Below, one piece after another: positions 1 to 51,639 of a DNA stretch of 51,639 bases. The notes under the pieces are model-generated. The model was not told the DNA's origin, did no database searches, and saw only the letters and a program-made list of their open reading frames with translations. Made by a program: the position numbers and the translations under genes. Where the stretch lies: positions 1 to 51,639 of the forward strand of contig NCBV01000011.1 of the NCBI GenBank assembly GCA_002279355.1. Direction: 5' to 3'. Origin of the DNA: Acidiphilium sp. 37-60-79 (GTDB taxonomy: Bacteria > Pseudomonadota > Alphaproteobacteria > Acetobacterales > Acetobacteraceae). Position 1 is the stretch's first letter. The number at the start of each line of letters is the position of its first letter.

Positions 1-15
1 AGGAAGCTCGGCCAT
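1..15 (-). CDS. Possible 5' end of a leftward gene, cut by the window edge
   Basis: On the minus strand an ATG at 15-13 is preceded by a purine-rich GAGGGAGG stretch that could serve as a ribosome binding site. It would encode Met-Ala-Glu-Leu before leaving the window. Only five codons or fewer are visible, so the product cannot be named and the call rests on the start signal alone. If real, this gene diverges from the Cache-HAMP gene, with about 100 bp between them. Confidence 0.2.
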
Positions 16-112
16 GCCTCCCTCGAATCCCATCCGCCGTGGTCACGTCAATTCACAATCGATTCAACACGCCGCCCGGCGGGGATGAGCAGCTACGAAA
101 AGAGCACGATCG

Positions 113-1285
113 ATGGCAGTAAAACCCAAAACGGTGGCTGTCCGCGGCCTCATGCTTCGCGCCGAATTTATTCGGTTTCTCATCCCCGCGATGCTGTTGA
201 ACGCCTTGGTCATCCTGTTTATTGGCGGCGTGGGACAATATTTGATCATTCAACAGGCTGAGCATCAGCAGGTGGTGAGTGTTCGCAACGAGTTTGATCG
301 CCTGCGCCAAGTCTATGCTGGTCAGGCGGTCGCTGAGGCGAGCGCGCTCGCCGCGAACCCGAACATCGTCGAAGCCTTCGCCATGCCGCCATCTTCGCAG
401 CAGCGCACATTGCTGGCTCTGCAATCGCGCAGTGTTTGGCAGGCGCTGCAACATCAATATGGTCGTGCAATCGTTGTATTCATTCAGAATCACCATGTGT
501 TGTTTCGTGCGAACAAGCCGCATCTCTATGGTGATCGCACCATTCCTCGTCCCGATATTAAGGCCGTGTTGAAATCTGGACAGCCGGTCAGCGATTTTGG
601 CTTGATGAAAATTGGTTATGCGATCAGCGGTGTTGCGCCGGTGTTTTCGGCCAACAACACACCGGTGGGCACGGCGCAGGTGTCCTTGCCCGTGACCACG
701 ATTTTCCGCACCATTGTCAAAGATATTCCGGGCAGCGTGGTCGCGGTACTGATTCAAAAGCCGCCAGGCGCGAAAGCGGCTGCAGGCAGTCCGCCGGTGG
801 CGATCGTTGGGCCGGACGAGGTGAAATTCACCAATTCACCCGCGCTCAATCGGTTCCTACGGCGCCATCCGAGCGATATCGATCCGCGTTTTTCGGACAC
901 GACCTCCATCGGGTCTGGCAAAACCTATCAACTCTTTGTGTTGCCGCTGGTTGATTTTTCCGGGAAGGTGTTTGGCACCGCCGTTTTCGGCGTCAACGTG
1001 TCGGGTATTTTGCACACGGCCTATACGATTTTTGGCTTGAGCGTGTTTTTCTCGCTGATCATCTTTATCGGGGTCGGCCTCAATTTGCGCAGCTTCGTCA
1101 ATCGGCGAATTCTGATTCCATTGGGCATGTTGACCGAGCGCGTGCGCGCCATTTCGTTTGGTGAAAAGCTAGAAGAGCCGGTGGTTCAGACCGAGTTCAA
1201 CGAGATTGGGATTTTGCAAGTCGCCGCTGAGCGTTTGCGGAAAACCCTGATTAATTTGGTCCGCCATATTGGTTCGGGCTCTTAA
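113..1285 (+). CDS. Cache-HAMP membrane sensor protein without output domain
   Basis: A 390-residue inner-membrane protein built like the input half of a chemoreceptor or sensor kinase. A transmembrane helix lies at about residues 19-45. A periplasmic region of roughly 260 residues follows, resembling a double-Cache ligand-binding domain, and then a second helix at about 306-328. After that comes a HAMP-like segment (conserved Pro after the helix, an NEIG motif, amphipathic helix) that ends only about 60 residues past the membrane. No methyl-accepting, kinase, cyclase or phosphatase domain follows before the TAA stop. Such a protein could pass a signal to a partner, or it may be a receptor that lost its signalling tail. 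The ATG at 113 has a weak ribosome site; the Met at 152 is an alternative start. Palindromes begin directly after the stop. Fold assignment is by pattern only. Confidence 0.7.
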   Translation: MAVKPKTVAVRGLMLRAEFIRFLIPAMLLNALVILFIGGVGQYLIIQQAEHQQVVSVRNEFDRLRQVYAGQAVAEASALAANPNIVEAFAMPPSSQQRTLLALQSRSVWQALQHQYGRAIVVFIQNHHVLFRANKPHLYGDRTIPRPDIKAVLKSGQPVSDFGLMKIGYAISGVAPVFSANNTPVGTAQVSLPVTTIFRTIVKDIPGSVVAVLIQKPPGAKAAAGSPPVAIVGPDEVKFTNSPALNRFLRRHPSDIDPRFSDTTSIGSGKTYQLFVLPLVDFSGKVFGTAVFGVNVSGILHTAYTIFGLSVFFSLIIFIGVGLNLRSFVNRRILIPLGMLTERVRAISFGEKLEEPVVQTEFNEIGILQVAAERLRKTLINLVRHIGSGS

Positions 1286-1288
1286 ATT

Positions 1289-1302
1289 GCCGATTAATCG
1301 GC
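1289..1302. repeat. 14-bp perfect palindrome GCCGATTAATCGGC
   Basis: The sequence equals its own reverse complement over 14 bp, with no spacer, starting 4 bp after the stop of the Cache-HAMP gene. It could be a protein-binding dyad or part of the neighbouring hairpin cluster. Confidence 0.6.
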
Positions 1303-1308
1303 GCGCGC

Positions 1309-1365
1309 CTAGTGTCCACTCTGATTCCGAAATCCGTTGGATTTCGGAATCAGAGTGGACACTAG
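1309..1365. repeat. Perfect 27-bp inverted repeat with 3-base loop
   Basis: The left arm 1309-1335 (starting CTAGTGTCCACT) and right arm 1339-1365 (ending AGTGGACACTAG) are exactly complementary over 27 bp around a GTT loop. It begins 24 bp after a stop codon, but no T-run follows on either strand, so a standard intrinsic terminator is not the obvious reading. Length and perfection suggest either a recently acquired dispersed palindromic element or a strongly selected RNA structure. No second copy was noticed in the window. Confidence 0.85.
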
Positions 1366-1381
1366 AAAGTTCAATGATTTA

Positions 1382-1432
1382 GTGGCCTGCTTATCCCTGA
1401 AATTCATCTCATGAATTTCAGCGGCAGGACAC
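1382..1432. repeat. Imperfect hairpin next to the perfect one
   Basis: The inner stem CTGAAATTCAT (1397-1407) pairs with ATGAATTTCAG (1411-1421) across a 3-base loop. After an internal loop, an outer stem forms between CCTGC (1386-1390) and GCAGG (1424-1428), and GTG/CAC extends it with one mismatch. Its outer ends (TAGTGGCC, GGACAC) resemble the ends of the hairpin at 1309-1365, which suggests a degenerate relative of the same element. Confidence 0.6.
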
Positions 1433-1623
1433 GAGTTGGGTGTGATGCGTCATCGGATAAGGCCTGCATTGATCGGACAATCGGAGAGATTCCCATTCTG
1501 CTCGAACGCGGTGGTCATGTGCGCGCCCGTCTGACGTCCTATGCTGCATTGCGATGGCGCCGCTGAGGCGAATTGCCTATAGAGGCGGCATGGGATCACG
1601 CTGCAACGCTTAGGGGAATTGCG

Positions 1624-3084
1624 ATGACACAGCCCGCCACCAGCACCAAAACGCGCGTTACTGCCCTGCCGGGTGATGGCATTGGGATGGAAGTGTTTGA
1701 CGCGACGCGGCGGATTTTTGCCGCCGCTCAGGCGCCGGTTGAGTGGGAACTCGCTGAGGCCGGAGCCGCAGTGTTCAAAAAAGGCATCCCCTCCGGAGCC
1801 CCGCGCGAAACACTGGATTCGATTGCGAAAAACGGTCTCGCGCTGAAAGGCCCGTTGGAAACCCCGGTTGGGTTTGGTGAAAAATCGGCAAACGTAACGC
1901 TGCGCAAACATTTCGAGCTGTATGCCAATATCCGCCCGGTGCGCGAGCTGCCGGGCATCAAGACGCCCTTTACCGGGCGCGGCATTGATATGGTGATCGT
2001 GCGCGAAAATGTCGAAGATGTGTATGCGGGCATTGAGCATATGCAAACGCCGGATGTGGCGCAGTGCCTCAAACTCATGACGCGGCCGGGCTGTGAGCGC
2101 ATTATTCGCGCGGCTTTTGGCCTCGCGCTTGCGGAAAACCGCAAAAAAGTGACGTGCGCCACCAAAGCCAATATCATGAAACTCACCGAAGGCATGATGA
2201 AGCGGGTGTTTGAGCAGGTTGGCCCGGACTATCCTGGTATCACCCGCGATCATATCATTATCGATAATTGCGCCCATCAGCTGGTGATTGCGCCTGAGCA
2301 GTTCGATGTAATTGTTACCTCCAACATGAATGGCGATATTATTTCGGACCTCGCCGCTGGGCTGGTGGGCGGGCTTGGCATCGCCCCGTCGGCCAATTTG
2401 GGCGATCATGTGGCGATTTTCGAGGCGGTGCATGGCTCGGCGCCGAACATTGCCGGCAAGGGATTGGCGAACCCGACGGCTTTGCTCTCTGCGGGGATTA
2501 TGCTGCTGCGCCATATTGGCGCGTTTGAGGCGGCGGCCACCATTGAGCAGGCTTTGTTCATCACTTTGGCCGAGGGCGAGAATTTGACTGGCGATTTGTC
2601 GCCGCGCGGGCATGGGGTCGGCACTGATAAATTTGTGGGGCAAGTGATTGATAATCTGGGCCGCACCAGCAACCTGCCCTCGCGCGTCTATAGCCCGTTA
2701 ACGCTCACCCCCTGGCCGGATCTGACCGCGCATACCGAGCCGACATCGCGCGAATTGATCGGTGTTGATATTTTTATCGAGTCTGATTTGTCGGCTGCTG
2801 AGTTGGGTTCGTCCTTGACCCAGATTGCTGAGGGCAGCCAGCTTCGGCTCGATAGTATTTCGAACCGTGGCGTACAGGTTTGGCCGGCGACCGGCGGACA
2901 TACGTTCCTGGTCGATCATTTCGATTGCCGGTTCATGTTGAAGGCACCGGCGCAAGGCAATCCGCCGCAGGGTATTGCTGATCTGGTCAAGGCAATCGGC
3001 AGCCGTCATTCCTGGATGCATGTAGAAAAATTGCAACGATTTGATGGTAAAGACGCGTTCGAGCGACCACAAGGCGAAAGTTAG
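1624..3084 (+). CDS. icd: Isocitrate dehydrogenase, long form with C-terminal extension
   Basis: Catalyses oxidative decarboxylation of isocitrate to 2-oxoglutarate in the TCA cycle. The 486-residue protein shows the isocitrate/isopropylmalate dehydrogenase fold: LPGDGIG near the N-terminus, substrate residues in NVTLRKHFELYANIRPVR, the metal-binding DIISDLAAGLVGGLG stretch and the coenzyme loop HGSAPNIAGK (270-279). About 140 extra C-terminal residues follow, as in Thermus- and Rickettsia-type enzymes. The coenzyme loop carries Asn-Ile where NADP-specific enzymes such as that of E. coli have Lys-Tyr, so NAD preference is plausible but unproven. I chose ATG 1624 because TAGGGGA lies 7-13 bases upstream; the frame stays open upstream to an ATG at 1573, but that stretch does not look like family sequence. 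Confidence 0.93.
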   Translation: MTQPATSTKTRVTALPGDGIGMEVFDATRRIFAAAQAPVEWELAEAGAAVFKKGIPSGAPRETLDSIAKNGLALKGPLETPVGFGEKSANVTLRKHFELYANIRPVRELPGIKTPFTGRGIDMVIVRENVEDVYAGIEHMQTPDVAQCLKLMTRPGCERIIRAAFGLALAENRKKVTCATKANIMKLTEGMMKRVFEQVGPDYPGITRDHIIIDNCAHQLVIAPEQFDVIVTSNMNGDIISDLAAGLVGGLGIAPSANLGDHVAIFEAVHGSAPNIAGKGLANPTALLSAGIMLLRHIGAFEAAATIEQALFITLAEGENLTGDLSPRGHGVGTDKFVGQVIDNLGRTSNLPSRVYSPLTLTPWPDLTAHTEPTSRELIGVDIFIESDLSAAELGSSLTQIAEGSQLRLDSISNRGVQVWPATGGHTFLVDHFDCRFMLKAPAQGNPPQGIADLVKAIGSRHSWMHVEKLQRFDGKDAFERPQGES

Positions 3085-3289
3085 TTTTCTGAATATTGCC
3101 GCTCGTTCAATATTGATCACCTTGGGATAAATAATTGCCCATAATAATTTGGTTGGTTGTTTATCATCTTCGGGCGAACGACATGATACTGTGCAGAGTG
3201 GAACTTTGATAAGCGCGTTGCTTTGACCGGGTTATGCTCTGCCGCCAACCGGCATCATGCTGGCGCGCCGCTTTAAAAAGGAAATGATC

Positions 3290-3487
3290 ATGTCCGCAAC
3301 CAGTCACCAAACCGCCGCGAAATCACACGAAGATGCCGCGAAAGCCCATCACATGGCCGCCGAGCAGCATGGCAAGGGCGATCAAAAATCCGCTCTTGAA
3401 CATTCGACCAAGGCCTCCGGCTTGTCGGCGAGCGCGCATCAAAATACGACCGATGCGCATAAATCAACCCAGCATGCCAAAGCGTGA
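3290..3487 (+). CDS. Small Ala/His/Lys-rich hydrophilic protein
   Basis: A 65-residue protein dominated by Ala, His, Lys, Ser and Gln, with short quasi-repeats of the type AAKSHEDAAKAHHMAAEQH and no hydrophobic segment, cysteine or signal peptide. It is probably a soluble, highly helical or disordered protein. Similar short Ala/His-rich proteins occur in proteobacteria without an assigned function, so none is claimed. Of the in-frame starts (3257, 3284, 3290), ATG 3290 is best placed after AAAAGGA. A terminator-like hairpin follows at 3526. The 205-bp upstream gap is visibly more AT-rich than its surroundings, which suggests its own promoter. Confidence 0.7.
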   Translation: MSATSHQTAAKSHEDAAKAHHMAAEQHGKGDQKSALEHSTKASGLSASAHQNTTDAHKSTQHAKA

Positions 3488-3525
3488 CTTCATTGCCTCG
3501 CCGCTTGAGGTGAGGTGATCGAGCG

Positions 3526-3563
3526 GCTGAATGGCGGCATGCGCGCCGCTATTCAGCTTCTTT
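3526..3563 (+). terminator. Probable intrinsic terminator after the small Ala/His-rich gene
   Basis: GCTGAATGGCGGC (3526-3538) pairs with GCCGCTATTCAGC (3545-3557), with one G-T wobble and a 6-base loop. TTCTTT follows directly. It lies 38 bp downstream of the stop at 3487 in the right orientation for that gene. Confidence 0.65.
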
Positions 3564-3641
3564 GGGGCGCGGGCCTTGCCAGAGCGGGTGAGGCAGAAAC
3601 GTCGGTATGCGCCCGTTATGCCGATGGATTGGAAAATGGCC

Positions 3642-4061
3642 TTACGAGAAAATCCGCTGGCGCCCGAAGCGGCGAGAAACGGACCAACCAATCAGCGAGA
3701 CCAGCCCGGAAATAATCGCGCCCCAGGCCATATCGGTCAAGGTGAGCCGCAAGGTCCAATGCCGGAGCGTGGCATCGTTGGTCAGATCATACAGCCCATA
3801 GGTGAATAGGCCGAACGCGGCCCCGTAAAAGAGTGCGGTGACGCCCCGCCCGGTGGCGATGGCGCGCGGAATGACGAACACGATCATCCCCAAAACCTGC
3901 AGAAAATAAACCGCGATGGCGGGGATGAGGCGAAATCCCGGCAGCAGAATATCACCGAGCGTTGCCCGATAGATGGATTGAGAGGTGAGCATCAGCCAGA
4001 TCGAATCAATGGCAAGATACGCGATCAGCATCACGAGATAGAGCAAAATCGGGCGGCGCAT
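3642..4061 (-). CDS. DUF2177 family membrane protein
   Basis: A 139-residue integral membrane protein with about four predicted helices: residues ~4-24, ~44-64, ~70-95 and ~113-132. The segment YGLYDLTNDATLRHW is typical of the DUF2177 family, whose biochemical role is unknown. ATG 4061 is preceded by GAGGAA at 4072-4067; longer in-frame starts exist (4109), but the added residues are hydrophilic and unlike the family. It lies on its own on the minus strand, about 160 bp downstream of the gshB stop. Confidence 0.8.
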   Translation of the reverse strand: MRRPILLYLVMLIAYLAIDSIWLMLTSQSIYRATLGDILLPGFRLIPAIAVYFLQVLGMIVFVIPRAIATGRGVTALFYGAAFGLFTYGLYDLTNDATLRHWTLRLTLTDMAWGAIISGLVSLIGWSVSRRFGRQRIFS

Positions 4062-4223
4062 AGCGTTTCCTCGATAAGGAGCGATAGAGTCCGATCGCAT
4101 GGCTGACATAGCAGCCCGCGCCTGACAACCCGCTGGGCGTGTTTCGTGAATAAATAATATCGCACAAACACCATATTTTGCACAAATTTGGTGAAATCGA
4201 CGATCAAGCGGGCCATTGGCGGG

Positions 4224-5165
4224 TCAGCGGAGCGCTTCGATGCGGTCCCAGATCGATGATTCGAGATGCACGCTATCGAACCGGGCGACCTGCTGTAACC
4301 CGGTTGGTGAGGTGACGTTGATCTCGGTGAGATAATCGCCGATCACATCGATGCCGGTGAACAGCAGACCGCGATCGCGTAAAAGCGGGCCGATGGCGGC
4401 GCAAATTTCGCGGTCCCGGCTGGTGAGCGTTGCCGGCTCGGCGCGGCCACCGGCATGCATGTTTGAGCGCACATCGCCGGCCATTGGCACGCGGTTGATT
4501 GCGCCCATCGCCTCGCCATCGATCAAGATGATGCGCTTATCACCCGCGCGCACTGCTGGTTCGTAGCGTTGGATCATCACCGGCTCGCGCGAGCCGCCGA
4601 GAAACATATCGAGTAACGAGCCCAAATTCTCATCATCAGCGCGAATACGAAATACCCCGGCGCCACCATTGCCGAATAGCGGCTTGACGATGATGTCTTG
4701 GTGCTGGGCGCGGAACGCGGCGATCGCGGCGCGGTCACGGGCGATCATGGTGGGGGGCATGAGCTGAGGAAATTCGGTGACCAGCAATTTTTCCGGCGCA
4801 TTGCGCACCGATGCCGGATTATTGACCACCAGGGTTTTTGGATGGATCTGCTCAAGCAAATGGGTCGCGGTAATATAGCCCATGTCAAAGGGCGGGTCTT
4901 GGCGCATCAGCACGACATCCATGGCCGCGAGATCGATGATTTCAGGCGCGCCAAGGGTGAAATGATCGCCCTTGATCGCCCGCACGCTGACCGGGCGCAT
5001 GCGCGCGCGCACAGTGCCGCAATCCAACCACAGATCGTTGACGCCATAATGCCAGAGATGATGGCCTCGTCTTTGTGCCTCAATCATCAGCACAAAGGTC
5101 GAATCGCCGTCGATATCGATATCTGCCAGCGGGTCCATTTGAACCGCTACGCGCAACATGCTCAT
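4224..5165 (-). CDS. gshB: Glutathione synthetase
   Basis: Joins gamma-glutamylcysteine and glycine with ATP to form glutathione in the cytosol. The 313-residue length fits bacterial GshB. Visible family features are the N-terminal substrate segment with [12 protein letters not shown], the [14 protein letters not shown] stretch, the ATP-grasp core ([17 protein letters not shown]), the [17 protein letters not shown] strand and the C-terminal [21 protein letters not shown] that binds metal and nucleotide. ATG 5165 follows an AGAGGG-type ribosome site; ATG 5159 is a possible alternative. No gshA is nearby. The lipoprotein gene upstream is in the same direction with a 42-bp gap, so co-transcription is possible. 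Confidence 0.95.
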
Positions 5166-5207
5166 GGCCGCCCTCTTATTCTATTGATCGTTGTACGACT
5201 GATCGTA

Positions 5208-5609
5208 TCACGACGTGCGATTCCGTTGCAGGCTGGCCATGCAGGTGGAAAGATGCACGGTGCGCGGCATTGGCTGTGCCAGCAAGACGAGTTTGCCGCC
5301 CCCGGCGCCGGGATAAAGCACCACTTCGAGGCGGCAGGTTTGCGAATTATACAGCAACACTTCGGCCGATCCGTCCAGACGACGCAAGACCGGCGGGATG
5401 AGTGACGCGCGCAACAAGGCGGAGGTGGCGCCGATCAAATGCACAGGCGATGGCGTGGCCAGGGCGACTTTGTTCGCACTGGGTGCGGGCGCCTGAGTGG
5501 CACAGCCGGCTAACAACCCTGCGACAATCGACAAGAAAGCCAAGCGCGCGCCTATCCCCCGGCGTGGTATGCCGCGCTGTGATAGGTTAGTTTGCGCCGC
5601 TTGGCCCAT
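5208..5609 (-). CDS. Small putative lipoprotein, unknown function
   Basis: A 133-residue protein with a basic N-terminus, a hydrophobic stretch (RLAFLSIVAGLLAGCATQ) and a lipobox LLAGC near residue 36, so it is probably lipid-anchored after signal peptidase II cleavage. The mature part of about 98 residues contains two further cysteines (in QTCRLE and LSTCMAS) that could form a disulfide in the periplasm. I do not recognise a named domain. It lies between bactofilin and gshB, all leftward, with gaps of 33 and 42 bp, so the three may be co-transcribed. The N-terminal region before the hydrophobic core is long, so a shorter start cannot be excluded. Confidence 0.65.
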   Translation of the reverse strand: MGQAAQTNLSQRGIPRRGIGARLAFLSIVAGLLAGCATQAPAPSANKVALATPSPVHLIGATSALLRASLIPPVLRRLDGSAEVLLYNSQTCRLEVVLYPGAGGGKLVLLAQPMPRTVHLSTCMASLQRNRTS

Positions 5610-5642
5610 GAATCGCGAATCGATTGCGCGTCAACCCGATGG

Positions 5643-6317
5643 TCAGTCGACCACTGGATCGTGCTGGCTTGGGGTGTCGGAGAGCATTTCGATGCGACCG
5701 GTGATTTGGCCCCCATCTTCGACTTGCAGACGGCGGCAGCGCGCGGTGCCGAGCACCCGACCGGTGCCGCGCACGATCAGCGCGTGGCGGGCGGTCAAGG
5801 TTCCATCGATCGTGCCGGCGATCTCGGCTTCTTCGACCTCGACTTCACCTTTGAACACGCCGCCTTGGGCAATGGCGAGTTCGGTCGCGGTGATCATGGT
5901 CGCTTCGACATGGCCTTCAACCACCAGCCGTTCGGCATCCTGCACCAAGCCTTGCACGCTGATGCCACGACCGACGACGAGGGTGCGCCGCTCGGCGGAT
6001 TCATTGGTCGAGGCGCGAAAACCCATTGGCGAGCCAGACGCCATCGGCGATGAAGCCGGATTGATCGGCGCACTCGGTTGCGGGGCGAAGGGTGAACGAG
6101 CCATCGGACTCTCCTTATTGGATACATCATTGGAAACAGGTGAAATTGGGTTAGCCGCCGAAGAGGTTGATTGCGGGTCGGCGGGGCGGAATGGCGGAAC
6201 GCTGAGACCATCATCAATCTCCGGCGATACCTCTTTGGCCAATTCCGGTACAGGTCGCGTGGCCCCAATGGCTGGTGTATTGCTCGGTGGATCGTCACGT
6301 TTGAAAAATCCGATCAC
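5643..6317 (-). CDS. Bactofilin (polymer-forming cytoskeletal protein)
   Basis: Bactofilins self-assemble into nucleotide-free filaments and scaffold envelope or morphogenetic proteins. The domain is at about residues 110-215: repeating short beta strands (TLVVGRGISVQGLVQDAE, RLVVEGHVEATMITATEL, then GVFKGEVEVEEAEIAG, DGTLTARHALIVRGTG) that would form a right-handed beta-helix. About 105 residues of Pro/Ser/Ala-rich, probably disordered sequence precede it, and a short tail follows. The preferred start is GTG 6317 (or GTG 6320), because GGAGGG lies just upstream and the resulting N-terminus, Met-Ile-Gly-Phe-Phe-Lys-Arg, resembles other bactofilins. The open frame reaches upstream to 6482 without such a signal. 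Confidence 0.85.
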   Translation of the reverse strand: MIGFFKRDDPPSNTPAIGATRPVPELAKEVSPEIDDGLSVPPFRPADPQSTSSAANPISPVSNDVSNKESPMARSPFAPQPSAPINPASSPMASGSPMGFRASTNESAERRTLVVGRGISVQGLVQDAERLVVEGHVEATMITATELAIAQGGVFKGEVEVEEAEIAGTIDGTLTARHALIVRGTGRVLGTARCRRLQVEDGGQITGRIEMLSDTPSQHDPVVD

Positions 6318-6595
6318 CACATTTCCCTCCCTTATCTGTGCCAGACGGATTGCTGGCACGGCCGCGCCGCCTATCCGCCCGAACCTGGTGGAACGGGCAG
6401 AAATCAAGCCATAAACGCGGCTGATTGCGAAAAAAGGGCTAGCATGCACCAGCCTGTCGGACAACCGGCAGAGCGCAACCAATCAAAATTTTTAGGTTTG
6501 GCGACGCATTATGTCGGACGGGCCGTTCTGGCGGGAATCGGTCGGTTTGCGGTCAGCGAGCGCGGATGATAGCACGCGCAGGAAAAGGAGCCTGC

Positions 6596-7594
6596 ATGAC
6601 CCAACCTCGTTTTGATCTGCTCGGAATTGGCAATGCCATTGTCGATGTCATCGCTCACACGGATGATGCATTTTTGGATCGCCACGACATGCGTAAAGGC
6701 GCCATGACCTTGATCGATGGGGCGCAGGCCACGCATTTATATGCGCGCATGCCGCCGGGCTTGGAGTCAGCGGGGGGATCGGTGGCTAATAGTTGTGCGG
6801 TTGCCGCTGGTCTTGGGGTGCGAACGGCTTTTATTGGCAAGGTTGCGGCTGATAAGCTGGGAGCGGTGTTTGCCGACTCGATGCGCGCGATCGGGGTGCA
6901 TTATCCAGCACCGTTGATGCGCGAGGGCGAGGATGCCCCGGATGAAGCGCCGACCGCGCGGTGCCTTATCCTGGTGACGGCGGATGGTCAGCGCACAATG
7001 AATACCTGCCTGGGGATCAGCGCGGATTTTGGCCGCGACGATCTTGATGAGGCGTTGATTGCCGACTCGGCAATTTTATATCTCGAAGGCTATTTGTTCG
7101 ATCCGCCGGCGGCGCAAGAAGCGTTTTTGCACGCGGCGCGGCTGGCGCGGGCGGCGGGGCGACGGGTGGCGATCTCGCTGTCGGATCAGTTTTGCGTGGA
7201 TCGGCATCGGGCCGCGTTTCGCCGCTTGATTGCCGAGGCTGCGGATATTGTCTTTGCCAATGAGGCAGAGATTTGCGCGCTTTATCAGAGCAATGATTTT
7301 GAAACCGCCGAACGCCAAGCGGCGACAGAAATCGCACTCGCGGTACTGACGCGCAGCGAGGCTGGTAGCGTGATTCGTGCCGACAAGGCGCGGTATTTGG
7401 TCCCGGCAGTGCCGACAAAGGTGGTCGATACCACGGGGGCGGGCGATGCTTATGCGGCTGGTTTTCTCACCGGATTGACCAAAGGGGCTGATTTGACCGC
7501 GTGCGGTGATTTGGCCAGCCAGGCTGCCGCACTCGCGATTGCGCGCACGGGTGCACGCCCTGTAGCGGCCGATTTGGCTCCGCTCAGACTATAA
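6596..7594 (+). CDS. PfkB-family sugar/nucleoside kinase (adenosine-kinase-like)
   Basis: A 332-residue ribokinase-superfamily kinase that would phosphorylate a sugar or nucleoside with ATP. The N-terminal GIGNAIVDVIA motif, the GGSVANSCAVAAGLG glycine-rich substrate loop, VFANEAEI and the C-terminal DTTGAGDAYAAGF motif, which holds the catalytic Asp and anion hole, are all visible. The overall pattern, including NAIVD and GGSVAN, matches the adenosine-kinase-like branch common in alphaproteobacteria, but substrate cannot be read from sequence. ATG 6596 is supported by AAAAGGA a few bases upstream. It diverges from the bactofilin gene across a 278-bp gap that contains no other gene. Confidence 0.88.
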   Translation: MTQPRFDLLGIGNAIVDVIAHTDDAFLDRHDMRKGAMTLIDGAQATHLYARMPPGLESAGGSVANSCAVAAGLGVRTAFIGKVAADKLGAVFADSMRAIGVHYPAPLMREGEDAPDEAPTARCLILVTADGQRTMNTCLGISADFGRDDLDEALIADSAILYLEGYLFDPPAAQEAFLHAARLARAAGRRVAISLSDQFCVDRHRAAFRRLIAEAADIVFANEAEICALYQSNDFETAERQAATEIALAVLTRSEAGSVIRADKARYLVPAVPTKVVDTTGAGDAYAAGFLTGLTKGADLTACGDLASQAAALAIARTGARPVAADLAPLRL

Positions 7595-7687
7595 TTTTCT
7601 TAAATCGCTTAACGATTTAGCAAGCTTCTCCTGATTTAACGACGCGGTCCCGCGATCAGGTCGGTGTGCGCATCGGCCCTGATCCGA

Positions 7688-7745
7688 TTCCGGAACAATT
7701 CCGGCTTATATCCATCGCCATTGAGCCTATCCGGATCATTTCCGG
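7688..7745 (+). promoter_or_regulatory. Four TCCGG boxes in two 11-bp-spaced pairs upstream of flp
   Basis: TCCGG occurs at 7689-7693, 7700-7704, 7730-7734 and 7741-7745. Start-to-start distances are 11, 30 and 11 bp, about one, three and one helical turns, so all boxes would face the same side of the DNA. The first lies within the palindrome TTCCGGAA (7688-7695). The last ends 23 bp before the flp ATG. This looks like a tandem operator or a structured leader; the cognate regulator is unknown. Confidence 0.4.
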
Positions 7746-7768
7746 TGGGCGAGCAGGAGACCACGACC

Positions 7769-7954
7769 ATGAAATCCACCCCCACTGCGCGCTTTTCCGC
7801 CACCGCGTCTCGTTTGCTGCGCGATAGGCGCGGTGTGACCGCCATTGAGTATGGCTTGATCGCGGCGATGATCGCCGTTGCAATCATTGGCATTCTCGGC
7901 GCTCTTGGTGCCCAGCTCAAAGCCACGTTCCAGTCCGTCAATTCTGCGCTCTGA
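7769..7954 (+). CDS. flp: Flp-family type IVb major pilin
   Basis: A 61-residue prepilin, the structural subunit of Flp (Tad) pili used for surface attachment. A basic leader (about 19 residues, ending RDRRG) is followed by VTAIEYGLIAAMIAV, matching the Flp cleavage rule: processing after Gly, with Glu and Tyr in the mature N-terminus. The remaining ~40 residues are a hydrophobic helix and a short polar tail. ATG 7769 follows GCAGGAG with good spacing; the frame is open upstream but does not look coding. It heads the pilus locus. The 175-bp gap to cpaB contains an inverted repeat that may separate pilin expression from the assembly genes. Confidence 0.92.
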   Translation: MKSTPTARFSATASRLLRDRRGVTAIEYGLIAAMIAVAIIGILGALGAQLKATFQSVNSAL

Positions 7955-8023
7955 TCGACGCGGTGTCCGCTTGGGAACCGAGGGACACACGCTCGGTGAG
8001 CGGTTGGTGAACGCGGGCGGTCG

Positions 8024-8054
8024 TTTTTGATCGAGCCGTTGTTCTGATCAAAAA
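8024..8054 (+). terminator. Weak hairpin between flp and cpaB
   Basis: TTTTTGATC (8024-8032) is complementary to GATCAAAAA (8046-8054) around a 13-base loop. It is AT-rich and not followed by a clear T-run, so it would be at best a leaky terminator letting the pilin be made in excess of the assembly proteins. Evidence is structural only. Confidence 0.3.
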
Positions 8055-8129
8055 TGGCCGGTTTGGATGATAACGATTTGATAACTTTTTTGTGGGAAAA
8101 ATCGGCCATCATCGAGAGGTCTTCCAGTC

Positions 8130-8957
8130 ATGATCGTCAGATTAACGCTCCTTACGCTTCTGGCCATTGGTCTCGCTGGCTTTGGGACGGTTGCCTGGCT
8201 TGATCTGCATCCGGCTCGGCCGAAGCATATGGCCAGTCGACCGGTGCAGCTATTGGCCGTGGCGCATGCACTGCATGCTGGCAGCCTCATTCAACCCGCC
8301 GATCTGACGGCGGTGATCGATACCGGAAAAATTCCACCGGGCGCGGTGATCGATAGTGCTGCGGCGCGATCCGCCTATACCGGGGCGATGGTGCGCGACA
8401 CACTCGCACCGGGTGCGCTGATTAAGGCGGGGATTGTAATTCGACCGGGCGATCATGGGTTTCTGGCGGCGGTGCTGCATCCGGGCATGCGGGCCGTGTC
8501 GGTCGGTGTCGATGCTATTTCGGGAACTGCGGGGCTGATCTGGCCGGGTGATCGGGTTGATTTGATTTTGACGCAGAGCCTTGATGGGCCCGGGATCAAT
8601 CCGGGCCATCGTGTTGCTGCCGAAACCGTTCTGGCCGATGTAAGGGTTATCGCGATCGATCAGCGCTTGGTTCAGGGGGCGGATGCCAGCGGCAAGGCTC
8701 CTGCCCCGGCGCGCACTGTCACGCTCGAAGTGAGCCCTGATCAGGCCGAGCGGGTCGAAGTGGCGGCGCATCTGGGACCGTTATCGCTGGTGGTGCGCTC
8801 ATCGAGCCTGCCCGCACGTCAGCGACTAGCCATACCCGCGCCGGTCTATGGCAGTCAGGTTTCGCCGGTGCTGGCACAGCTAACGCCGGGCCCTCATCGC
8901 GGTGGCGAAATCACCGTCTATCAGGGACCCGCACAACAGATCGAGTTCCGACCATGA
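8130..8957 (+). CDS. cpaB: Flp pilus assembly protein CpaB/RcpC
   Basis: A 275-residue periplasmic pilus-assembly protein thought to support the outer-membrane secretin. An N-terminal signal or anchor helix (about residues 4-26) is followed by a SAF-like domain (VQLLAVAHALHAGSLIQPADLT...), then the CpaB core with GMRAVSVGVDAISGTAGLIWPGDRVDLIL, which is diagnostic of the family. The C-terminal third has TVTLEVSPDQAERVEVAAHLG, typical of RcpC/CpaB. It is followed after 36 bp by cpaE. In most Tad loci a secretin gene (cpaC/rcpA) comes next; here there is no room for one. Confidence 0.9.
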   Translation: MIVRLTLLTLLAIGLAGFGTVAWLDLHPARPKHMASRPVQLLAVAHALHAGSLIQPADLTAVIDTGKIPPGAVIDSAAARSAYTGAMVRDTLAPGALIKAGIVIRPGDHGFLAAVLHPGMRAVSVGVDAISGTAGLIWPGDRVDLILTQSLDGPGINPGHRVAAETVLADVRVIAIDQRLVQGADASGKAPAPARTVTLEVSPDQAERVEVAAHLGPLSLVVRSSSLPARQRLAIPAPVYGSQVSPVLAQLTPGPHRGGEITVYQGPAQQIEFRP

Positions 8958-8993
8958 TCACTCGGCGCGTTTTGAGTTGGAGGGCTGCCGATT

Positions 8994-10178
8994 ATGAATA
9001 AATTATCCGACCGACCATCGATGTCGTTGAAAGACCCGACCTCAATAGTTGAGCGTGAGAAATTCCTCGGCTTCGTTAGCGACCAGAACTCTCTCGCCTG
9101 TATCAGAACCGTGCTGAGCCATCCTGCGATCGGGCCGATGCGGGTGAAATTGAGCTCATTCGAGGAAACGCTAGCGGCTCTCGGTGCCATGCGGTCACCG
9201 CGCACCGTGCTGGTTGATATATCGGGTGAGGATCAGCCGCTGAGCGCCTTGATGCGGCTTGAGCAGGTGATTGAACCGGGCACACGCGTACTTGTGACCG
9301 GGGATGTCCACAGCGTAGCATTTTACCGCACCTTGACCCGAAATCTGGGCATCCGAGAATATCTCCCAAAACCTCTTGACCCTGCGCAATTGGCCCGTGA
9401 TTTGCTGCCGTGGGCAACGGGGGATGAGCCTCGGGTTGAGGCTCATCGGGGTGGGTCATTGATCGCCGTGCGTGGTCTTGCTGGCGGGGTCGGCGCTTCA
9501 ACAGTTGCGGCGAATCTTGCATGGTTGATCGGCGTGGAAACCCGACGCCACACAGTTTTGCTGGATGGTGACCTGCTTGCCGGCTCGGCGGCGCTCGCTG
9601 CTAACGTCGCGCCAAGTTCGGGTTTGCGCAGCGCCCTTGAAACGCCTGACCGGATCGACCCGCTCTTGATCGAGCGGTCGGCGCAGGCCGCCTCGGATCG
9701 GCTGCATGTTTTGGCCGCCGAAGAGCCCTATACGGAAAAATGGAGCTATCACCCTGGCGCGGGGCGTGCGTTGGTCGAAGCTTTGCGTCAGCGTTATAAT
9801 TTTATTATTGCAGACTTACCTTGTCGGGTATTTGGGTTTGCTGCTGAATTGCTCGGCTTGGCCAATCAAAGCGTGTTCGTCACTGACCTATCGCCCCGCA
9901 GCGTGAGCGCCATGCAAGCGGTGTTGACCGATGACCAGGCCCGCAGTGCCGCGACCCATGTTGCCTTTATCCGACGGCCTCATCAGCGCGTGAGCCGCGC
10001 CAGCATTGAAAATGCACTGCCCATCGGTCTCGGTCGCGCTTTGATCGATTGGGACAAGTCAGTGCGGATTGCGAGTGATCTGGGAAGCTTCGCCAGCGCA
10101 AAAAAAGGCCCGTTTCGCACTGCCATGCTCGATTTGGTCAAGAGCGTCGGCGCCATCATGGAGACAAACCCCTTATGA
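8994..10178 (+). CDS. cpaE: Flp pilus localization ATPase-like protein CpaE/TadZ
   Basis: A 394-residue protein that in the Tad system places the pilus machine at its cellular site. The first ~140 residues look like an atypical receiver domain. From about residue 155 a ParA/MinD-like domain starts with GGVGASTVAANLAWL, a deviant P-loop in which the usual Lys before Ser/Thr is Ala, as commonly seen in TadZ/CpaE. It continues with TVLLDGDLLAGSAALA and NFIIADLPCRVFG. GGAGG at 8979-8983 supports ATG 8994. The stop overlaps the cpaF start by 4 bp (ATGA), indicating translational coupling. Confidence 0.88.
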   Translation: MNKLSDRPSMSLKDPTSIVEREKFLGFVSDQNSLACIRTVLSHPAIGPMRVKLSSFEETLAALGAMRSPRTVLVDISGEDQPLSALMRLEQVIEPGTRVLVTGDVHSVAFYRTLTRNLGIREYLPKPLDPAQLARDLLPWATGDEPRVEAHRGGSLIAVRGLAGGVGASTVAANLAWLIGVETRRHTVLLDGDLLAGSAALAANVAPSSGLRSALETPDRIDPLLIERSAQAASDRLHVLAAEEPYTEKWSYHPGAGRALVEALRQRYNFIIADLPCRVFGFAAELLGLANQSVFVTDLSPRSVSAMQAVLTDDQARSAATHVAFIRRPHQRVSRASIENALPIGLGRALIDWDKSVRIASDLGSFASAKKGPFRTAMLDLVKSVGAIMETNPL

Positions 10179-11536
10179 GCAGCACCGCCCACGTGTTTGG
10201 CCGTCGCACGGAACAAGAGGTCGCACCCATTATTGAACCGCAGGGCGATCTCGGCCGGGCGCAGCGCGAGACCAATACAAGTCACCTTCGTGGGCTCTGC
10301 CTGACGAAAATCGATGCAGCCAGCCTTGCCAATTTGCCGAATGCCCGCATTGAAGCCACGATCGAGCAAATCCTGACGGAACTCGCCACCGAGCATCGCA
10401 TTCAGCTCAATGCGCGCGAACAACGCCAACTTGCCATTGAACTGGTTGATGACATGATCGGCCTCGGCCCGCTGGAATCGCTTCTGGCGGACGACAGCAT
10501 CACCGATATTATGGTTAATGGCCATGACCGGATCTTTGTCGAGCGTAGTGGCAAACTTGAACAGGTGGATATTCGGTTTCGGGATAATGTACATGCAACA
10601 AATATTGCTCAGCGGATTGCTTCTACTGTCGGGCGGCGCGTTGATGAAGCAAGCCCGATGGTGGATGCGCGGCTGAAAGATGGATCGCGCGTCAATATCG
10701 TGTTGCCGCCGCTCGCGATTGATGGACCTTGTCTCTCGATCCGTAAATTTGCCAAAAAATCAATCGATTTTAAGAGGCTGGTGCAATTCGGCACGATGAC
10801 CACGCCGATCGCGCGGCTGCTTGAAATCGCGGCGCGCTGCCGATTGAATGTGGTCATCTCTGGCGGAACCGGCTCGGGTAAAACCACTTTAATGAATGCG
10901 ATGAGCCGTTTCATTGAAACCCATGAGCGCATTGTAACGGTTGAAGACGCCGCAGAATTGCAACTGCAGCAGCCACATGTAGTGCGGCTCGAAACCAGAC
11001 CACAGAATCTCGAAGGACGGGGTGAGATCAATCAGCGCGATTTGGTGCGCAATGCGCTGCGCATGCGTCCTGATCGGATCATCATCGGCGAAGTTCGTGG
11101 CACGGAAGCCTTTGACATGCTGCAAGCGATGAATACCGGCCATGACGGCTCGATGTCGACGATCCATGCGAATAACACCCGCGATGCGCTGGCGCGTATC
11201 GAAAACATGGTCCAAATGGCCAGTATGGGGCTCACGCTGCGGGCAATCCGCCAACAGGTTGTCTCCGCCGTCGATCTGTTCGTGCAGGTTGAGCGCCAAC
11301 GCGACGGGGTGCGCCGCCTGGTTCAAATCACTGAAGTCGCCGGTATCGAAGAAGAGACGGTTCTGCTCAATGATATCGTGAAAGCGGAAATACTCGGCGA
11401 AGATGCGTCTGGTAAGCTTACATCGCGTTATGTCATCGGTGCTGGCCGCCCGTGTTTTCAGGAGCAACTGACCTATTTTGGCCTGCTGCGCAGTTGGACC
11501 ACCGCCATTGAAGAGGCGCAGCGGGGGGCGCCATGA
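10175..11536 (+). CDS. cpaF: Flp pilus assembly ATPase CpaF/TadA
   Basis: Hexameric secretion ATPase that powers pilin assembly at the inner membrane. The 453-residue protein has the N-terminal helical domain ([20 protein letters not shown]), a Walker A motif [12 protein letters not shown] at about residue 230, Asp box and Walker B region ([20 protein letters not shown]) and the His box [12 protein letters not shown], all intact. It overlaps cpaE and tadB by 4 bp at each end, so the run is one coupled operon. Start ATG 10175 is the only one compatible with the coupling. Confidence 0.95.
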
Positions 11537-12477
11537 TTTCGCTCCTGCTCCTTGGCGGTTTGCTATTTTTGGTGATCTTCATCGTCGCGTTCAAGCAAAC
11601 ACTGCGCTTGAACCAGCAACAAACGCGCTATGCAGGCAGGGTTGCGCGCGTTACCCTCGGCGGCAACCCCCATTCGATGGACCAACGCGCCCGCAAAACC
11701 TCGCTCGATGATTGGCTTCAATCGGGTCTATTGGGCCGGTTGCTCGGCCTCAAATCGGGTGGATTGCCAATCGCACGCGCACGGCTGCCGATCTTGGTGA
11801 CCAGCGCCCTGGTTATCGCTCTCATCACCACCGAATTGCTGCGGCTCTTAATTGGCGGTCCAGTCATTATTATTTACCCAATACTAGTCGTATTTTTGAT
11901 TCGATTTATACTTGGCTATTTTCGAAAAAAACGGACGACCCTGCTCTTGTCGCAATTTCCCGATGCCTTGGCGACGATTGTGCGATGTATTCGCTCGGGT
12001 ATTCCCATCCAAGGCGCATTGCGGATCGTCGGGCGCGATTTGCCCGAGCCAACGGCGGGCGAGTTCAGCGATATTGCCAATCGTCTGGCGATCGGCGTGA
12101 CCCTCGAAGAGGCGCTGCGGGCGATCAGCGAGCGCAACGGCATCGCGGAATATAAATTCTTTGCCGCCGCCCTCGGTTTGCAATCGCGCACGGGCGGCGC
12201 GCTCGCTCAAACACTCGAAACGCTCGCCAATGTTGTGCATAAACGGATCGCCGCCAAAGCGCGCGCTTATGCGCTGGCCTCAGAGGCACGCACCAGCGCT
12301 CTGATCCTTGGCTGCCTGCCAGTTTTCACCGGTATTGCGGTAGCGTTGTTAGATCCGAAATATATGGCGCCGTTTGTTACCTCAGTTGCTGGCAAACATT
12401 TGTTATTATTTGCCGTTGGTTTGCTCTGTTTCGGCTTTTTAGTGATGAAAAATATCATTTCTCGGAGCCTGTCATGA
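11533..12477 (+). CDS. tadB: Flp pilus inner-membrane platform protein TadB
   Basis: A 314-residue member of the type II secretion F family that forms the inner-membrane platform with TadC. There is one N-terminal helix (residues ~2-20), a helix pair at ~75-115, a cytoplasmic T2SSF domain (QFPDALATIVRCIRSGIPIQGALR, TLEEALRAISERNGI) and two C-terminal helices. The start overlaps the cpaF stop by ATGA and the stop overlaps tadC, consistent with stoichiometric synthesis of the two platform proteins. Confidence 0.9.
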   Translation: MISLLLLGGLLFLVIFIVAFKQTLRLNQQQTRYAGRVARVTLGGNPHSMDQRARKTSLDDWLQSGLLGRLLGLKSGGLPIARARLPILVTSALVIALITTELLRLLIGGPVIIIYPILVVFLIRFILGYFRKKRTTLLLSQFPDALATIVRCIRSGIPIQGALRIVGRDLPEPTAGEFSDIANRLAIGVTLEEALRAISERNGIAEYKFFAAALGLQSRTGGALAQTLETLANVVHKRIAAKARAYALASEARTSALILGCLPVFTGIAVALLDPKYMAPFVTSVAGKHLLLFAVGLLCFGFLVMKNIISRSLS

Positions 12478-13394
12478 TGAACTTCATCGCCCTCGCTGTG
12501 GTATTTGTTGGCGTGATCACGATGGGATTCGTATTTTATGCTAATTTTGAATTTGACCAAGCGCTGCGCGGGCGAATCCTTCGCGTCTCGCAGCCGCAGA
12601 TGGCACGCATAGAAGGTCCGCAACATAATATTTTTGTGTCATTATGCATTTTTATTGGATTTTTTATTGTTCGAAGTGGATTGCTTAGTTTCCGCACCAT
12701 TGATGAAACGCGCCATACCCTGCGCAGTGCTGGCCTGCGGAGCGATATTGCCTTGGGGTTGTTCGTCGGGATCAAGACGGTCCTGTGGGTGGGGCTGTTT
12801 TTGATGGGTCTGAGCCTGGCTCGGTTAGCGGGGCTCGGCTTGGTGGCGACGATCGGCATCTCGGCGGTCGCCGGTATTATTGGTCTGCTGCTTCCCGATT
12901 TCGTGCTGAAATTTCGCCGAAATCGGTTCCTGAAACGGCTTGAGGCGGGTCTTGCCGAAGCGTTGGATATGTTGGTGATTTGTTCGGATGCGGGGCTGAG
13001 CCTCGAAGCGGGGCTGACCCGTGTTGCCGCCGATATCGAAGCGACCCATTCGGCGGTGGCCGAGGAATTCAAAATCACCAATGGCGAATTACGGATGACG
13101 GATAATGCCAGTGAGGCTTTACTCAATCTCGGCAATCGAACCGGGCTCGATAGTCTCAAGCGCCTCGGTTCAACCCTAGTGCAAACAATTCAATATGGCA
13201 CGCCGATCACCCAGGCACTGCGCACCCTTAGTAGCGAGTTGCGCGAAGAGCAGTTGACGCGCTTTGAAGAACGCGCAGCACGATTGCCGGTGCTGCTCAC
13301 CGTGCCAATGATCCTGTTCATTTTGCCCTGCGTGTTCATCATTGTCGGCGGCCCGGCCGGACTCACGCTGATGGCGACGATCCACCACCATTAG
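12474..13394 (+). CDS. tadC: Flp pilus inner-membrane platform protein TadC
   Basis: The second T2SSF-family platform protein, 306 residues. Helices lie at about 4-24, 57-76, 97-140 and 275-300. The cytoplasmic domain (RLEAGLAEALDMLVICSDAGLSLEAGLTRVA) and the conserved C-terminal PVLLTVPMILFILPCVFIIVGGPA identify TadC. It is the last gene of the pilus run: no TadD, TadE/F/G pseudopilins, secretin or prepilin peptidase follow. Its last 32 bp overlap the end of the convergent DUF2889 gene. Confidence 0.9.
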   Translation: MMNFIALAVVFVGVITMGFVFYANFEFDQALRGRILRVSQPQMARIEGPQHNIFVSLCIFIGFFIVRSGLLSFRTIDETRHTLRSAGLRSDIALGLFVGIKTVLWVGLFLMGLSLARLAGLGLVATIGISAVAGIIGLLLPDFVLKFRRNRFLKRLEAGLAEALDMLVICSDAGLSLEAGLTRVAADIEATHSAVAEEFKITNGELRMTDNASEALLNLGNRTGLDSLKRLGSTLVQTIQYGTPITQALRTLSSELREEQLTRFEERAARLPVLLTVPMILFILPCVFIIVGGPAGLTLMATIHHH

Positions 13395-13971
13395 CTTCGG
13401 CGGCAAGAGCCGCGCGCTCGCGCGTTTCCTGCACCAAGGGACCATCTTCGGCGTAGGCAAAGCAGGTATTGACCAAAAATGACGGCACTTTCCAATCAAT
13501 CCGCTCCGCCGTGCCCTCGCGCGCTGCTTTATGGGCGCGCACGCTGAACATGGTTTGAATGGCGACGGTCGCCACCTGCTGCAAAAGCTCGCGCAAATGC
13601 GTGCAGCCGGCTGGGCCGCCGAGCCGTTCAGTGGCCCCTTTCAAAAAGCCTTTGCCAATGGTCAATCCGGCAAGACGGGCGAAATTGGGGGCTACACCCG
13701 GGCAAACATGATGCGGGGTGTAATCCATCGTCGCCTCGGCGCTGATCACACAGAGCGACTGATCGATGGTGACGCGCAAGCCCATGCCATGCAACGCCTC
13801 GCCCGCACCAATCCGGCCGCGATCATGATTGCCGAAACTATAGGTTTTCGTATCGGTCAGACGCGCCTCGATATCAATCAATCCATCCGCACGTAAAAAG
13901 CCGCGAATAGCGATATCCCGCAAATGCAATAGGTCTCGTTGGGCGGGAGGGCTCAAGGGCATTAGCGTCAT
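13363..13971 (-). CDS. DUF2889 domain protein
   Basis: A 202-residue soluble protein whose pattern (IRGFLRADGLIDIEARLTDTK, GEALHGMGLRVTID, MDYTPHHVCPGVAPNFARLAG, GCTHLRELLQ) matches the DUF2889 family, found in many proteobacteria without a known function. There is no signal peptide or membrane segment. Conserved Cys and His residues (PHHVCPG, GCTHL) hint at metal binding or catalysis, but this is inference. It is convergent with tadC and shares 32 bp with its 3' end, so the two transcripts would be antisense at their ends. The coding end in Ala/Gly/Ser-rich sequence suggests the overlap arose by stop-codon drift. Confidence 0.75.
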   Translation of the reverse strand: MTLMPLSPPAQRDLLHLRDIAIRGFLRADGLIDIEARLTDTKTYSFGNHDRGRIGAGEALHGMGLRVTIDQSLCVISAEATMDYTPHHVCPGVAPNFARLAGLTIGKGFLKGATERLGGPAGCTHLRELLQQVATVAIQTMFSVRAHKAAREGTAERIDWKVPSFLVNTCFAYAEDGPLVQETRERAALAAEANGGGSSPSA

Positions 13972-14147
13972 CTTTCAAGGTACGGGTTTAACCATTAGGT
14001 GAACGTCCCATCCTTAAGCCATGCTCGAGCGTGCAGTGCAACGCCACAGCGCATAGCAGGTGCCGCAAAGCGTCGCTGCGAGTGCAATTGCCACTGGACG
14101 CCTGAATCTGTCACATAATCTGTCCTTTCAACAACAGGCATCACCTC

Positions 14148-15569
14148 ATGGAGTATACCCACCAGCAGCGGCGCACCGTTATTATCGCAATTCTGCTGTG
14201 CATTCTGCTCGCGGCCCTCGATCAGACGGTGGTGGTACCCGCCGTTCCCGCGATTGCCTCCGATTTGCATAGTTTTGGTGATTTATCCTGGGTGGTCACC
14301 GCCTATTTGCTGACCTCGACCGCGACGACGCCGCTCTATGGCCGCTTGTCCGACCAGTTTGGCCGCCGCCGCACGCTGATCCCCGCCATCGTGGTGTTCG
14401 TGATCGCGGCGTTGCTTTGCGCGGTGGCGCAAAATCTTGGCGAATTGATTGCCGCACGGGCGCTGCAAGGGATTGGCGGCGGCGGTTTGCTGGCGATTTC
14501 GCAGGCGGCGGTGGCGGATGTGGTGTCGCCGCGTGAGCGGGGCAAATATCAGGGATGGCTTGCGGGCACGTGGGGCGTTGCATCGACCGCGGGTCCCGTG
14601 ATTGGCGGCTATGTGACCGATCATTTGTCCTGGCGCTGGATTTTTTGGTTTAATCTGCCGCTCGGCATCGGCGCGTTGATCCTGAGCCAGCGCGGCCTGC
14701 GGCTGTTGCGCGAACGGACGCATGGCGGACGGATCGATTTCGCGGGTGCGGGCCTGCTCACCGGCGCGGTCGCGGCTTGGCTGGTGGGCCTGTCATGGGG
14801 CGGTCATCGCTATGCTTGGCTATCCTGGCCGGTTTTGCTGATGTTCGGGCTTGGCTTGCTCGCCGTTGCGGCGCTGTGGCGCTGGGAGCAGCGTGCCGCC
14901 AACCCGTTGCTGCCGATGCGCCTGTTCGCCGATCCGTCATTCAACCGCCTGGTCGCGATCGGGTTTCTGACCGCTTTGGTGATGTTCATCGCGATCTTTA
15001 CCCTGCCGCTGTTTTTCCAACTGATCCGCCATGCCAACGCCGCGCAATCGGGCTGGGACATCATGCCCTTCCTCGTCGCGACCACGCTGGGTGCTTATGC
15101 GGCGGGACAATGGGCGCGGCGCAGCGGGCGCACGCGATTTTTACTGATCGGTGGCCTTGCCACCACGGCGCTCGGCTATAGTATATTGGCATTGTTGCCC
15201 GGTGCAACGCCAACCTTGCTCATCGTGACGATTTGCTTCGTGTTCGGCACTGGCATTGGCTTCGTGCTGCCCTCCTCGCTGGTGGCGGTGCAAAACACGG
15301 CCCCGCGCACCGATATTGGCGCCGCGACGGCCACCTTGCTGTTGTTGCGCGCCATGGGCGGCGCGTTTGGGGCAACCATGGCCGGCACGATTATGTCATC
15401 AAGGTTGAGCCACGGGACGGCCGCGCATGCCGCCATTCTGGACGGGTTTCATCTGACATTCGGCCTCGCTGGAGGCTTTGCACTATTGGCTCTGCTGCTT
15501 TGCCTTGGCGTTGCCGATGTGACGCTCCGCGATCAAATCGAGCCGGACGCCGAAACGATTGGCCATTAA
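14148..15569 (+). CDS. MFS multidrug exporter, DHA2 (EmrB/QacA) family
   Basis: A 473-residue proton-driven exporter with about 14 hydrophobic segments. Family marks are the N-terminal [21 protein letters not shown] (motif D1), [11 protein letters not shown] (motif A in loop 2-3), [18 protein letters not shown] (motif B) and [27 protein letters not shown] (motif C and following). Substrate cannot be read from sequence. It stands alone, diverging from the DUF2889 gene across 176 bp, with no TetR/MarR regulator beside it and only a weak ribosome site at ATG 14148. Confidence 0.88.
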
Positions 15570-15630
15570 GGTCGGTTGCTTGGTCATCAAATCGGCGTGC
15601 CGAAGCAACCAGCGCCGCAAACCGCACGCA

Positions 15631-15661
<31 letters not shown>

Positions 15662-15791
15662 TCGAATGATCATTATTTATAGGTAATGTCATGACTTTAC
15701 CGAAACAATGAGATCCAGCCCTAAGCGACCCACGCAGAGGATCGCTCGATGCGCCGTGGTTCCGCGCGTTGCGGACGGGCGTCATTCATTG

Positions 15792-16088
15792 CTAACCCTT
15801 TCGGATCACCAATACCGAACTGCCATCATCCAAATCGATCCGATCTAACACATCATGCCCCTGATCGGACGCGGCACGTGGCACATTAGACAGTGGCTCT
15901 GCCCCAAGTAATCGAACCAGCAATATTTGACCGGTCTCCATGACATCAAGCGCAAGTCTGGTGCGCACATAGGTCATTGGGCATGTCTCGGCGGTAATAT
16001 CGATCGCACGGTCATGCGTCGGCAGGCTGGATCGCGCCTCAATTTCGGAAGAATCATTTATTTTACTTGAACGAATCGAATTCATCAT
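15792..16088 (-). CDS. TusA/SirA-family sulfur-carrier-like protein
   Basis: A 98-residue protein. From about residue 28 it matches the TusA fold: ITAETCPMTYVRTRLALDVMETGQILLVRLLG. The Cys at about residue 36 corresponds to the persulfide-carrying Cys, but the usual CPxP is CPMT here, as in a TusA-like subgroup of alphaproteobacteria, so sulfur transfer is plausible rather than certain. The first ~25 residues are polar and unlike the family; a later start may be used, but no better ribosome site is visible. It diverges from mucR, with about 150 bp between the starts. Confidence 0.75.
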   Translation of the reverse strand: MMNSIRSSKINDSSEIEARSSLPTHDRAIDITAETCPMTYVRTRLALDVMETGQILLVRLLGAEPLSNVPRAASDQGHDVLDRIDLDDGSSVLVIRKG

Positions 16089-16240
16089 CGATCAACCTAT
16101 TATCATCATTTCGCGCTCTATACTCAATAGCTCAAACATTGACACAAACTATACCGTCCGAGGTGCTTGCGCCGCGCCAATGTTTGTGTCTATGCACCAT
16201 GGCTATTCACATTCCTTATATCAATATCGAAGGACCGACT

Positions 16241-16678
16241 ATGTCGCAAGAACCCGAAAACGCGCAGCTTCTTCATCTGACTGCGCAAATTATTTCCGCT
16301 CACGTCTCGCACAACTCTGTGCCGTCCGAGGCACTTGGTGGATTGATCCGTGAAGTCTATCGCAGCCTCGCTGGCGAACCCACGGCGGAAGCTAAAGCAG
16401 CGCAACGTCCGGAGCCGGCCGTTAATCCGGCGAAATCTGTATTCCCTGATTATATCATTTGCCTTGAAGACGGCAAAAAGCTGAAAATGCTGCGTCGTCA
16501 TTTGAAGTCGGCTTATGGCATGACGCCTGAGCAATATCGCGAGCGTTGGAATTTGCGCACCGACTACCCGATGGTCGCACCGAATTACGCGCAACAGCGC
16601 TCGAACCTTGCCAAGAAAATCGGTCTCGGCACCAAGCCGGCGGCCGCTGTGGCGCCGACCAAGTCACGCCGGAAATAA
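16241..16678 (+). CDS. mucR: MucR/Ros-family transcriptional regulator
   Basis: A 145-residue DNA-binding regulator of the alphaproteobacterial MucR/Ros group, which silence or tune surface polysaccharide, motility and virulence genes and often their own promoter. The N-terminal half is the oligomerization region (LTAQIISAHVSHNSVPSEALGGLIREVY). The C-terminal half holds the zinc-finger-derived domain: YIICLEDGKKLKMLRRHL, then YGMTPEQYRERWNL and YPMVAPNYAQQRSNLAKKIGLG. ATG 16241 follows AAGGA at 16230-16234; the frame is open 174 bp further upstream but that part is not family sequence. MucR control of the nearby pilus locus is possible, since surface structures are frequent targets, but is not shown here. 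Confidence 0.92.
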   Translation: MSQEPENAQLLHLTAQIISAHVSHNSVPSEALGGLIREVYRSLAGEPTAEAKAAQRPEPAVNPAKSVFPDYIICLEDGKKLKMLRRHLKSAYGMTPEQYRERWNLRTDYPMVAPNYAQQRSNLAKKIGLGTKPAAAVAPTKSRRK

Positions 16679-16681
16679 TCT

Positions 16682-17620
16682 CTAATCAAGTTCTGCAGCC
16701 TCCGCATGCGCCCCATTTCGCGCGTTGCGGAGGGTCAGCACCATCACCAGCGCAACCGCCGCTAACGCAACGAAGACGAACACGCTGCCTTCCGGTCCGG
16801 TTGGCCCGCCACTCAAATAAATATTGCCACGCGGCGCGGTTGCGAGCAGGCGACCTTGCGAAATCATCCCGCTATCGGATGTTCCATAAAAATAAGATTC
16901 CGCCCAGTCCCAGGCCGCGTGAAAGCCAATCGCCCACCAAAGCGACCGCGTGTACCAAATACTGATGCAAATCACCAATCCATAGAGCCCGGCAGAAATT
17001 TCACCGATATGGGTTTCGCCCGCATTTCCGCTATGAGCCAAGCCGAATAGCAGCGCGAGAATAATGGCAGCGGGCCAAAACCCGATCCCTTGTTTCAGCC
17101 GAAACAAAATATAGCCGCGAAATAAATTCTCCTCGACAAAAGCAATCAGGGCGCAGGTTGCGAGCCAGAACACGCCGCTGAGCACGACCGCGCCAGGGCG
17201 CACCGGATGGGCGAGAAAGATCAGATGACCCGTGCTCCACAGCAGCAAAATCAGCAAGCTCAGCGCGCCAAACCCCGCAACGAAACCGGCACCGAGCCGT
17301 TGCCATCGCTGCACGCCCCCTAATCCGAATGCGGTGAAGCGCTGGCGTTCAATCCGCAGCATCACGGCTAACGCGGCCACGTAGGACAACAATAACGGCG
17401 CTTCATTGGTCAGCACGAAGGCAACGGGGGCATGTGCGGCGCCGTGCATCACCGTGGCGATCCGCCCCCAATAGGCGGGATCAAAACGTTTGAGCGCCCA
17501 TCGTTCGACATATCCAATGATCCCCCCAACCACCGAAACAACGACCAGGAAAATCGCGATCGCCCAGCCTGTTCGCAATCCGGCCGGGCCTTTGAAAATG
17601 CGCCGCACGGTTCCGGTCAT
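16682..17620 (-). CDS. CPBP-family intramembrane metalloprotease
   Basis: A 312-residue membrane protein with about eight hydrophobic helices. The CPBP/Abi signature is complete: EENLFRG (Glu163, Glu164, Arg168), FGLAHSGN (His196) and WWAIGFHAAWDWAE (His234), the residues that coordinate the catalytic metal in this family. Substrates are usually unknown; relatives mature prenylated or other membrane proteins. Its start overlaps the stop of the upstream ferredoxin reductase gene by ATGA, so the two are translationally coupled. It is convergent with mucR, with only 3 bp between the stops. Confidence 0.88.
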   Translation of the reverse strand: MTGTVRRIFKGPAGLRTGWAIAIFLVVVSVVGGIIGYVERWALKRFDPAYWGRIATVMHGAAHAPVAFVLTNEAPLLLSYVAALAVMLRIERQRFTAFGLGGVQRWQRLGAGFVAGFGALSLLILLLWSTGHLIFLAHPVRPGAVVLSGVFWLATCALIAFVEENLFRGYILFRLKQGIGFWPAAIILALLFGLAHSGNAGETHIGEISAGLYGLVICISIWYTRSLWWAIGFHAAWDWAESYFYGTSDSGMISQGRLLATAPRGNIYLSGGPTGPEGSVFVFVALAAVALVMVLTLRNARNGAHAEAAELD

Positions 17621-18630
17621 GCCGATACTCCCTTCGACGTCGAATATTCAAAATGCAGGGCTTCGCCCGGCTTGACGATGGCAAACATAGCGTGGGCGGC
17701 CATAGCTGCTTCGGAAAATCCTTGCAAGATCAATTTGAGTTTGCCGGGATAGGTCGCGACGTCGCCAATCGCGAACACGCCGCGCAGGCTGGTTTCGCAG
17801 CTTGCCGGATTGACCGAAATTCGGTGTAACGCCAAGTCGACGCCCCAGGTGCTGATCGGCCCCAGATCGTTCGAGAGGCCGAAAAACGGGAGTAAAATAT
17901 CGGCGGGTAATAGCCGCTTGCCACCCTCCAGATCGGCAACCTCGACGCCAGTTAAAACACCGTCCGCGCCGTGCAGCGCGTTCAATTGGTAGGGCGTGAC
18001 CAGCTCGATCGCGCCGGATGCGGCGTGCGCGTCGATTTGGGCGGCCATTTCGGGAGCCGCACGAAATTTTGCCCGCCGATGCACCAAGGCGACCGAGGCA
18101 GCGACGTCTTTTAGCGCCAAGGCCCAATCCACGGCCGAGTCGCCGCCGCCCGCAATCACCACCCGCTTGCCGCGCAGCGCCTCGCGCTTGCGCACATAAT
18201 ATTGCACCGCGCCGCTGGCCTCGAACGCCGCCAGCCCGTCCAAGGGCGGCCGGTTCGGCCCGAACGCCCCGGCCCCCGCGGCGATCACCACCGCCTTGAC
18301 CTGAATTTCCGCGCCGCCATCCGTGCCGAGCACGAAATCACCGGGCTGGCCCGCCAAACGCTCCACCCGATGGCCCAGCACGCGCTGCGGGTTGAACGGG
18401 GCGATTTGCGCCTCCAACCGCTCGATCAGCACCGACGCGTCGATCGCGGGATAGGCCGGAATGTCATAAATCGGCTTTTCGGGGTATAAGGCCGCACATT
18501 GGCCGCCGACTTCGCTGAGCGCATCGATCAGCACGCATGACATTTTCAGCATGCCGCACTCAAACACCGCGAACAGCCCGGCAGGCCCCGCCCCGATAAT
18601 GGCCACATCGGCCTGGATTGTTTCCGTCAT
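17617..18630 (-). CDS. Ferredoxin-NADP reductase, thioredoxin-reductase-like type
   Basis: A 337-residue FAD enzyme that passes electrons between NADPH and ferredoxin or flavodoxin. The FAD motif GAGPAGLFAVFECGM is at residues ~13-27, followed by GGQCAALYPEKPIYDIPAYP, characteristic of the type-2 (YumC-like) reductases. The NADPH motif GGGDSAVDWALAL and the C-terminal FAIGDVATYPGKLKLILQGF complete the fold. The Cys pair of thioredoxin reductase (CxxC) is absent, which separates it from TrxB. It is coupled by a 4-bp overlap to the CPBP protease gene and diverges from tsaE. Confidence 0.9.
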   Translation of the reverse strand: MTETIQADVAIIGAGPAGLFAVFECGMLKMSCVLIDALSEVGGQCAALYPEKPIYDIPAYPAIDASVLIERLEAQIAPFNPQRVLGHRVERLAGQPGDFVLGTDGGAEIQVKAVVIAAGAGAFGPNRPPLDGLAAFEASGAVQYYVRKREALRGKRVVIAGGGDSAVDWALALKDVAASVALVHRRAKFRAAPEMAAQIDAHAASGAIELVTPYQLNALHGADGVLTGVEVADLEGGKRLLPADILLPFFGLSNDLGPISTWGVDLALHRISVNPASCETSLRGVFAIGDVATYPGKLKLILQGFSEAAMAAHAMFAIVKPGEALHFEYSTSKGVSA

Positions 18631-18741
18631 CGCATCACCTCGCTGTTATGCTCCTACCGGTAAGCATCCAACGCCAATCGTCAATGGTTGTTCTGCGAAA
18701 GAGAAGGGGGTGTCGCGCAAAAGGCGGCAATCGGGTAACCG

Positions 18742-19200
18742 ATGGGGATGGAGCAACGCGTCCTCACCCTCGCTGATCAACCGGCCACCGAATCGCTCGC
18801 CCGCAGCCTCGCCGCCGCCAGCCGCCCTGGCGATGTTATTTTGCTCGCCGGCCCGTTGGGGGCGGGAAAATCCTGCTTTGCCCGTGCTTTCATTCGCGCC
18901 ATCGCCGCTGACCCGGCGCTCGAGGTGCCCAGCCCTAGCTTTACCCTGGTGCAAACCTACCCGACCGATCCGCCGATCACCCATGCCGATTTATGGCGGC
19001 TGAATGGCGATAGCGACCTGATCGAGCTTGGGCTCGATTTCTCCGACCGCATGATCTACCTGATCGAATGGCCAGATCGGCTTGGCGACGCGGCGCCGCG
19101 CACGGCACTGCATATCGCCCTCGCTTGGCGGGGCGCAGAATCCCGCACGGCGCTGGTGCGCGGGCCTGCATCGTTGCTCGGCCGGCTGTTGCCCGGATGA
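18742..19200 (+). CDS. tsaE: tRNA threonylcarbamoyladenosine biosynthesis ATPase TsaE
   Basis: A 152-residue ATPase that works with TsaB, TsaC and TsaD to place the t6A modification at position 37 of ANN-decoding tRNAs. Visible are Walker A AGPLGAGKSCFARAFIRA, the SPSFTLVQTY switch segment, HADLWRLNGDSDLIELGL and the conserved LIEWPDRLG. Start could be 18742 or 18748. Its stop overlaps the addB start (ATGA at 19197-19200), tying a tRNA-modification gene to the recombination genes in one transcript. Confidence 0.92.
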   Translation: MGMEQRVLTLADQPATESLARSLAAASRPGDVILLAGPLGAGKSCFARAFIRAIAADPALEVPSPSFTLVQTYPTDPPITHADLWRLNGDSDLIELGLDFSDRMIYLIEWPDRLGDAAPRTALHIALAWRGAESRTALVRGPASLLGRLLPG

Positions 19201-22112
19201 TCAAAGCCCCCAGCATCGCCGCGATTCCGATGGGCACGCCGTTTCTGCCCGCCCTCGCCCGCGCTTGGCTGGATCACGCGCGGCAAACCGAGCGCGACCC
19301 AGCCGATGGGCTGCTGATCTTGCCGACGCGCCGTGCGGCGCGCGCCACGGCGGCGGCGTTTTTGGCGGCGCATGGCGAACCGCTGATTTTGCCGCGCATC
19401 ATCGCGATTGGCGGCGCCGATGAAACAGCCCTCGGCTTGGTCGCCGATATTGCCCTCCCGCCCGCCATCCCGGCCGAGCAGCGCCGCAGCATTCTGGCCC
19501 GGTTGATCCTGCGCTTGCGCGGGCAGGATGGCGCGCCCACCCGGCTCGCTGATGCGCTCGCCCTCGCGGATGATTTAGCCCGCCTGATCGATGACGCCGA
19601 GCAAGCGGAGATTGATCTGGCCACCACCCTGCCCGGCATCGTGAGCCCTGATCTGGCCGAACATTGGCAACGCACGCTCGATTTTCTCGCATTGGTCACA
19701 AGTCATTGGCCAGCGATTTTGGCTGAGCGCGGGGCGGTTGATCCGGCGCGTCGGCATCGGCTCAGCCTCGATGCGCAGGCGGCATTTTGGCAACAGCAAA
19801 CGCCATCGCAGCCGGTTTGGCTGGCTGGGCTCGCGATTGCCACCAAAGCGGTCGCACGGCTGGCCCGAACGGTGGCCAATCTCGAACAGGGTTGCGTGGT
19901 GCTGGCGGGTTTTGATCCGGACTTGTCGGACGCCGCTTGGCAGGCGTTGGATGACACGCCCGCCCACCCGCAAGCGGGGCTGCGGCGCTTGATTACGGCA
20001 ATCGGCGTCGATCGGGCGGAAATCGCGCGATGGAGCCCACCCGATGCGCCCGAAGCCGCCCGTGCCACCTTGCTGCGCCGCGCCTTTCTGCCCCCCGCCG
20101 CCTTGGCCGAATGGCAGCAGCCGCAGGCCGCCGATCTTGGTTTGCTCTATCGGCTCAGCCCCGCCGATGAGCAGGATGAGGCCCGCGCCATCGCCCTGGC
20201 TTTGCGCGATGCGCTCGATGAACCCAGCCGCGATGCCGCCTTGGTCACGCCCGATCGCGGCTTGGCGCTCCGGGTCACTGCCGAGCTCGCCCGGCTTGGC
20301 ATTCGCGCCGAGGATAGTGCCGGCGAAAAATTGGCCGATACGCCGCCCGCGGTGCTGCTGCGCCTCCTCGCCGCAGCCCAGCGCGCCGATTACGCGGCCG
20401 TGCCCTTGCTGGCGTTGCTGCAACATCCGCTCACCGCCGCCGGGCTCGCCCGGGGGCAGGCCCGATCATCGGCCCGCGCGCTCGATCTGATGCTGCGGGC
20501 GCGGCTGCCCGGCCCTGGCTTTGCCGCCTTGATATTCGCCGCCGAGCAAACCAGCCCCGATTTGACCCGTTTTATTACCGATTTGCGCGCGCTTTTGCGC
20601 CCCTTGATCGATGCAGCGGCACGGCAGGCGATCAGCCCCGGCGATATGCTGGATGCGCTGATCGAGGCCGCCGAAGCGCTGGCCAGCAGCGATGAGCAGC
20701 CCGGCGCGGACCGGCTTTGGGCTGGGCCCGCCGGGGCGGCGCTGTCCGAATGGCTCGCCCAGCAATTCGAGGCGCTGCAAGACTTGCCCGATATCAGCCC
20801 GGCCGAACTTCCCGCCATGCTCGAGGCGGTGCTCGGCGATGCCCGGCTGCGCCGCCCGCGCACGCAAGACGCCAATCCGCGCATCGCCATTTGGGGCTTG
20901 CTCGAAGCCCGCTTGCAAACGGTCGATACGCTCATCCTCGGCGGCATGGTCGAGGGTGTGTTCCCGGCAGAGCCTGATCCTGGCCCCTGGCTCTCGCGCC
21001 CGATGCGCCGCGCCGCTGGCCTGCCCGATGGGACCAGCTTAATTGGCGAAACCGCCCATGATTTAACCAGCCTGATTGCGAGTTGCCGCACGGTTATTCT
21101 CTCCGCCCCGGCGCGGCGCGGACGCGCCCCCGCCGTGCCGTCACGCTTTCTCGCCCGGATCGAAACCTTGCTGCGCGGTGCGAACCAAACCCTGCCCGCG
21201 CATCCAGCCGCCGTTTGGTCACTCGCGCTTGATCAACCGGCGGCGCGCATCATCCGGCCGCGACCAGAACCCCGCCCCGCCGCAGCGCACCGGCCCACCC
21301 GCTATTCGATATCGGAAATCACCACCCTGCTCGCCGATCCGTACGCGATTTATGCCAAGCGTATCCTACGGCTCAACCCGCTCGGCCCGCTCGATGCACA
21401 GACCGATGCCGCATTGTTTGGCACCATCGTTCATGAGGGGCTGCGCGCTGTCGGCCATCACCCAAGCTGGGCAGCAGCGCCTGAGGCCGCCAGCCTATTA
21501 TTCAACGCCTTCGAACAACCGCTCCGTGCGCAGCGCTTGCGCGGCGGGCTGGAAGCGTTCTGGCGCGTGCGCCTGCGCCGTATCGCCGATTGGATTGTCG
21601 CCTTGGAGCGCGAACGACTGACGACCCATGGTCCGGCGGACATCATTGCCACCGAGCAGTCCGGCGAATGGCGGATTGATGGGTTTTTGCTGCGCGGTCG
21701 TGCGGACCGGATTGAGCGGCGCGGCGCTGGGGTGACGCTGATCGATTTCAAAACCGGCACGCCGCCTGCGGACAAGGAGGTCGAGTCCGGCAGCGCGCCG
21801 CAATTGCCGCTGGAGGCGGTGATGGCGGAAACCGGCGGCTTTGGCGCGGATTTTGCCAATAAGGTGTCCGAACTGGCCTATTGGAAACTCTCCGGCGGCG
21901 CCACCGAAGGCGATACACGCAGCCTATTTGCGGATAATCCGGATCAGCTCCGCGCCATCATCGATCAAGCACGGCACGAAATTCCACTCATCCTTCATCA
22001 TTTCGCAGATCCGGCCACCCCGTATCGCGATCGGCCGCATCCGGCGCGCAGCCCGTTTGATCAACCTTATGCCGGGATTTCGCGCCGCGCTGAGTGGGAT
22101 GATAGCGAATGA
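19197..22112 (+). CDS. addB: Double-strand break repair protein AddB
   Basis: The 971-residue helicase/nuclease partner of AddA; the complex resects double-strand DNA ends to load RecA. The N-terminal region (LPTRRAARATAAAFLA) has a degenerate P-loop-like area. The C-terminal third has the RecB-type nuclease domain: GTIVHEGLRAVG, RGRADRIERRGAG and LIDFKTG at about residue 848, giving the Asp and Lys of the active site. The iron-sulfur cysteines that flank this domain in Bacillus AddB are not seen (the SISEITTLLADPYAIYAKR segment lacks Cys). Start 19197 overlaps the tsaE stop and the end overlaps addA, so all three are coupled. Confidence 0.93.
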   Translation: MIKAPSIAAIPMGTPFLPALARAWLDHARQTERDPADGLLILPTRRAARATAAAFLAAHGEPLILPRIIAIGGADETALGLVADIALPPAIPAEQRRSILARLILRLRGQDGAPTRLADALALADDLARLIDDAEQAEIDLATTLPGIVSPDLAEHWQRTLDFLALVTSHWPAILAERGAVDPARRHRLSLDAQAAFWQQQTPSQPVWLAGLAIATKAVARLARTVANLEQGCVVLAGFDPDLSDAAWQALDDTPAHPQAGLRRLITAIGVDRAEIARWSPPDAPEAARATLLRRAFLPPAALAEWQQPQAADLGLLYRLSPADEQDEARAIALALRDALDEPSRDAALVTPDRGLALRVTAELARLGIRAEDSAGEKLADTPPAVLLRLLAAAQRADYAAVPLLALLQHPLTAAGLARGQARSSARALDLMLRARLPGPGFAALIFAAEQTSPDLTRFITDLRALLRPLIDAAARQAISPGDMLDALIEAAEALASSDEQPGADRLWAGPAGAALSEWLAQQFEALQDLPDISPAELPAMLEAVLGDARLRRPRTQDANPRIAIWGLLEARLQTVDTLILGGMVEGVFPAEPDPGPWLSRPMRRAAGLPDGTSLIGETAHDLTSLIASCRTVILSAPARRGRAPAVPSRFLARIETLLRGANQTLPAHPAAVWSLALDQPAARIIRPRPEPRPAAAHRPTRYSISEITTLLADPYAIYAKRILRLNPLGPLDAQTDAALFGTIVHEGLRAVGHHPSWAAAPEAASLLFNAFEQPLRAQRLRGGLEAFWRVRLRRIADWIVALERERLTTHGPADIIATEQSGEWRIDGFLLRGRADRIERRGAGVTLIDFKTGTPPADKEVESGSAPQLPLEAVMAETGGFGADFANKVSELAYWKLSGGATEGDTRSLFADNPDQLRAIIDQARHEIPLILHHFADPATPYRDRPHPARSPFDQPYAGISRRAEWDDSE

Positions 22113-25100
22113 GCAACGCCATCGCCCACGCCGAAGCCGCCCAGCGCGCTGCCGCCAATCCGCTGGTCTCTGCCTTCGTCGCCGCCTCCGCCGGATCGGG
22201 CAAAACCAAGCTGCTGACCGACCGGCTGCTTCGCCTGATGCTGGAAGGCGCAAACCCCGCACGCATTTTATGTCTGACCTTCACCCGCGCCGCCGCCGCC
22301 GAAATGGCGATCCGGCTGCGCAACCGGCTCGGGCTTTGGGTGACGCTGGGCGATGCACTGCTTGATGGCGAACTCGCCAAGCTCGATGTCGCAGCCAGCG
22401 CCGCCAACCGGGCGCGGGCGCGGGCGTTGTTTGGACAGGTGCTCGATTTACCCGGCGGCATGCGCATCGATACCATCCACGCATTTTGCCAATCATTGCT
22501 GCGCCGCTTTCCCCTCGAAGCGGGTATTACACCGCATTTTGCCGTCTCGGATGATGCGCAGACCAGCCTGCGCCGCCGTGCCGCGCGCGAAGCCGTGCTG
22601 GGCGATAAAGCCCTAGAGCCGACCGAGGCGCTGCTGCGTCTCGCGGGCGAAATATCCGAGACCCAATTCGCGGCACTGATCGATCAATTGCTCACCGATC
22701 AGCGCACCCAACTTGCGCACCTGCTCGCCAAACACGGCGCTGCGCCCGCGATCAAGGCCGAGCAGCGCGCCGCCCTGAACGCGCCCGATCAGGATGCAGA
22801 AGCGCTGACCAATGACGCGATCCAGGGCACCGACAATCAGCCGCTCCGCGCCGCCTTGCAGCGCATCGCCGCCGCCTCCTCGCCCAAAGCACAAGAAAAA
22901 GCTGATCAATTGCTCGATATTCTGGCGAAACCGGTGGCAAACCGCGCTGCCGATTGGGCGACATGGTGCGGCTTGTTTCTCACCAGCGCGGGCAAGCCGC
23001 GCGCGCTGTCGGCCTTTATTAGCAAGGCGCTAAACGGTTCGGACCCGGATCTGGCCGTGATCATCGAAGCCGAGCAGGCGCGCATTTTGCGCTATCGCGA
23101 CCAATGCGCGGCGCTGGTTCTCGCGGCGCTCTCCGGCGCGATGATCGATTTGCTGCTGCCCATTCGCAATGCCGATATCGATGCGAAAATTCAGGAATCG
23201 CGCTTTGATTACGCCGATTTGATCGCCCGCGCGGCGCAATTATTGCAGAATCCCGGCGCGGCTTGGGTGCTCTACAAGCTCGATGGCGGGCTGGATCATA
23301 TTTTGCTCGATGAGGTGCAGGATATTGCGCCGGCACAATGGCAGGTGATCAACCAGATCGCCGCCGAATTTTTTGCCGGCTACGGCACCCGCGCCGATGA
23401 GCGCCTGCCGCGCTCGATTTTCGCGGTGGGGGATCGCAAACAATCGATTTACTCATTCCAAGGTGCCAATCTCGCGGTGTTTGACCAATGGCGCCGTCAT
23501 ATCGGGCGCCGCGTGACCGACGCGCAGGCGCGGTGGCATGACGGCACGCTGGACACGTCATTTCGCTCGACCGCGCCGATCCTTCAATTGGTCGATCAGG
23601 TGTTTGCCGATGATCTGGCATGCCGGGGGGTGGCCGCGCCGGGCGCATCACTCGCCCATGGCATCAGCCGCGCGGGCCAAGCCGGGTCCGCCACGCTCTG
23701 GCCGCTGGTGCCCGCCGAACCCGAACCCGCGCTGGGGGCGTGGCAAGTGGCCGATCATTATCTCAGCCAAAGCTCGGCGCGGCGGCGGCTGGCCAATGGC
23801 ATCGCCGCTTGGATTGCCGCACAAATCGGGGTGATGGCGCTGCCCGCGCGCGACCGACTGCTGCAAGCGGGCGATATTCTGATTTTAGTGCGATCACGCA
23901 ATGAATTTGGCCCGGCTTTGACCCGTGCGCTGAAGGATCATGGCGTGCCGGTCGCGGGGCTGGACCGGATGGTGCTCACCGAGACCCGGGCGGTGGCGGA
24001 TTTAATCGCATTATTGCAGGCATTATTGCTCCCTGAGGATGATGTATCGGTCGCGACCTTTCTGACCAGCCCGCTCGGCGGCCTGTCCGATGAGGCGCTG
24101 ATGCGCTTGGCGATTGGGCGGATCGGCAGCCTGCGCGAGGCGCTTGCCCGCAGTGCGGCGCAGAATGCGGATTATCGCGCTGCGGAGGATTTGTTTGCAC
24201 GCTTGCAAAAACGCGTCGATTTTGTCTCGCCCTATCAGCTTTTGGCGGAAATTATCGGGCCACTCGGGGGGCGTGCGCGGCTGCTCGCACGGCTCGGCCC
24301 GGAGGCGGCGGAGCCGATTGATGAATTACTCGCCGCCGCAATCGATTTTTCCGCGAGCAACCCGCCCAGCCTGCAAGCTTTTCTCGCGGAACTCGATGCC
24401 TCCGCCGCCGAAATCAAGCGCGAGGCCGAGGCGGCGGGCAATTCAGTGCGCTTGATGACGGTGCATGGCGCCAAAGGGCTGCAAGCGCCGGTGGTGATCC
24501 TGCCCGATACCACCAGCACGCCGAGAACCCGCGACACGCTGCATTGGCTGACCGCGCCGCAATCGGATCGCGATGTGCCAATTTTCAGCCCGCGTGCCGA
24601 TCAGCGCAGCAGTGCGGTGATTGGCGCGGTGGAGGCCGCCAAAACCGCGATGGTGGAGGAATATAACCGCCTGCTCTATGTGGCACTCACTCGCGCCGAG
24701 GATCATTTGATCGTGTGCGGTGCCGCACCGAAAAATGCACCGCCGAACGATTGCTGGTATCAATCGGTGCAGCGCGCCTTCGCTCGGCTGGGCGCCGCCG
24801 CCCAAGCCGTGCCGATTGCCCTACCCTGGGCCAGCGAGGCGCTGACATCACGCTGCGCGCAAACGGCACCGCCCGATCGCCCGGCACCAAGCGATGAGGC
24901 GCGCCGTGCGGCCCTGCCCGCCTGGGTCGGCGGCGCGAATGATTGGCAAGCCACCCCGCCGCCGCCGCCATCGGACCCGATTGATCGGCTGGTGCCCAGC
25001 CGCAGCGCCGAAGGGGCGGAAACCGGCCTCGCCGCCGCCTCGCCGCGCCGCAACCGCACCCTGCGCGCGCGCAACCTTGCCCTCGCCCGGGGGCGGCTGG

Positions 25101-25546
25101 TGCATGCTTTGTTGCAGCATCTGCCCGATCTACCGGCCGATCACCGCGCCGAGGCGGCACGCCGCTATCTGGCCCAGCCTGGCCATGGGCTTGATCAGCC
25201 AAGCCAATCCCGCTTGCTGCAGGATGTGATGCGGATTCTAGATCACCCTGAAATGCTGCCGCTATTCGCCCCCGGCTCGCGCGCCGAAGCGCCGATTGCC
25301 GGGATTGTTGGGCGCACCGAAATTGGCGGCCTGATCGACCGGCTGGCGATCACCCCAGAGCGCATCATGTTCGCCGATTACAAAACCGACCGCGCCCCGC
25401 CTGCCAGCGAGCAGCTCGTGCCTCCGGCTTATCGGGCCCAGCTCAGCGCCTATGCCAGCGTGCTGCGGGCGATTCACCCCAACCGCCCGGTCACCGCAAT
25501 TCTGGTTTGGACCAGCACCGGCACGGTGATGCCGATTTCCCTGTGA
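22109..25546 (+). CDS. addA: Double-strand break repair helicase AddA
   Basis: The 1145-residue UvrD-like helicase and nuclease subunit of AddAB. Walker A is ASAGSGKTKLLTDRLLRL at about residues 28-45, followed by ILCLTFTRAAAAEM (motif Ia). Walker B is HILLDEVQDIAPAQWQV, then FAVGDRKQSIYSFQGA (motif III), VRLMTVHGAKGLQAPVVIL (motif V) and LLYVALTRAEDHL (motif VI). The C-terminal nuclease shows GLIDRLAITPERIMFADYKT at ~1075-1090. All motifs are intact, so the protein should be active. It begins on the addB stop (ATGA) and ends the operon; 75 bp separate it from hpnA. Confidence 0.95.
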   Translation: MSNAIAHAEAAQRAAANPLVSAFVAASAGSGKTKLLTDRLLRLMLEGANPARILCLTFTRAAAAEMAIRLRNRLGLWVTLGDALLDGELAKLDVAASAANRARARALFGQVLDLPGGMRIDTIHAFCQSLLRRFPLEAGITPHFAVSDDAQTSLRRRAAREAVLGDKALEPTEALLRLAGEISETQFAALIDQLLTDQRTQLAHLLAKHGAAPAIKAEQRAALNAPDQDAEALTNDAIQGTDNQPLRAALQRIAAASSPKAQEKADQLLDILAKPVANRAADWATWCGLFLTSAGKPRALSAFISKALNGSDPDLAVIIEAEQARILRYRDQCAALVLAALSGAMIDLLLPIRNADIDAKIQESRFDYADLIARAAQLLQNPGAAWVLYKLDGGLDHILLDEVQDIAPAQWQVINQIAAEFFAGYGTRADERLPRSIFAVGDRKQSIYSFQGANLAVFDQWRRHIGRRVTDAQARWHDGTLDTSFRSTAPILQLVDQVFADDLACRGVAAPGASLAHGISRAGQAGSATLWPLVPAEPEPALGAWQVADHYLSQSSARRRLANGIAAWIAAQIGVMALPARDRLLQAGDILILVRSRNEFGPALTRALKDHGVPVAGLDRMVLTETRAVADLIALLQALLLPEDDVSVATFLTSPLGGLSDEALMRLAIGRIGSLREALARSAAQNADYRAAEDLFARLQKRVDFVSPYQLLAEIIGPLGGRARLLARLGPEAAEPIDELLAAAIDFSASNPPSLQAFLAELDASAAEIKREAEAAGNSVRLMTVHGAKGLQAPVVILPDTTSTPRTRDTLHWLTAPQSDRDVPIFSPRADQRSSAVIGAVEAAKTAMVEEYNRLLYVALTRAEDHLIVCGAAPKNAPPNDCWYQSVQRAFARLGAAAQAVPIALPWASEALTSRCAQTAPPDRPAPSDEARRAALPAWVGGANDWQATPPPPPSDPIDRLVPSRSAEGAETGLAAASPRRNRTLRARNLALARGRLVHALLQHLPDLPADHRAEAARRYLAQPGHGLDQPSQSRLLQDVMRILDHPEMLPLFAPGSRAEAPIAGIVGRTEIGGLIDRLAITPERIMFADYKTDRAPPASEQLVPPAYRAQLSAYASVLRAIHPNRPVTAILVWTSTGTVMPISL

Positions 25547-25583
25547 TCGCCGCGTGCCCGCACAAGCCGCGCACAGGCCGATT

Positions 25584-25611
25584 TTGCACATTGCGAATTT
25601 ATCTCTATTTC
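25584..25611 (+). promoter_or_regulatory. Possible hpnA promoter giving a very short leader
   Basis: TTGCAC (25584-25589) and TATTTC (25606-25611) are spaced by 16 bp in an AT-rich patch between addA and hpnA. If used, transcription would start only a few bases before ATG 25622, giving a nearly leaderless mRNA, which fits the absence of a ribosome site there. In-frame ATGs at 25628 and 25634 are alternatives. Prediction by eye. Confidence 0.3.
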
Positions 25612-25621
25612 GCTTGTTCCA

Positions 25622-26680
25622 ATGAGTATGCAAATGACCAATCCTATCAGCGCATCCCCTGATTCTGGCGTTACTTTGGTAACCGGCGCCACCGGCTTCA
25701 TTGGCGCTGCCGTGGCGCGCGCGCTGGTGCGTGCCGGTCGTCCGATTCGCCTCGCCCATCGGGCACAGAGCGATTTGAGCAATCTGCGCGATTTGCCGGG
25801 CGAACGGGTGGTCGCTGATCTGACCGATCCCGCCTCGCTCGCCGCCGCCGTCGCGGGATGCAGCGGCTTGTTTCACGTCGCCGCCGATTACCGGCTCTGG
25901 GTGCCAGACATCGCGGTGATGCGCCGCACCAATATCGATGGCTCGCTGGCCTTGTTGAACGCCGCCCACGCGGCGGGGGTCAAGCGCATGGTCTATACCA
26001 GCAGCGTCGCCGCCTTGGGGCTGGACCATGGCGGCGTCCCGGCGGATGAGGCCACGCCAAACCGCCCGGAGGATCATGTCGGCCCTTATAAACGCTCGAA
26101 ATATGACGCCGAAATCGCGGTTCGCCGACTCGCCGAAACGGGGCTCGATATTGTCATCGTTAACCCCTCAGCGCCGGTTGGTCCGGGCGATATCAAACCA
26201 ACGCCCACCGGGCGCATGGTGCTCGATGCGGCGCGCGGCCTGATGCCCGCTTATGTGGAAACCGGCATGAATATCGTGCATGTCGATGATGTCGCCGCGG
26301 GTCATTTGCTCGCCGAACAGCACGGCAAAACCGGCGAATCTTATATTCTTGGCGGCGACAACCTGATGCTCTCTGATATTGGCCGGATTATCGCCACGCT
26401 CGCGGGCCGCGCCCCGCCGCGCCTCAAGCTGCCGATCGCGCCGCTGGTGCCAATCGCCGCGATGATGGAAGGCTGGGCGCGCCTGACGGGCCATCCACCG
26501 ATGATGACCCGCGACATGCTAGCGATGGCACGGCATTTAATGTGGTACAGCTCCGCCAAGGCGATGCGCGAGCTCGGCTATGCGCCGCGCCCGGCTGAAC
26601 GCGCGTTCGAGGATGCTTTGGTCGATTTTTGCAAGCGCGGCCTGCTCGCCGAGATCGCTTTTCACCCGGCGCGAGACTGA
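25622..26680 (+). CDS. hpnA: Hopanoid-associated sugar epimerase HpnA
   Basis: A 352-residue extended short-chain dehydrogenase/epimerase, named for its constant presence in hopanoid gene clusters and thought to act on the sugar of the hopanoid side chain. It has the NAD motif TGATGFIGAAVARALV, the downstream HVAADYRLWVPD segment typical of HpnA, the catalytic Ser in VYTSSVAALG and the active-site YKRSK, then VNPSAPVGPGDIKPTPTGRM. No ribosome site precedes the first ATG. It is the first gene of the hopanoid run, 7 bp from hpnB. Confidence 0.93.
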   Translation: MSMQMTNPISASPDSGVTLVTGATGFIGAAVARALVRAGRPIRLAHRAQSDLSNLRDLPGERVVADLTDPASLAAAVAGCSGLFHVAADYRLWVPDIAVMRRTNIDGSLALLNAAHAAGVKRMVYTSSVAALGLDHGGVPADEATPNRPEDHVGPYKRSKYDAEIAVRRLAETGLDIVIVNPSAPVGPGDIKPTPTGRMVLDAARGLMPAYVETGMNIVHVDDVAAGHLLAEQHGKTGESYILGGDNLMLSDIGRIIATLAGRAPPRLKLPIAPLVPIAAMMEGWARLTGHPPMMTRDMLAMARHLMWYSSAKAMRELGYAPRPAERAFEDALVDFCKRGLLAEIAFHPARD

Positions 26681-26687
26681 ACCCGCC

Positions 26688-27827
26688 ATGCTCACCCCCC
26701 TCGCCATCCTGGCCGCGCTCATCTGGCTGTATCTGTTCTTCGCGCATGGTGAACCGGGCGCCGCGTTCTGGCGCAGCACGCCGGAATTGCGCCCGGCCAG
26801 CCCCGCCGAGGCGCCGCCGGTTGATATAATTGTGCCCGCCCGCGATGAGGCGGAAACCATCGCCCCGGTGATCGCCTCGCTGCTGATCCAGGATTATCCG
26901 GGCGATTATCGGGTGATCCTGGTCGATGATCGCAGCGCCGATGACACCGCCGCCCGCGCCCGGCTGATGGCGCGCCATGATCCACGGTTTTTGCTGGTCG
27001 ATGGCGCGGAAAAACCGGCAGGCTGGGCCGGTAAATTATTCGCGCTCGAACAAGGTGTCGCGCAGAGCCATGCGCCGTTGATTTTATTCACCGATGCCGA
27101 CATCACCCACGATCCACGCCATCTCGCCACCTTGGTCGCCCGGCTCAACCAGCCTGATGGCCGCTACCGGCTGGATATGGTCTCGGAAATGGTCAGGCTG
27201 AATTGCACGAGCCGTGCCGAGCGCTTGCTGATCCCGGCTTTCGTGTATTTTTTCCAAATGCTGTATCCGTTCGCGCAGGTGAATAACCCGCTATCCGCCG
27301 TCGCCGCCGCCGCCGGGGGCACAGTGCTGATCCGCCGTGCGGCGCTTGAGCGGATTGGCGGCGTGCGGGCGATGCGCGGCGCCTTGATCGATGATGTGAC
27401 GCTGGCCAGCGCGGTTAAACCGGGTGGGGCGATTTTCCTCGGCCATTCCGGCCTTGCCCAATCGATCCGGCTTTATCCGCGTTTATCCGATATCCGGGCG
27501 ATGATCGCCCGCTCGGCTTTCACCCAATTGCGCCATTCCACCGCCCTGCTGGCATTGACCATTCTCGGTCTGGCCTTGGTTTGGCTGGTGCCGCCGCTCG
27601 CGGTGCTGGCCGGTCATGGGTTGGGCTTTCTCGCGGGAATTTTGGCGAGCAGCCTCGCCATCCTGTCTTATCTGCCCACCCTGCGCCGCTATGGGCTGAG
27701 CCGGTTATGGGCGCTGGCGTTGCCGCTGATTGCCGTGCTCTATCTTGAAGCCACCATCGCCTCCGCCCGCCGCTATTGGCGGGGTGCGGGCGCGCAATGG
27801 AAACGCCGCGATTACGGAGCCTCCTGA
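26688..27827 (+). CDS. hpnB: Hopanoid-associated glycosyltransferase HpnB
   Basis: A 379-residue membrane-bound family 2 glycosyltransferase. An N-terminal helix is followed by the GT-A domain: VDIIVPARDEAETIAPVIAS, VILVDDRSADDTAA, the DxD-type LILFTDADITHDP, and GGVRAMRGALIDDVTLASAV. Two to three helices lie in the last ~90 residues. HpnB proteins occur only in hopanoid clusters; the exact acceptor is not established. ATG 26688 is chosen because it starts the hydrophobic N-terminus; the frame is open upstream into hpnA. The stop overlaps the hpnC start by one base (TGATG). Confidence 0.92.
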   Translation: MLTPLAILAALIWLYLFFAHGEPGAAFWRSTPELRPASPAEAPPVDIIVPARDEAETIAPVIASLLIQDYPGDYRVILVDDRSADDTAARARLMARHDPRFLLVDGAEKPAGWAGKLFALEQGVAQSHAPLILFTDADITHDPRHLATLVARLNQPDGRYRLDMVSEMVRLNCTSRAERLLIPAFVYFFQMLYPFAQVNNPLSAVAAAAGGTVLIRRAALERIGGVRAMRGALIDDVTLASAVKPGGAIFLGHSGLAQSIRLYPRLSDIRAMIARSAFTQLRHSTALLALTILGLALVWLVPPLAVLAGHGLGFLAGILASSLAILSYLPTLRRYGLSRLWALALPLIAVLYLEATIASARRYWRGAGAQWKRRDYGAS

Positions 27828-28669
27828 TGACCACGCCCATTTCATCCGATAACGTCGAATTATGGTCCGGCAAGGATCGCGGCGATGAAAATTTCCCGGT
27901 CGGCGTGCTGATCCATCCGAAACTTCGCCCGCATGTCCACGCATTTTACAGCTTCGCTCGCAATGCCGATGATATTGCCGATCATGCCGACCTCACGCCG
28001 GAGGATAAAATCACTCGGCTCAACCGAATGGATATGGTGCTGAGCGGTGCAGTGCAATCGGGCTCGCCGAGTGCGAGCCGCTTGCGCGAGAGCTTGGCCC
28101 AGATGGCCCTGCCCGCGACCCATGCGCGTGAATTGCTGATTGCGTTCCGCCAGGATGCAACCAAATCGCGCTATGCCAGTTGGCAGGATTTGATGGAATA
28201 TTGCCGCTTCTCGGCCGCCCCGGTGGGCCGTTTCGTGCTCGATTTGCACCGCGAAGACCGAGCGAGTTGGCCCGCATCAGACGCGCTCTGCGCGGCCTTG
28301 CAAGTGCTCAATCATTTGCAAGATTGCGCCGATGATTGGCGCAGCCTGAAGCGCTGTTATCTGCCCACACAAATGCTCACCAAGGCCGGGATCTCGGTTG
28401 AGGCGCTGACCGCACCGGCCACCTCGGCGCCGCTGCGCGCCGTGTTCGATGATATGCTGGAGCGGACGGCCGAATTGAACCGCGCCGCCACCGCGTTGGC
28501 CCATCAACTCCGCTCGCGCCGGATGCGCCTGGAGACCGGCGTGATCACCAACCTCGCCGAGCGCTTGCATGCTCGTTTATGCCGCCAAGACCCCTTGGCC
28601 GGACGGGTCAAATTGCGCAAATCGGATTTCCTCGCGGCCCTGATGACCGCCTTACCCCGCCTCGCATGA
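27827..28669 (+). CDS. hpnC: Squalene-synthesis enzyme HpnC (hydroxysqualene formation)
   Basis: A 280-residue head-to-head prenyl synthase-like protein. HpnC, HpnD and HpnE convert farnesyl diphosphate to squalene through presqualene diphosphate and hydroxysqualene; HpnC does the second step. The first Asp-rich motif is NADDIADHAD (DDIAD at 48-52), the second is HLQDCADDWRSLKR, and ENFPVGVLIHPKLRPHVHAFYSFAR is typical of HpnC. ATG 27827 is fixed by the TGATG junction with hpnB, and the stop overlaps hpnD by ATGA. Confidence 0.94.
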   Translation: MTTPISSDNVELWSGKDRGDENFPVGVLIHPKLRPHVHAFYSFARNADDIADHADLTPEDKITRLNRMDMVLSGAVQSGSPSASRLRESLAQMALPATHARELLIAFRQDATKSRYASWQDLMEYCRFSAAPVGRFVLDLHREDRASWPASDALCAALQVLNHLQDCADDWRSLKRCYLPTQMLTKAGISVEALTAPATSAPLRAVFDDMLERTAELNRAATALAHQLRSRRMRLETGVITNLAERLHARLCRQDPLAGRVKLRKSDFLAALMTALPRLA

Positions 28670-29541
28670 TCGAACCCTATCAGCCTGAGGATATCGCCGC
28701 CGTTACCGCTCTCACCCGTGCGGCAGGCACCTCGTTTTATCGCGGCATGACGGTGCTCTCCGCGCCGCGCCGGATCGCGATGTATGGCGTCTATGCGTTC
28801 TGCCGCGTGGTCGATGATATCGCCGATGATGATGGCGTGTCCGTGCCGGCGCGCATCAATGGGCTTGATCAATGGCGCAACCGCATCGCCGCACTCTATG
28901 ACGGCGTGGCCGATGAGCCGACCACCCGCGTGCTGCGCACCGCCATTGCCCGTCATGGGCTGGAGCAGGATGATTTCCTGGCGATCATCGATGGTATGGC
29001 GATGGATACCGACGCGCCGATTATCGCACCGGATGAAGCCACGCTCGATCTCTATTGTGATCGCGTTGCATCCGCCGTCGGCCGCCTCTCGATCCGCATT
29101 TTCGGCGAACCGACCGAGGCGGGTCGCCGCGTTGCGCATCATCTGGGCCGCGCGCTGCAACTCACCAATATTCTGCGCGATCTCGGCGAAGATGCGCAGC
29201 GCAACCGGCTTTATGTGCCGCGCGAATTACTCAGCGCCAATAATATTCCGCTGGAGCCGCACGCCGCCCTCGCGCACCCGCACGCGCCGCTTGTGCTCAC
29301 CGCCCTCGCGGATCGCGCCGATGGCCATTTCGATCAAGCCGCCCGCGCCATGGCTGACTGCAACCCGCGCGCCATGCGCCCGGCCCGGCTGATGGCCGCC
29401 TCCTATCGCCCGCTGCTCGGCATTATGCGCGCCCGCCGCTTTGCAGCCCCCATGCAGCGACCCAGCCTGCCGCTCTGGCGCAAACTCGGCCTCGCCGCGC
29501 AACTCTGGCTCCTAGCCGACCGACGGCCCGAGCCGCTATGA
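28666..29541 (+). CDS. hpnD: Presqualene diphosphate synthase HpnD
   Basis: A 291-residue enzyme condensing two farnesyl diphosphates to presqualene diphosphate. The motifs are complete: AGTSFYRGMTVLSAPRRIAM, CRVVDDIADDD (DDIAD at 50-54), YCDRVASAVGRLSIRIFG and LGRALQLTNILRDLGEDAQRNR with the second Asp-rich site, then LYVPRELL. It overlaps hpnC and hpnE by ATGA at both ends. Confidence 0.95.
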   Translation: MIEPYQPEDIAAVTALTRAAGTSFYRGMTVLSAPRRIAMYGVYAFCRVVDDIADDDGVSVPARINGLDQWRNRIAALYDGVADEPTTRVLRTAIARHGLEQDDFLAIIDGMAMDTDAPIIAPDEATLDLYCDRVASAVGRLSIRIFGEPTEAGRRVAHHLGRALQLTNILRDLGEDAQRNRLYVPRELLSANNIPLEPHAALAHPHAPLVLTALADRADGHFDQAARAMADCNPRAMRPARLMAASYRPLLGIMRARRFAAPMQRPSLPLWRKLGLAAQLWLLADRRPEPL

Positions 29542-30791
29542 CACAGCGCACCCATATTATCGGCGCGGGCATGGCCGGGCTCGCCGCCGCCACCGCCCTC
29601 GCCGAGCGCGGCGAGCGGGTGGTGCTGCATGAACAAGCGCGTTTCGCGGGCGGGCGCTGCCGGTCGTATCACGATGCCACGCTCGATTGCCGGATTAATA
29701 ACGGCAATCATTTGCTGGCATCCGGCAATCACGCCGCCATGCGCTATCTGGCGCGCATCGGCGCGAGCGACACGCTCACCGGGCCGGACCGGGCGATTTT
29801 CCCCTTCATCGATCTGGTTTCCGGCGCATCCTGGAACGTACGGCTCAATAATAGCCGTCTGCCACTCTGGATTTTTCGCCCCAAAGCGCGGGTGCCGCAT
29901 TCGCACGCGCGCGATTATCTCGCCCTCCGCCGGCTCGACCGCGCCGGGCCGGATGATCGGGTGCAGGCGCTGATGGGCGATCTTGACCCGCTTTATGAAC
30001 GGCTGATCGAGCCTTTGGCCATCGCAGCGCTCAATACCAAACCCGCCGCCGGGTCCGCCGCCTTGCTCGGCGCGGTGTTGCGCGAAACCATCGGGCGCGG
30101 CGGGGCGTCCGCCATTCCGCGCTATCCCAAGCTCGGCCTGTCGGAAAGTTTGGTTGACCCGGCTTTGGCTTTTTTGCGCGCCCATGGCGCAGAATTGCGC
30201 TTTGGCGCCCGCATCCAAGCAATCGGCATTGATGATCATACCATCACCCGCCTCACCGGCCCGGCGACCGACGAGCCGATCCGCCCGGGCGATCACGTGA
30301 TCCTCGCGACACCACCTTGGATTGCCGCGGATCTCTTACCCGGCCTGATCGTGCCTGATCAGCATGAGGCGATCCTGAATGTGCATTTCCGCGCCGGTAT
30401 CCCGCCCGGCCCATCGGGCTTTTACGCCCTGCTCGGCGGAGCGGCCGAATGGGTCTTTGAAAAAAACGACGTGGTATCCATCACCATCAGCGCCGCCAAT
30501 GACAAGGTCGATATCGATGCCGAGGCGCTGGCGCTCGAAGTGTGGTCGGATCTGCGCCGCGCCTTCGGCCTGCCGCGCACCATGCCCGCCTATCGGGTGG
30601 TGAAGGAAAAACGCGCCACCTTCGCCGCAACGCCGGCGCAGCTGCGCCGCCGCCCTGGCACCACGCCGCTGATCAATGGATCAATGATCACCAATCTCAG
30701 CCTCGCTGGCGATTATACCGCAACCGGCCTGCCCGCCACCATCGAAGGCGCGATCCGCTCGGGCGAAACCGCGGCACGCCGGGTCAACTGA
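29538..30791 (+). CDS. hpnE: Hydroxysqualene reductase/oxidoreductase HpnE
   Basis: A 417-residue FAD amine-oxidase-like protein that reduces hydroxysqualene to squalene, the last step before cyclization. The FAD-binding N-terminus is HIIGAGMAGLAAATALAERG, followed by RFAGGRCRSYHD. HpnE-type sequences include the NGNHLLASGN stretch and the C-terminal NLSLAGDYTATGLPATIEGAI. It ends the hopanoid run; the next gene is convergent 22 bp away, so no squalene-hopene cyclase (hpnF/shc), hpnG or hpnH is adjacent. Confidence 0.93.
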   Translation: MTQRTHIIGAGMAGLAAATALAERGERVVLHEQARFAGGRCRSYHDATLDCRINNGNHLLASGNHAAMRYLARIGASDTLTGPDRAIFPFIDLVSGASWNVRLNNSRLPLWIFRPKARVPHSHARDYLALRRLDRAGPDDRVQALMGDLDPLYERLIEPLAIAALNTKPAAGSAALLGAVLRETIGRGGASAIPRYPKLGLSESLVDPALAFLRAHGAELRFGARIQAIGIDDHTITRLTGPATDEPIRPGDHVILATPPWIAADLLPGLIVPDQHEAILNVHFRAGIPPGPSGFYALLGGAAEWVFEKNDVVSITISAANDKVDIDAEALALEVWSDLRRAFGLPRTMPAYRVVKEKRATFAATPAQLRRRPGTTPLINGSMITNLSLAGDYTATGLPATIEGAIRSGETAARRVN

Positions 30792-30813
30792 GCCCGCGCC
30801 CGGATCAGCGATT

Positions 30814-31662
30814 TCACAAATTCGCCACCGCATGTTGCTTGGCGACAAACCAGGCGTCCACAGCAACTTTCATCGATTGGGCAATCCGCTCGCGAAACGC
30901 ATTGGTGCGCAACGCCGCCTCATCCTCGGGGTTCGACAAAAACGCCGTCTCCACCAAAATGCTCGGAATCGCTGAGGATTGCAGCACCGCGAAGGTCGCA
31001 TGGCGCGCCGGATTTTGCAGCATATCGACCGAGCGCGCTAACGCCCCGACCGCGTGCTTTTGTAAAAGGAGCGACTCTACCTTGGTGCTATGCGACATTA
31101 AGCTAAACAAAATCTCGCCCACTTGCGGCGACACGCCCTTGAACGTTGGGTTCGATAAACGCTCGACGCTATTTTCCGAGCGGGCAATTTTTTGCGCTAA
31201 CGGATCGGATGCGTGTTCGGCAAAGGTATAAACACTTGCACCACGCACAACCGTGTTCGGTGCAACCGAATTGGCATGGATCGAGAGAAATACAGCGGCG
31301 TTATGTTTCTCGGCAAAATCGACCCGTCCTTGCAACGGGACGAAAAAATCCCGCTCCCGGGTCATCATCACCTGATAGCCGCCCCGCTCCAGCGTGCGGC
31401 GTAAATCCCACGCCGCCGACAAAGCGATATTTTTTTCAAACAATCGCCCCTTGCCAATACAGCCCGGATCGCGCCCGCCATGCCCCGGATCGATCACCAC
31501 CAGCCGATTTTGCTGCGCGGGGTGATAGGCAGCCGCACGCAACCGCGCAGCCCGCTCCCGCCCCGACCAGGGCATTGCGGCCAGAGAGGATTGCATCCAA
31601 AGCGGCAGGCTGATCGTCGCCTTGACCCCCGCATCCAACAAAAACCGCCGTGAAAACACCAT
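30814..31662 (-). CDS. N-acetylmuramoyl-L-alanine amidase (AmiC-like), Tat-type signal
   Basis: A 282-residue periplasmic zinc amidase that cuts the bond between MurNAc and the stem peptide, usually during cell separation. The Amidase_3 domain spans about residues 50-270: VVIDPGHGGRDPG (zinc His), FEKNIAL (zinc Glu), VFLSIHAN (zinc His) and SILVETAFLSNPEDE (catalytic Glu). The N-terminus MVFSRRFLLDAG resembles a twin-arginine signal, followed by a moderate hydrophobic stretch to about residue 29, as in E. coli AmiC. No AMIN domain is visible between signal and catalytic domain. Confidence 0.9.
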   Translation of the reverse strand: MVFSRRFLLDAGVKATISLPLWMQSSLAAMPWSGRERAARLRAAAYHPAQQNRLVVIDPGHGGRDPGCIGKGRLFEKNIALSAAWDLRRTLERGGYQVMMTRERDFFVPLQGRVDFAEKHNAAVFLSIHANSVAPNTVVRGASVYTFAEHASDPLAQKIARSENSVERLSNPTFKGVSPQVGEILFSLMSHSTKVESLLLQKHAVGALARSVDMLQNPARHATFAVLQSSAIPSILVETAFLSNPEDEAALRTNAFRERIAQSMKVAVDAWFVAKQHAVANL

Positions 31663-31746
31663 GTCACGTCCCCAGAAAGATCGCGCTAAAGCATCAGCGT
31701 CTTAAACCCGTCTTTGCCAGCAATTTCTTAATAAAACACGTTAAAA

Positions 31747-32814
31747 TTATGAAAACTCCCGATTAATTGATACTGCTCCGGCCAAATTCGCCGCCGCCGC
31801 CAAGGCCCCCTCCAAATAGCCGCCAAAATCAGCCGCGGATTCTGATCCCGCGAGCCACACCCGGTCCCCCCAGCCGGGCGGCAAATCCATCGCCTGATAG
31901 GATGGATGCTCGCGCAGCGCCACTTGATCGAGCGCCGTCGAGGTCCAGCGATCATCGGCCCAATCGCGGATCACGATCGCGTCCGGCGCCAGCGCAGCCG
32001 GCCCAAATAGCCGCCCGAGCTGGCTGCGAACCGCGTCCGCCAGCGTCGCCTGCCGGGCTGCCCGCAAGGCAGGTGGCCAGGCAAAAAAGCCAAATAGCGC
32101 CGCCTCCCCCGCCCCGGGCAGCGAGGCATCATGAATTTCCCCCAGCGGCCCGATCTGGCTCATCGCCGCACCCGATAAGCCCGCTTCCCGCCAGAAACCA
32201 GCGCGATAAATAACCAACGCCTTGGCCTGCCCCGCCATCCAGGTCGGCACTTGTCGCAACGCCGCATCGGTCTCGGGCGGCAAAGGCGGCGCAAAAACCA
32301 ACGCCGCCGCCAACCGAGGCGGCATCGCCAAAGCAACCCGACGCGCCGCCAACGCCCCGCTTTCGGTAATCACCCGCACATGATCATGCTGCAACTGCAA
32401 GCCCGTGACCGGGGTCTCAAGCCTAACCCGATCCGCCGCCAGCCTTCCTGCCAGATGATCAATCAGGGCGCTAATCCCGCCCACAATCCGCAAGCTCGGC
32501 GGCTCTTGGCCGAAGCCCCGGGCAAAACGCTGGATCGTGCCGGATGCATCCTCAAACACCAGCCCGCCCGCCTCATCCTGCGGATAGACCGTCAGGCCCG
32601 CTTGCGCCACCAAAGCGCGCAACCTTGGCTGCATGCCTGGCCAAATCCAGGCCGGCCCCAAATCATACCGCCCCGCCGCCGTTTGATGCGCCAATACGCG
32701 CCCGCCCAGCCGGTCACGCGCCTCCAACAGGACAATATCGGCACCATCGCGCGCCATCCGCTCAGCCAGCGCCAACCCTGCCAGCCCGCCCCCGACAATG
32801 ATCAGATCATGCAT
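31747..32814 (-). CDS. FAD-dependent amine oxidase-family protein
   Basis: A 355-residue flavoprotein of the monoamine oxidase family. The N-terminal LIIVGGGLAGLALAERMARDG is the FAD dinucleotide fold, with LLEARDRLGGRVLAH following. The C-terminal VWLAGSESAADFGGYLEGAL corresponds to the segment that contacts the flavin. At 355 residues it is shorter than most amine oxidases (about 430-500), mainly in the substrate domain, and the substrate is not predictable. Two hairpins occupy the 111-bp gap between it and the upstream cupin gene. Confidence 0.82.
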   Translation of the reverse strand: MHDLIIVGGGLAGLALAERMARDGADIVLLEARDRLGGRVLAHQTAAGRYDLGPAWIWPGMQPRLRALVAQAGLTVYPQDEAGGLVFEDASGTIQRFARGFGQEPPSLRIVGGISALIDHLAGRLAADRVRLETPVTGLQLQHDHVRVITESGALAARRVALAMPPRLAAALVFAPPLPPETDAALRQVPTWMAGQAKALVIYRAGFWREAGLSGAAMSQIGPLGEIHDASLPGAGEAALFGFFAWPPALRAARQATLADAVRSQLGRLFGPAALAPDAIVIRDWADDRWTSTALDQVALREHPSYQAMDLPPGWGDRVWLAGSESAADFGGYLEGALAAAANLAGAVSINREFS

Positions 32815-32831
32815 CGCCCGATGAGATCAAT

Positions 32832-32871
32832 ATTGGTTTAGGTTGAATCGAAAGATTCGACCTAAACCAAT
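32832..32871. repeat. 18-bp inverted repeat closed by GAAA tetraloop
   Basis: ATTGGTTTAGGTTGAATC (32832-32849) pairs with GATTCGACCTAAACCAAT (32854-32871) with a single G-T wobble; the loop GAAA is a stable GNRA type. It lies just upstream of the amine oxidase start and beside a second hairpin. It could be a terminator stem, a leader structure or half of a dispersed palindromic element. Confidence 0.75.
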
Positions 32872-32895
32872 GAAATTGATCGGCAAACAAAGGCC

Positions 32896-32927
32896 AGAGC
32901 GTAATTGATGATAAGCAATCACGCTCT
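32896..32927 (-). terminator. Hairpin overlapping the stop codon of the cupin gene
   Basis: AGAGCGTAATTG (32896-32907) pairs with CAATCACGCTCT (32916-32927) with one wobble. The right arm includes bases of the cupin gene's TAG stop (32928-32926). On the minus strand the stem is followed by GGCCTTTGTTTG, which is moderately T-rich, so termination of the cupin transcript is plausible. The arms also resemble the ends of palindromic repeats dispersed in some alphaproteobacterial genomes. Confidence 0.5.
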
Positions 32928-33591
32928 AGCCGACCGGCGCTGCCAAATGCCCGGTTTTCCGATAAATCAGCGCGCCATTCGCACTGCCCAACCGCATCAC
33001 CGCCCCGGCAGGGCGCCGCGCCCAGGTGCCAGCAGGCCGCACAACCCCGTCCAGCGTGATCGCGCCCTCTACCACGAATAGCTCGCAGCCGCCCGGATAG
33101 TGATCGTCGGCATCCTCATCGCCCGCAGGCAAGCGGATCATCTCCACCCGTTCCCACGCCGCCTCGAACAGTAAGGCCCGCGCACGGCCGGTCGCATCAC
33201 GCTGCCACAAAGCCTGATCATGAGTATCGAGCCGCAGCAATTCGGTTTCCTGCACCGGCATTTGCCGCAGCTTGACCAAAATCACCGCACCCGGCGCACT
33301 TGAGGGCCGATGCTGCGATCCGGGCGGATTGCGCACATAAAACCCACGCGGAAAATCCCCGCTCTCGTCGGAAAACACCCCGTCAAGCACCAGAAATTCC
33401 TCGCCCGCATCATGGCGATGCGGCGAAAACGCCGAGCCGGGTGCATAGCGCACCAGCGACGTCGCTCGCGCCACCTCCTCGCCATCGCGCTCCAGCATGC
33501 GCCGTTCAACGCCGGCGATTGGTGAGGCCACCCAGGGCATCGCAGCGGTTTCCACGACCGCAGCAATGCCCAGATCCGCGTTGATCAACAT
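32926..33591 (-). CDS. Double-cupin protein, ChrR-like cupin type
   Basis: A 221-residue protein of two cupin barrels. The first has metal-ligand candidates His58, His60 and Glu64 in SPHRHDAGEEFLVLDG, with surrounding sequence (PWVASPIAGVERRMLER, GFYVRNPPGSQH) resembling the ChrR-type anti-sigma cupin. The second (DDHYPGGCELFVVEGAI) keeps only one of the usual His residues and may be structural. The zinc-binding anti-sigma N-terminal domain of ChrR is absent and no ECF sigma gene is adjacent, so regulation is unlikely; an enzymatic or binding role is open. It lies 23 bp downstream of pntB on the same strand and may be co-transcribed with it. Confidence 0.78.
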   Translation of the reverse strand: MLINADLGIAAVVETAAMPWVASPIAGVERRMLERDGEEVARATSLVRYAPGSAFSPHRHDAGEEFLVLDGVFSDESGDFPRGFYVRNPPGSQHRPSSAPGAVILVKLRQMPVQETELLRLDTHDQALWQRDATGRARALLFEAAWERVEMIRLPAGDEDADDHYPGGCELFVVEGAITLDGVVRPAGTWARRPAGAVMRLGSANGALIYRKTGHLAAPVG

Positions 33592-33614
33592 GATGCCAGC
33601 CTAGTTTTCCGAAT

Positions 33615-35030
33615 TTACCTGCCCAACGCTTGGGCAATCTCTTCGGTCATTTTCTTCGCATCGCCAAACAGCATCATGGTGTTGGGCCGGAAGAACAGCT
33701 CATTATCCACGCCCGCATAGCCCGAGGCCATTGAGCGCTTCACGAACAACACGGTCTTGGCCTTATCGACCTCCAAAATCGGCATCCCGTAAATCGGGCT
33801 GGCCGAATTGGTTTTCGCCGCCGGATTGGTCACGTCATTGGCCCCAATCACATAGACCACGTCCGCCGTGGAAAACTCATTATTGATGGTCTCCAGCTCA
33901 AACACCTCATCATAAGGCACGTTGGCTTCCGCCAGCAGCACATTCATATGCCCCGGCATCCGCCCCGCGACCGGATGGATCGCGTATTTGACATCGACGC
34001 CCTCGGCCTTGAGCAAATCAGCCATTTCGCGCACCGCGTGCTGCGCTTGCGCCACCGCCATGCCGTAGCCCGGCACGATAATGACTTTCGACGCATTGCT
34101 CATAATGAACGCTGCATCCTCAGCCGAGCCGGATTTAACCGTTTTATCGCCCATCGCCGCCGCCGGACCCGCCGCACCGCCATCGGTGCCAAATCCACCG
34201 AGCAGCACATTGATGATCGAGCGGTTCATGCCTTTGCACATGATGTAGGAGAGAATAGCGCCGGATGAGCCGACCAATGCGCCGGTGATGATCAGTGCGA
34301 CATTGCCAATGGTAAAACCAATGCCCGCCGCCGCCCAGCCGGAGTAAGAGTTCAGCATCGACACCACAACGGGCATATCCGCCCCGCCAATCGGGATGAT
34401 CAGCAGCAAGCCGAGTGCCAGCGCGACCAGTGCAATCAGCCAGAACAGCAATTGTGAGCCGCCCGACACCACAAACATCACCATCAGCACAAAAATCAAA
34501 ATCCCAAGCCCGAGATTGAGTTTATGCTGGCCGGGGAACGTGATCGGCGTGCCTTTCATCAGCGCTTGCAGCTTGGCAAACGCAATGATCGAGCCGGTAA
34601 AAGTGATCGCGCCAATCGCGAGGCCGATCGACATTTCAATCAAGCTCTCCAGACGCAAATGCCCCGGGGTGCCGATGCCAAAGCTGGTCGGCGCATTCAA
34701 CGCCGATGCCGCAACAAACACCGCCGCCAAACCCACCAGCGAGTGGAATGCCGCCACCAATTGCGGCAGCGCGGTCATTTGAATCCGCTTGGCCACCACG
34801 GCGCCAACCGTGCCGCCAATGGCAATGCCGAGGAAAATCAGCCCGGCGCCGCCAAGCAACATGCCCGGATGATCGAGGGTTGCTAGAATGGCGATCACCA
34901 TCCCGGCAATGCCCATCATATTGCCGCGTCGCGAGGATTCTGGATGCGACAAGCCGCGCAAGGCCAGAATGAACAGCACGGCGGCCACCAAATAAGCGAG
35001 CGTAATGCCCGGATCGGATGCGTTACTCAT
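33615..35030 (-). CDS. pntB: NAD(P) transhydrogenase subunit beta
   Basis: A 471-residue membrane subunit carrying part of the proton channel and the NADP(H)-binding domain III. The enzyme uses the proton gradient to make NADPH from NADH. About nine helices fill residues 1-260 (e.g. GAVVAKRIQMTALPQLVAAF, ITFTGSIIAFAKLQALMKG). The C-terminal ~180 residues hold the NADP site: VIIVPGYGMAVAQAQHAVRE, AIHPVAGRMPGHMNVLLAEA, YVIGANDVTNPAA and VLFVKRSMASGYAGVDNELF. Last of the pntAA-pntAB-pntB run. Confidence 0.96.
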   Translation of the reverse strand: MSNASDPGITLAYLVAAVLFILALRGLSHPESSRRGNMMGIAGMVIAILATLDHPGMLLGGAGLIFLGIAIGGTVGAVVAKRIQMTALPQLVAAFHSLVGLAAVFVAASALNAPTSFGIGTPGHLRLESLIEMSIGLAIGAITFTGSIIAFAKLQALMKGTPITFPGQHKLNLGLGILIFVLMVMFVVSGGSQLLFWLIALVALALGLLLIIPIGGADMPVVVSMLNSYSGWAAAGIGFTIGNVALIITGALVGSSGAILSYIMCKGMNRSIINVLLGGFGTDGGAAGPAAAMGDKTVKSGSAEDAAFIMSNASKVIIVPGYGMAVAQAQHAVREMADLLKAEGVDVKYAIHPVAGRMPGHMNVLLAEANVPYDEVFELETINNEFSTADVVYVIGANDVTNPAAKTNSASPIYGMPILEVDKAKTVLFVKRSMASGYAGVDNELFFRPNTMMLFGDAKKMTEEIAQALGR

Positions 35031-35045
35031 GATCGGGTCGCTCCC

Positions 35046-35444
35046 TTACTTCGCTTTTCTTTTGAACATCGACAGCATGCGCTGCGTCACCATAAAGCCG
35101 CCGAAAATATTCACCGATACCAGCGTCACCGCCAGAAACCCGAAAATATGCGCAGCAATATCGCCATGCAGCCCCACCGCCAGCATCGCGCCGACAATGA
35201 TCACCGAGGAGATGGCATTGGTCACCGCCATCAGCGGTGAATGCAACGCCGGCGTCACGCTCCAAATCACATAATAGCCAACAAACACCGCCATCACGAA
35301 AATCGCGAACAAATAAATCAATGGCGGATGATGCGGGTGATGGGCAGCGGCCTCGGCGGCAAAGCCCGCCGCATTCTGCGCCAGCACGGCGGCTTTATGG
35401 GCCAGACTCGCAGCCTGGCCGGCCAATTCAGCGGGGGTCATCAT
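35046..35444 (-). CDS. pntAB: NAD(P) transhydrogenase subunit alpha, membrane part
   Basis: A 132-residue protein equivalent to the C-terminal membrane part of the E. coli alpha subunit. After a polar Ala/His-rich N-terminus (residues 1-38) come three to four helices: LIYLFAIFVMAVFVGYYVIW, then PLMAVTNAISSVIIVGAML and IFGFLAVTLVSVNIFGGFMV. A separate small gene is the usual arrangement in alphaproteobacteria such as Rhodospirillum. It lies 9 bp after pntAA and 15 bp before pntB. Confidence 0.94.
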   Translation of the reverse strand: MMTPAELAGQAASLAHKAAVLAQNAAGFAAEAAAHHPHHPPLIYLFAIFVMAVFVGYYVIWSVTPALHSPLMAVTNAISSVIIVGAMLAVGLHGDIAAHIFGFLAVTLVSVNIFGGFMVTQRMLSMFKRKAK

Positions 35445-35453
35445 AGCGCTCCT

Positions 35454-36593
35454 TTACGCAGCCGCTTGCGGCTGAAAATTCGGGTGAACAACCGCGCCGC
35501 CACGGGTTAGCAGCACGCCTTTGACAATGTCATCATCGGCCGGCAGCTTGGGCGCGCCAGCCTCTTTGTCCCAAAAACTGGTGACGAACGTCATCAGGTT
35601 GCGCGCATAAAGCCCGCTCGCCGCCACGCCAATGCGGGCCGGCCAGTTGCGATAGCCAAGCACCGTCACGCCATTCGGCGTCACAATCCGCTCGCCCGGC
35701 ACCGTGGCCGCACAATTGCCCCCGGCATCCGCGGCGATATCCACCACCACACTGCCCATGCGCATCGCCGCCACCGCCTCGGCGGTAATGATCACCGGCG
35801 CCTTGCGGCCCATGACCAAGGCGGTGCAAATCACAATGTCATTCTTGGCCACCGTCTCGGCAATCAATGCCGCCTGCTTGGCGCGGAATTCCGCACTCAT
35901 CTCGCGCGCATAGGCCCCGGTTTGCTTCGAACTTTCCTCATCCTCAACGCCGATGAAGCTCGCCCCGAGCGATTTGATTTCTTCCTTCGCCGCCGGGCGC
36001 ACATCGGTTGCTGAAACAATCGCGCCCAAGCGCCGTGCGGTCGCAATCGCCTGCAACCCCGCAACGCCCGCGCCCACCACGAACACCCGCGCCGGCGGCA
36101 CCGTGCCCGCCGCCGTCATCATCATCGAAAATCCACGCGGAAACGCTTCAGCGCCTTCAATCACCGCCCGATACCCGGCCAAATTCGCTTGGCTCGACAG
36201 CACATCCATCGATTGCGCCCGGGTGATGCGCGGCAGCAATTCCATCGCACAGGCATCAATCCCGGCGCTCGCAAATTGTTGCACCAGCGCCTCATTGCCC
36301 ATCGCCCCTAACGTGCCGATCAACAATGCACCACGCGGCACCATCGCGAGTTCCGCAGGCGCAGGAGGCTGCACGCACAACACAATGCCCGCGCCCGCCA
36401 AGCAGGAAGCCGCATCGCCCGCGATTTCAGCACCCGCCTCGCGATATTGCGCATCACTGATCGAGGCCATCGCCCCGGCTCCCGCCTCAACGGCAATGCT
36501 CAGCCCCAAGGCGATCAATTTTTTCACCGTCTCCGGCGTCGCCGCCACGCGGGTCTCTCCCGACGCGCGCTCCTTCAACACGGCCAGACGCAT
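35454..36593 (-). CDS. pntAA: NAD(P) transhydrogenase subunit alpha, NAD-binding part
   Basis: A 379-residue soluble domain I subunit that binds NAD(H) and docks on the membrane parts. It resembles alanine dehydrogenase: LAVLKERASGETRVAATPET at the N-terminus, RITRAQSMDVLSSQANLAGY, the Rossmann motif FVVGAGVAGLQAIATARRLG, and VVVDIAADAGGNCAAT. ATG 36593 is preferred; a TTG two codons upstream is also in frame. A 246-bp gap separates it from the divergent clpP and should hold both promoters, but no clear consensus was recognised. Confidence 0.95.
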   Translation of the reverse strand: MRLAVLKERASGETRVAATPETVKKLIALGLSIAVEAGAGAMASISDAQYREAGAEIAGDAASCLAGAGIVLCVQPPAPAELAMVPRGALLIGTLGAMGNEALVQQFASAGIDACAMELLPRITRAQSMDVLSSQANLAGYRAVIEGAEAFPRGFSMMMTAAGTVPPARVFVVGAGVAGLQAIATARRLGAIVSATDVRPAAKEEIKSLGASFIGVEDEESSKQTGAYAREMSAEFRAKQAALIAETVAKNDIVICTALVMGRKAPVIITAEAVAAMRMGSVVVDIAADAGGNCAATVPGERIVTPNGVTVLGYRNWPARIGVAASGLYARNLMTFVTSFWDKEAGAPKLPADDDIVKGVLLTRGGAVVHPNFQPQAAA

Positions 36594-36839
36594 AACCAAC
36601 TCTCCCCTAATTCCTGTTCACTGGCGATCACATAGATGGCATGAGACCGCCGAGGCGCAATATCACAAATACTCTCCCTCATACTAGCGCAACAACCCAC
36701 CCAGGCCAAACGCCCCTCAACCCAGCCCTGCAGCCAAGCCCTGCCGTCCAGCACGGGGTGACATGTCAGCACCGCACCCCATCTCGACATTGGCGGGCGC
36801 ATCCGCCACATTACCGCGATAGGATCGAGGAGTTTCACC

Positions 36840-37496
36840 ATGTCAGACATCACCCGCAACCGCATCGTCGCCGACGATGATGACGATGCGCCCGAACCCA
36901 CCCCCGAGCAAGTGGAGAAGCTTGCGGATGCTGCCGAAAAAGCCCTCTCCGGCGGCATCGAGTCCCGCTTGTTCAAACAGCGTAAAGTGCTGATTTTCGG
37001 CGAAATCAACGATAAAATCGCCCGAGTCGTCACCGCCCAGCTGCTGGCGCTCGCCGGTGCAGATGACGCGCCGATCGATGTGTTCGTCAATTCGCCGGGC
37101 GGCCATGTCGAAAGCGGCGACACCATCCATGACGTGATCCGCTTCGTCAGCGCCACCGCCCCGGTGCGCATGATCGGCACGGGCTGGGTCGCGAGTGCGG
37201 GCGCGCTGATCTTTTTGGCCGGTGCGAAAAATCACCGCTACTGCCTGCCGAATACCCGTTTCCTGCTGCATCAACCGATGGGCGGGGTGCGCGGTCCGGC
37301 CACCGATATTGATATCGAGGCCAAGGAGATCATCAAAATGCGCGAGCGGATTAACCGCATCATCGCGCGCGAAACCGGCCAAGAGCTCGCCCGAGTCGAG
37401 CGGGACACGGACCGCAATTATTGGATGGGCGCCGAAGAAGCCATCGCCTATGGCATGGTCGCCAAAATCGTCCATAGCGCCTCGGAAATCGGCTAA
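36840..37496 (+). CDS. clpP: ClpP-family serine peptidase
   Basis: A 218-residue peptidase that forms the barrel-shaped proteolytic chamber fed by a Clp ATPase. The triad is intact: Ser119 in GWVASAGALIFLAGAK, His144 in FLLHQPMGGV and Asp189 in ERDTDRNYW. The N-terminal ~45 residues are unusual: an acidic run of five Asp (12-16) and a helical Glu/Ala-rich stretch replace the short propeptide and axial-loop region of typical ClpP. No clpX, tig or lon is adjacent, so this is probably a second ClpP rather than the clpX-linked copy; that is inference. Confidence 0.88.
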   Translation: MSDITRNRIVADDDDDAPEPTPEQVEKLADAAEKALSGGIESRLFKQRKVLIFGEINDKIARVVTAQLLALAGADDAPIDVFVNSPGGHVESGDTIHDVIRFVSATAPVRMIGTGWVASAGALIFLAGAKNHRYCLPNTRFLLHQPMGGVRGPATDIDIEAKEIIKMRERINRIIARETGQELARVERDTDRNYWMGAEEAIAYGMVAKIVHSASEIG

Positions 37497-37510
37497 TCGG
37501 CTAATCGCCT

Positions 37511-37557
37511 GCCCCTGAAGCGCCTCGCCATTGCCCGAGCGGGCGCGTTTCAGGGGC
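37511..37557. terminator. Hairpin between convergent clpP and lysR-type gene
   Basis: GCCCCTGAA (37511-37519) pairs with TTCAGGGGC (37549-37557); further pairing and an inner GCCC/GGGC stem (37533-37544) extend it. The right arm includes the stop codon of the LysR-type gene (37552-37550). No T-run follows on either strand, so it would be a non-canonical bidirectional terminator or a 3'-end stabilizer. Confidence 0.4.
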
Positions 37558-38449
37558 TCGCGCCGTCCTGCATTTCCGCCAATAAAGCGGCCACCGCGCG
37601 CGAGCGAAACCGCTCGGCGTGCTGAACCGCAAAATACCATCGCTCCGGCAGCGCCACCCGCACTTGCGCAAGCCGCCCCGCAGCAATCGCATTGGCGCAG
37701 ACCAGCTCGGACAATATCGTCGCCCCTGCCCCACCCAGCACCGCCGTCAGCACCGACCCATTGGCCGGCAGCTCGATCACAATATCCAGCGCCTCATACG
37801 CCACACCAAGTGCTGTCATCGCCTCGATAAACATCGCCCGCGTGCCCGAACCATCCTCGCGCAGCACCCAGCTTCCCGCCGCCAGCTCCGCCGGTCCCAC
37901 ATCATCGCGCCCCGCCCAGGGATGATCCGCCGCGACCACCATCACCAGCCGGTCCTTGGCCACCGGCTCGGCAATAATCGGCCCTTGCTGCACCGATCCT
38001 GCCGGCCCTTCAACAAAGCCGAGCTCGACCCGGCCCTCGATAATCGCCTGCGCCACATCAGCCGAATTGCCAATCGAGACCGCCAGCCGCACGCCCGGAT
38101 AATGCCGCCGAAACGCCACCAGCCGCAGCGGCAGCACATGGTTGGCAATGGTCTGGCTCGCCATGATCGAGAGCCGCCCGCGCACCAGCCCGGCAAGTTC
38201 GCGCATCGCCACCCCCGCCGCGTCAGCACGCCCTAAAATCGCCCGCGCCTCTTCCAAAAACAACGCGCCCGCCTCGGTCAACGCGATTCCCCGCCCGACC
38301 CGATGAAACAGCCGCAGCCCGAATTCGCGCTCTAACGCCGCAATCGCCGCCGACGCCACCGATTGCGTCAACCCCAACGAATCGGCCGCACGGGTCATAT
38401 GCTCACGCTCGGCAACCGCCACAAAAATCCGCAGCTGCTCGAAGGTCAT
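37550..38449 (-). CDS. LysR-family transcriptional regulator
   Basis: A 299-residue regulator. The N-terminal winged helix-turn-helix (residues 1-60: TFEQLRIFVAVAEREHMTRA, then SVASAAIAALEREFGLRLFHR) is standard for LysR, and the remainder is a periplasmic-binding-like effector domain with GRLSIMASQTIANHVLPLRL and ELGFVEGPAGSVQQGP. The sequence recalls the CysB/CbbR-like group, but target and ligand are unknown. It lies 6 bp downstream of the M32 carboxypeptidase gene on the same strand, so it may be the tail of the cytochrome oxidase transcript. Confidence 0.9.
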   Translation of the reverse strand: MTFEQLRIFVAVAEREHMTRAADSLGLTQSVASAAIAALEREFGLRLFHRVGRGIALTEAGALFLEEARAILGRADAAGVAMRELAGLVRGRLSIMASQTIANHVLPLRLVAFRRHYPGVRLAVSIGNSADVAQAIIEGRVELGFVEGPAGSVQQGPIIAEPVAKDRLVMVVAADHPWAGRDDVGPAELAAGSWVLREDGSGTRAMFIEAMTALGVAYEALDIVIELPANGSVLTAVLGGAGATILSELVCANAIAAGRLAQVRVALPERWYFAVQHAERFRSRAVAALLAEMQDGASP

Positions 38450-38455
38450 CGGGCG

Positions 38456-39961
38456 CTAGCTCAAATAACGCGCCGTCAAATGCGTCTCGAAATCAGCCGG
38501 ATCGAGTGGCTTGCCGGTGGCACGCTGCAATAATTCATTAAAGCCAAACATCGAGCCCTGGCCATGCACGTGCGTTCGTAACCAGCCCAGCAAAGGTGAA
38601 AAATCGCCCTGCGCCAACGCCGCATCCAGCCCCGGCTCCGCCCGCCGCGCTGCCGCCATCAATTGCGCCGCCGCCATCGCCCCCAGCGTGTAAGACGGGA
38701 AATAGCCAAACAATTCGGCATACCAATGAATATCCTGCAAACAGCCTTGCGCATCATTTGGCGGCACAATGCCGAGCAAATCGCGCATCCCCTCATTCCA
38801 GGCGCCGGGCAAATCCGCAACCGCCAAATCCCCAGCGATCAACGCCGATTCCAGCCGGAAGCGCAAAATCACATGCGCCGGATAGGTCATTTCATCGGCC
38901 TCAACCCGGATGAAGCTCCGCTCCACCCGCCGCAGCCGCGCCGAGAGGCGATCGGGCGTGAAATCGCGCACATCCTGGCCAAACCCCGCCGCCAAAACGG
39001 GGCCGAGATAGCCCAAAAACGCATCCGAGCGTACCGCCTGCATCTCAATAATCAGCGATTGGCTTTCATGCACCGCCATCCCCGCCGCATACCCCACCTT
39101 CTGGCGCGCCTGCGCCCGCGGCAAGCCCGCCTCATACAGCGCATGGCCGGTTTCATGCAGCACGCCCATCAGCGCCGAACAAAAATCCGCCTCGTCATAG
39201 CGCGTGGTGATCCGAATATCGGTCGGCGTGCCGCCGCAAAACGGATGCATCGAGCGATCAAGCCGCGCCCCGGTAAAATCAAGCCCAGCCTGAGCGGCCA
39301 ATTTACGACACAGCGCCTCCTGCGCCGCCACCGCGAATGGCGCCATTCCGGGCCCACGCTGCTCGCGCCGTGCCTGCACCGCCTCGGCCTGCGGCAAAGC
39401 CTGCTGCAAAAACCGCTCATAGCGCGCAAAAATCTGGCTGATCTCCGCCGCCCGAATCCCCGGCTGATAGCTATCGATCAACGCATCATAGGGCGACAAG
39501 CCGGTCGCCGCACTCAATGCCTGCGCCTTCTCGCGGCTCAGCGCCAATAAATCTCCCAACGGCCCGGCGACCATCGAAAAATCTGCAGCCGCCCGCGCCG
39601 CGCGCCAAACTTTCTCGCAAGACGATGATTGCCGCGCCAACGCCTCCACCAAATCCCCCGGCAGCGCCACCGCCTGACGATGCGCCCGGCGCATCAGCGC
39701 CAAATTGCGCGCGGCTACCGCATCACCCGCCGGCGCCTCCGCCGCCGCCAGATCATCCGCCACCACCGGCTCGATCAACATGCCATGCGCAACACCGGAC
39801 AGCATCGCCAACTGATCCGCCCGCGCCGCTGCCCCGCCATCCGGCATCACCGCCGCCTCATCCCAACCCAGCATCGACAATGCCTCTTCCACCACCGCCA
39901 TCCGCGCAAAGCGTGCGGTCAAGCGCTGATAGGCACCGGCGGAATTGGACATCTCGTTCAT
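38456..39961 (-). CDS. M32-family metallocarboxypeptidase
   Basis: A 501-residue cytosolic carboxypeptidase of the Taq/Pfu type that removes C-terminal residues with broad specificity. The HEXXH zinc motif is HETGH at residues 269-273, preceded by the family signature HPFCGGTPTDIRITTRY at 239-255; the downstream HESQSLIIEMQ supplies the third ligand and IRVEADEMTYPAHVILRF is also conserved. The start codon overlaps the SURF1 stop (ATGA), so a general peptidase is translationally tied to an oxidase assembly factor. Confidence 0.94.
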   Translation of the reverse strand: MNEMSNSAGAYQRLTARFARMAVVEEALSMLGWDEAAVMPDGGAAARADQLAMLSGVAHGMLIEPVVADDLAAAEAPAGDAVAARNLALMRRAHRQAVALPGDLVEALARQSSSCEKVWRAARAAADFSMVAGPLGDLLALSREKAQALSAATGLSPYDALIDSYQPGIRAAEISQIFARYERFLQQALPQAEAVQARREQRGPGMAPFAVAAQEALCRKLAAQAGLDFTGARLDRSMHPFCGGTPTDIRITTRYDEADFCSALMGVLHETGHALYEAGLPRAQARQKVGYAAGMAVHESQSLIIEMQAVRSDAFLGYLGPVLAAGFGQDVRDFTPDRLSARLRRVERSFIRVEADEMTYPAHVILRFRLESALIAGDLAVADLPGAWNEGMRDLLGIVPPNDAQGCLQDIHWYAELFGYFPSYTLGAMAAAQLMAAARRAEPGLDAALAQGDFSPLLGWLRTHVHGQGSMFGFNELLQRATGKPLDPADFETHLTARYLS

Positions 39962-40674
39962 GGTTTTTCCCTCAAAATTTTTCGCGCGTAGAAAAAGAAC
40001 TCGAAAGGCACCACCAACGCAAGACCAAACCAGGTCAGATAATATTGTTTCGAATTATTCGGCGGATGCGGCAGCGAGGCGGCCGGAATCGGCCCACCGG
40101 CCAGCGGTTTCGGCCCCAACGCAATCAAAGTGAATTTCGCGACTCGGTGCAGCCCCAACGCATGGCCGATGGTGCGCGCATCCAAGGTGTAAAAAATCTT
40201 ATCGGCTAAATCATCCTTGGCGCGAAACATCCCCAGCAATTCCTGGGCCTGCACATAACCCGACACCATCGTCGGCCCGCTGGGTAACGGCACATCATGC
40301 GGCGTGCGACCAGCGACCCAGCCCAGATCGACCATCACGATCGACCCGTCATCGCGCTGGAACGGCATCACCAGCTGCGCGCCCTGCACCGCCCCTTGCG
40401 GAAAATTCCTGATCTGATCGCCATACAAAGCCGGATGACCGAAAATCCAATGCCCGGTCACCGCAACTTTTTGATAGGGCGACGGATGCGCCCCCATCGG
40501 CACCGGCGGGCGCAGCTGAGCCCGCGTAATCTGCGACAAGATAATCGCCTTATGATGATAGCGATGCACCTGCCAAATGCCGAGCGCGATAAACCCGGCA
40601 AAGGCGATCACGCTGATCACCCCCATGCCGATCAGCCGGCGCCATCGCGCCGGCGGCGCGATGGCGCCACTCAT
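39958..40674 (-). CDS. surf1: SURF1-family cytochrome oxidase assembly protein
   Basis: A 238-residue inner-membrane protein that helps insert heme a into cytochrome oxidase subunit I. It has the expected two helices, near residues 14-32 and 210-230, around a periplasmic domain. Family marks are LGIWQVHRYHHK, VAVTGHWI, MVDLGWVAGRTP (usual VNRGWVP region), and YYLTWFGLALVVPFEFFFYARK. It lies 3 bp downstream of ctaE and overlaps the carboxypeptidase gene by 4 bp. Confidence 0.92.
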   Translation of the reverse strand: MSGAIAPPARWRRLIGMGVISVIAFAGFIALGIWQVHRYHHKAIILSQITRAQLRPPVPMGAHPSPYQKVAVTGHWIFGHPALYGDQIRNFPQGAVQGAQLVMPFQRDDGSIVMVDLGWVAGRTPHDVPLPSGPTMVSGYVQAQELLGMFRAKDDLADKIFYTLDARTIGHALGLHRVAKFTLIALGPKPLAGGPIPAASLPHPPNNSKQYYLTWFGLALVVPFEFFFYARKILREKP

Positions 40675-40677
40675 CGA

Positions 40678-41529
40678 TTAAGCCGCAGTGATCGCGCTGC
40701 GTCCAAAATAGTAAATGCAAACGAACAAGAACAACCAAACAACGTCAACGAAATGCCAATACCAAGCCGCCGCCTCAAAGCCAAAATGCCGTTTCGGCGA
40801 GAATTGGCCCTTAATCGCGCGCACCAGATTAACAGCCAGGAAGGTGGTGCCAACAATCACGTGAAATCCGTGAAACCCGGTCGCGATAAAGAACACAGAC
40901 GGGAAAATCCCGCCATGATAAAAATTAAACGGCGAATGGGTATATTCGAACGCCTGCCCGCACAGAAACGCCAGCCCCAAAAACACCGTTGCGGCCAGAC
41001 CTTGGATCATCCCGCGCCGATCGCCCTCGATCAAGGCATGATGCGCCCAGGTAATGGTGGTGCCGGACAACAACAAAACCATGGTGTTGAACAAGGGCAC
41101 CGCAAACGGATCGATGGTGGTAACATGCTGCGGCGGCCAGACCGGCGCAAACATATAGCCCATATGCGCGGGGAAGAAGAAAAAGTTGAAATAGGCCCAG
41201 AAGAACGAGACGAAAAACATCACTTCTGAGGAAATGAACAAGGCCATGCCATAGCGCAGGCCAATTTGCGTAATGAGCTTATGAAGGCCAGGCGTGCGCG
41301 CCTCGCGCACCACATCGCGCCACCAGACATACATGGTGGACACCGCACCGAGGAACCCGGCGATTAGGAACCAATAATTATGATAATGCGCGACGAAAAT
41401 AATCCCAGTCGCAATCAAAATCGCCGAGATTGCACCAAAAAGCGGCCAAAAGCTTGGCTCGACCATGTGATACGGGTGCGGAACATGCCCAACCACCTGA
41501 TCTTCCGCTGTATGTATATCGCCGCTCAT
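40678..41529 (-). CDS. ctaE: Cytochrome c oxidase subunit III
   Basis: A 283-residue, seven-helix subunit of aa3-type cytochrome c oxidase. Characteristic segments are HPYHMVEPSFWPLFGAISA at the N-terminus, YVWWRDVVREA, FISSEVMFFVSFFWAYFNF, the FEYTHSPFNF and TGFHGFHVIVGT stretch, and HFGFEAAAWYWHFVDVVWLF at the C-terminus. A GGGGG stretch precedes ATG 41529. In many alphaproteobacteria ctaG lies directly upstream; here only 38 bp separate it from a small membrane-protein gene. Confidence 0.96.
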   Translation of the reverse strand: MSGDIHTAEDQVVGHVPHPYHMVEPSFWPLFGAISAILIATGIIFVAHYHNYWFLIAGFLGAVSTMYVWWRDVVREARTPGLHKLITQIGLRYGMALFISSEVMFFVSFFWAYFNFFFFPAHMGYMFAPVWPPQHVTTIDPFAVPLFNTMVLLLSGTTITWAHHALIEGDRRGMIQGLAATVFLGLAFLCGQAFEYTHSPFNFYHGGIFPSVFFIATGFHGFHVIVGTTFLAVNLVRAIKGQFSPKRHFGFEAAAWYWHFVDVVWLFLFVCIYYFGRSAITAA

Positions 41530-41567
41530 GTCTAACCCCCAGAATTAGCAAAATTCGCCCGAAATTG

Positions 41568-41738
41568 TTACCACATCCGCCCGGTGTAATAGAGTTTCGC
41601 CACCGCAATCGCATAGATCAGCAGGCACAACCCCACCAAAAACGCCAGCAACGCCCAATTACGGCTGCGCCGGCGCCTGCTAAACTCGGCCTGCATTTCC
41701 GGGCTCCAATCCTTGCTGGTTTCCATCTTGCCCTTCAT
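41568..41738 (-). CDS. Small single-helix membrane protein in the oxidase run
   Basis: A 56-residue protein with a basic cytoplasmic N-terminus (SRRRRSRNWA) and one transmembrane helix (LLAFLVGLCLLIYAIAVAKL), followed by a short tail. Position and layout match the small CoxF-like proteins found between ctaB and ctaG/ctaE in alphaproteobacterial oxidase operons, which are thought to be assembly or accessory factors. Start ATG 41738 is one base past the ctaB stop (TGAAATG), so reinitiation is likely; ATG 41726 is possible too. Identity to CoxF is inferred from context, not proven. Confidence 0.65.
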   Translation of the reverse strand: MKGKMETSKDWSPEMQAEFSRRRRSRNWALLAFLVGLCLLIYAIAVAKLYYTGRMW

Positions 41739-41739
41739 T

Positions 41740-42705
41740 TCAGCCGATCCAATGATCAATGACCATCGCGCCCAGCAACGCAAACAGATAGATCAGCGAA
41801 TATTTAAACGCCGCCTTCGCCGGTGCATCGCGGGTCAAGCTCACCCCGCTCGCATCCTGCCGATCACGCACCACCGCCACCGCATACCATAAAAAAGCGA
41901 GGCTCAACCCCAACGAAGCCGCCAAATAAAGCCTACCCGCCAACCCCATATACCAGGGCGCCACCGAAATCGGCAGCAAAAACGCCGTATAGACCAGAAT
42001 TTCCCACCGCGTCCGCCGCGCCCCCTTGGCCACTGGCATCATCGGCACCCCCGCCCGCTCGTAATCCTCGGAGGCAAACAGCGCCAACGACCAGAAATGC
42101 GGCGGCGTCCAAAAGAAAATCAACGCAAACATCAAGAGCGGCAAAGCCGATATCGACCCAGTCGCTGCCGCCCAGCCAATGATTGGTGGAAACGCTCCAG
42201 CAGCGCCGCCAATCACGATATTTTGCGGGGTGCGGCGCTTCAGCCACATCGTATAGATGAACACATAGAACAGGATCGAGAGCGCCAAAATCCCAGCCGC
42301 CAGCAAATTACTGGCAAACCACATCATCACCACGCTCAACAGCGCCAGCCCAATGCCAAAAATCAACGCGCCGTCCGGCGAAATCCGCCCCGCCGGAATT
42401 GGCCGTCGCGCCGTCCTTCGCATGATCGCATCGATATCGCGATCATACCACATATTAATCGCCCCGGACGCGCCCGATCCGGCGGCAATGCTAATAATCA
42501 CCGCGACCGCCAAAACCGGGTTCAACGGCACCGGCGCCACCAGCAAACCGGCCGCCCCCGAAAACACCACGAGCGACATGACCCGCGGCTTGAGCAACGC
42601 CACCCAGTCACGGGCCGTGCCGCCGAGCAGGGCTTGATCGAGCAGCGCCTCACCAGCCGGCGTCCCCACAGGATCAACCGCCGATTGCCTCACCGCATCA
42701 CTCAT
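41740..42705 (-). CDS. ctaB: Protoheme IX farnesyltransferase (heme O synthase)
   Basis: A 321-residue polytopic UbiA-family prenyltransferase that adds a farnesyl group to heme b for heme o/a synthesis. The first Asp-rich motif NMWYDRDID and following MRRTARRPIP are intact, as are RTPQNIVIGGAAGAFPPIIG and the second motif SEDYERAGVPMMPV. About nine helices are visible. ATG 42705 is preferred to an upstream GTG (42717), with a G-rich site nearby. It lies between ctaD and the small membrane protein, making heme beside its target. Confidence 0.95.
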   Translation of the reverse strand: MSDAVRQSAVDPVGTPAGEALLDQALLGGTARDWVALLKPRVMSLVVFSGAAGLLVAPVPLNPVLAVAVIISIAAGSGASGAINMWYDRDIDAIMRRTARRPIPAGRISPDGALIFGIGLALLSVVMMWFASNLLAAGILALSILFYVFIYTMWLKRRTPQNIVIGGAAGAFPPIIGWAAATGSISALPLLMFALIFFWTPPHFWSLALFASEDYERAGVPMMPVAKGARRTRWEILVYTAFLLPISVAPWYMGLAGRLYLAASLGLSLAFLWYAVAVVRDRQDASGVSLTRDAPAKAAFKYSLIYLFALLGAMVIDHWIG

Positions 42706-42739
42706 CAAAACCCCCACTCACCCTCACGATCCATTCAAC

Positions 42740-44350
42740 TCAGCGAATCACCGGCACGTCTTCAAACGTGTGATGCGGCGCGGGAGACGGCACGGTCCAT
42801 TCCAGCGTCGTCGCGCCCTGGCCCCAATAATTATCCGCCAAAACTTCCTTGGAGGTAAAAATTCGGAACAGGATATAGAGAAACACCACCGATGACGCAC
42901 CGGAAATCATCGCCCCGATCGAGGAGACATAATTCCAACCCGCAAAGGCCGTCGGGTAGTCCGGGTAGCGGCGCGGCATGCCGGCCAGACCCAGGAAATG
43001 TTGCGGGAAGAAGGTCAGATTAACGCCGATGAAGAAACTCCAGAAATGCACCTTGGCCCAAAATTCCGGGTAAGGCCGCCCATACATCTTGCCAATCCAG
43101 TAGTAAAACCCTGCAAAAATCGCAAATACCGACCCCATCGACAGCACATAATGGAAATGCGCGATGATGAAGTATGTATTATGCAACTCCGTATCGAGCC
43201 CCGCATTGGCCAACACCACACCGGTCGCCCCGCCCACCACGAACATGAAAATAAACCCAATCGCCCACAACATCGGGGTCTTCAACTCAATCGAGCCGCC
43301 CCACATCGTCGCCAACCAGGAAAACACCTTCACGCCCGTCGGCACCGCGATCACCAAGGTCGCCGCTTCGAAATAAACCTTGGAATCCACCGAAATGCCC
43401 GAGACGAACATATGGTGCGCCCAAACCACGAAACCAACAAAACCAATCGCCACCATCGCATAAACCATGCCCAGATAACCGAAAATCGGCTTCTTCGAGA
43501 ATGTCGACACCACATGGCTGATAATGCCGAACGCTGGCAAAATCATAATGTACACTTCAGGATGGCCAAAGAACCAGAATAAATGCTGGAACAAGACCGG
43601 ATCACCGCCACCACCCGGCTCAAAGAACGACGTGCCGAAATTGCGGTCCATGATCAACATGGTAATCGCCCCAGCCAGCACCGGAATCGCGAGCAGCAGC
43701 AAGAACGCGGTCACCAAAATCGACCACACGAACAGCGGCATTTTATGCATCGTCATGCCCGGTGCCCGCATGTTCAAAATTGTCGCGATGAAGTTTATCG
43801 CGCCCAATAGCGAAGAAATGCCGGCCAAATGCAGCGAAAACAGGGTGAAATCCACAGCCGGCCCTGGCTGATACGTGCTATCGGTCAACGGCGGATACAA
43901 GGTCCAACCGACGCCGGACCCGTGGCCCACTAACAGACCGAGATTGACGAAAATAAAGCCCATGAACAGGAACCAGAAGCTCATATTATTGAGCCGGGGA
44001 AACGCCATATCCGGTGCGCCAATCATCATCGGCACGAACCAATTGCCAAACCCGCCAATCAATGCCGGCATCACGAAAAAGAAGATCATCAACAGACCAT
44101 GCGCGGTCACAATGGCGTTCCATGTCTGACCATTGGTGATGATGGTGTTGTTCGGATGCATCAACTGCGCGCGCATGATCATCGACAGCACGCCCCCTTC
44201 GAGCGCGGCGATGATCGCCCACGTGATATAAAGCGTGCCAATATCTTTGTGATTGGTGCTCATCAGCCAACGACGCACAAAGCTCGGCTTGTGTGCCCCG
44301 TGATCATGGGCGCCATGCGCGTCATGGCCCGGCAAAACAGTCGACGACAT
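42740..44350 (-). CDS. ctaD: Cytochrome c oxidase subunit I
   Basis: The 536-residue catalytic subunit carrying heme a, heme a3 and copper B. All landmarks are visible: the heme a His near MIMRAQL and [20 protein letters not shown], the [14 protein letters not shown] loop with the cross-linked His-Tyr, the AHHMFVSG copper ligands, [10 protein letters not shown] and the HDTYF-region equivalent [24 protein letters not shown] precedes ATG 44350. Its neighbours ctaC and ctaB complete the core. Confidence 0.97.
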
Positions 44351-44389
44351 CGCTTACTCTCCTAAAAAATCTTAAAGCGGATCTGCGGA

Positions 44390-45298
44390 TTACTTCGCGG
44401 AATTATCGGCCAACACTTCATACGGATGCACCTTCGGCACATTACCCTGCGCCGCATCCGCCTTTGCCTTCGCCAGCCAAGCCTGGAACTGCTTCATCGG
44501 CAACGCCACAATCTCGATCGGCATGTTATCGTGGTTCATCCCACAGATTTGGTTGCACTCGCCATAATAAACACCCGGCGATGCGATTTTTGTCCATTGA
44601 TGCCAAATCTGTCCCGGAATCGCATAACGCTGCACACCTAGCGACGGGATAAAGAAACTATGCAGCACATCGCCGCTGGTGATCTGAAACACAATTTTCT
44701 TACCCACCGGCACCACCAACGGATGATTCGCCGAAAGCTGCCGGATCTGCCCCGGCTTCAATTTATCGGGCGGAATTGCATAGGAGGTGAAATCAACCCC
44801 CTTCGCCCCCTTATAGGAATATTCCCAATACCATTGATGCCCAGTCACCCGCACCGTCATATATCGATTTTTGTAATCGGCCTGCTGATAAATCAGATTC
44901 AGCGACGGCACCACGACCGCGACCAGCAAAACCGCCGGCACCAACGTCCAGATCACCTCGATCAGGGTATTATGCGTGGTGGTCGAGGCAACCGGATTTT
45001 TCTTGGCGTTGAAGCGAAACACAATAAACGCGATCAAAACGCCAACCAGCGCCACCACCCCGAACATCATCCACAGCACATATTGCATCATCCAATCGAT
45101 GCTCTTCTCCACCGGGCTGGCCGAGGGCTGCAACCACCATTCCCAAGGCTGCGGCGCATGCACCGGCAACCCCGCCGAATTGGTCGGCAACCCCGCCGCC
45201 TGAGCCGTGTGCGCCATCGCGAATAGCGTGATCGTCGCCAAAGCCACGCAGCCCAACCGCGTCACCATCGAGGCCAATTTGGCCGGTCGCATCATCAT
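44390..45298 (-). CDS. ctaC: Cytochrome c oxidase subunit II
   Basis: A 302-residue subunit holding the CuA centre that accepts electrons from cytochrome c. A signal peptide of about 34 residues ends at AHTAQAAG. Two helices follow (about 68-90 and 108-130), and then the cupredoxin domain with TGHQWYWEYSYKG, VLHSFFIPSLG and the CuA loop GECNQICGMNHDNMPI (two Cys, His, Met). ATG 45298 is chosen from three consecutive ATGs; a TTG at 45310 has a slightly better-placed AAGGA, so the start is uncertain by a few residues. First gene of the run. Confidence 0.95.
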   Translation of the reverse strand: MMMRPAKLASMVTRLGCVALATITLFAMAHTAQAAGLPTNSAGLPVHAPQPWEWWLQPSASPVEKSIDWMMQYVLWMMFGVVALVGVLIAFIVFRFNAKKNPVASTTTHNTLIEVIWTLVPAVLLVAVVVPSLNLIYQQADYKNRYMTVRVTGHQWYWEYSYKGAKGVDFTSYAIPPDKLKPGQIRQLSANHPLVVPVGKKIVFQITSGDVLHSFFIPSLGVQRYAIPGQIWHQWTKIASPGVYYGECNQICGMNHDNMPIEIVALPMKQFQAWLAKAKADAAQGNVPKVHPYEVLADNSAK

Positions 45299-45390
45299 TT
45301 GCCGGGACAATTCCGAGTTTCCTTCGTCAGATAATCAATCCATTGCCGAGCACCCTCGCGCCCCGCACCGCTCAACGCCGATCACTGTCG

Positions 45391-45425
45391 TATGCCGTAT
45401 TATGGCATATATCACCGCACTTCAA
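45391..45425 (-). promoter_or_regulatory. Possible promoter and dyad upstream of ctaC
   Basis: On the minus strand TTGAAG (45425-45420) is followed 17 bp later by TAATAC, or 15 bp later by CATAAT, in an AT-rich patch about 95 bp before ctaC. The -10 region is framed by an inverted repeat TATGCC (45391-45396) / GGCATA (45404-45409), which could bind a regulator. Prediction by eye. Confidence 0.35.
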
Positions 45426-45458
45426 GCGCGCCCGATACAGCCATGGCAACAGTCGATT

Positions 45459-46136
45459 TTAGCGATTAATCAACGAAACAAGTTGAAAAATCCCTAACGG
45501 CGGCATTTCTGTCACCGAAGTAACCAGCCGCACACCCTCCGCATCGTCCACCGGAAACAGCCGGTCAAGGGTAAAATCGGGATGCCAGCCCAGACTACGC
45601 GACGCAGGTGTCATCAGCCGCTCCACCCATCCGCGCAGCCCATGGTCAATCGCGAAATGATTGACGAACAAAATCAGCCCGCCCGGCCGCACCACGCGCT
45701 GTAATTCACGCGCCAGCGCGCGCGGGTCCGGCACCACCGAGGCCACGAACATCGCCACCGCCACATCGAATTGACCCGTCTCAAAGCCAGTATCCTGCGC
45801 GTCCAATTCCAGGAGTGCTGAAACATGATCCAACCGCTCGCGCTGCACCCGCAACCGAGCCCGTTCCAGCATCTCGGTCGATAAATCGATACCAACGATG
45901 CGCTTATCACGCCGATACAGCGGCAGCGCCAACCCGGTGCCAACCCCCACCTCCAGCACGTGCGAGCCCGGCGCCGCATTCACCGCCGCCACCGCAGCCG
46001 TCCGCGCCCGGCGGGACACGGCACCGAACGCGGCATCATAAACACCCGCCCAGCGCCGATAGGCCTGCCTCACATCATCGGCATCCATCGCGTGGCGTGA
46101 CATGTCCCGATCTTGCGCCCGAATACTCTCGCCCAT
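45459..46136 (-). CDS. SAM-dependent methyltransferase, PmtA-like
   Basis: A 225-residue class I methyltransferase. The SAM-binding motif is VLEVGVGTGLALPLY, followed by IVGIDLSTEMLERARLRV and a post-II stretch FDVAVAMFVASVVPDPRALA. The pattern, including AYRRWAGVYDAAFGAV at the N-terminus, resembles bacterial phosphatidylethanolamine N-methyltransferases (PmtA) that make phosphatidylcholine, but ubiquinone-type methyltransferases look similar, so the substrate is not certain. ATG 46136 follows AGGGG; the in-frame ATGs at 46103 and 46184 are alternatives. Confidence 0.72.
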   Translation of the reverse strand: MGESIRAQDRDMSRHAMDADDVRQAYRRWAGVYDAAFGAVSRRARTAAVAAVNAAPGSHVLEVGVGTGLALPLYRRDKRIVGIDLSTEMLERARLRVQRERLDHVSALLELDAQDTGFETGQFDVAVAMFVASVVPDPRALARELQRVVRPGGLILFVNHFAIDHGLRGWVERLMTPASRSLGWHPDFTLDRLFPVDDAEGVRLVTSVTEMPPLGIFQLVSLINR

Positions 46137-46281
46137 GCTACCCCTAATCGGCGCGCTCTCCCCGCGCCTCCAGAGCATTCGCACGCCTGATCAATACACA
46201 CTTTTGATCCATCAACGCCGTGCTGCTCGCCCAACCAACCCTCTCTGTGCGGGAGTGGCTAGCCAAGCGCAAGCGTTAAGA

Positions 46282-46833
46282 TCAGGCCGCGTCGCTCCGC
46301 CGATCGCGCACCCGCACATAAGCGATCTCCGCATGCGCCGCACAATAGGGTTTGCCGGTCATCGCTGAATCATCGCAAAATCGAAAAGAAGCTGTTCCCG
46401 GCTCACCAATCGGCCAGCAGCACGCGGCCACACGCGGTGTCGAAGCGGCCCGGGAAACCAGCGCGGGCGCCATGGTCACCCGACGCATCGGCGCCGACGT
46501 CGTGACCGGTTGCGCCTCATCATCGTCAGCCTCCAGCACCACCGACTCGCGCGGCGATGGCGGTTCCACACCTGTCTGGCGCAGCATCGGCCCGGCCGAC
46601 GTCAAAGGTGGCAAGGTCGGCCCATGCATCCGACGCGGGGGCGCTGCACGGCGTGGACCAGCCTGCGCGCCATCGCGGCGAATGGGTGAGGGACGCCCCT
46701 GCAAATCCAACCGATGCGCCTTCCCGACCACCGCATTTTTCGATATGCCCAGCCGTCGGCCAATTTCGGCAGTGGTCAGCCCCTCGGCCCATAATGCCCG
46801 CAACCGGGTGACGAGATCCTCAGACCATTCCAT
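46282..46833 (-). CDS. gcrA: GcrA cell-cycle regulator
   Basis: A 183-residue alphaproteobacterial regulator that binds sigma-70 RNA polymerase and acts at promoters with methylated GANTC sites. The N-terminal helix-turn-helix (EWSEDLVTRLRALWAEGLTT, then EIGRRLGISKNAVVGKAHRL) is diagnostic. A Pro/Arg-rich linker and the C-terminal module CCWPIGEPGTASFRFCDD, followed by GKPYCAAHAEIAYV, are also as expected. ATG 46833 follows GGAGG. The linker is a little longer than in Caulobacter GcrA. The partner methyltransferase gene ccrM is not in the window. Confidence 0.95.
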   Translation of the reverse strand: MEWSEDLVTRLRALWAEGLTTAEIGRRLGISKNAVVGKAHRLDLQGRPSPIRRDGAQAGPRRAAPPRRMHGPTLPPLTSAGPMLRQTGVEPPSPRESVVLEADDDEAQPVTTSAPMRRVTMAPALVSRAASTPRVAACCWPIGEPGTASFRFCDDSAMTGKPYCAAHAEIAYVRVRDRRSDAA

Positions 46834-46941
46834 GCTCAGCCTCCATTGATATACCAAATACGGTATAGCAGAGGCCGCCAATCCTCAATATATAGTTTGA
46901 TCGCCCAGCAAAGATTTCTGTGGAAAACTATCCGAATCGCT

Positions 46942-47478
46942 TCACTTAATCGCTTCGTTGGCAAAATCGCCCCAAAAATCCCGCCGCCGCAGCCAGCCGG
47001 TGCGATGATCAACAAGCACCCGGCACCAATGCGCCCCGGCATCGCAATGGCGGATCACGCCCACCACACCCTTGTCCAAATACGCGACCGGCCGCCCATC
47101 GGCCGTTGGTTGTGCGCGCACCGTATGACGGCCACCAACCACAATAAACCCTCGCGCCCCATGCAGCAGCGCCTCATGGATCCAACCCGTGGCGCCATCA
47201 GGCAACAGCACTTTGCGCCAAACATTAAATTCGCCAATCACCTCAACCGGCATATCGCGCCAGTGATAATCCCACAAAATCGGGTAGCGAAAACCAGGGC
47301 CCGCCCGCACATAGGCTTTATCGGTCGCCAAGCTCTCAAATCGCGGCACCGGCCAGCCGGTCGATTTGCCCACCGACGGCCCTGGCCCGACCCCCACCAC
47401 CGGCGCGTGCCAACCCGCCAGCACCAAGCCGATCAGCGCCAATCCCGCCGCCCGCTTCACCCGCCCAAGCTTAATCAT
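46942..47478 (-). CDS. SH3-domain protein, probably secreted
   Basis: A 178-residue protein with an N-terminal signal-like segment (KRAAGLALIGLVLAGWHA) and two SH3-like repeats. The first includes AYVRAGPGFRYPILWDYHWR and TGWIHEALL, the second HTVRAQPTADGRPVAYLDKG and TGWLRRRDFWG. Such bacterial SH3 proteins (COG3807-like) are periplasmic and often bind peptidoglycan or other envelope parts; the exact role is unknown. The start lies inside the end of the MoeB-like gene (8-bp overlap) with GGAGGG well placed, so expression is coupled to it. Confidence 0.82.
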   Translation of the reverse strand: MIKLGRVKRAAGLALIGLVLAGWHAPVVGVGPGPSVGKSTGWPVPRFESLATDKAYVRAGPGFRYPILWDYHWRDMPVEVIGEFNVWRKVLLPDGATGWIHEALLHGARGFIVVGGRHTVRAQPTADGRPVAYLDKGVVGVIRHCDAGAHWCRVLVDHRTGWLRRRDFWGDFANEAIK

Positions 47479-48250
47479 CGTGATGCCCTCCGCCGCAGAC
47501 AGCGCAATCAGGATTGCGCGGGATCGCAATCCGGCGAAACTGCATATCGAGCGCATCCCACAGCAGCAAAATCCCCGCAAGCGAGGTGCCAATGCCCAAA
47601 ATTTCCTTCATCGCCTCGCTCGCCTGCAAAACCCCCATCACCCCGGTCACCGGCCCCAACACCCCGGCTTCCGAGCAGCGCGGCACCAATCCCGGCGGCG
47701 GTGGTTCAGGGTATAAACACCGGTAGCACGGGTAGTTGGCCCCGGCCTGTGGCTTAAATGTCGATAATTGCCCCTCAAACCGCAGCACCGCGGCTGAAAT
47801 CAAAGTCCGCTTGGCACGCACACACGCATCCGCCACCAAAAACCGGGTCTCGAAATTATCGGTCCCATCCAGCACCAGATCATAATCCGCAACCAGCCGA
47901 TCGACATTGCCCGCATCAATCCGCGCCCATAGCGGCTCAATCGTCACCAGCCCATTCACCGCTGCCATCGCGACCGCCGCCGATTCGGTTTTCGCCACGC
48001 CAATCCGCGCCTCGCTATGGGCGATTTGGCGCTGCAAATTCGATAGCTCGACATGGTCGTGATCGACCAACCCAATCCGCCCGATCCCCGCCGCCGCCAA
48101 ATACAGCGCCGCCGGCGAGCCCAACCCGCCCGCGCCAATAATCAACACCGACGCCGCCCGTAGCTTTGCCTGCCCGGTGCCGCCCACCTCCTTCAGCAAA
48201 ATATGCCGCGAATAACGCTGAATCTCCGCTTCGGAAAAATCTAAGGTCAT
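47471..48250 (-). CDS. moeB: MoeB/ThiF-family sulfur-carrier adenylyltransferase
   Basis: A 259-residue E1-like enzyme that adenylates the C-terminus of a small sulfur carrier (MoaD for molybdopterin, or ThiS for thiazole). It has [16 protein letters not shown], the nucleotide motif [53 protein letters not shown], and zinc-binding CxxC pairs (YPCYRCLY and CAVCGG). There is no rhodanese domain. MoeB versus ThiF cannot be settled because no moa or thi genes are beside it; MoeB fits the length best. ATG 48250 is chosen; it diverges from queC. Confidence 0.85.
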
Positions 48251-48333
48251 CCGCCCGGAATCGCACCCCAAGCCCGCTTAATCAAGAGCAACCCCTCCTT
48301 GATCCGCCCGCCAACTCCGGGCAGGGTCCGCGC

Positions 48334-49074
48334 ATGCCGCACCAAAATCCACCACCCCACGCCACCGCCGCCCTCGTGCTGTTCTCTGGCGGCCAAGACA
48401 GCGCCACCTGCCTCGCCGATGCGCTGGCCCGCTATCAGCGTGTCGAGACCATCGGATTTTTCTACGGCCAGCGCCACGAGATTGAAATCGATTGCCGCGC
48501 CCCGCTGCGCAGCGCCATCGCCGCCGCTTCACCCTTTGGCGACCGGCTCGGCGCGGACCATATGCTCAATATCGAACCCGCCCTCACCGCGCTCGGCGCC
48601 ACCGCGATGACCAGTGCGATGGAGATCACCGTCACCGAATCCGGCCTGCCCAGCACCTTCGTGCCCGGCCGCAACCTGCTGTTTCTCACCTACGCCGCCG
48701 CCCTCGCCTATCGGCGCGACCTGCACGCGCTGGTCGGCGGCATGTGCGAGACCGATTATTCCGGCTACCCTGATTGCCGTGCCACCACCATGGCGGCGAT
48801 GCAATCGGCGCTAACCCTCGGCCTTGACCGCCCCATCCTGATCGACACACCGCTGATGGGTCTCGACAAAGCAGCCACCTGGCGCCTCGCCGAGCGCCTC
48901 GGTGGACCGGCGATGATCGAGGCTATTCGCGTGCTCTCGCATAGCTGCTATCGGGGTGATCGCAGCCATCTCCATGGCTGGGGCTATGGCTGCGATGATT
49001 GTCCCGCCTGTGCATTGCGCAAATCGGGCTGGATGCGCTATCGAAATTCTTCCAACGCTGAGGCAGGCCAATAG
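48334..49074 (+). CDS. queC: 7-cyano-7-deazaguanine synthase QueC
   Basis: A 246-residue ATP-dependent amidoligase-type enzyme that converts 7-carboxy-7-deazaguanine to preQ0, the precursor of queuosine in tRNA. The PP-loop [18 protein letters not shown] is near residue 14, with [31 protein letters not shown] and [15 protein letters not shown] following. The zinc site is formed by HSCYRGD and [18 protein letters not shown] 48334 is the start that gives a normal-length protein; the open frame upstream lies antisense to the MoeB gene. Other que genes are not present. Confidence 0.95.
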
Positions 49075-49187
49075 AAATTGCATCCAGTCTATGGTATAAA
49101 ATGTATAAACTGCATCGCAGCGGCAAGCGTCGGCTGTCTGCCCGCTTTTGGGTCAATGACGCGTTGAGTGAATGGGTCTAGCGAATT

Positions 49188-50600
49188 ATGAAGGCGATTA
49201 ACTCCATCCGCATGGGCGGCGTCGATGTCCTGCCCCTGGTGGAGGGCGGCAAAGGCGTTGCTGTCTCGAATGGTCTCTCGGCCGGTCATTGGGCCGCCGC
49301 CGGTGGTGTTGGCACGATCAGCGCGGTCAATGCCGATAGCTACGATGCCAGCGGCCAGCCGATCCCGCAAATCTATCATGGCCGCACCCGGCGGGATCGC
49401 CATGAAGAACTCATCGCCTACGCGATCCAAGGCGGCATCGCCCAGGCCAAGCGCGCTTATGAATCCTCCAACGGCCAAGGCCGGATCAACGCCAATATCC
49501 TATGGGAAATGGGCGGCGCTGAGCGCGTGATCACCGGCGTTCTCGAGAGTGCCAAAGGCCTGATCAGCGGCATCACCTGCGGTGCGGGCATGCCCTATCG
49601 CCTCTCCGAAATCGCTGCCAAATTCAACGTGCATTATTACCCGATCATCTCCTCCGCCCGCGCCTTCAACGCGCTCTGGCGCCGCGCCTATCACCGCGTC
49701 TCCGACCTGCTCGGCGGGGTGGTTTATGAAGATCCCTGGCTTGCCGGTGGCCATAACGGCCTGTCGAACGGCGAGGACCCGACCAAGCCGGAAAGCCCGC
49801 TCCCGCGAGTAATCGCGCTGCGCAGACAAATGCGCGAATTCGGCCTCGGCGAAACCCCGATCATCATGGCGGGTGGTGTTTGGTGGCTCGAAGAATGGGA
49901 AGAATGGATCGATAATCCCGAGCTTGGCCCGATCGCCTTCCAATTCGGCACCCGCCCGCTGCTGACCCAGGAAAGCCCGATCAGCGAGGCATGGAAACAG
50001 CGCCTGCTCACCCTGCAAGAGGGCGATATTTTCCTCAATCGCTTCTCGCCCACCGGATTTTATTCCAGTGCGGTGAATAACGAGTTCATCGGCGATCTGC
50101 GCGCCCGTTCGGAGCGGCAAATCCCCTACACCACCGAACTCGTCGGCGAACATACCGCCGAACTGCCGATCGGTCCGCGTAGCCGCATCGTCTATGTCAC
50201 CCCAGGTGATCTCAACCGCGCCCGCACCTGGATCGCCGAAGGCTTTACCGAAGCCTTGCGCACCCCGGATCAAACCATGGTATTCGTCACCCCGGACGCA
50301 TCGGAAGACATAAGGCGCGATCAAGTTAATTGCATGGGCTGCCTCTCGCATTGCCGTTTCTCCAACTGGTCACAGGAAGGCCCGGATTACGATAATGGCA
50401 AAAAGGCCGATCCACGCAGCTTTTGCATCCAAAAAACCCTGCAAGACATCATCCATGATCACCATGATCCGGCCTCGGTCGATCACAATTTGATGTTCAG
50501 CGGTCATAATGGCTACCGCTTCGCGCGCGATCCGTTCTATTCTAATGGCTTCATTCCCTCGGTGAAGGAATTGGTCGAACGAATCATGACGGGACGTTGA
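49188..50600 (+). CDS. Nitronate monooxygenase-like flavoprotein with a four-Cys cluster
   Basis: A 470-residue FMN enzyme of the nitronate monooxygenase/enoyl-reductase barrel family. The N-terminal half fits the barrel (GGKGVAVSNGLSAGHWAAAG, GLISGITCGAGMPY, FNVHYYPIISSARAFNALWR, GHNG and IIMAGGVWWLEEWEEW, FGTRPLLTQESPIS). The last ~100 residues add a cysteine module: Cys382, Cys385 and Cys389 in NCMGCLSHCRF, then Cys413 in RSFCIQKTL, spacing that could bind a [4Fe-4S] cluster. Typical nitronate monooxygenases are shorter (about 320-380) and lack this. Substrate is unknown. It sits between queC and bpt, all on the plus strand, with a weak ribosome site. Confidence 0.8.
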   Translation: MKAINSIRMGGVDVLPLVEGGKGVAVSNGLSAGHWAAAGGVGTISAVNADSYDASGQPIPQIYHGRTRRDRHEELIAYAIQGGIAQAKRAYESSNGQGRINANILWEMGGAERVITGVLESAKGLISGITCGAGMPYRLSEIAAKFNVHYYPIISSARAFNALWRRAYHRVSDLLGGVVYEDPWLAGGHNGLSNGEDPTKPESPLPRVIALRRQMREFGLGETPIIMAGGVWWLEEWEEWIDNPELGPIAFQFGTRPLLTQESPISEAWKQRLLTLQEGDIFLNRFSPTGFYSSAVNNEFIGDLRARSERQIPYTTELVGEHTAELPIGPRSRIVYVTPGDLNRARTWIAEGFTEALRTPDQTMVFVTPDASEDIRRDQVNCMGCLSHCRFSNWSQEGPDYDNGKKADPRSFCIQKTLQDIIHDHHDPASVDHNLMFSGHNGYRFARDPFYSNGFIPSVKELVERIMTGR

Positions 50601-50694
50601 ACGATAGGGCATTGAACCATGACGATGCAGAGCGCCGCCTCCCGCGCCATCAACTCGGCGACCGCGTGAATCGTCACACGGGGCCGATGCGCGC

Positions 50695-50792
50695 ATGACC
50701 CACAGACCCCGTCAGGCGTAGCATGACCCACAGACCCCGTCAGGCGTAGCATGACCCACAGACCCCGTCAGGCGTAGCATGACCCACAGACC
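50695..50792 (+). repeat. 28-bp tandem repeat: three mini-ORFs leading into bpt
   Basis: Three exact copies of a 28-bp unit (50695-50722, 50723-50750, 50751-50778) are followed by its first 14 bases, which are the first codons of bpt. Each full copy reads ATG, seven codons (Thr-His-Arg-Pro-Arg-Gln-Ala) and TAG, then one C before the next ATG. Thus each mini-ORF stop is one base from the next start, and the last stop is one base from the bpt ATG. The peptide matches the start of Bpt (MTHRP), so the array probably arose by duplication of the gene's 5' end. Confidence 0.9.
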
Positions 50793-51564
50793 GCCGCAAT
50801 TCTTCTACACCACGGCCTCACTGCCTTGTCCCTATGTCGAAGGCCGGACCGAGCGAAAAGTCGTCACCGATCTGGCCGGACTCAACGCCGACTCCCTGCA
50901 TGACCGGCTTTCGCGCGGCGGGTTCCGGCGCAGCCATAATATCGCCTACGCCCCGGTCTGCCCCGGCTGCCGCTCCTGCATTCCAATCCGCATCCGCGCC
51001 GCCGAATTCATCCCCAGCCGCACCCAGCGCCGCATCGCCGCCGCCAATGCCGATCTGCACGCCTATGAAATGCCGCCGCGCGCCACCGGTGAACAATTTC
51101 TCCTGTTCCAACGCTATCAGCGCACCCGCCATGGCGAGGGCGATATGGCCGCGATGAGCTTTTATGATTATCGCGCCATGGTCGAAGACACCCCGATCGA
51201 AACCTGGTTGGTCGAGTTCCGCGACAAGGAAGACCGTCTCATCGGCGGCTGCCTGACCGATCGGCTGACCGATGGTCTCTCCGCCGTCTATTCCTTCTAC
51301 GCGCCGGAATTGCCGCGCCGCTCGCTCGGCACCCAAGCAATCCTCTGGCTGGTCTCGCGCGCGCAGGAGCTAAAACTCCCTTATGTCTATCTCGGCTACT
51401 GGGTGCCCGAAAGCCCGAAAATGGCCTATAAGGCCAAATTCAGTCAATCCGAAGTGCTGATCGGCAATAGCTGGATCGATCTCGCAGCCCAATCACATTT
51501 TCCCTCCGCCACCATAGCGCACCAACCGCTCGCGGTGCCCAGCGCACCGATGTCCACCGGCTGA
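50779..51564 (+). CDS. bpt: Aspartate/glutamate leucyltransferase
   Basis: A 261-residue aminoacyl-tRNA-protein transferase that attaches leucine to proteins beginning with Asp or Glu, marking them for ClpS-ClpAP degradation (N-degron pathway). Family segments are SLPCPYVEGRTERKVVTDL, GFRRSHNIAYAPVCPGCRSC (with CxxC), IRAAEFIPSRTQRRI, YQRTRHGEGDMAAMSFYDY and LGYWVPESPKMAYKAKF. The start is set at 50779 by homology to Bpt N-termini (MTHRPPQFFYTT); upstream ATGs in the repeat are in other frames or end at TAG. The ribosome site is only a weak AGG, seven bases before the ATG, within the repeat. No ClpS/ClpA gene is in the window. Confidence 0.93.
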   Translation: MTHRPPQFFYTTASLPCPYVEGRTERKVVTDLAGLNADSLHDRLSRGGFRRSHNIAYAPVCPGCRSCIPIRIRAAEFIPSRTQRRIAAANADLHAYEMPPRATGEQFLLFQRYQRTRHGEGDMAAMSFYDYRAMVEDTPIETWLVEFRDKEDRLIGGCLTDRLTDGLSAVYSFYAPELPRRSLGTQAILWLVSRAQELKLPYVYLGYWVPESPKMAYKAKFSQSEVLIGNSWIDLAAQSHFPSATIAHQPLAVPSAPMSTG

Positions 51565-51592
51565 GCAACCAGCCCCTTATCGGAGTTCACCC

Positions 51593-51639
51593 ATGCTACA
51601 CACCCCCCCCGCATTCCACCGCGCCGCCGCCTCGGTCAA
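51593..51639 (+). CDS. 5' end of a gene cut by the window edge
   Basis: ATG 51593 follows CGGAG at a suitable distance, 28 bp after the bpt stop. The visible 15 codons read MLHTPPAFHRAAASV. They include a run of eight C residues (51603-51610). The start looks real, but too little is present to name the product; a gamma-glutamyltransferase-like or other hydrolase start is possible but unsupported. Confidence 0.5.
   Translation, partial: MLHTPPAFHRAAASV

Follow-up and report, generated by a model that had tools for sequence, protein, structure and literature searches.

Near the end of the stretch of DNA analysed here, 51,639 nucleotides of Acidiphilium sp. 37-60-79 (contig NCBV01000011.1, positions 1 to 51,639; hereafter the window), lies a gene for an aminoacyl-tRNA-protein transferase. 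Its product matches the NCBIfam arginyltransferase NF002343 (E 1e-102) and we take the gene to be bpt, with a putative leucyltransferase activity. Between bpt and a nitronate-monooxygenase-like gene upstream, three identical 28-bp units lie head to tail and run directly into the start of bpt, which is itself a partial copy of the unit (Table 1). Each unit holds a complete frame of eight codons, from ATG to GCG, closed by TAG and followed by a single C, the only base between each stop and the next start (a gap of +1 at all three junctions). The initial annotation had described exactly this arrangement, and the coordinates and the repeat search bear it out.

Table 1. Features at the bpt start (positions in the window)
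Feature	Position	Strand	Description
Nitronate-monooxygenase-like gene (PF03060)	49188..50600	+	ends 94 nt 5' of unit 1
Three-codon frame MRA*	50687..50698	+	ATGCGCGCATGA; its TGA overlaps the ATG of unit 1 by 4 nt
Unit 1	50695..50722	+	ATGACCCACAGACCCCGTCAGGCGTAGC; mini-ORF MTHRPRQA, TAG (ends 50721), one spacer base
Unit 2	50723..50750	+	identical to unit 1; TAG ends 50749
Unit 3	50751..50778	+	identical to units 1 and 2; TAG ends 50777, one base 5' of the bpt ATG
Partial fourth copy	50779..50792	+	nt 1-14 of bpt; the next nine bases (R-Q-A codons) of the units and the sister species are missing
bpt-type aminoacyl-tRNA-protein transferase gene	50779..51564	+	261 aa; ATE_N and ATE_C domains

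The array is exact and unique. TRF reports it at 50693-50792 with period 28, 3.6 copies, 100% matches and a score of 200, which is the top score and the sole row with 100% matches among 17 rows from 329,467 bases (the window plus a genome sample of 277,828 bases). At up to three mismatches the unit occurs three times in the window and in none of 100 shuffles, so a chance origin is excluded; in the whole draft genome (3,069,660 bases) it is found at these three places only, and the reversed pattern, used as a control, nowhere. An exact 34-nt pattern had no match in the viral_contigs set. Other tandem repeats were seen elsewhere: TRF lists a GCAACG hexanucleotide (5.7 copies) at 15628-15661 of the window, and an 18-bp array (4.1 copies at 94%) lies at 9794-9866 of contig 16 of the same genome (G000, L119), outside the long ORFs called there.

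Could the repeat be an artefact? The draft consists of 98 contigs and is 96.34% complete, and about 850 nt separate the array from the end of its contig; an assembly error might have altered the copy number or created a repeat that does not exist. However, an array of 100 bp fits in single sequencing reads of usual length and a related copy stands at the same place in the separate assembly of a sister species (below), so that we consider such an error very unlikely.

The sister's start and the origin of the array

By its named bpt matches the genome belongs in or close to Acidiphilium, and we compared the genus with one genome per species. The first 24 nt of the unit, at up to three mismatches, were found in none of the 12 other genomes, and the array is thus present in one of 13. 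bpt was found in 11 of the 12 (G004, 88% complete, gave no match), and the DNA upstream of the gene was inspected in all 11. Anything similar to the array occurs there only in the nearest relative (G009, 93% protein identity; hereafter the sister), as a single decayed copy. The sister's locus, L005, and L034 (JAKBBY010000182.1) appear to be the same contig, with identical upstream DNA. Two other candidates were discarded: the score of an in-frame ATGACC 27 nt 5' of bpt in L013 and L041 (the latter A. iwatense) was reached by 2877 of 3000 shuffles, and that of a stretch upstream of bpt in L008 by 2970 of 3000.

The bpt start of the sister is MTYRSRQAPQFFY, the gene beginning with MTYRSRQAPQFF (ATG ACC TAC CGA TCC CGT CAG GCA CCG CAG TTT), and the CGTCAGGC of the unit is found in it at the same place. 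The unit therefore keeps an older start, matching codons 1-8 of the sister type, and the present start of bpt in the window (MTHRPPQFF) is nine bases shorter. This refines an earlier proposal, that the units were copied from the start of bpt and that this start is a fourth, truncated copy: the origin is supported in the older form of the start, not the present one, and the identity with the gene as it now stands extends over 14 nt only. Because most of the other genus members inspected also have a short start (e.g. MTKPPQFFY in L013), the nine-base difference could reflect a less simple history, in which copies exchanged sequence.

Flush against the bpt ATG of the sister lies a 29-nt stretch, ATGACCGATCAATTACGTCAGATCGCCGC, which aligns ATG to ATG with the sister's own bpt start over 29 columns, 21 of them identical, with one gap (score 24). 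It ranks second of the 99 bpt loci listed, the array itself being first, and of 3000 dinucleotide shuffles 6 scored as high or higher, up to 30. We read it as a decayed copy of the bpt start, degenerate and seen in one genome pair. Since the sister carries this copy, the first duplication is probably older than the split between the two species. The last copying is recent, or the units were recently made alike, because they are identical while bpt in the window and the sister has diverged to dN 0.029 and dS 1.03. The neutral recent duplication that the initial annotation offered as its second explanation fits better than tuning of bpt by unit number, but recency would apply to the present identical array, and the first duplication may predate the split. 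Overall, the array is real and local, and probably recent.

To explain these features, we propose that the ancestral bpt start read M-T-(H/Y)-R-(P/S)-R-Q-A-P-Q-F-F-Y, and that slippage between two CGCA words, which stand at -3 and +25 of the sister's start, exactly 28 nt apart, could have produced an exact 28-nt copy. The words are weak evidence for this mechanism because any tandem duplication leaves such words at its borders. The ATG in the copy would have opened a frame other than that of bpt, until a TAG at the copy junction closed the copy into an eight-codon mini-ORF ending one base 5' of the next ATG. More slippage, or unequal exchange, would then have given three identical closed units, and the gene's own start would have lost nine bases. 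The duplication was presumably tolerated because the copies are closed. If so, a simple route is suggested by which upstream mini-ORFs arise from the start of a gene and are made harmless or useful.

Frames, weak starts and the expected output of bpt

All frames are interrupted by stops within the array; none is open across it, and therefore no single peptide can come from the whole array. Because 28 is not divisible by three, successive mini-ORFs could be linked only by termination-reinitiation, a point already made in the initial annotation that our analysis supports. A start at -28 lacking the stop would be read out of frame into bpt for 41 codons (122 nt). The TAG at the junction removes this run, and one of the 16 pairs of bases that can precede the G of that codon gives a stop. 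In the sister, the copy has one extra base (hence 29 nt), and translation begun at -29 would stop immediately at the TGA within the ATGA of the bpt start. The two lineages would thus have found two ways of putting the end of a mini-ORF onto the start of the gene, which is suggestive and no proof of selection, because frame alone would give the sister's arrangement about one time in three. One might go further and see start slippage as a source of new coupled upstream ORFs: a 28-nt duplication carrying a harmful out-of-frame start, neutralised by a stop codon in one sister lineage and by an extra base in the other, would have grown into a ladder of reinitiation whose length sets the output of the enzyme. 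We regard this scenario as doubtful.

Are the starts strong enough to be loaded independently? Predicted Shine-Dalgarno pairing is -2.5 kcal/mol for units 2 and 3 and for bpt, and -5.0 for unit 1, where a GGGG lies 12-15 nt from the ATG at 50695 and just before the ATG at 50687, with no strong Shine-Dalgarno sequence close by. The median of 39 ORFs of the window is -5.1, which as a yardstick errs on the strong side, since each ORF was represented by the best ATG among its first 40 codons. In the sister, pairing is absent at bpt (+0.4) and reaches -3.5 at the upstream copy. Because pairing is weak or absent at these gene starts, delivery of a ribosome that has just terminated could make a difference. 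The same GGGG stands just 5' of the frame MRA*, which could be a loading site of the mini-ORF chain.

The geometry would allow such an arrival. In E. coli, coupling is described as most efficient at stop-start distances of -4 to +3, although other studies reviewed in the same source differ (PMC12548453), and a spacing of about 20 nt is reported to have nearly abolished it (PMC10666635). With equal loading of all starts and a probability r of reinitiation, a relay of three units would bring to bpt 1 + r + r^2 + r^3 times the flow of one start. Units beyond the first thus add little unless r is high; at r 0.1 the third contributes about 0.1%.

That unit number may set the level of Bpt was the first suggestion of the initial annotation, and a selected copy-number tuner, in which the units form a ribosome antenna and output grows with their number according to the sum above, has points in its favour. 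The +1 gap falls in the efficient range of coupling (PMC12548453), leader genes have been proposed to act as a reinitiation 'antenna' (PMC4833913), a synthetic upstream ORF of at least 8-10 codons is reported to boost the next gene (PMC13255528) and the units have eight, and in the window and the sister alike the copied stretch ends at the bpt start, each in its own way. However, the published boost is described as requiring a strong ribosome binding site 5' of the target start (PMC13255528), where pairing here is weak, the gain from a third unit is minute at low r, and the array is confined to a single genome of the genus. In fact, the initial annotation had named a single unit or no repeat in all close relatives as the outcome that would speak against it, and its comparison upstream of bpt largely gave this result, with no unit in the 12 other genomes and one decayed copy in the nearest. 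Tuning of bpt by copy number is therefore unsupported, and we think it unlikely that the array is a selected tuner.

The units could also work in the opposite direction, as a sink for ribosomes. The spacing of 28 nt is about one ribosome footprint, which would make initiation at neighbouring starts exclusive, and identical starts competing with that of bpt would lower its output. The 20 nt 5' of the ATG are the same in units 2, 3 and bpt, the pairing of unit 1 is stronger than that of bpt, though at a long distance, and the AGA codon of each mini-ORF is rare (19 of 1209 arginine codons in the 39 mechanically called ORFs of the window) and might slow its translation. However, AGA also stands in the start of bpt itself, and stops that adjoin the next start favour hand-over of ribosomes; a sink seems quite unlikely to us.

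We favour, as reasonably probable, the reading that the array arose by local tandem duplication of the bpt translation start and that its closed copies would form a relay of mostly weak starts. Ribosomes initiating at any copy would terminate eight codons on, beside the next start, where they could reinitiate. Such a relay would be tolerated by bpt and may change its output modestly; under the relay model the effect should be small and could go in either direction. Should the units be translated, they would provide a natural set of identical starts, each in a different frame from the one before, with which successive reinitiation could be measured directly on one mRNA. If they are not, the array is a small neutral repeat.

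Likeness to known systems

The arrangement recalls several known classes of element. Coupled leader mini-ORFs (Korolev et al. 2016, PMC4833913; PMC12548453) and synthetic nfORFs (PMC13255528) are described as short frames directly 5' of a gene, with a stop at -4 to +3 of the next start and a possible role in ribosome delivery. Complete short frames on the same strand indeed stand 5' of bpt, with a stop-start distance of +1 at three junctions. The units here differ in that the gene supplied its own start as the template, copied three times in a row with a new frame each time. In addition, the exact unit is restricted to one genome of the 13 and a decayed copy with another reading is all the sister retains. 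Because conservation is thus lacking and translation is putative, we do not class the array as an established coupled leader mini-ORF. For predicted leader genes of Proteobacteria, spacings are reported to peak at about 10-13 bp (PMC4833913).

The nearest repeat analogue that we found is the MIRUs of mycobacteria, repeats containing small ORFs that are coupled to the start codon of the gene that follows (PMC12548453, PMC2734929). These are given as 40-100 bp long, present at 41 places in H37Rv, seemingly mobile and coupled at -4 nt (PMC12548453, PMC2734929). In contrast, the unit here measures 28 bp, derives from the adjacent gene and is spaced at +1: a small ORF ends at the start of the next gene as in MIRUs, in geometry only, and dispersal is not seen, all copies lying at one place in the 3.07-Mb draft at up to three mismatches. 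A further likeness is the tandem repeat before fpg1 of M. tuberculosis, between the upstream gene and the start codon (PMC2734929), discussed below. In the open literature searched, the titles and abstract openings of the matches listed describe no gene whose start has been copied in tandem in front of it.

Promoter-like sites and short frames before bpt

The nitronate-monooxygenase-like gene stands 5' of bpt in both the window and the sister, and by eye the other genus members inspected differ upstream. This shared gene order, and the finding of no terminator-like site in 50450-51000, suggest that bpt may be co-transcribed with the upstream gene in both species. The same region has two sigma-70-like sites of at least 9/12, against 0.2 in shuffles. 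One of them (9/12) is on the + strand, at 50482-50510 within the end of the upstream gene, and could serve bpt. RNA folding is ordinary, with z of 0.18 to 0.35 in four stretches of the window and -0.44 in the sister, and no Rfam match was found in 49000-51639 up to E 1. The ordinary fold, the lack of a terminator-like site in the region scanned and the lack of an Rfam match speak against an attenuator leader peptide or a known RNA element.

A role of the repeat at the level of DNA was also considered, since each unit holds a promoter-like pair (ATGACC, 18 nt, TAGCAT) with which the array would multiply transcription starts. By eye each hexamer matches at 4/6, and the length of the repeat before fpg1 is reported to go with the amount of mRNA across strains of M. 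tuberculosis (PMC2734929), whereas the array here is known from a single genome. Many relatives, moreover, have a promoter-like box near the bpt start (see below). However, the array contains no site of at least 9/12, the sole one on the + strand in 50450-51000 being that at the end of the upstream gene, and the box is absent within 120 nt of bpt both here and in the sister. We judge such a role highly improbable.

Of 380 bpt matches found in one search 80 were kept, and the set for the wider family comprised 110 loci (L004-L113). Of these, 11 were dropped because their DNA at the gene start duplicated that of another locus, leaving 99 in which near-identical ones remain. The bpt start of each was set by rule rather than from annotation, as the most downstream in-frame ATG near the start of the match or, failing that, GTG or TTG. 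In 30 of the 99 listed loci, the window and the sister included, a short frame (15 codons or fewer) ends no more than 5 nt from the bpt start; mononucleotide shuffles gave 6.7. A TTGAC or TTGAT, which sequence and place suggest to be part of a promoter, stands 30-62 nt 5' of bpt in 71 of the 99 distinct listed loci, against 2.5 in shuffles. We therefore discarded a conserved, family-wide mini-ORF before bpt, as 24 of the 30 short frames overlap or precede this box: in 19 loci the box is followed after 18-28 nt by the upstream ATG, which falls on or close to the -10 position, and in five the ATG precedes the box by 4 nt. With their ATG in or before the box, these short frames are probably not in the mRNA. 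Six loci are free of such overlap, the window and the sister among them. In the loci that have the box, its placement is such that transcription may begin at the bpt start or a few bases 5' of it, as in leaderless or nearly leaderless mRNA.
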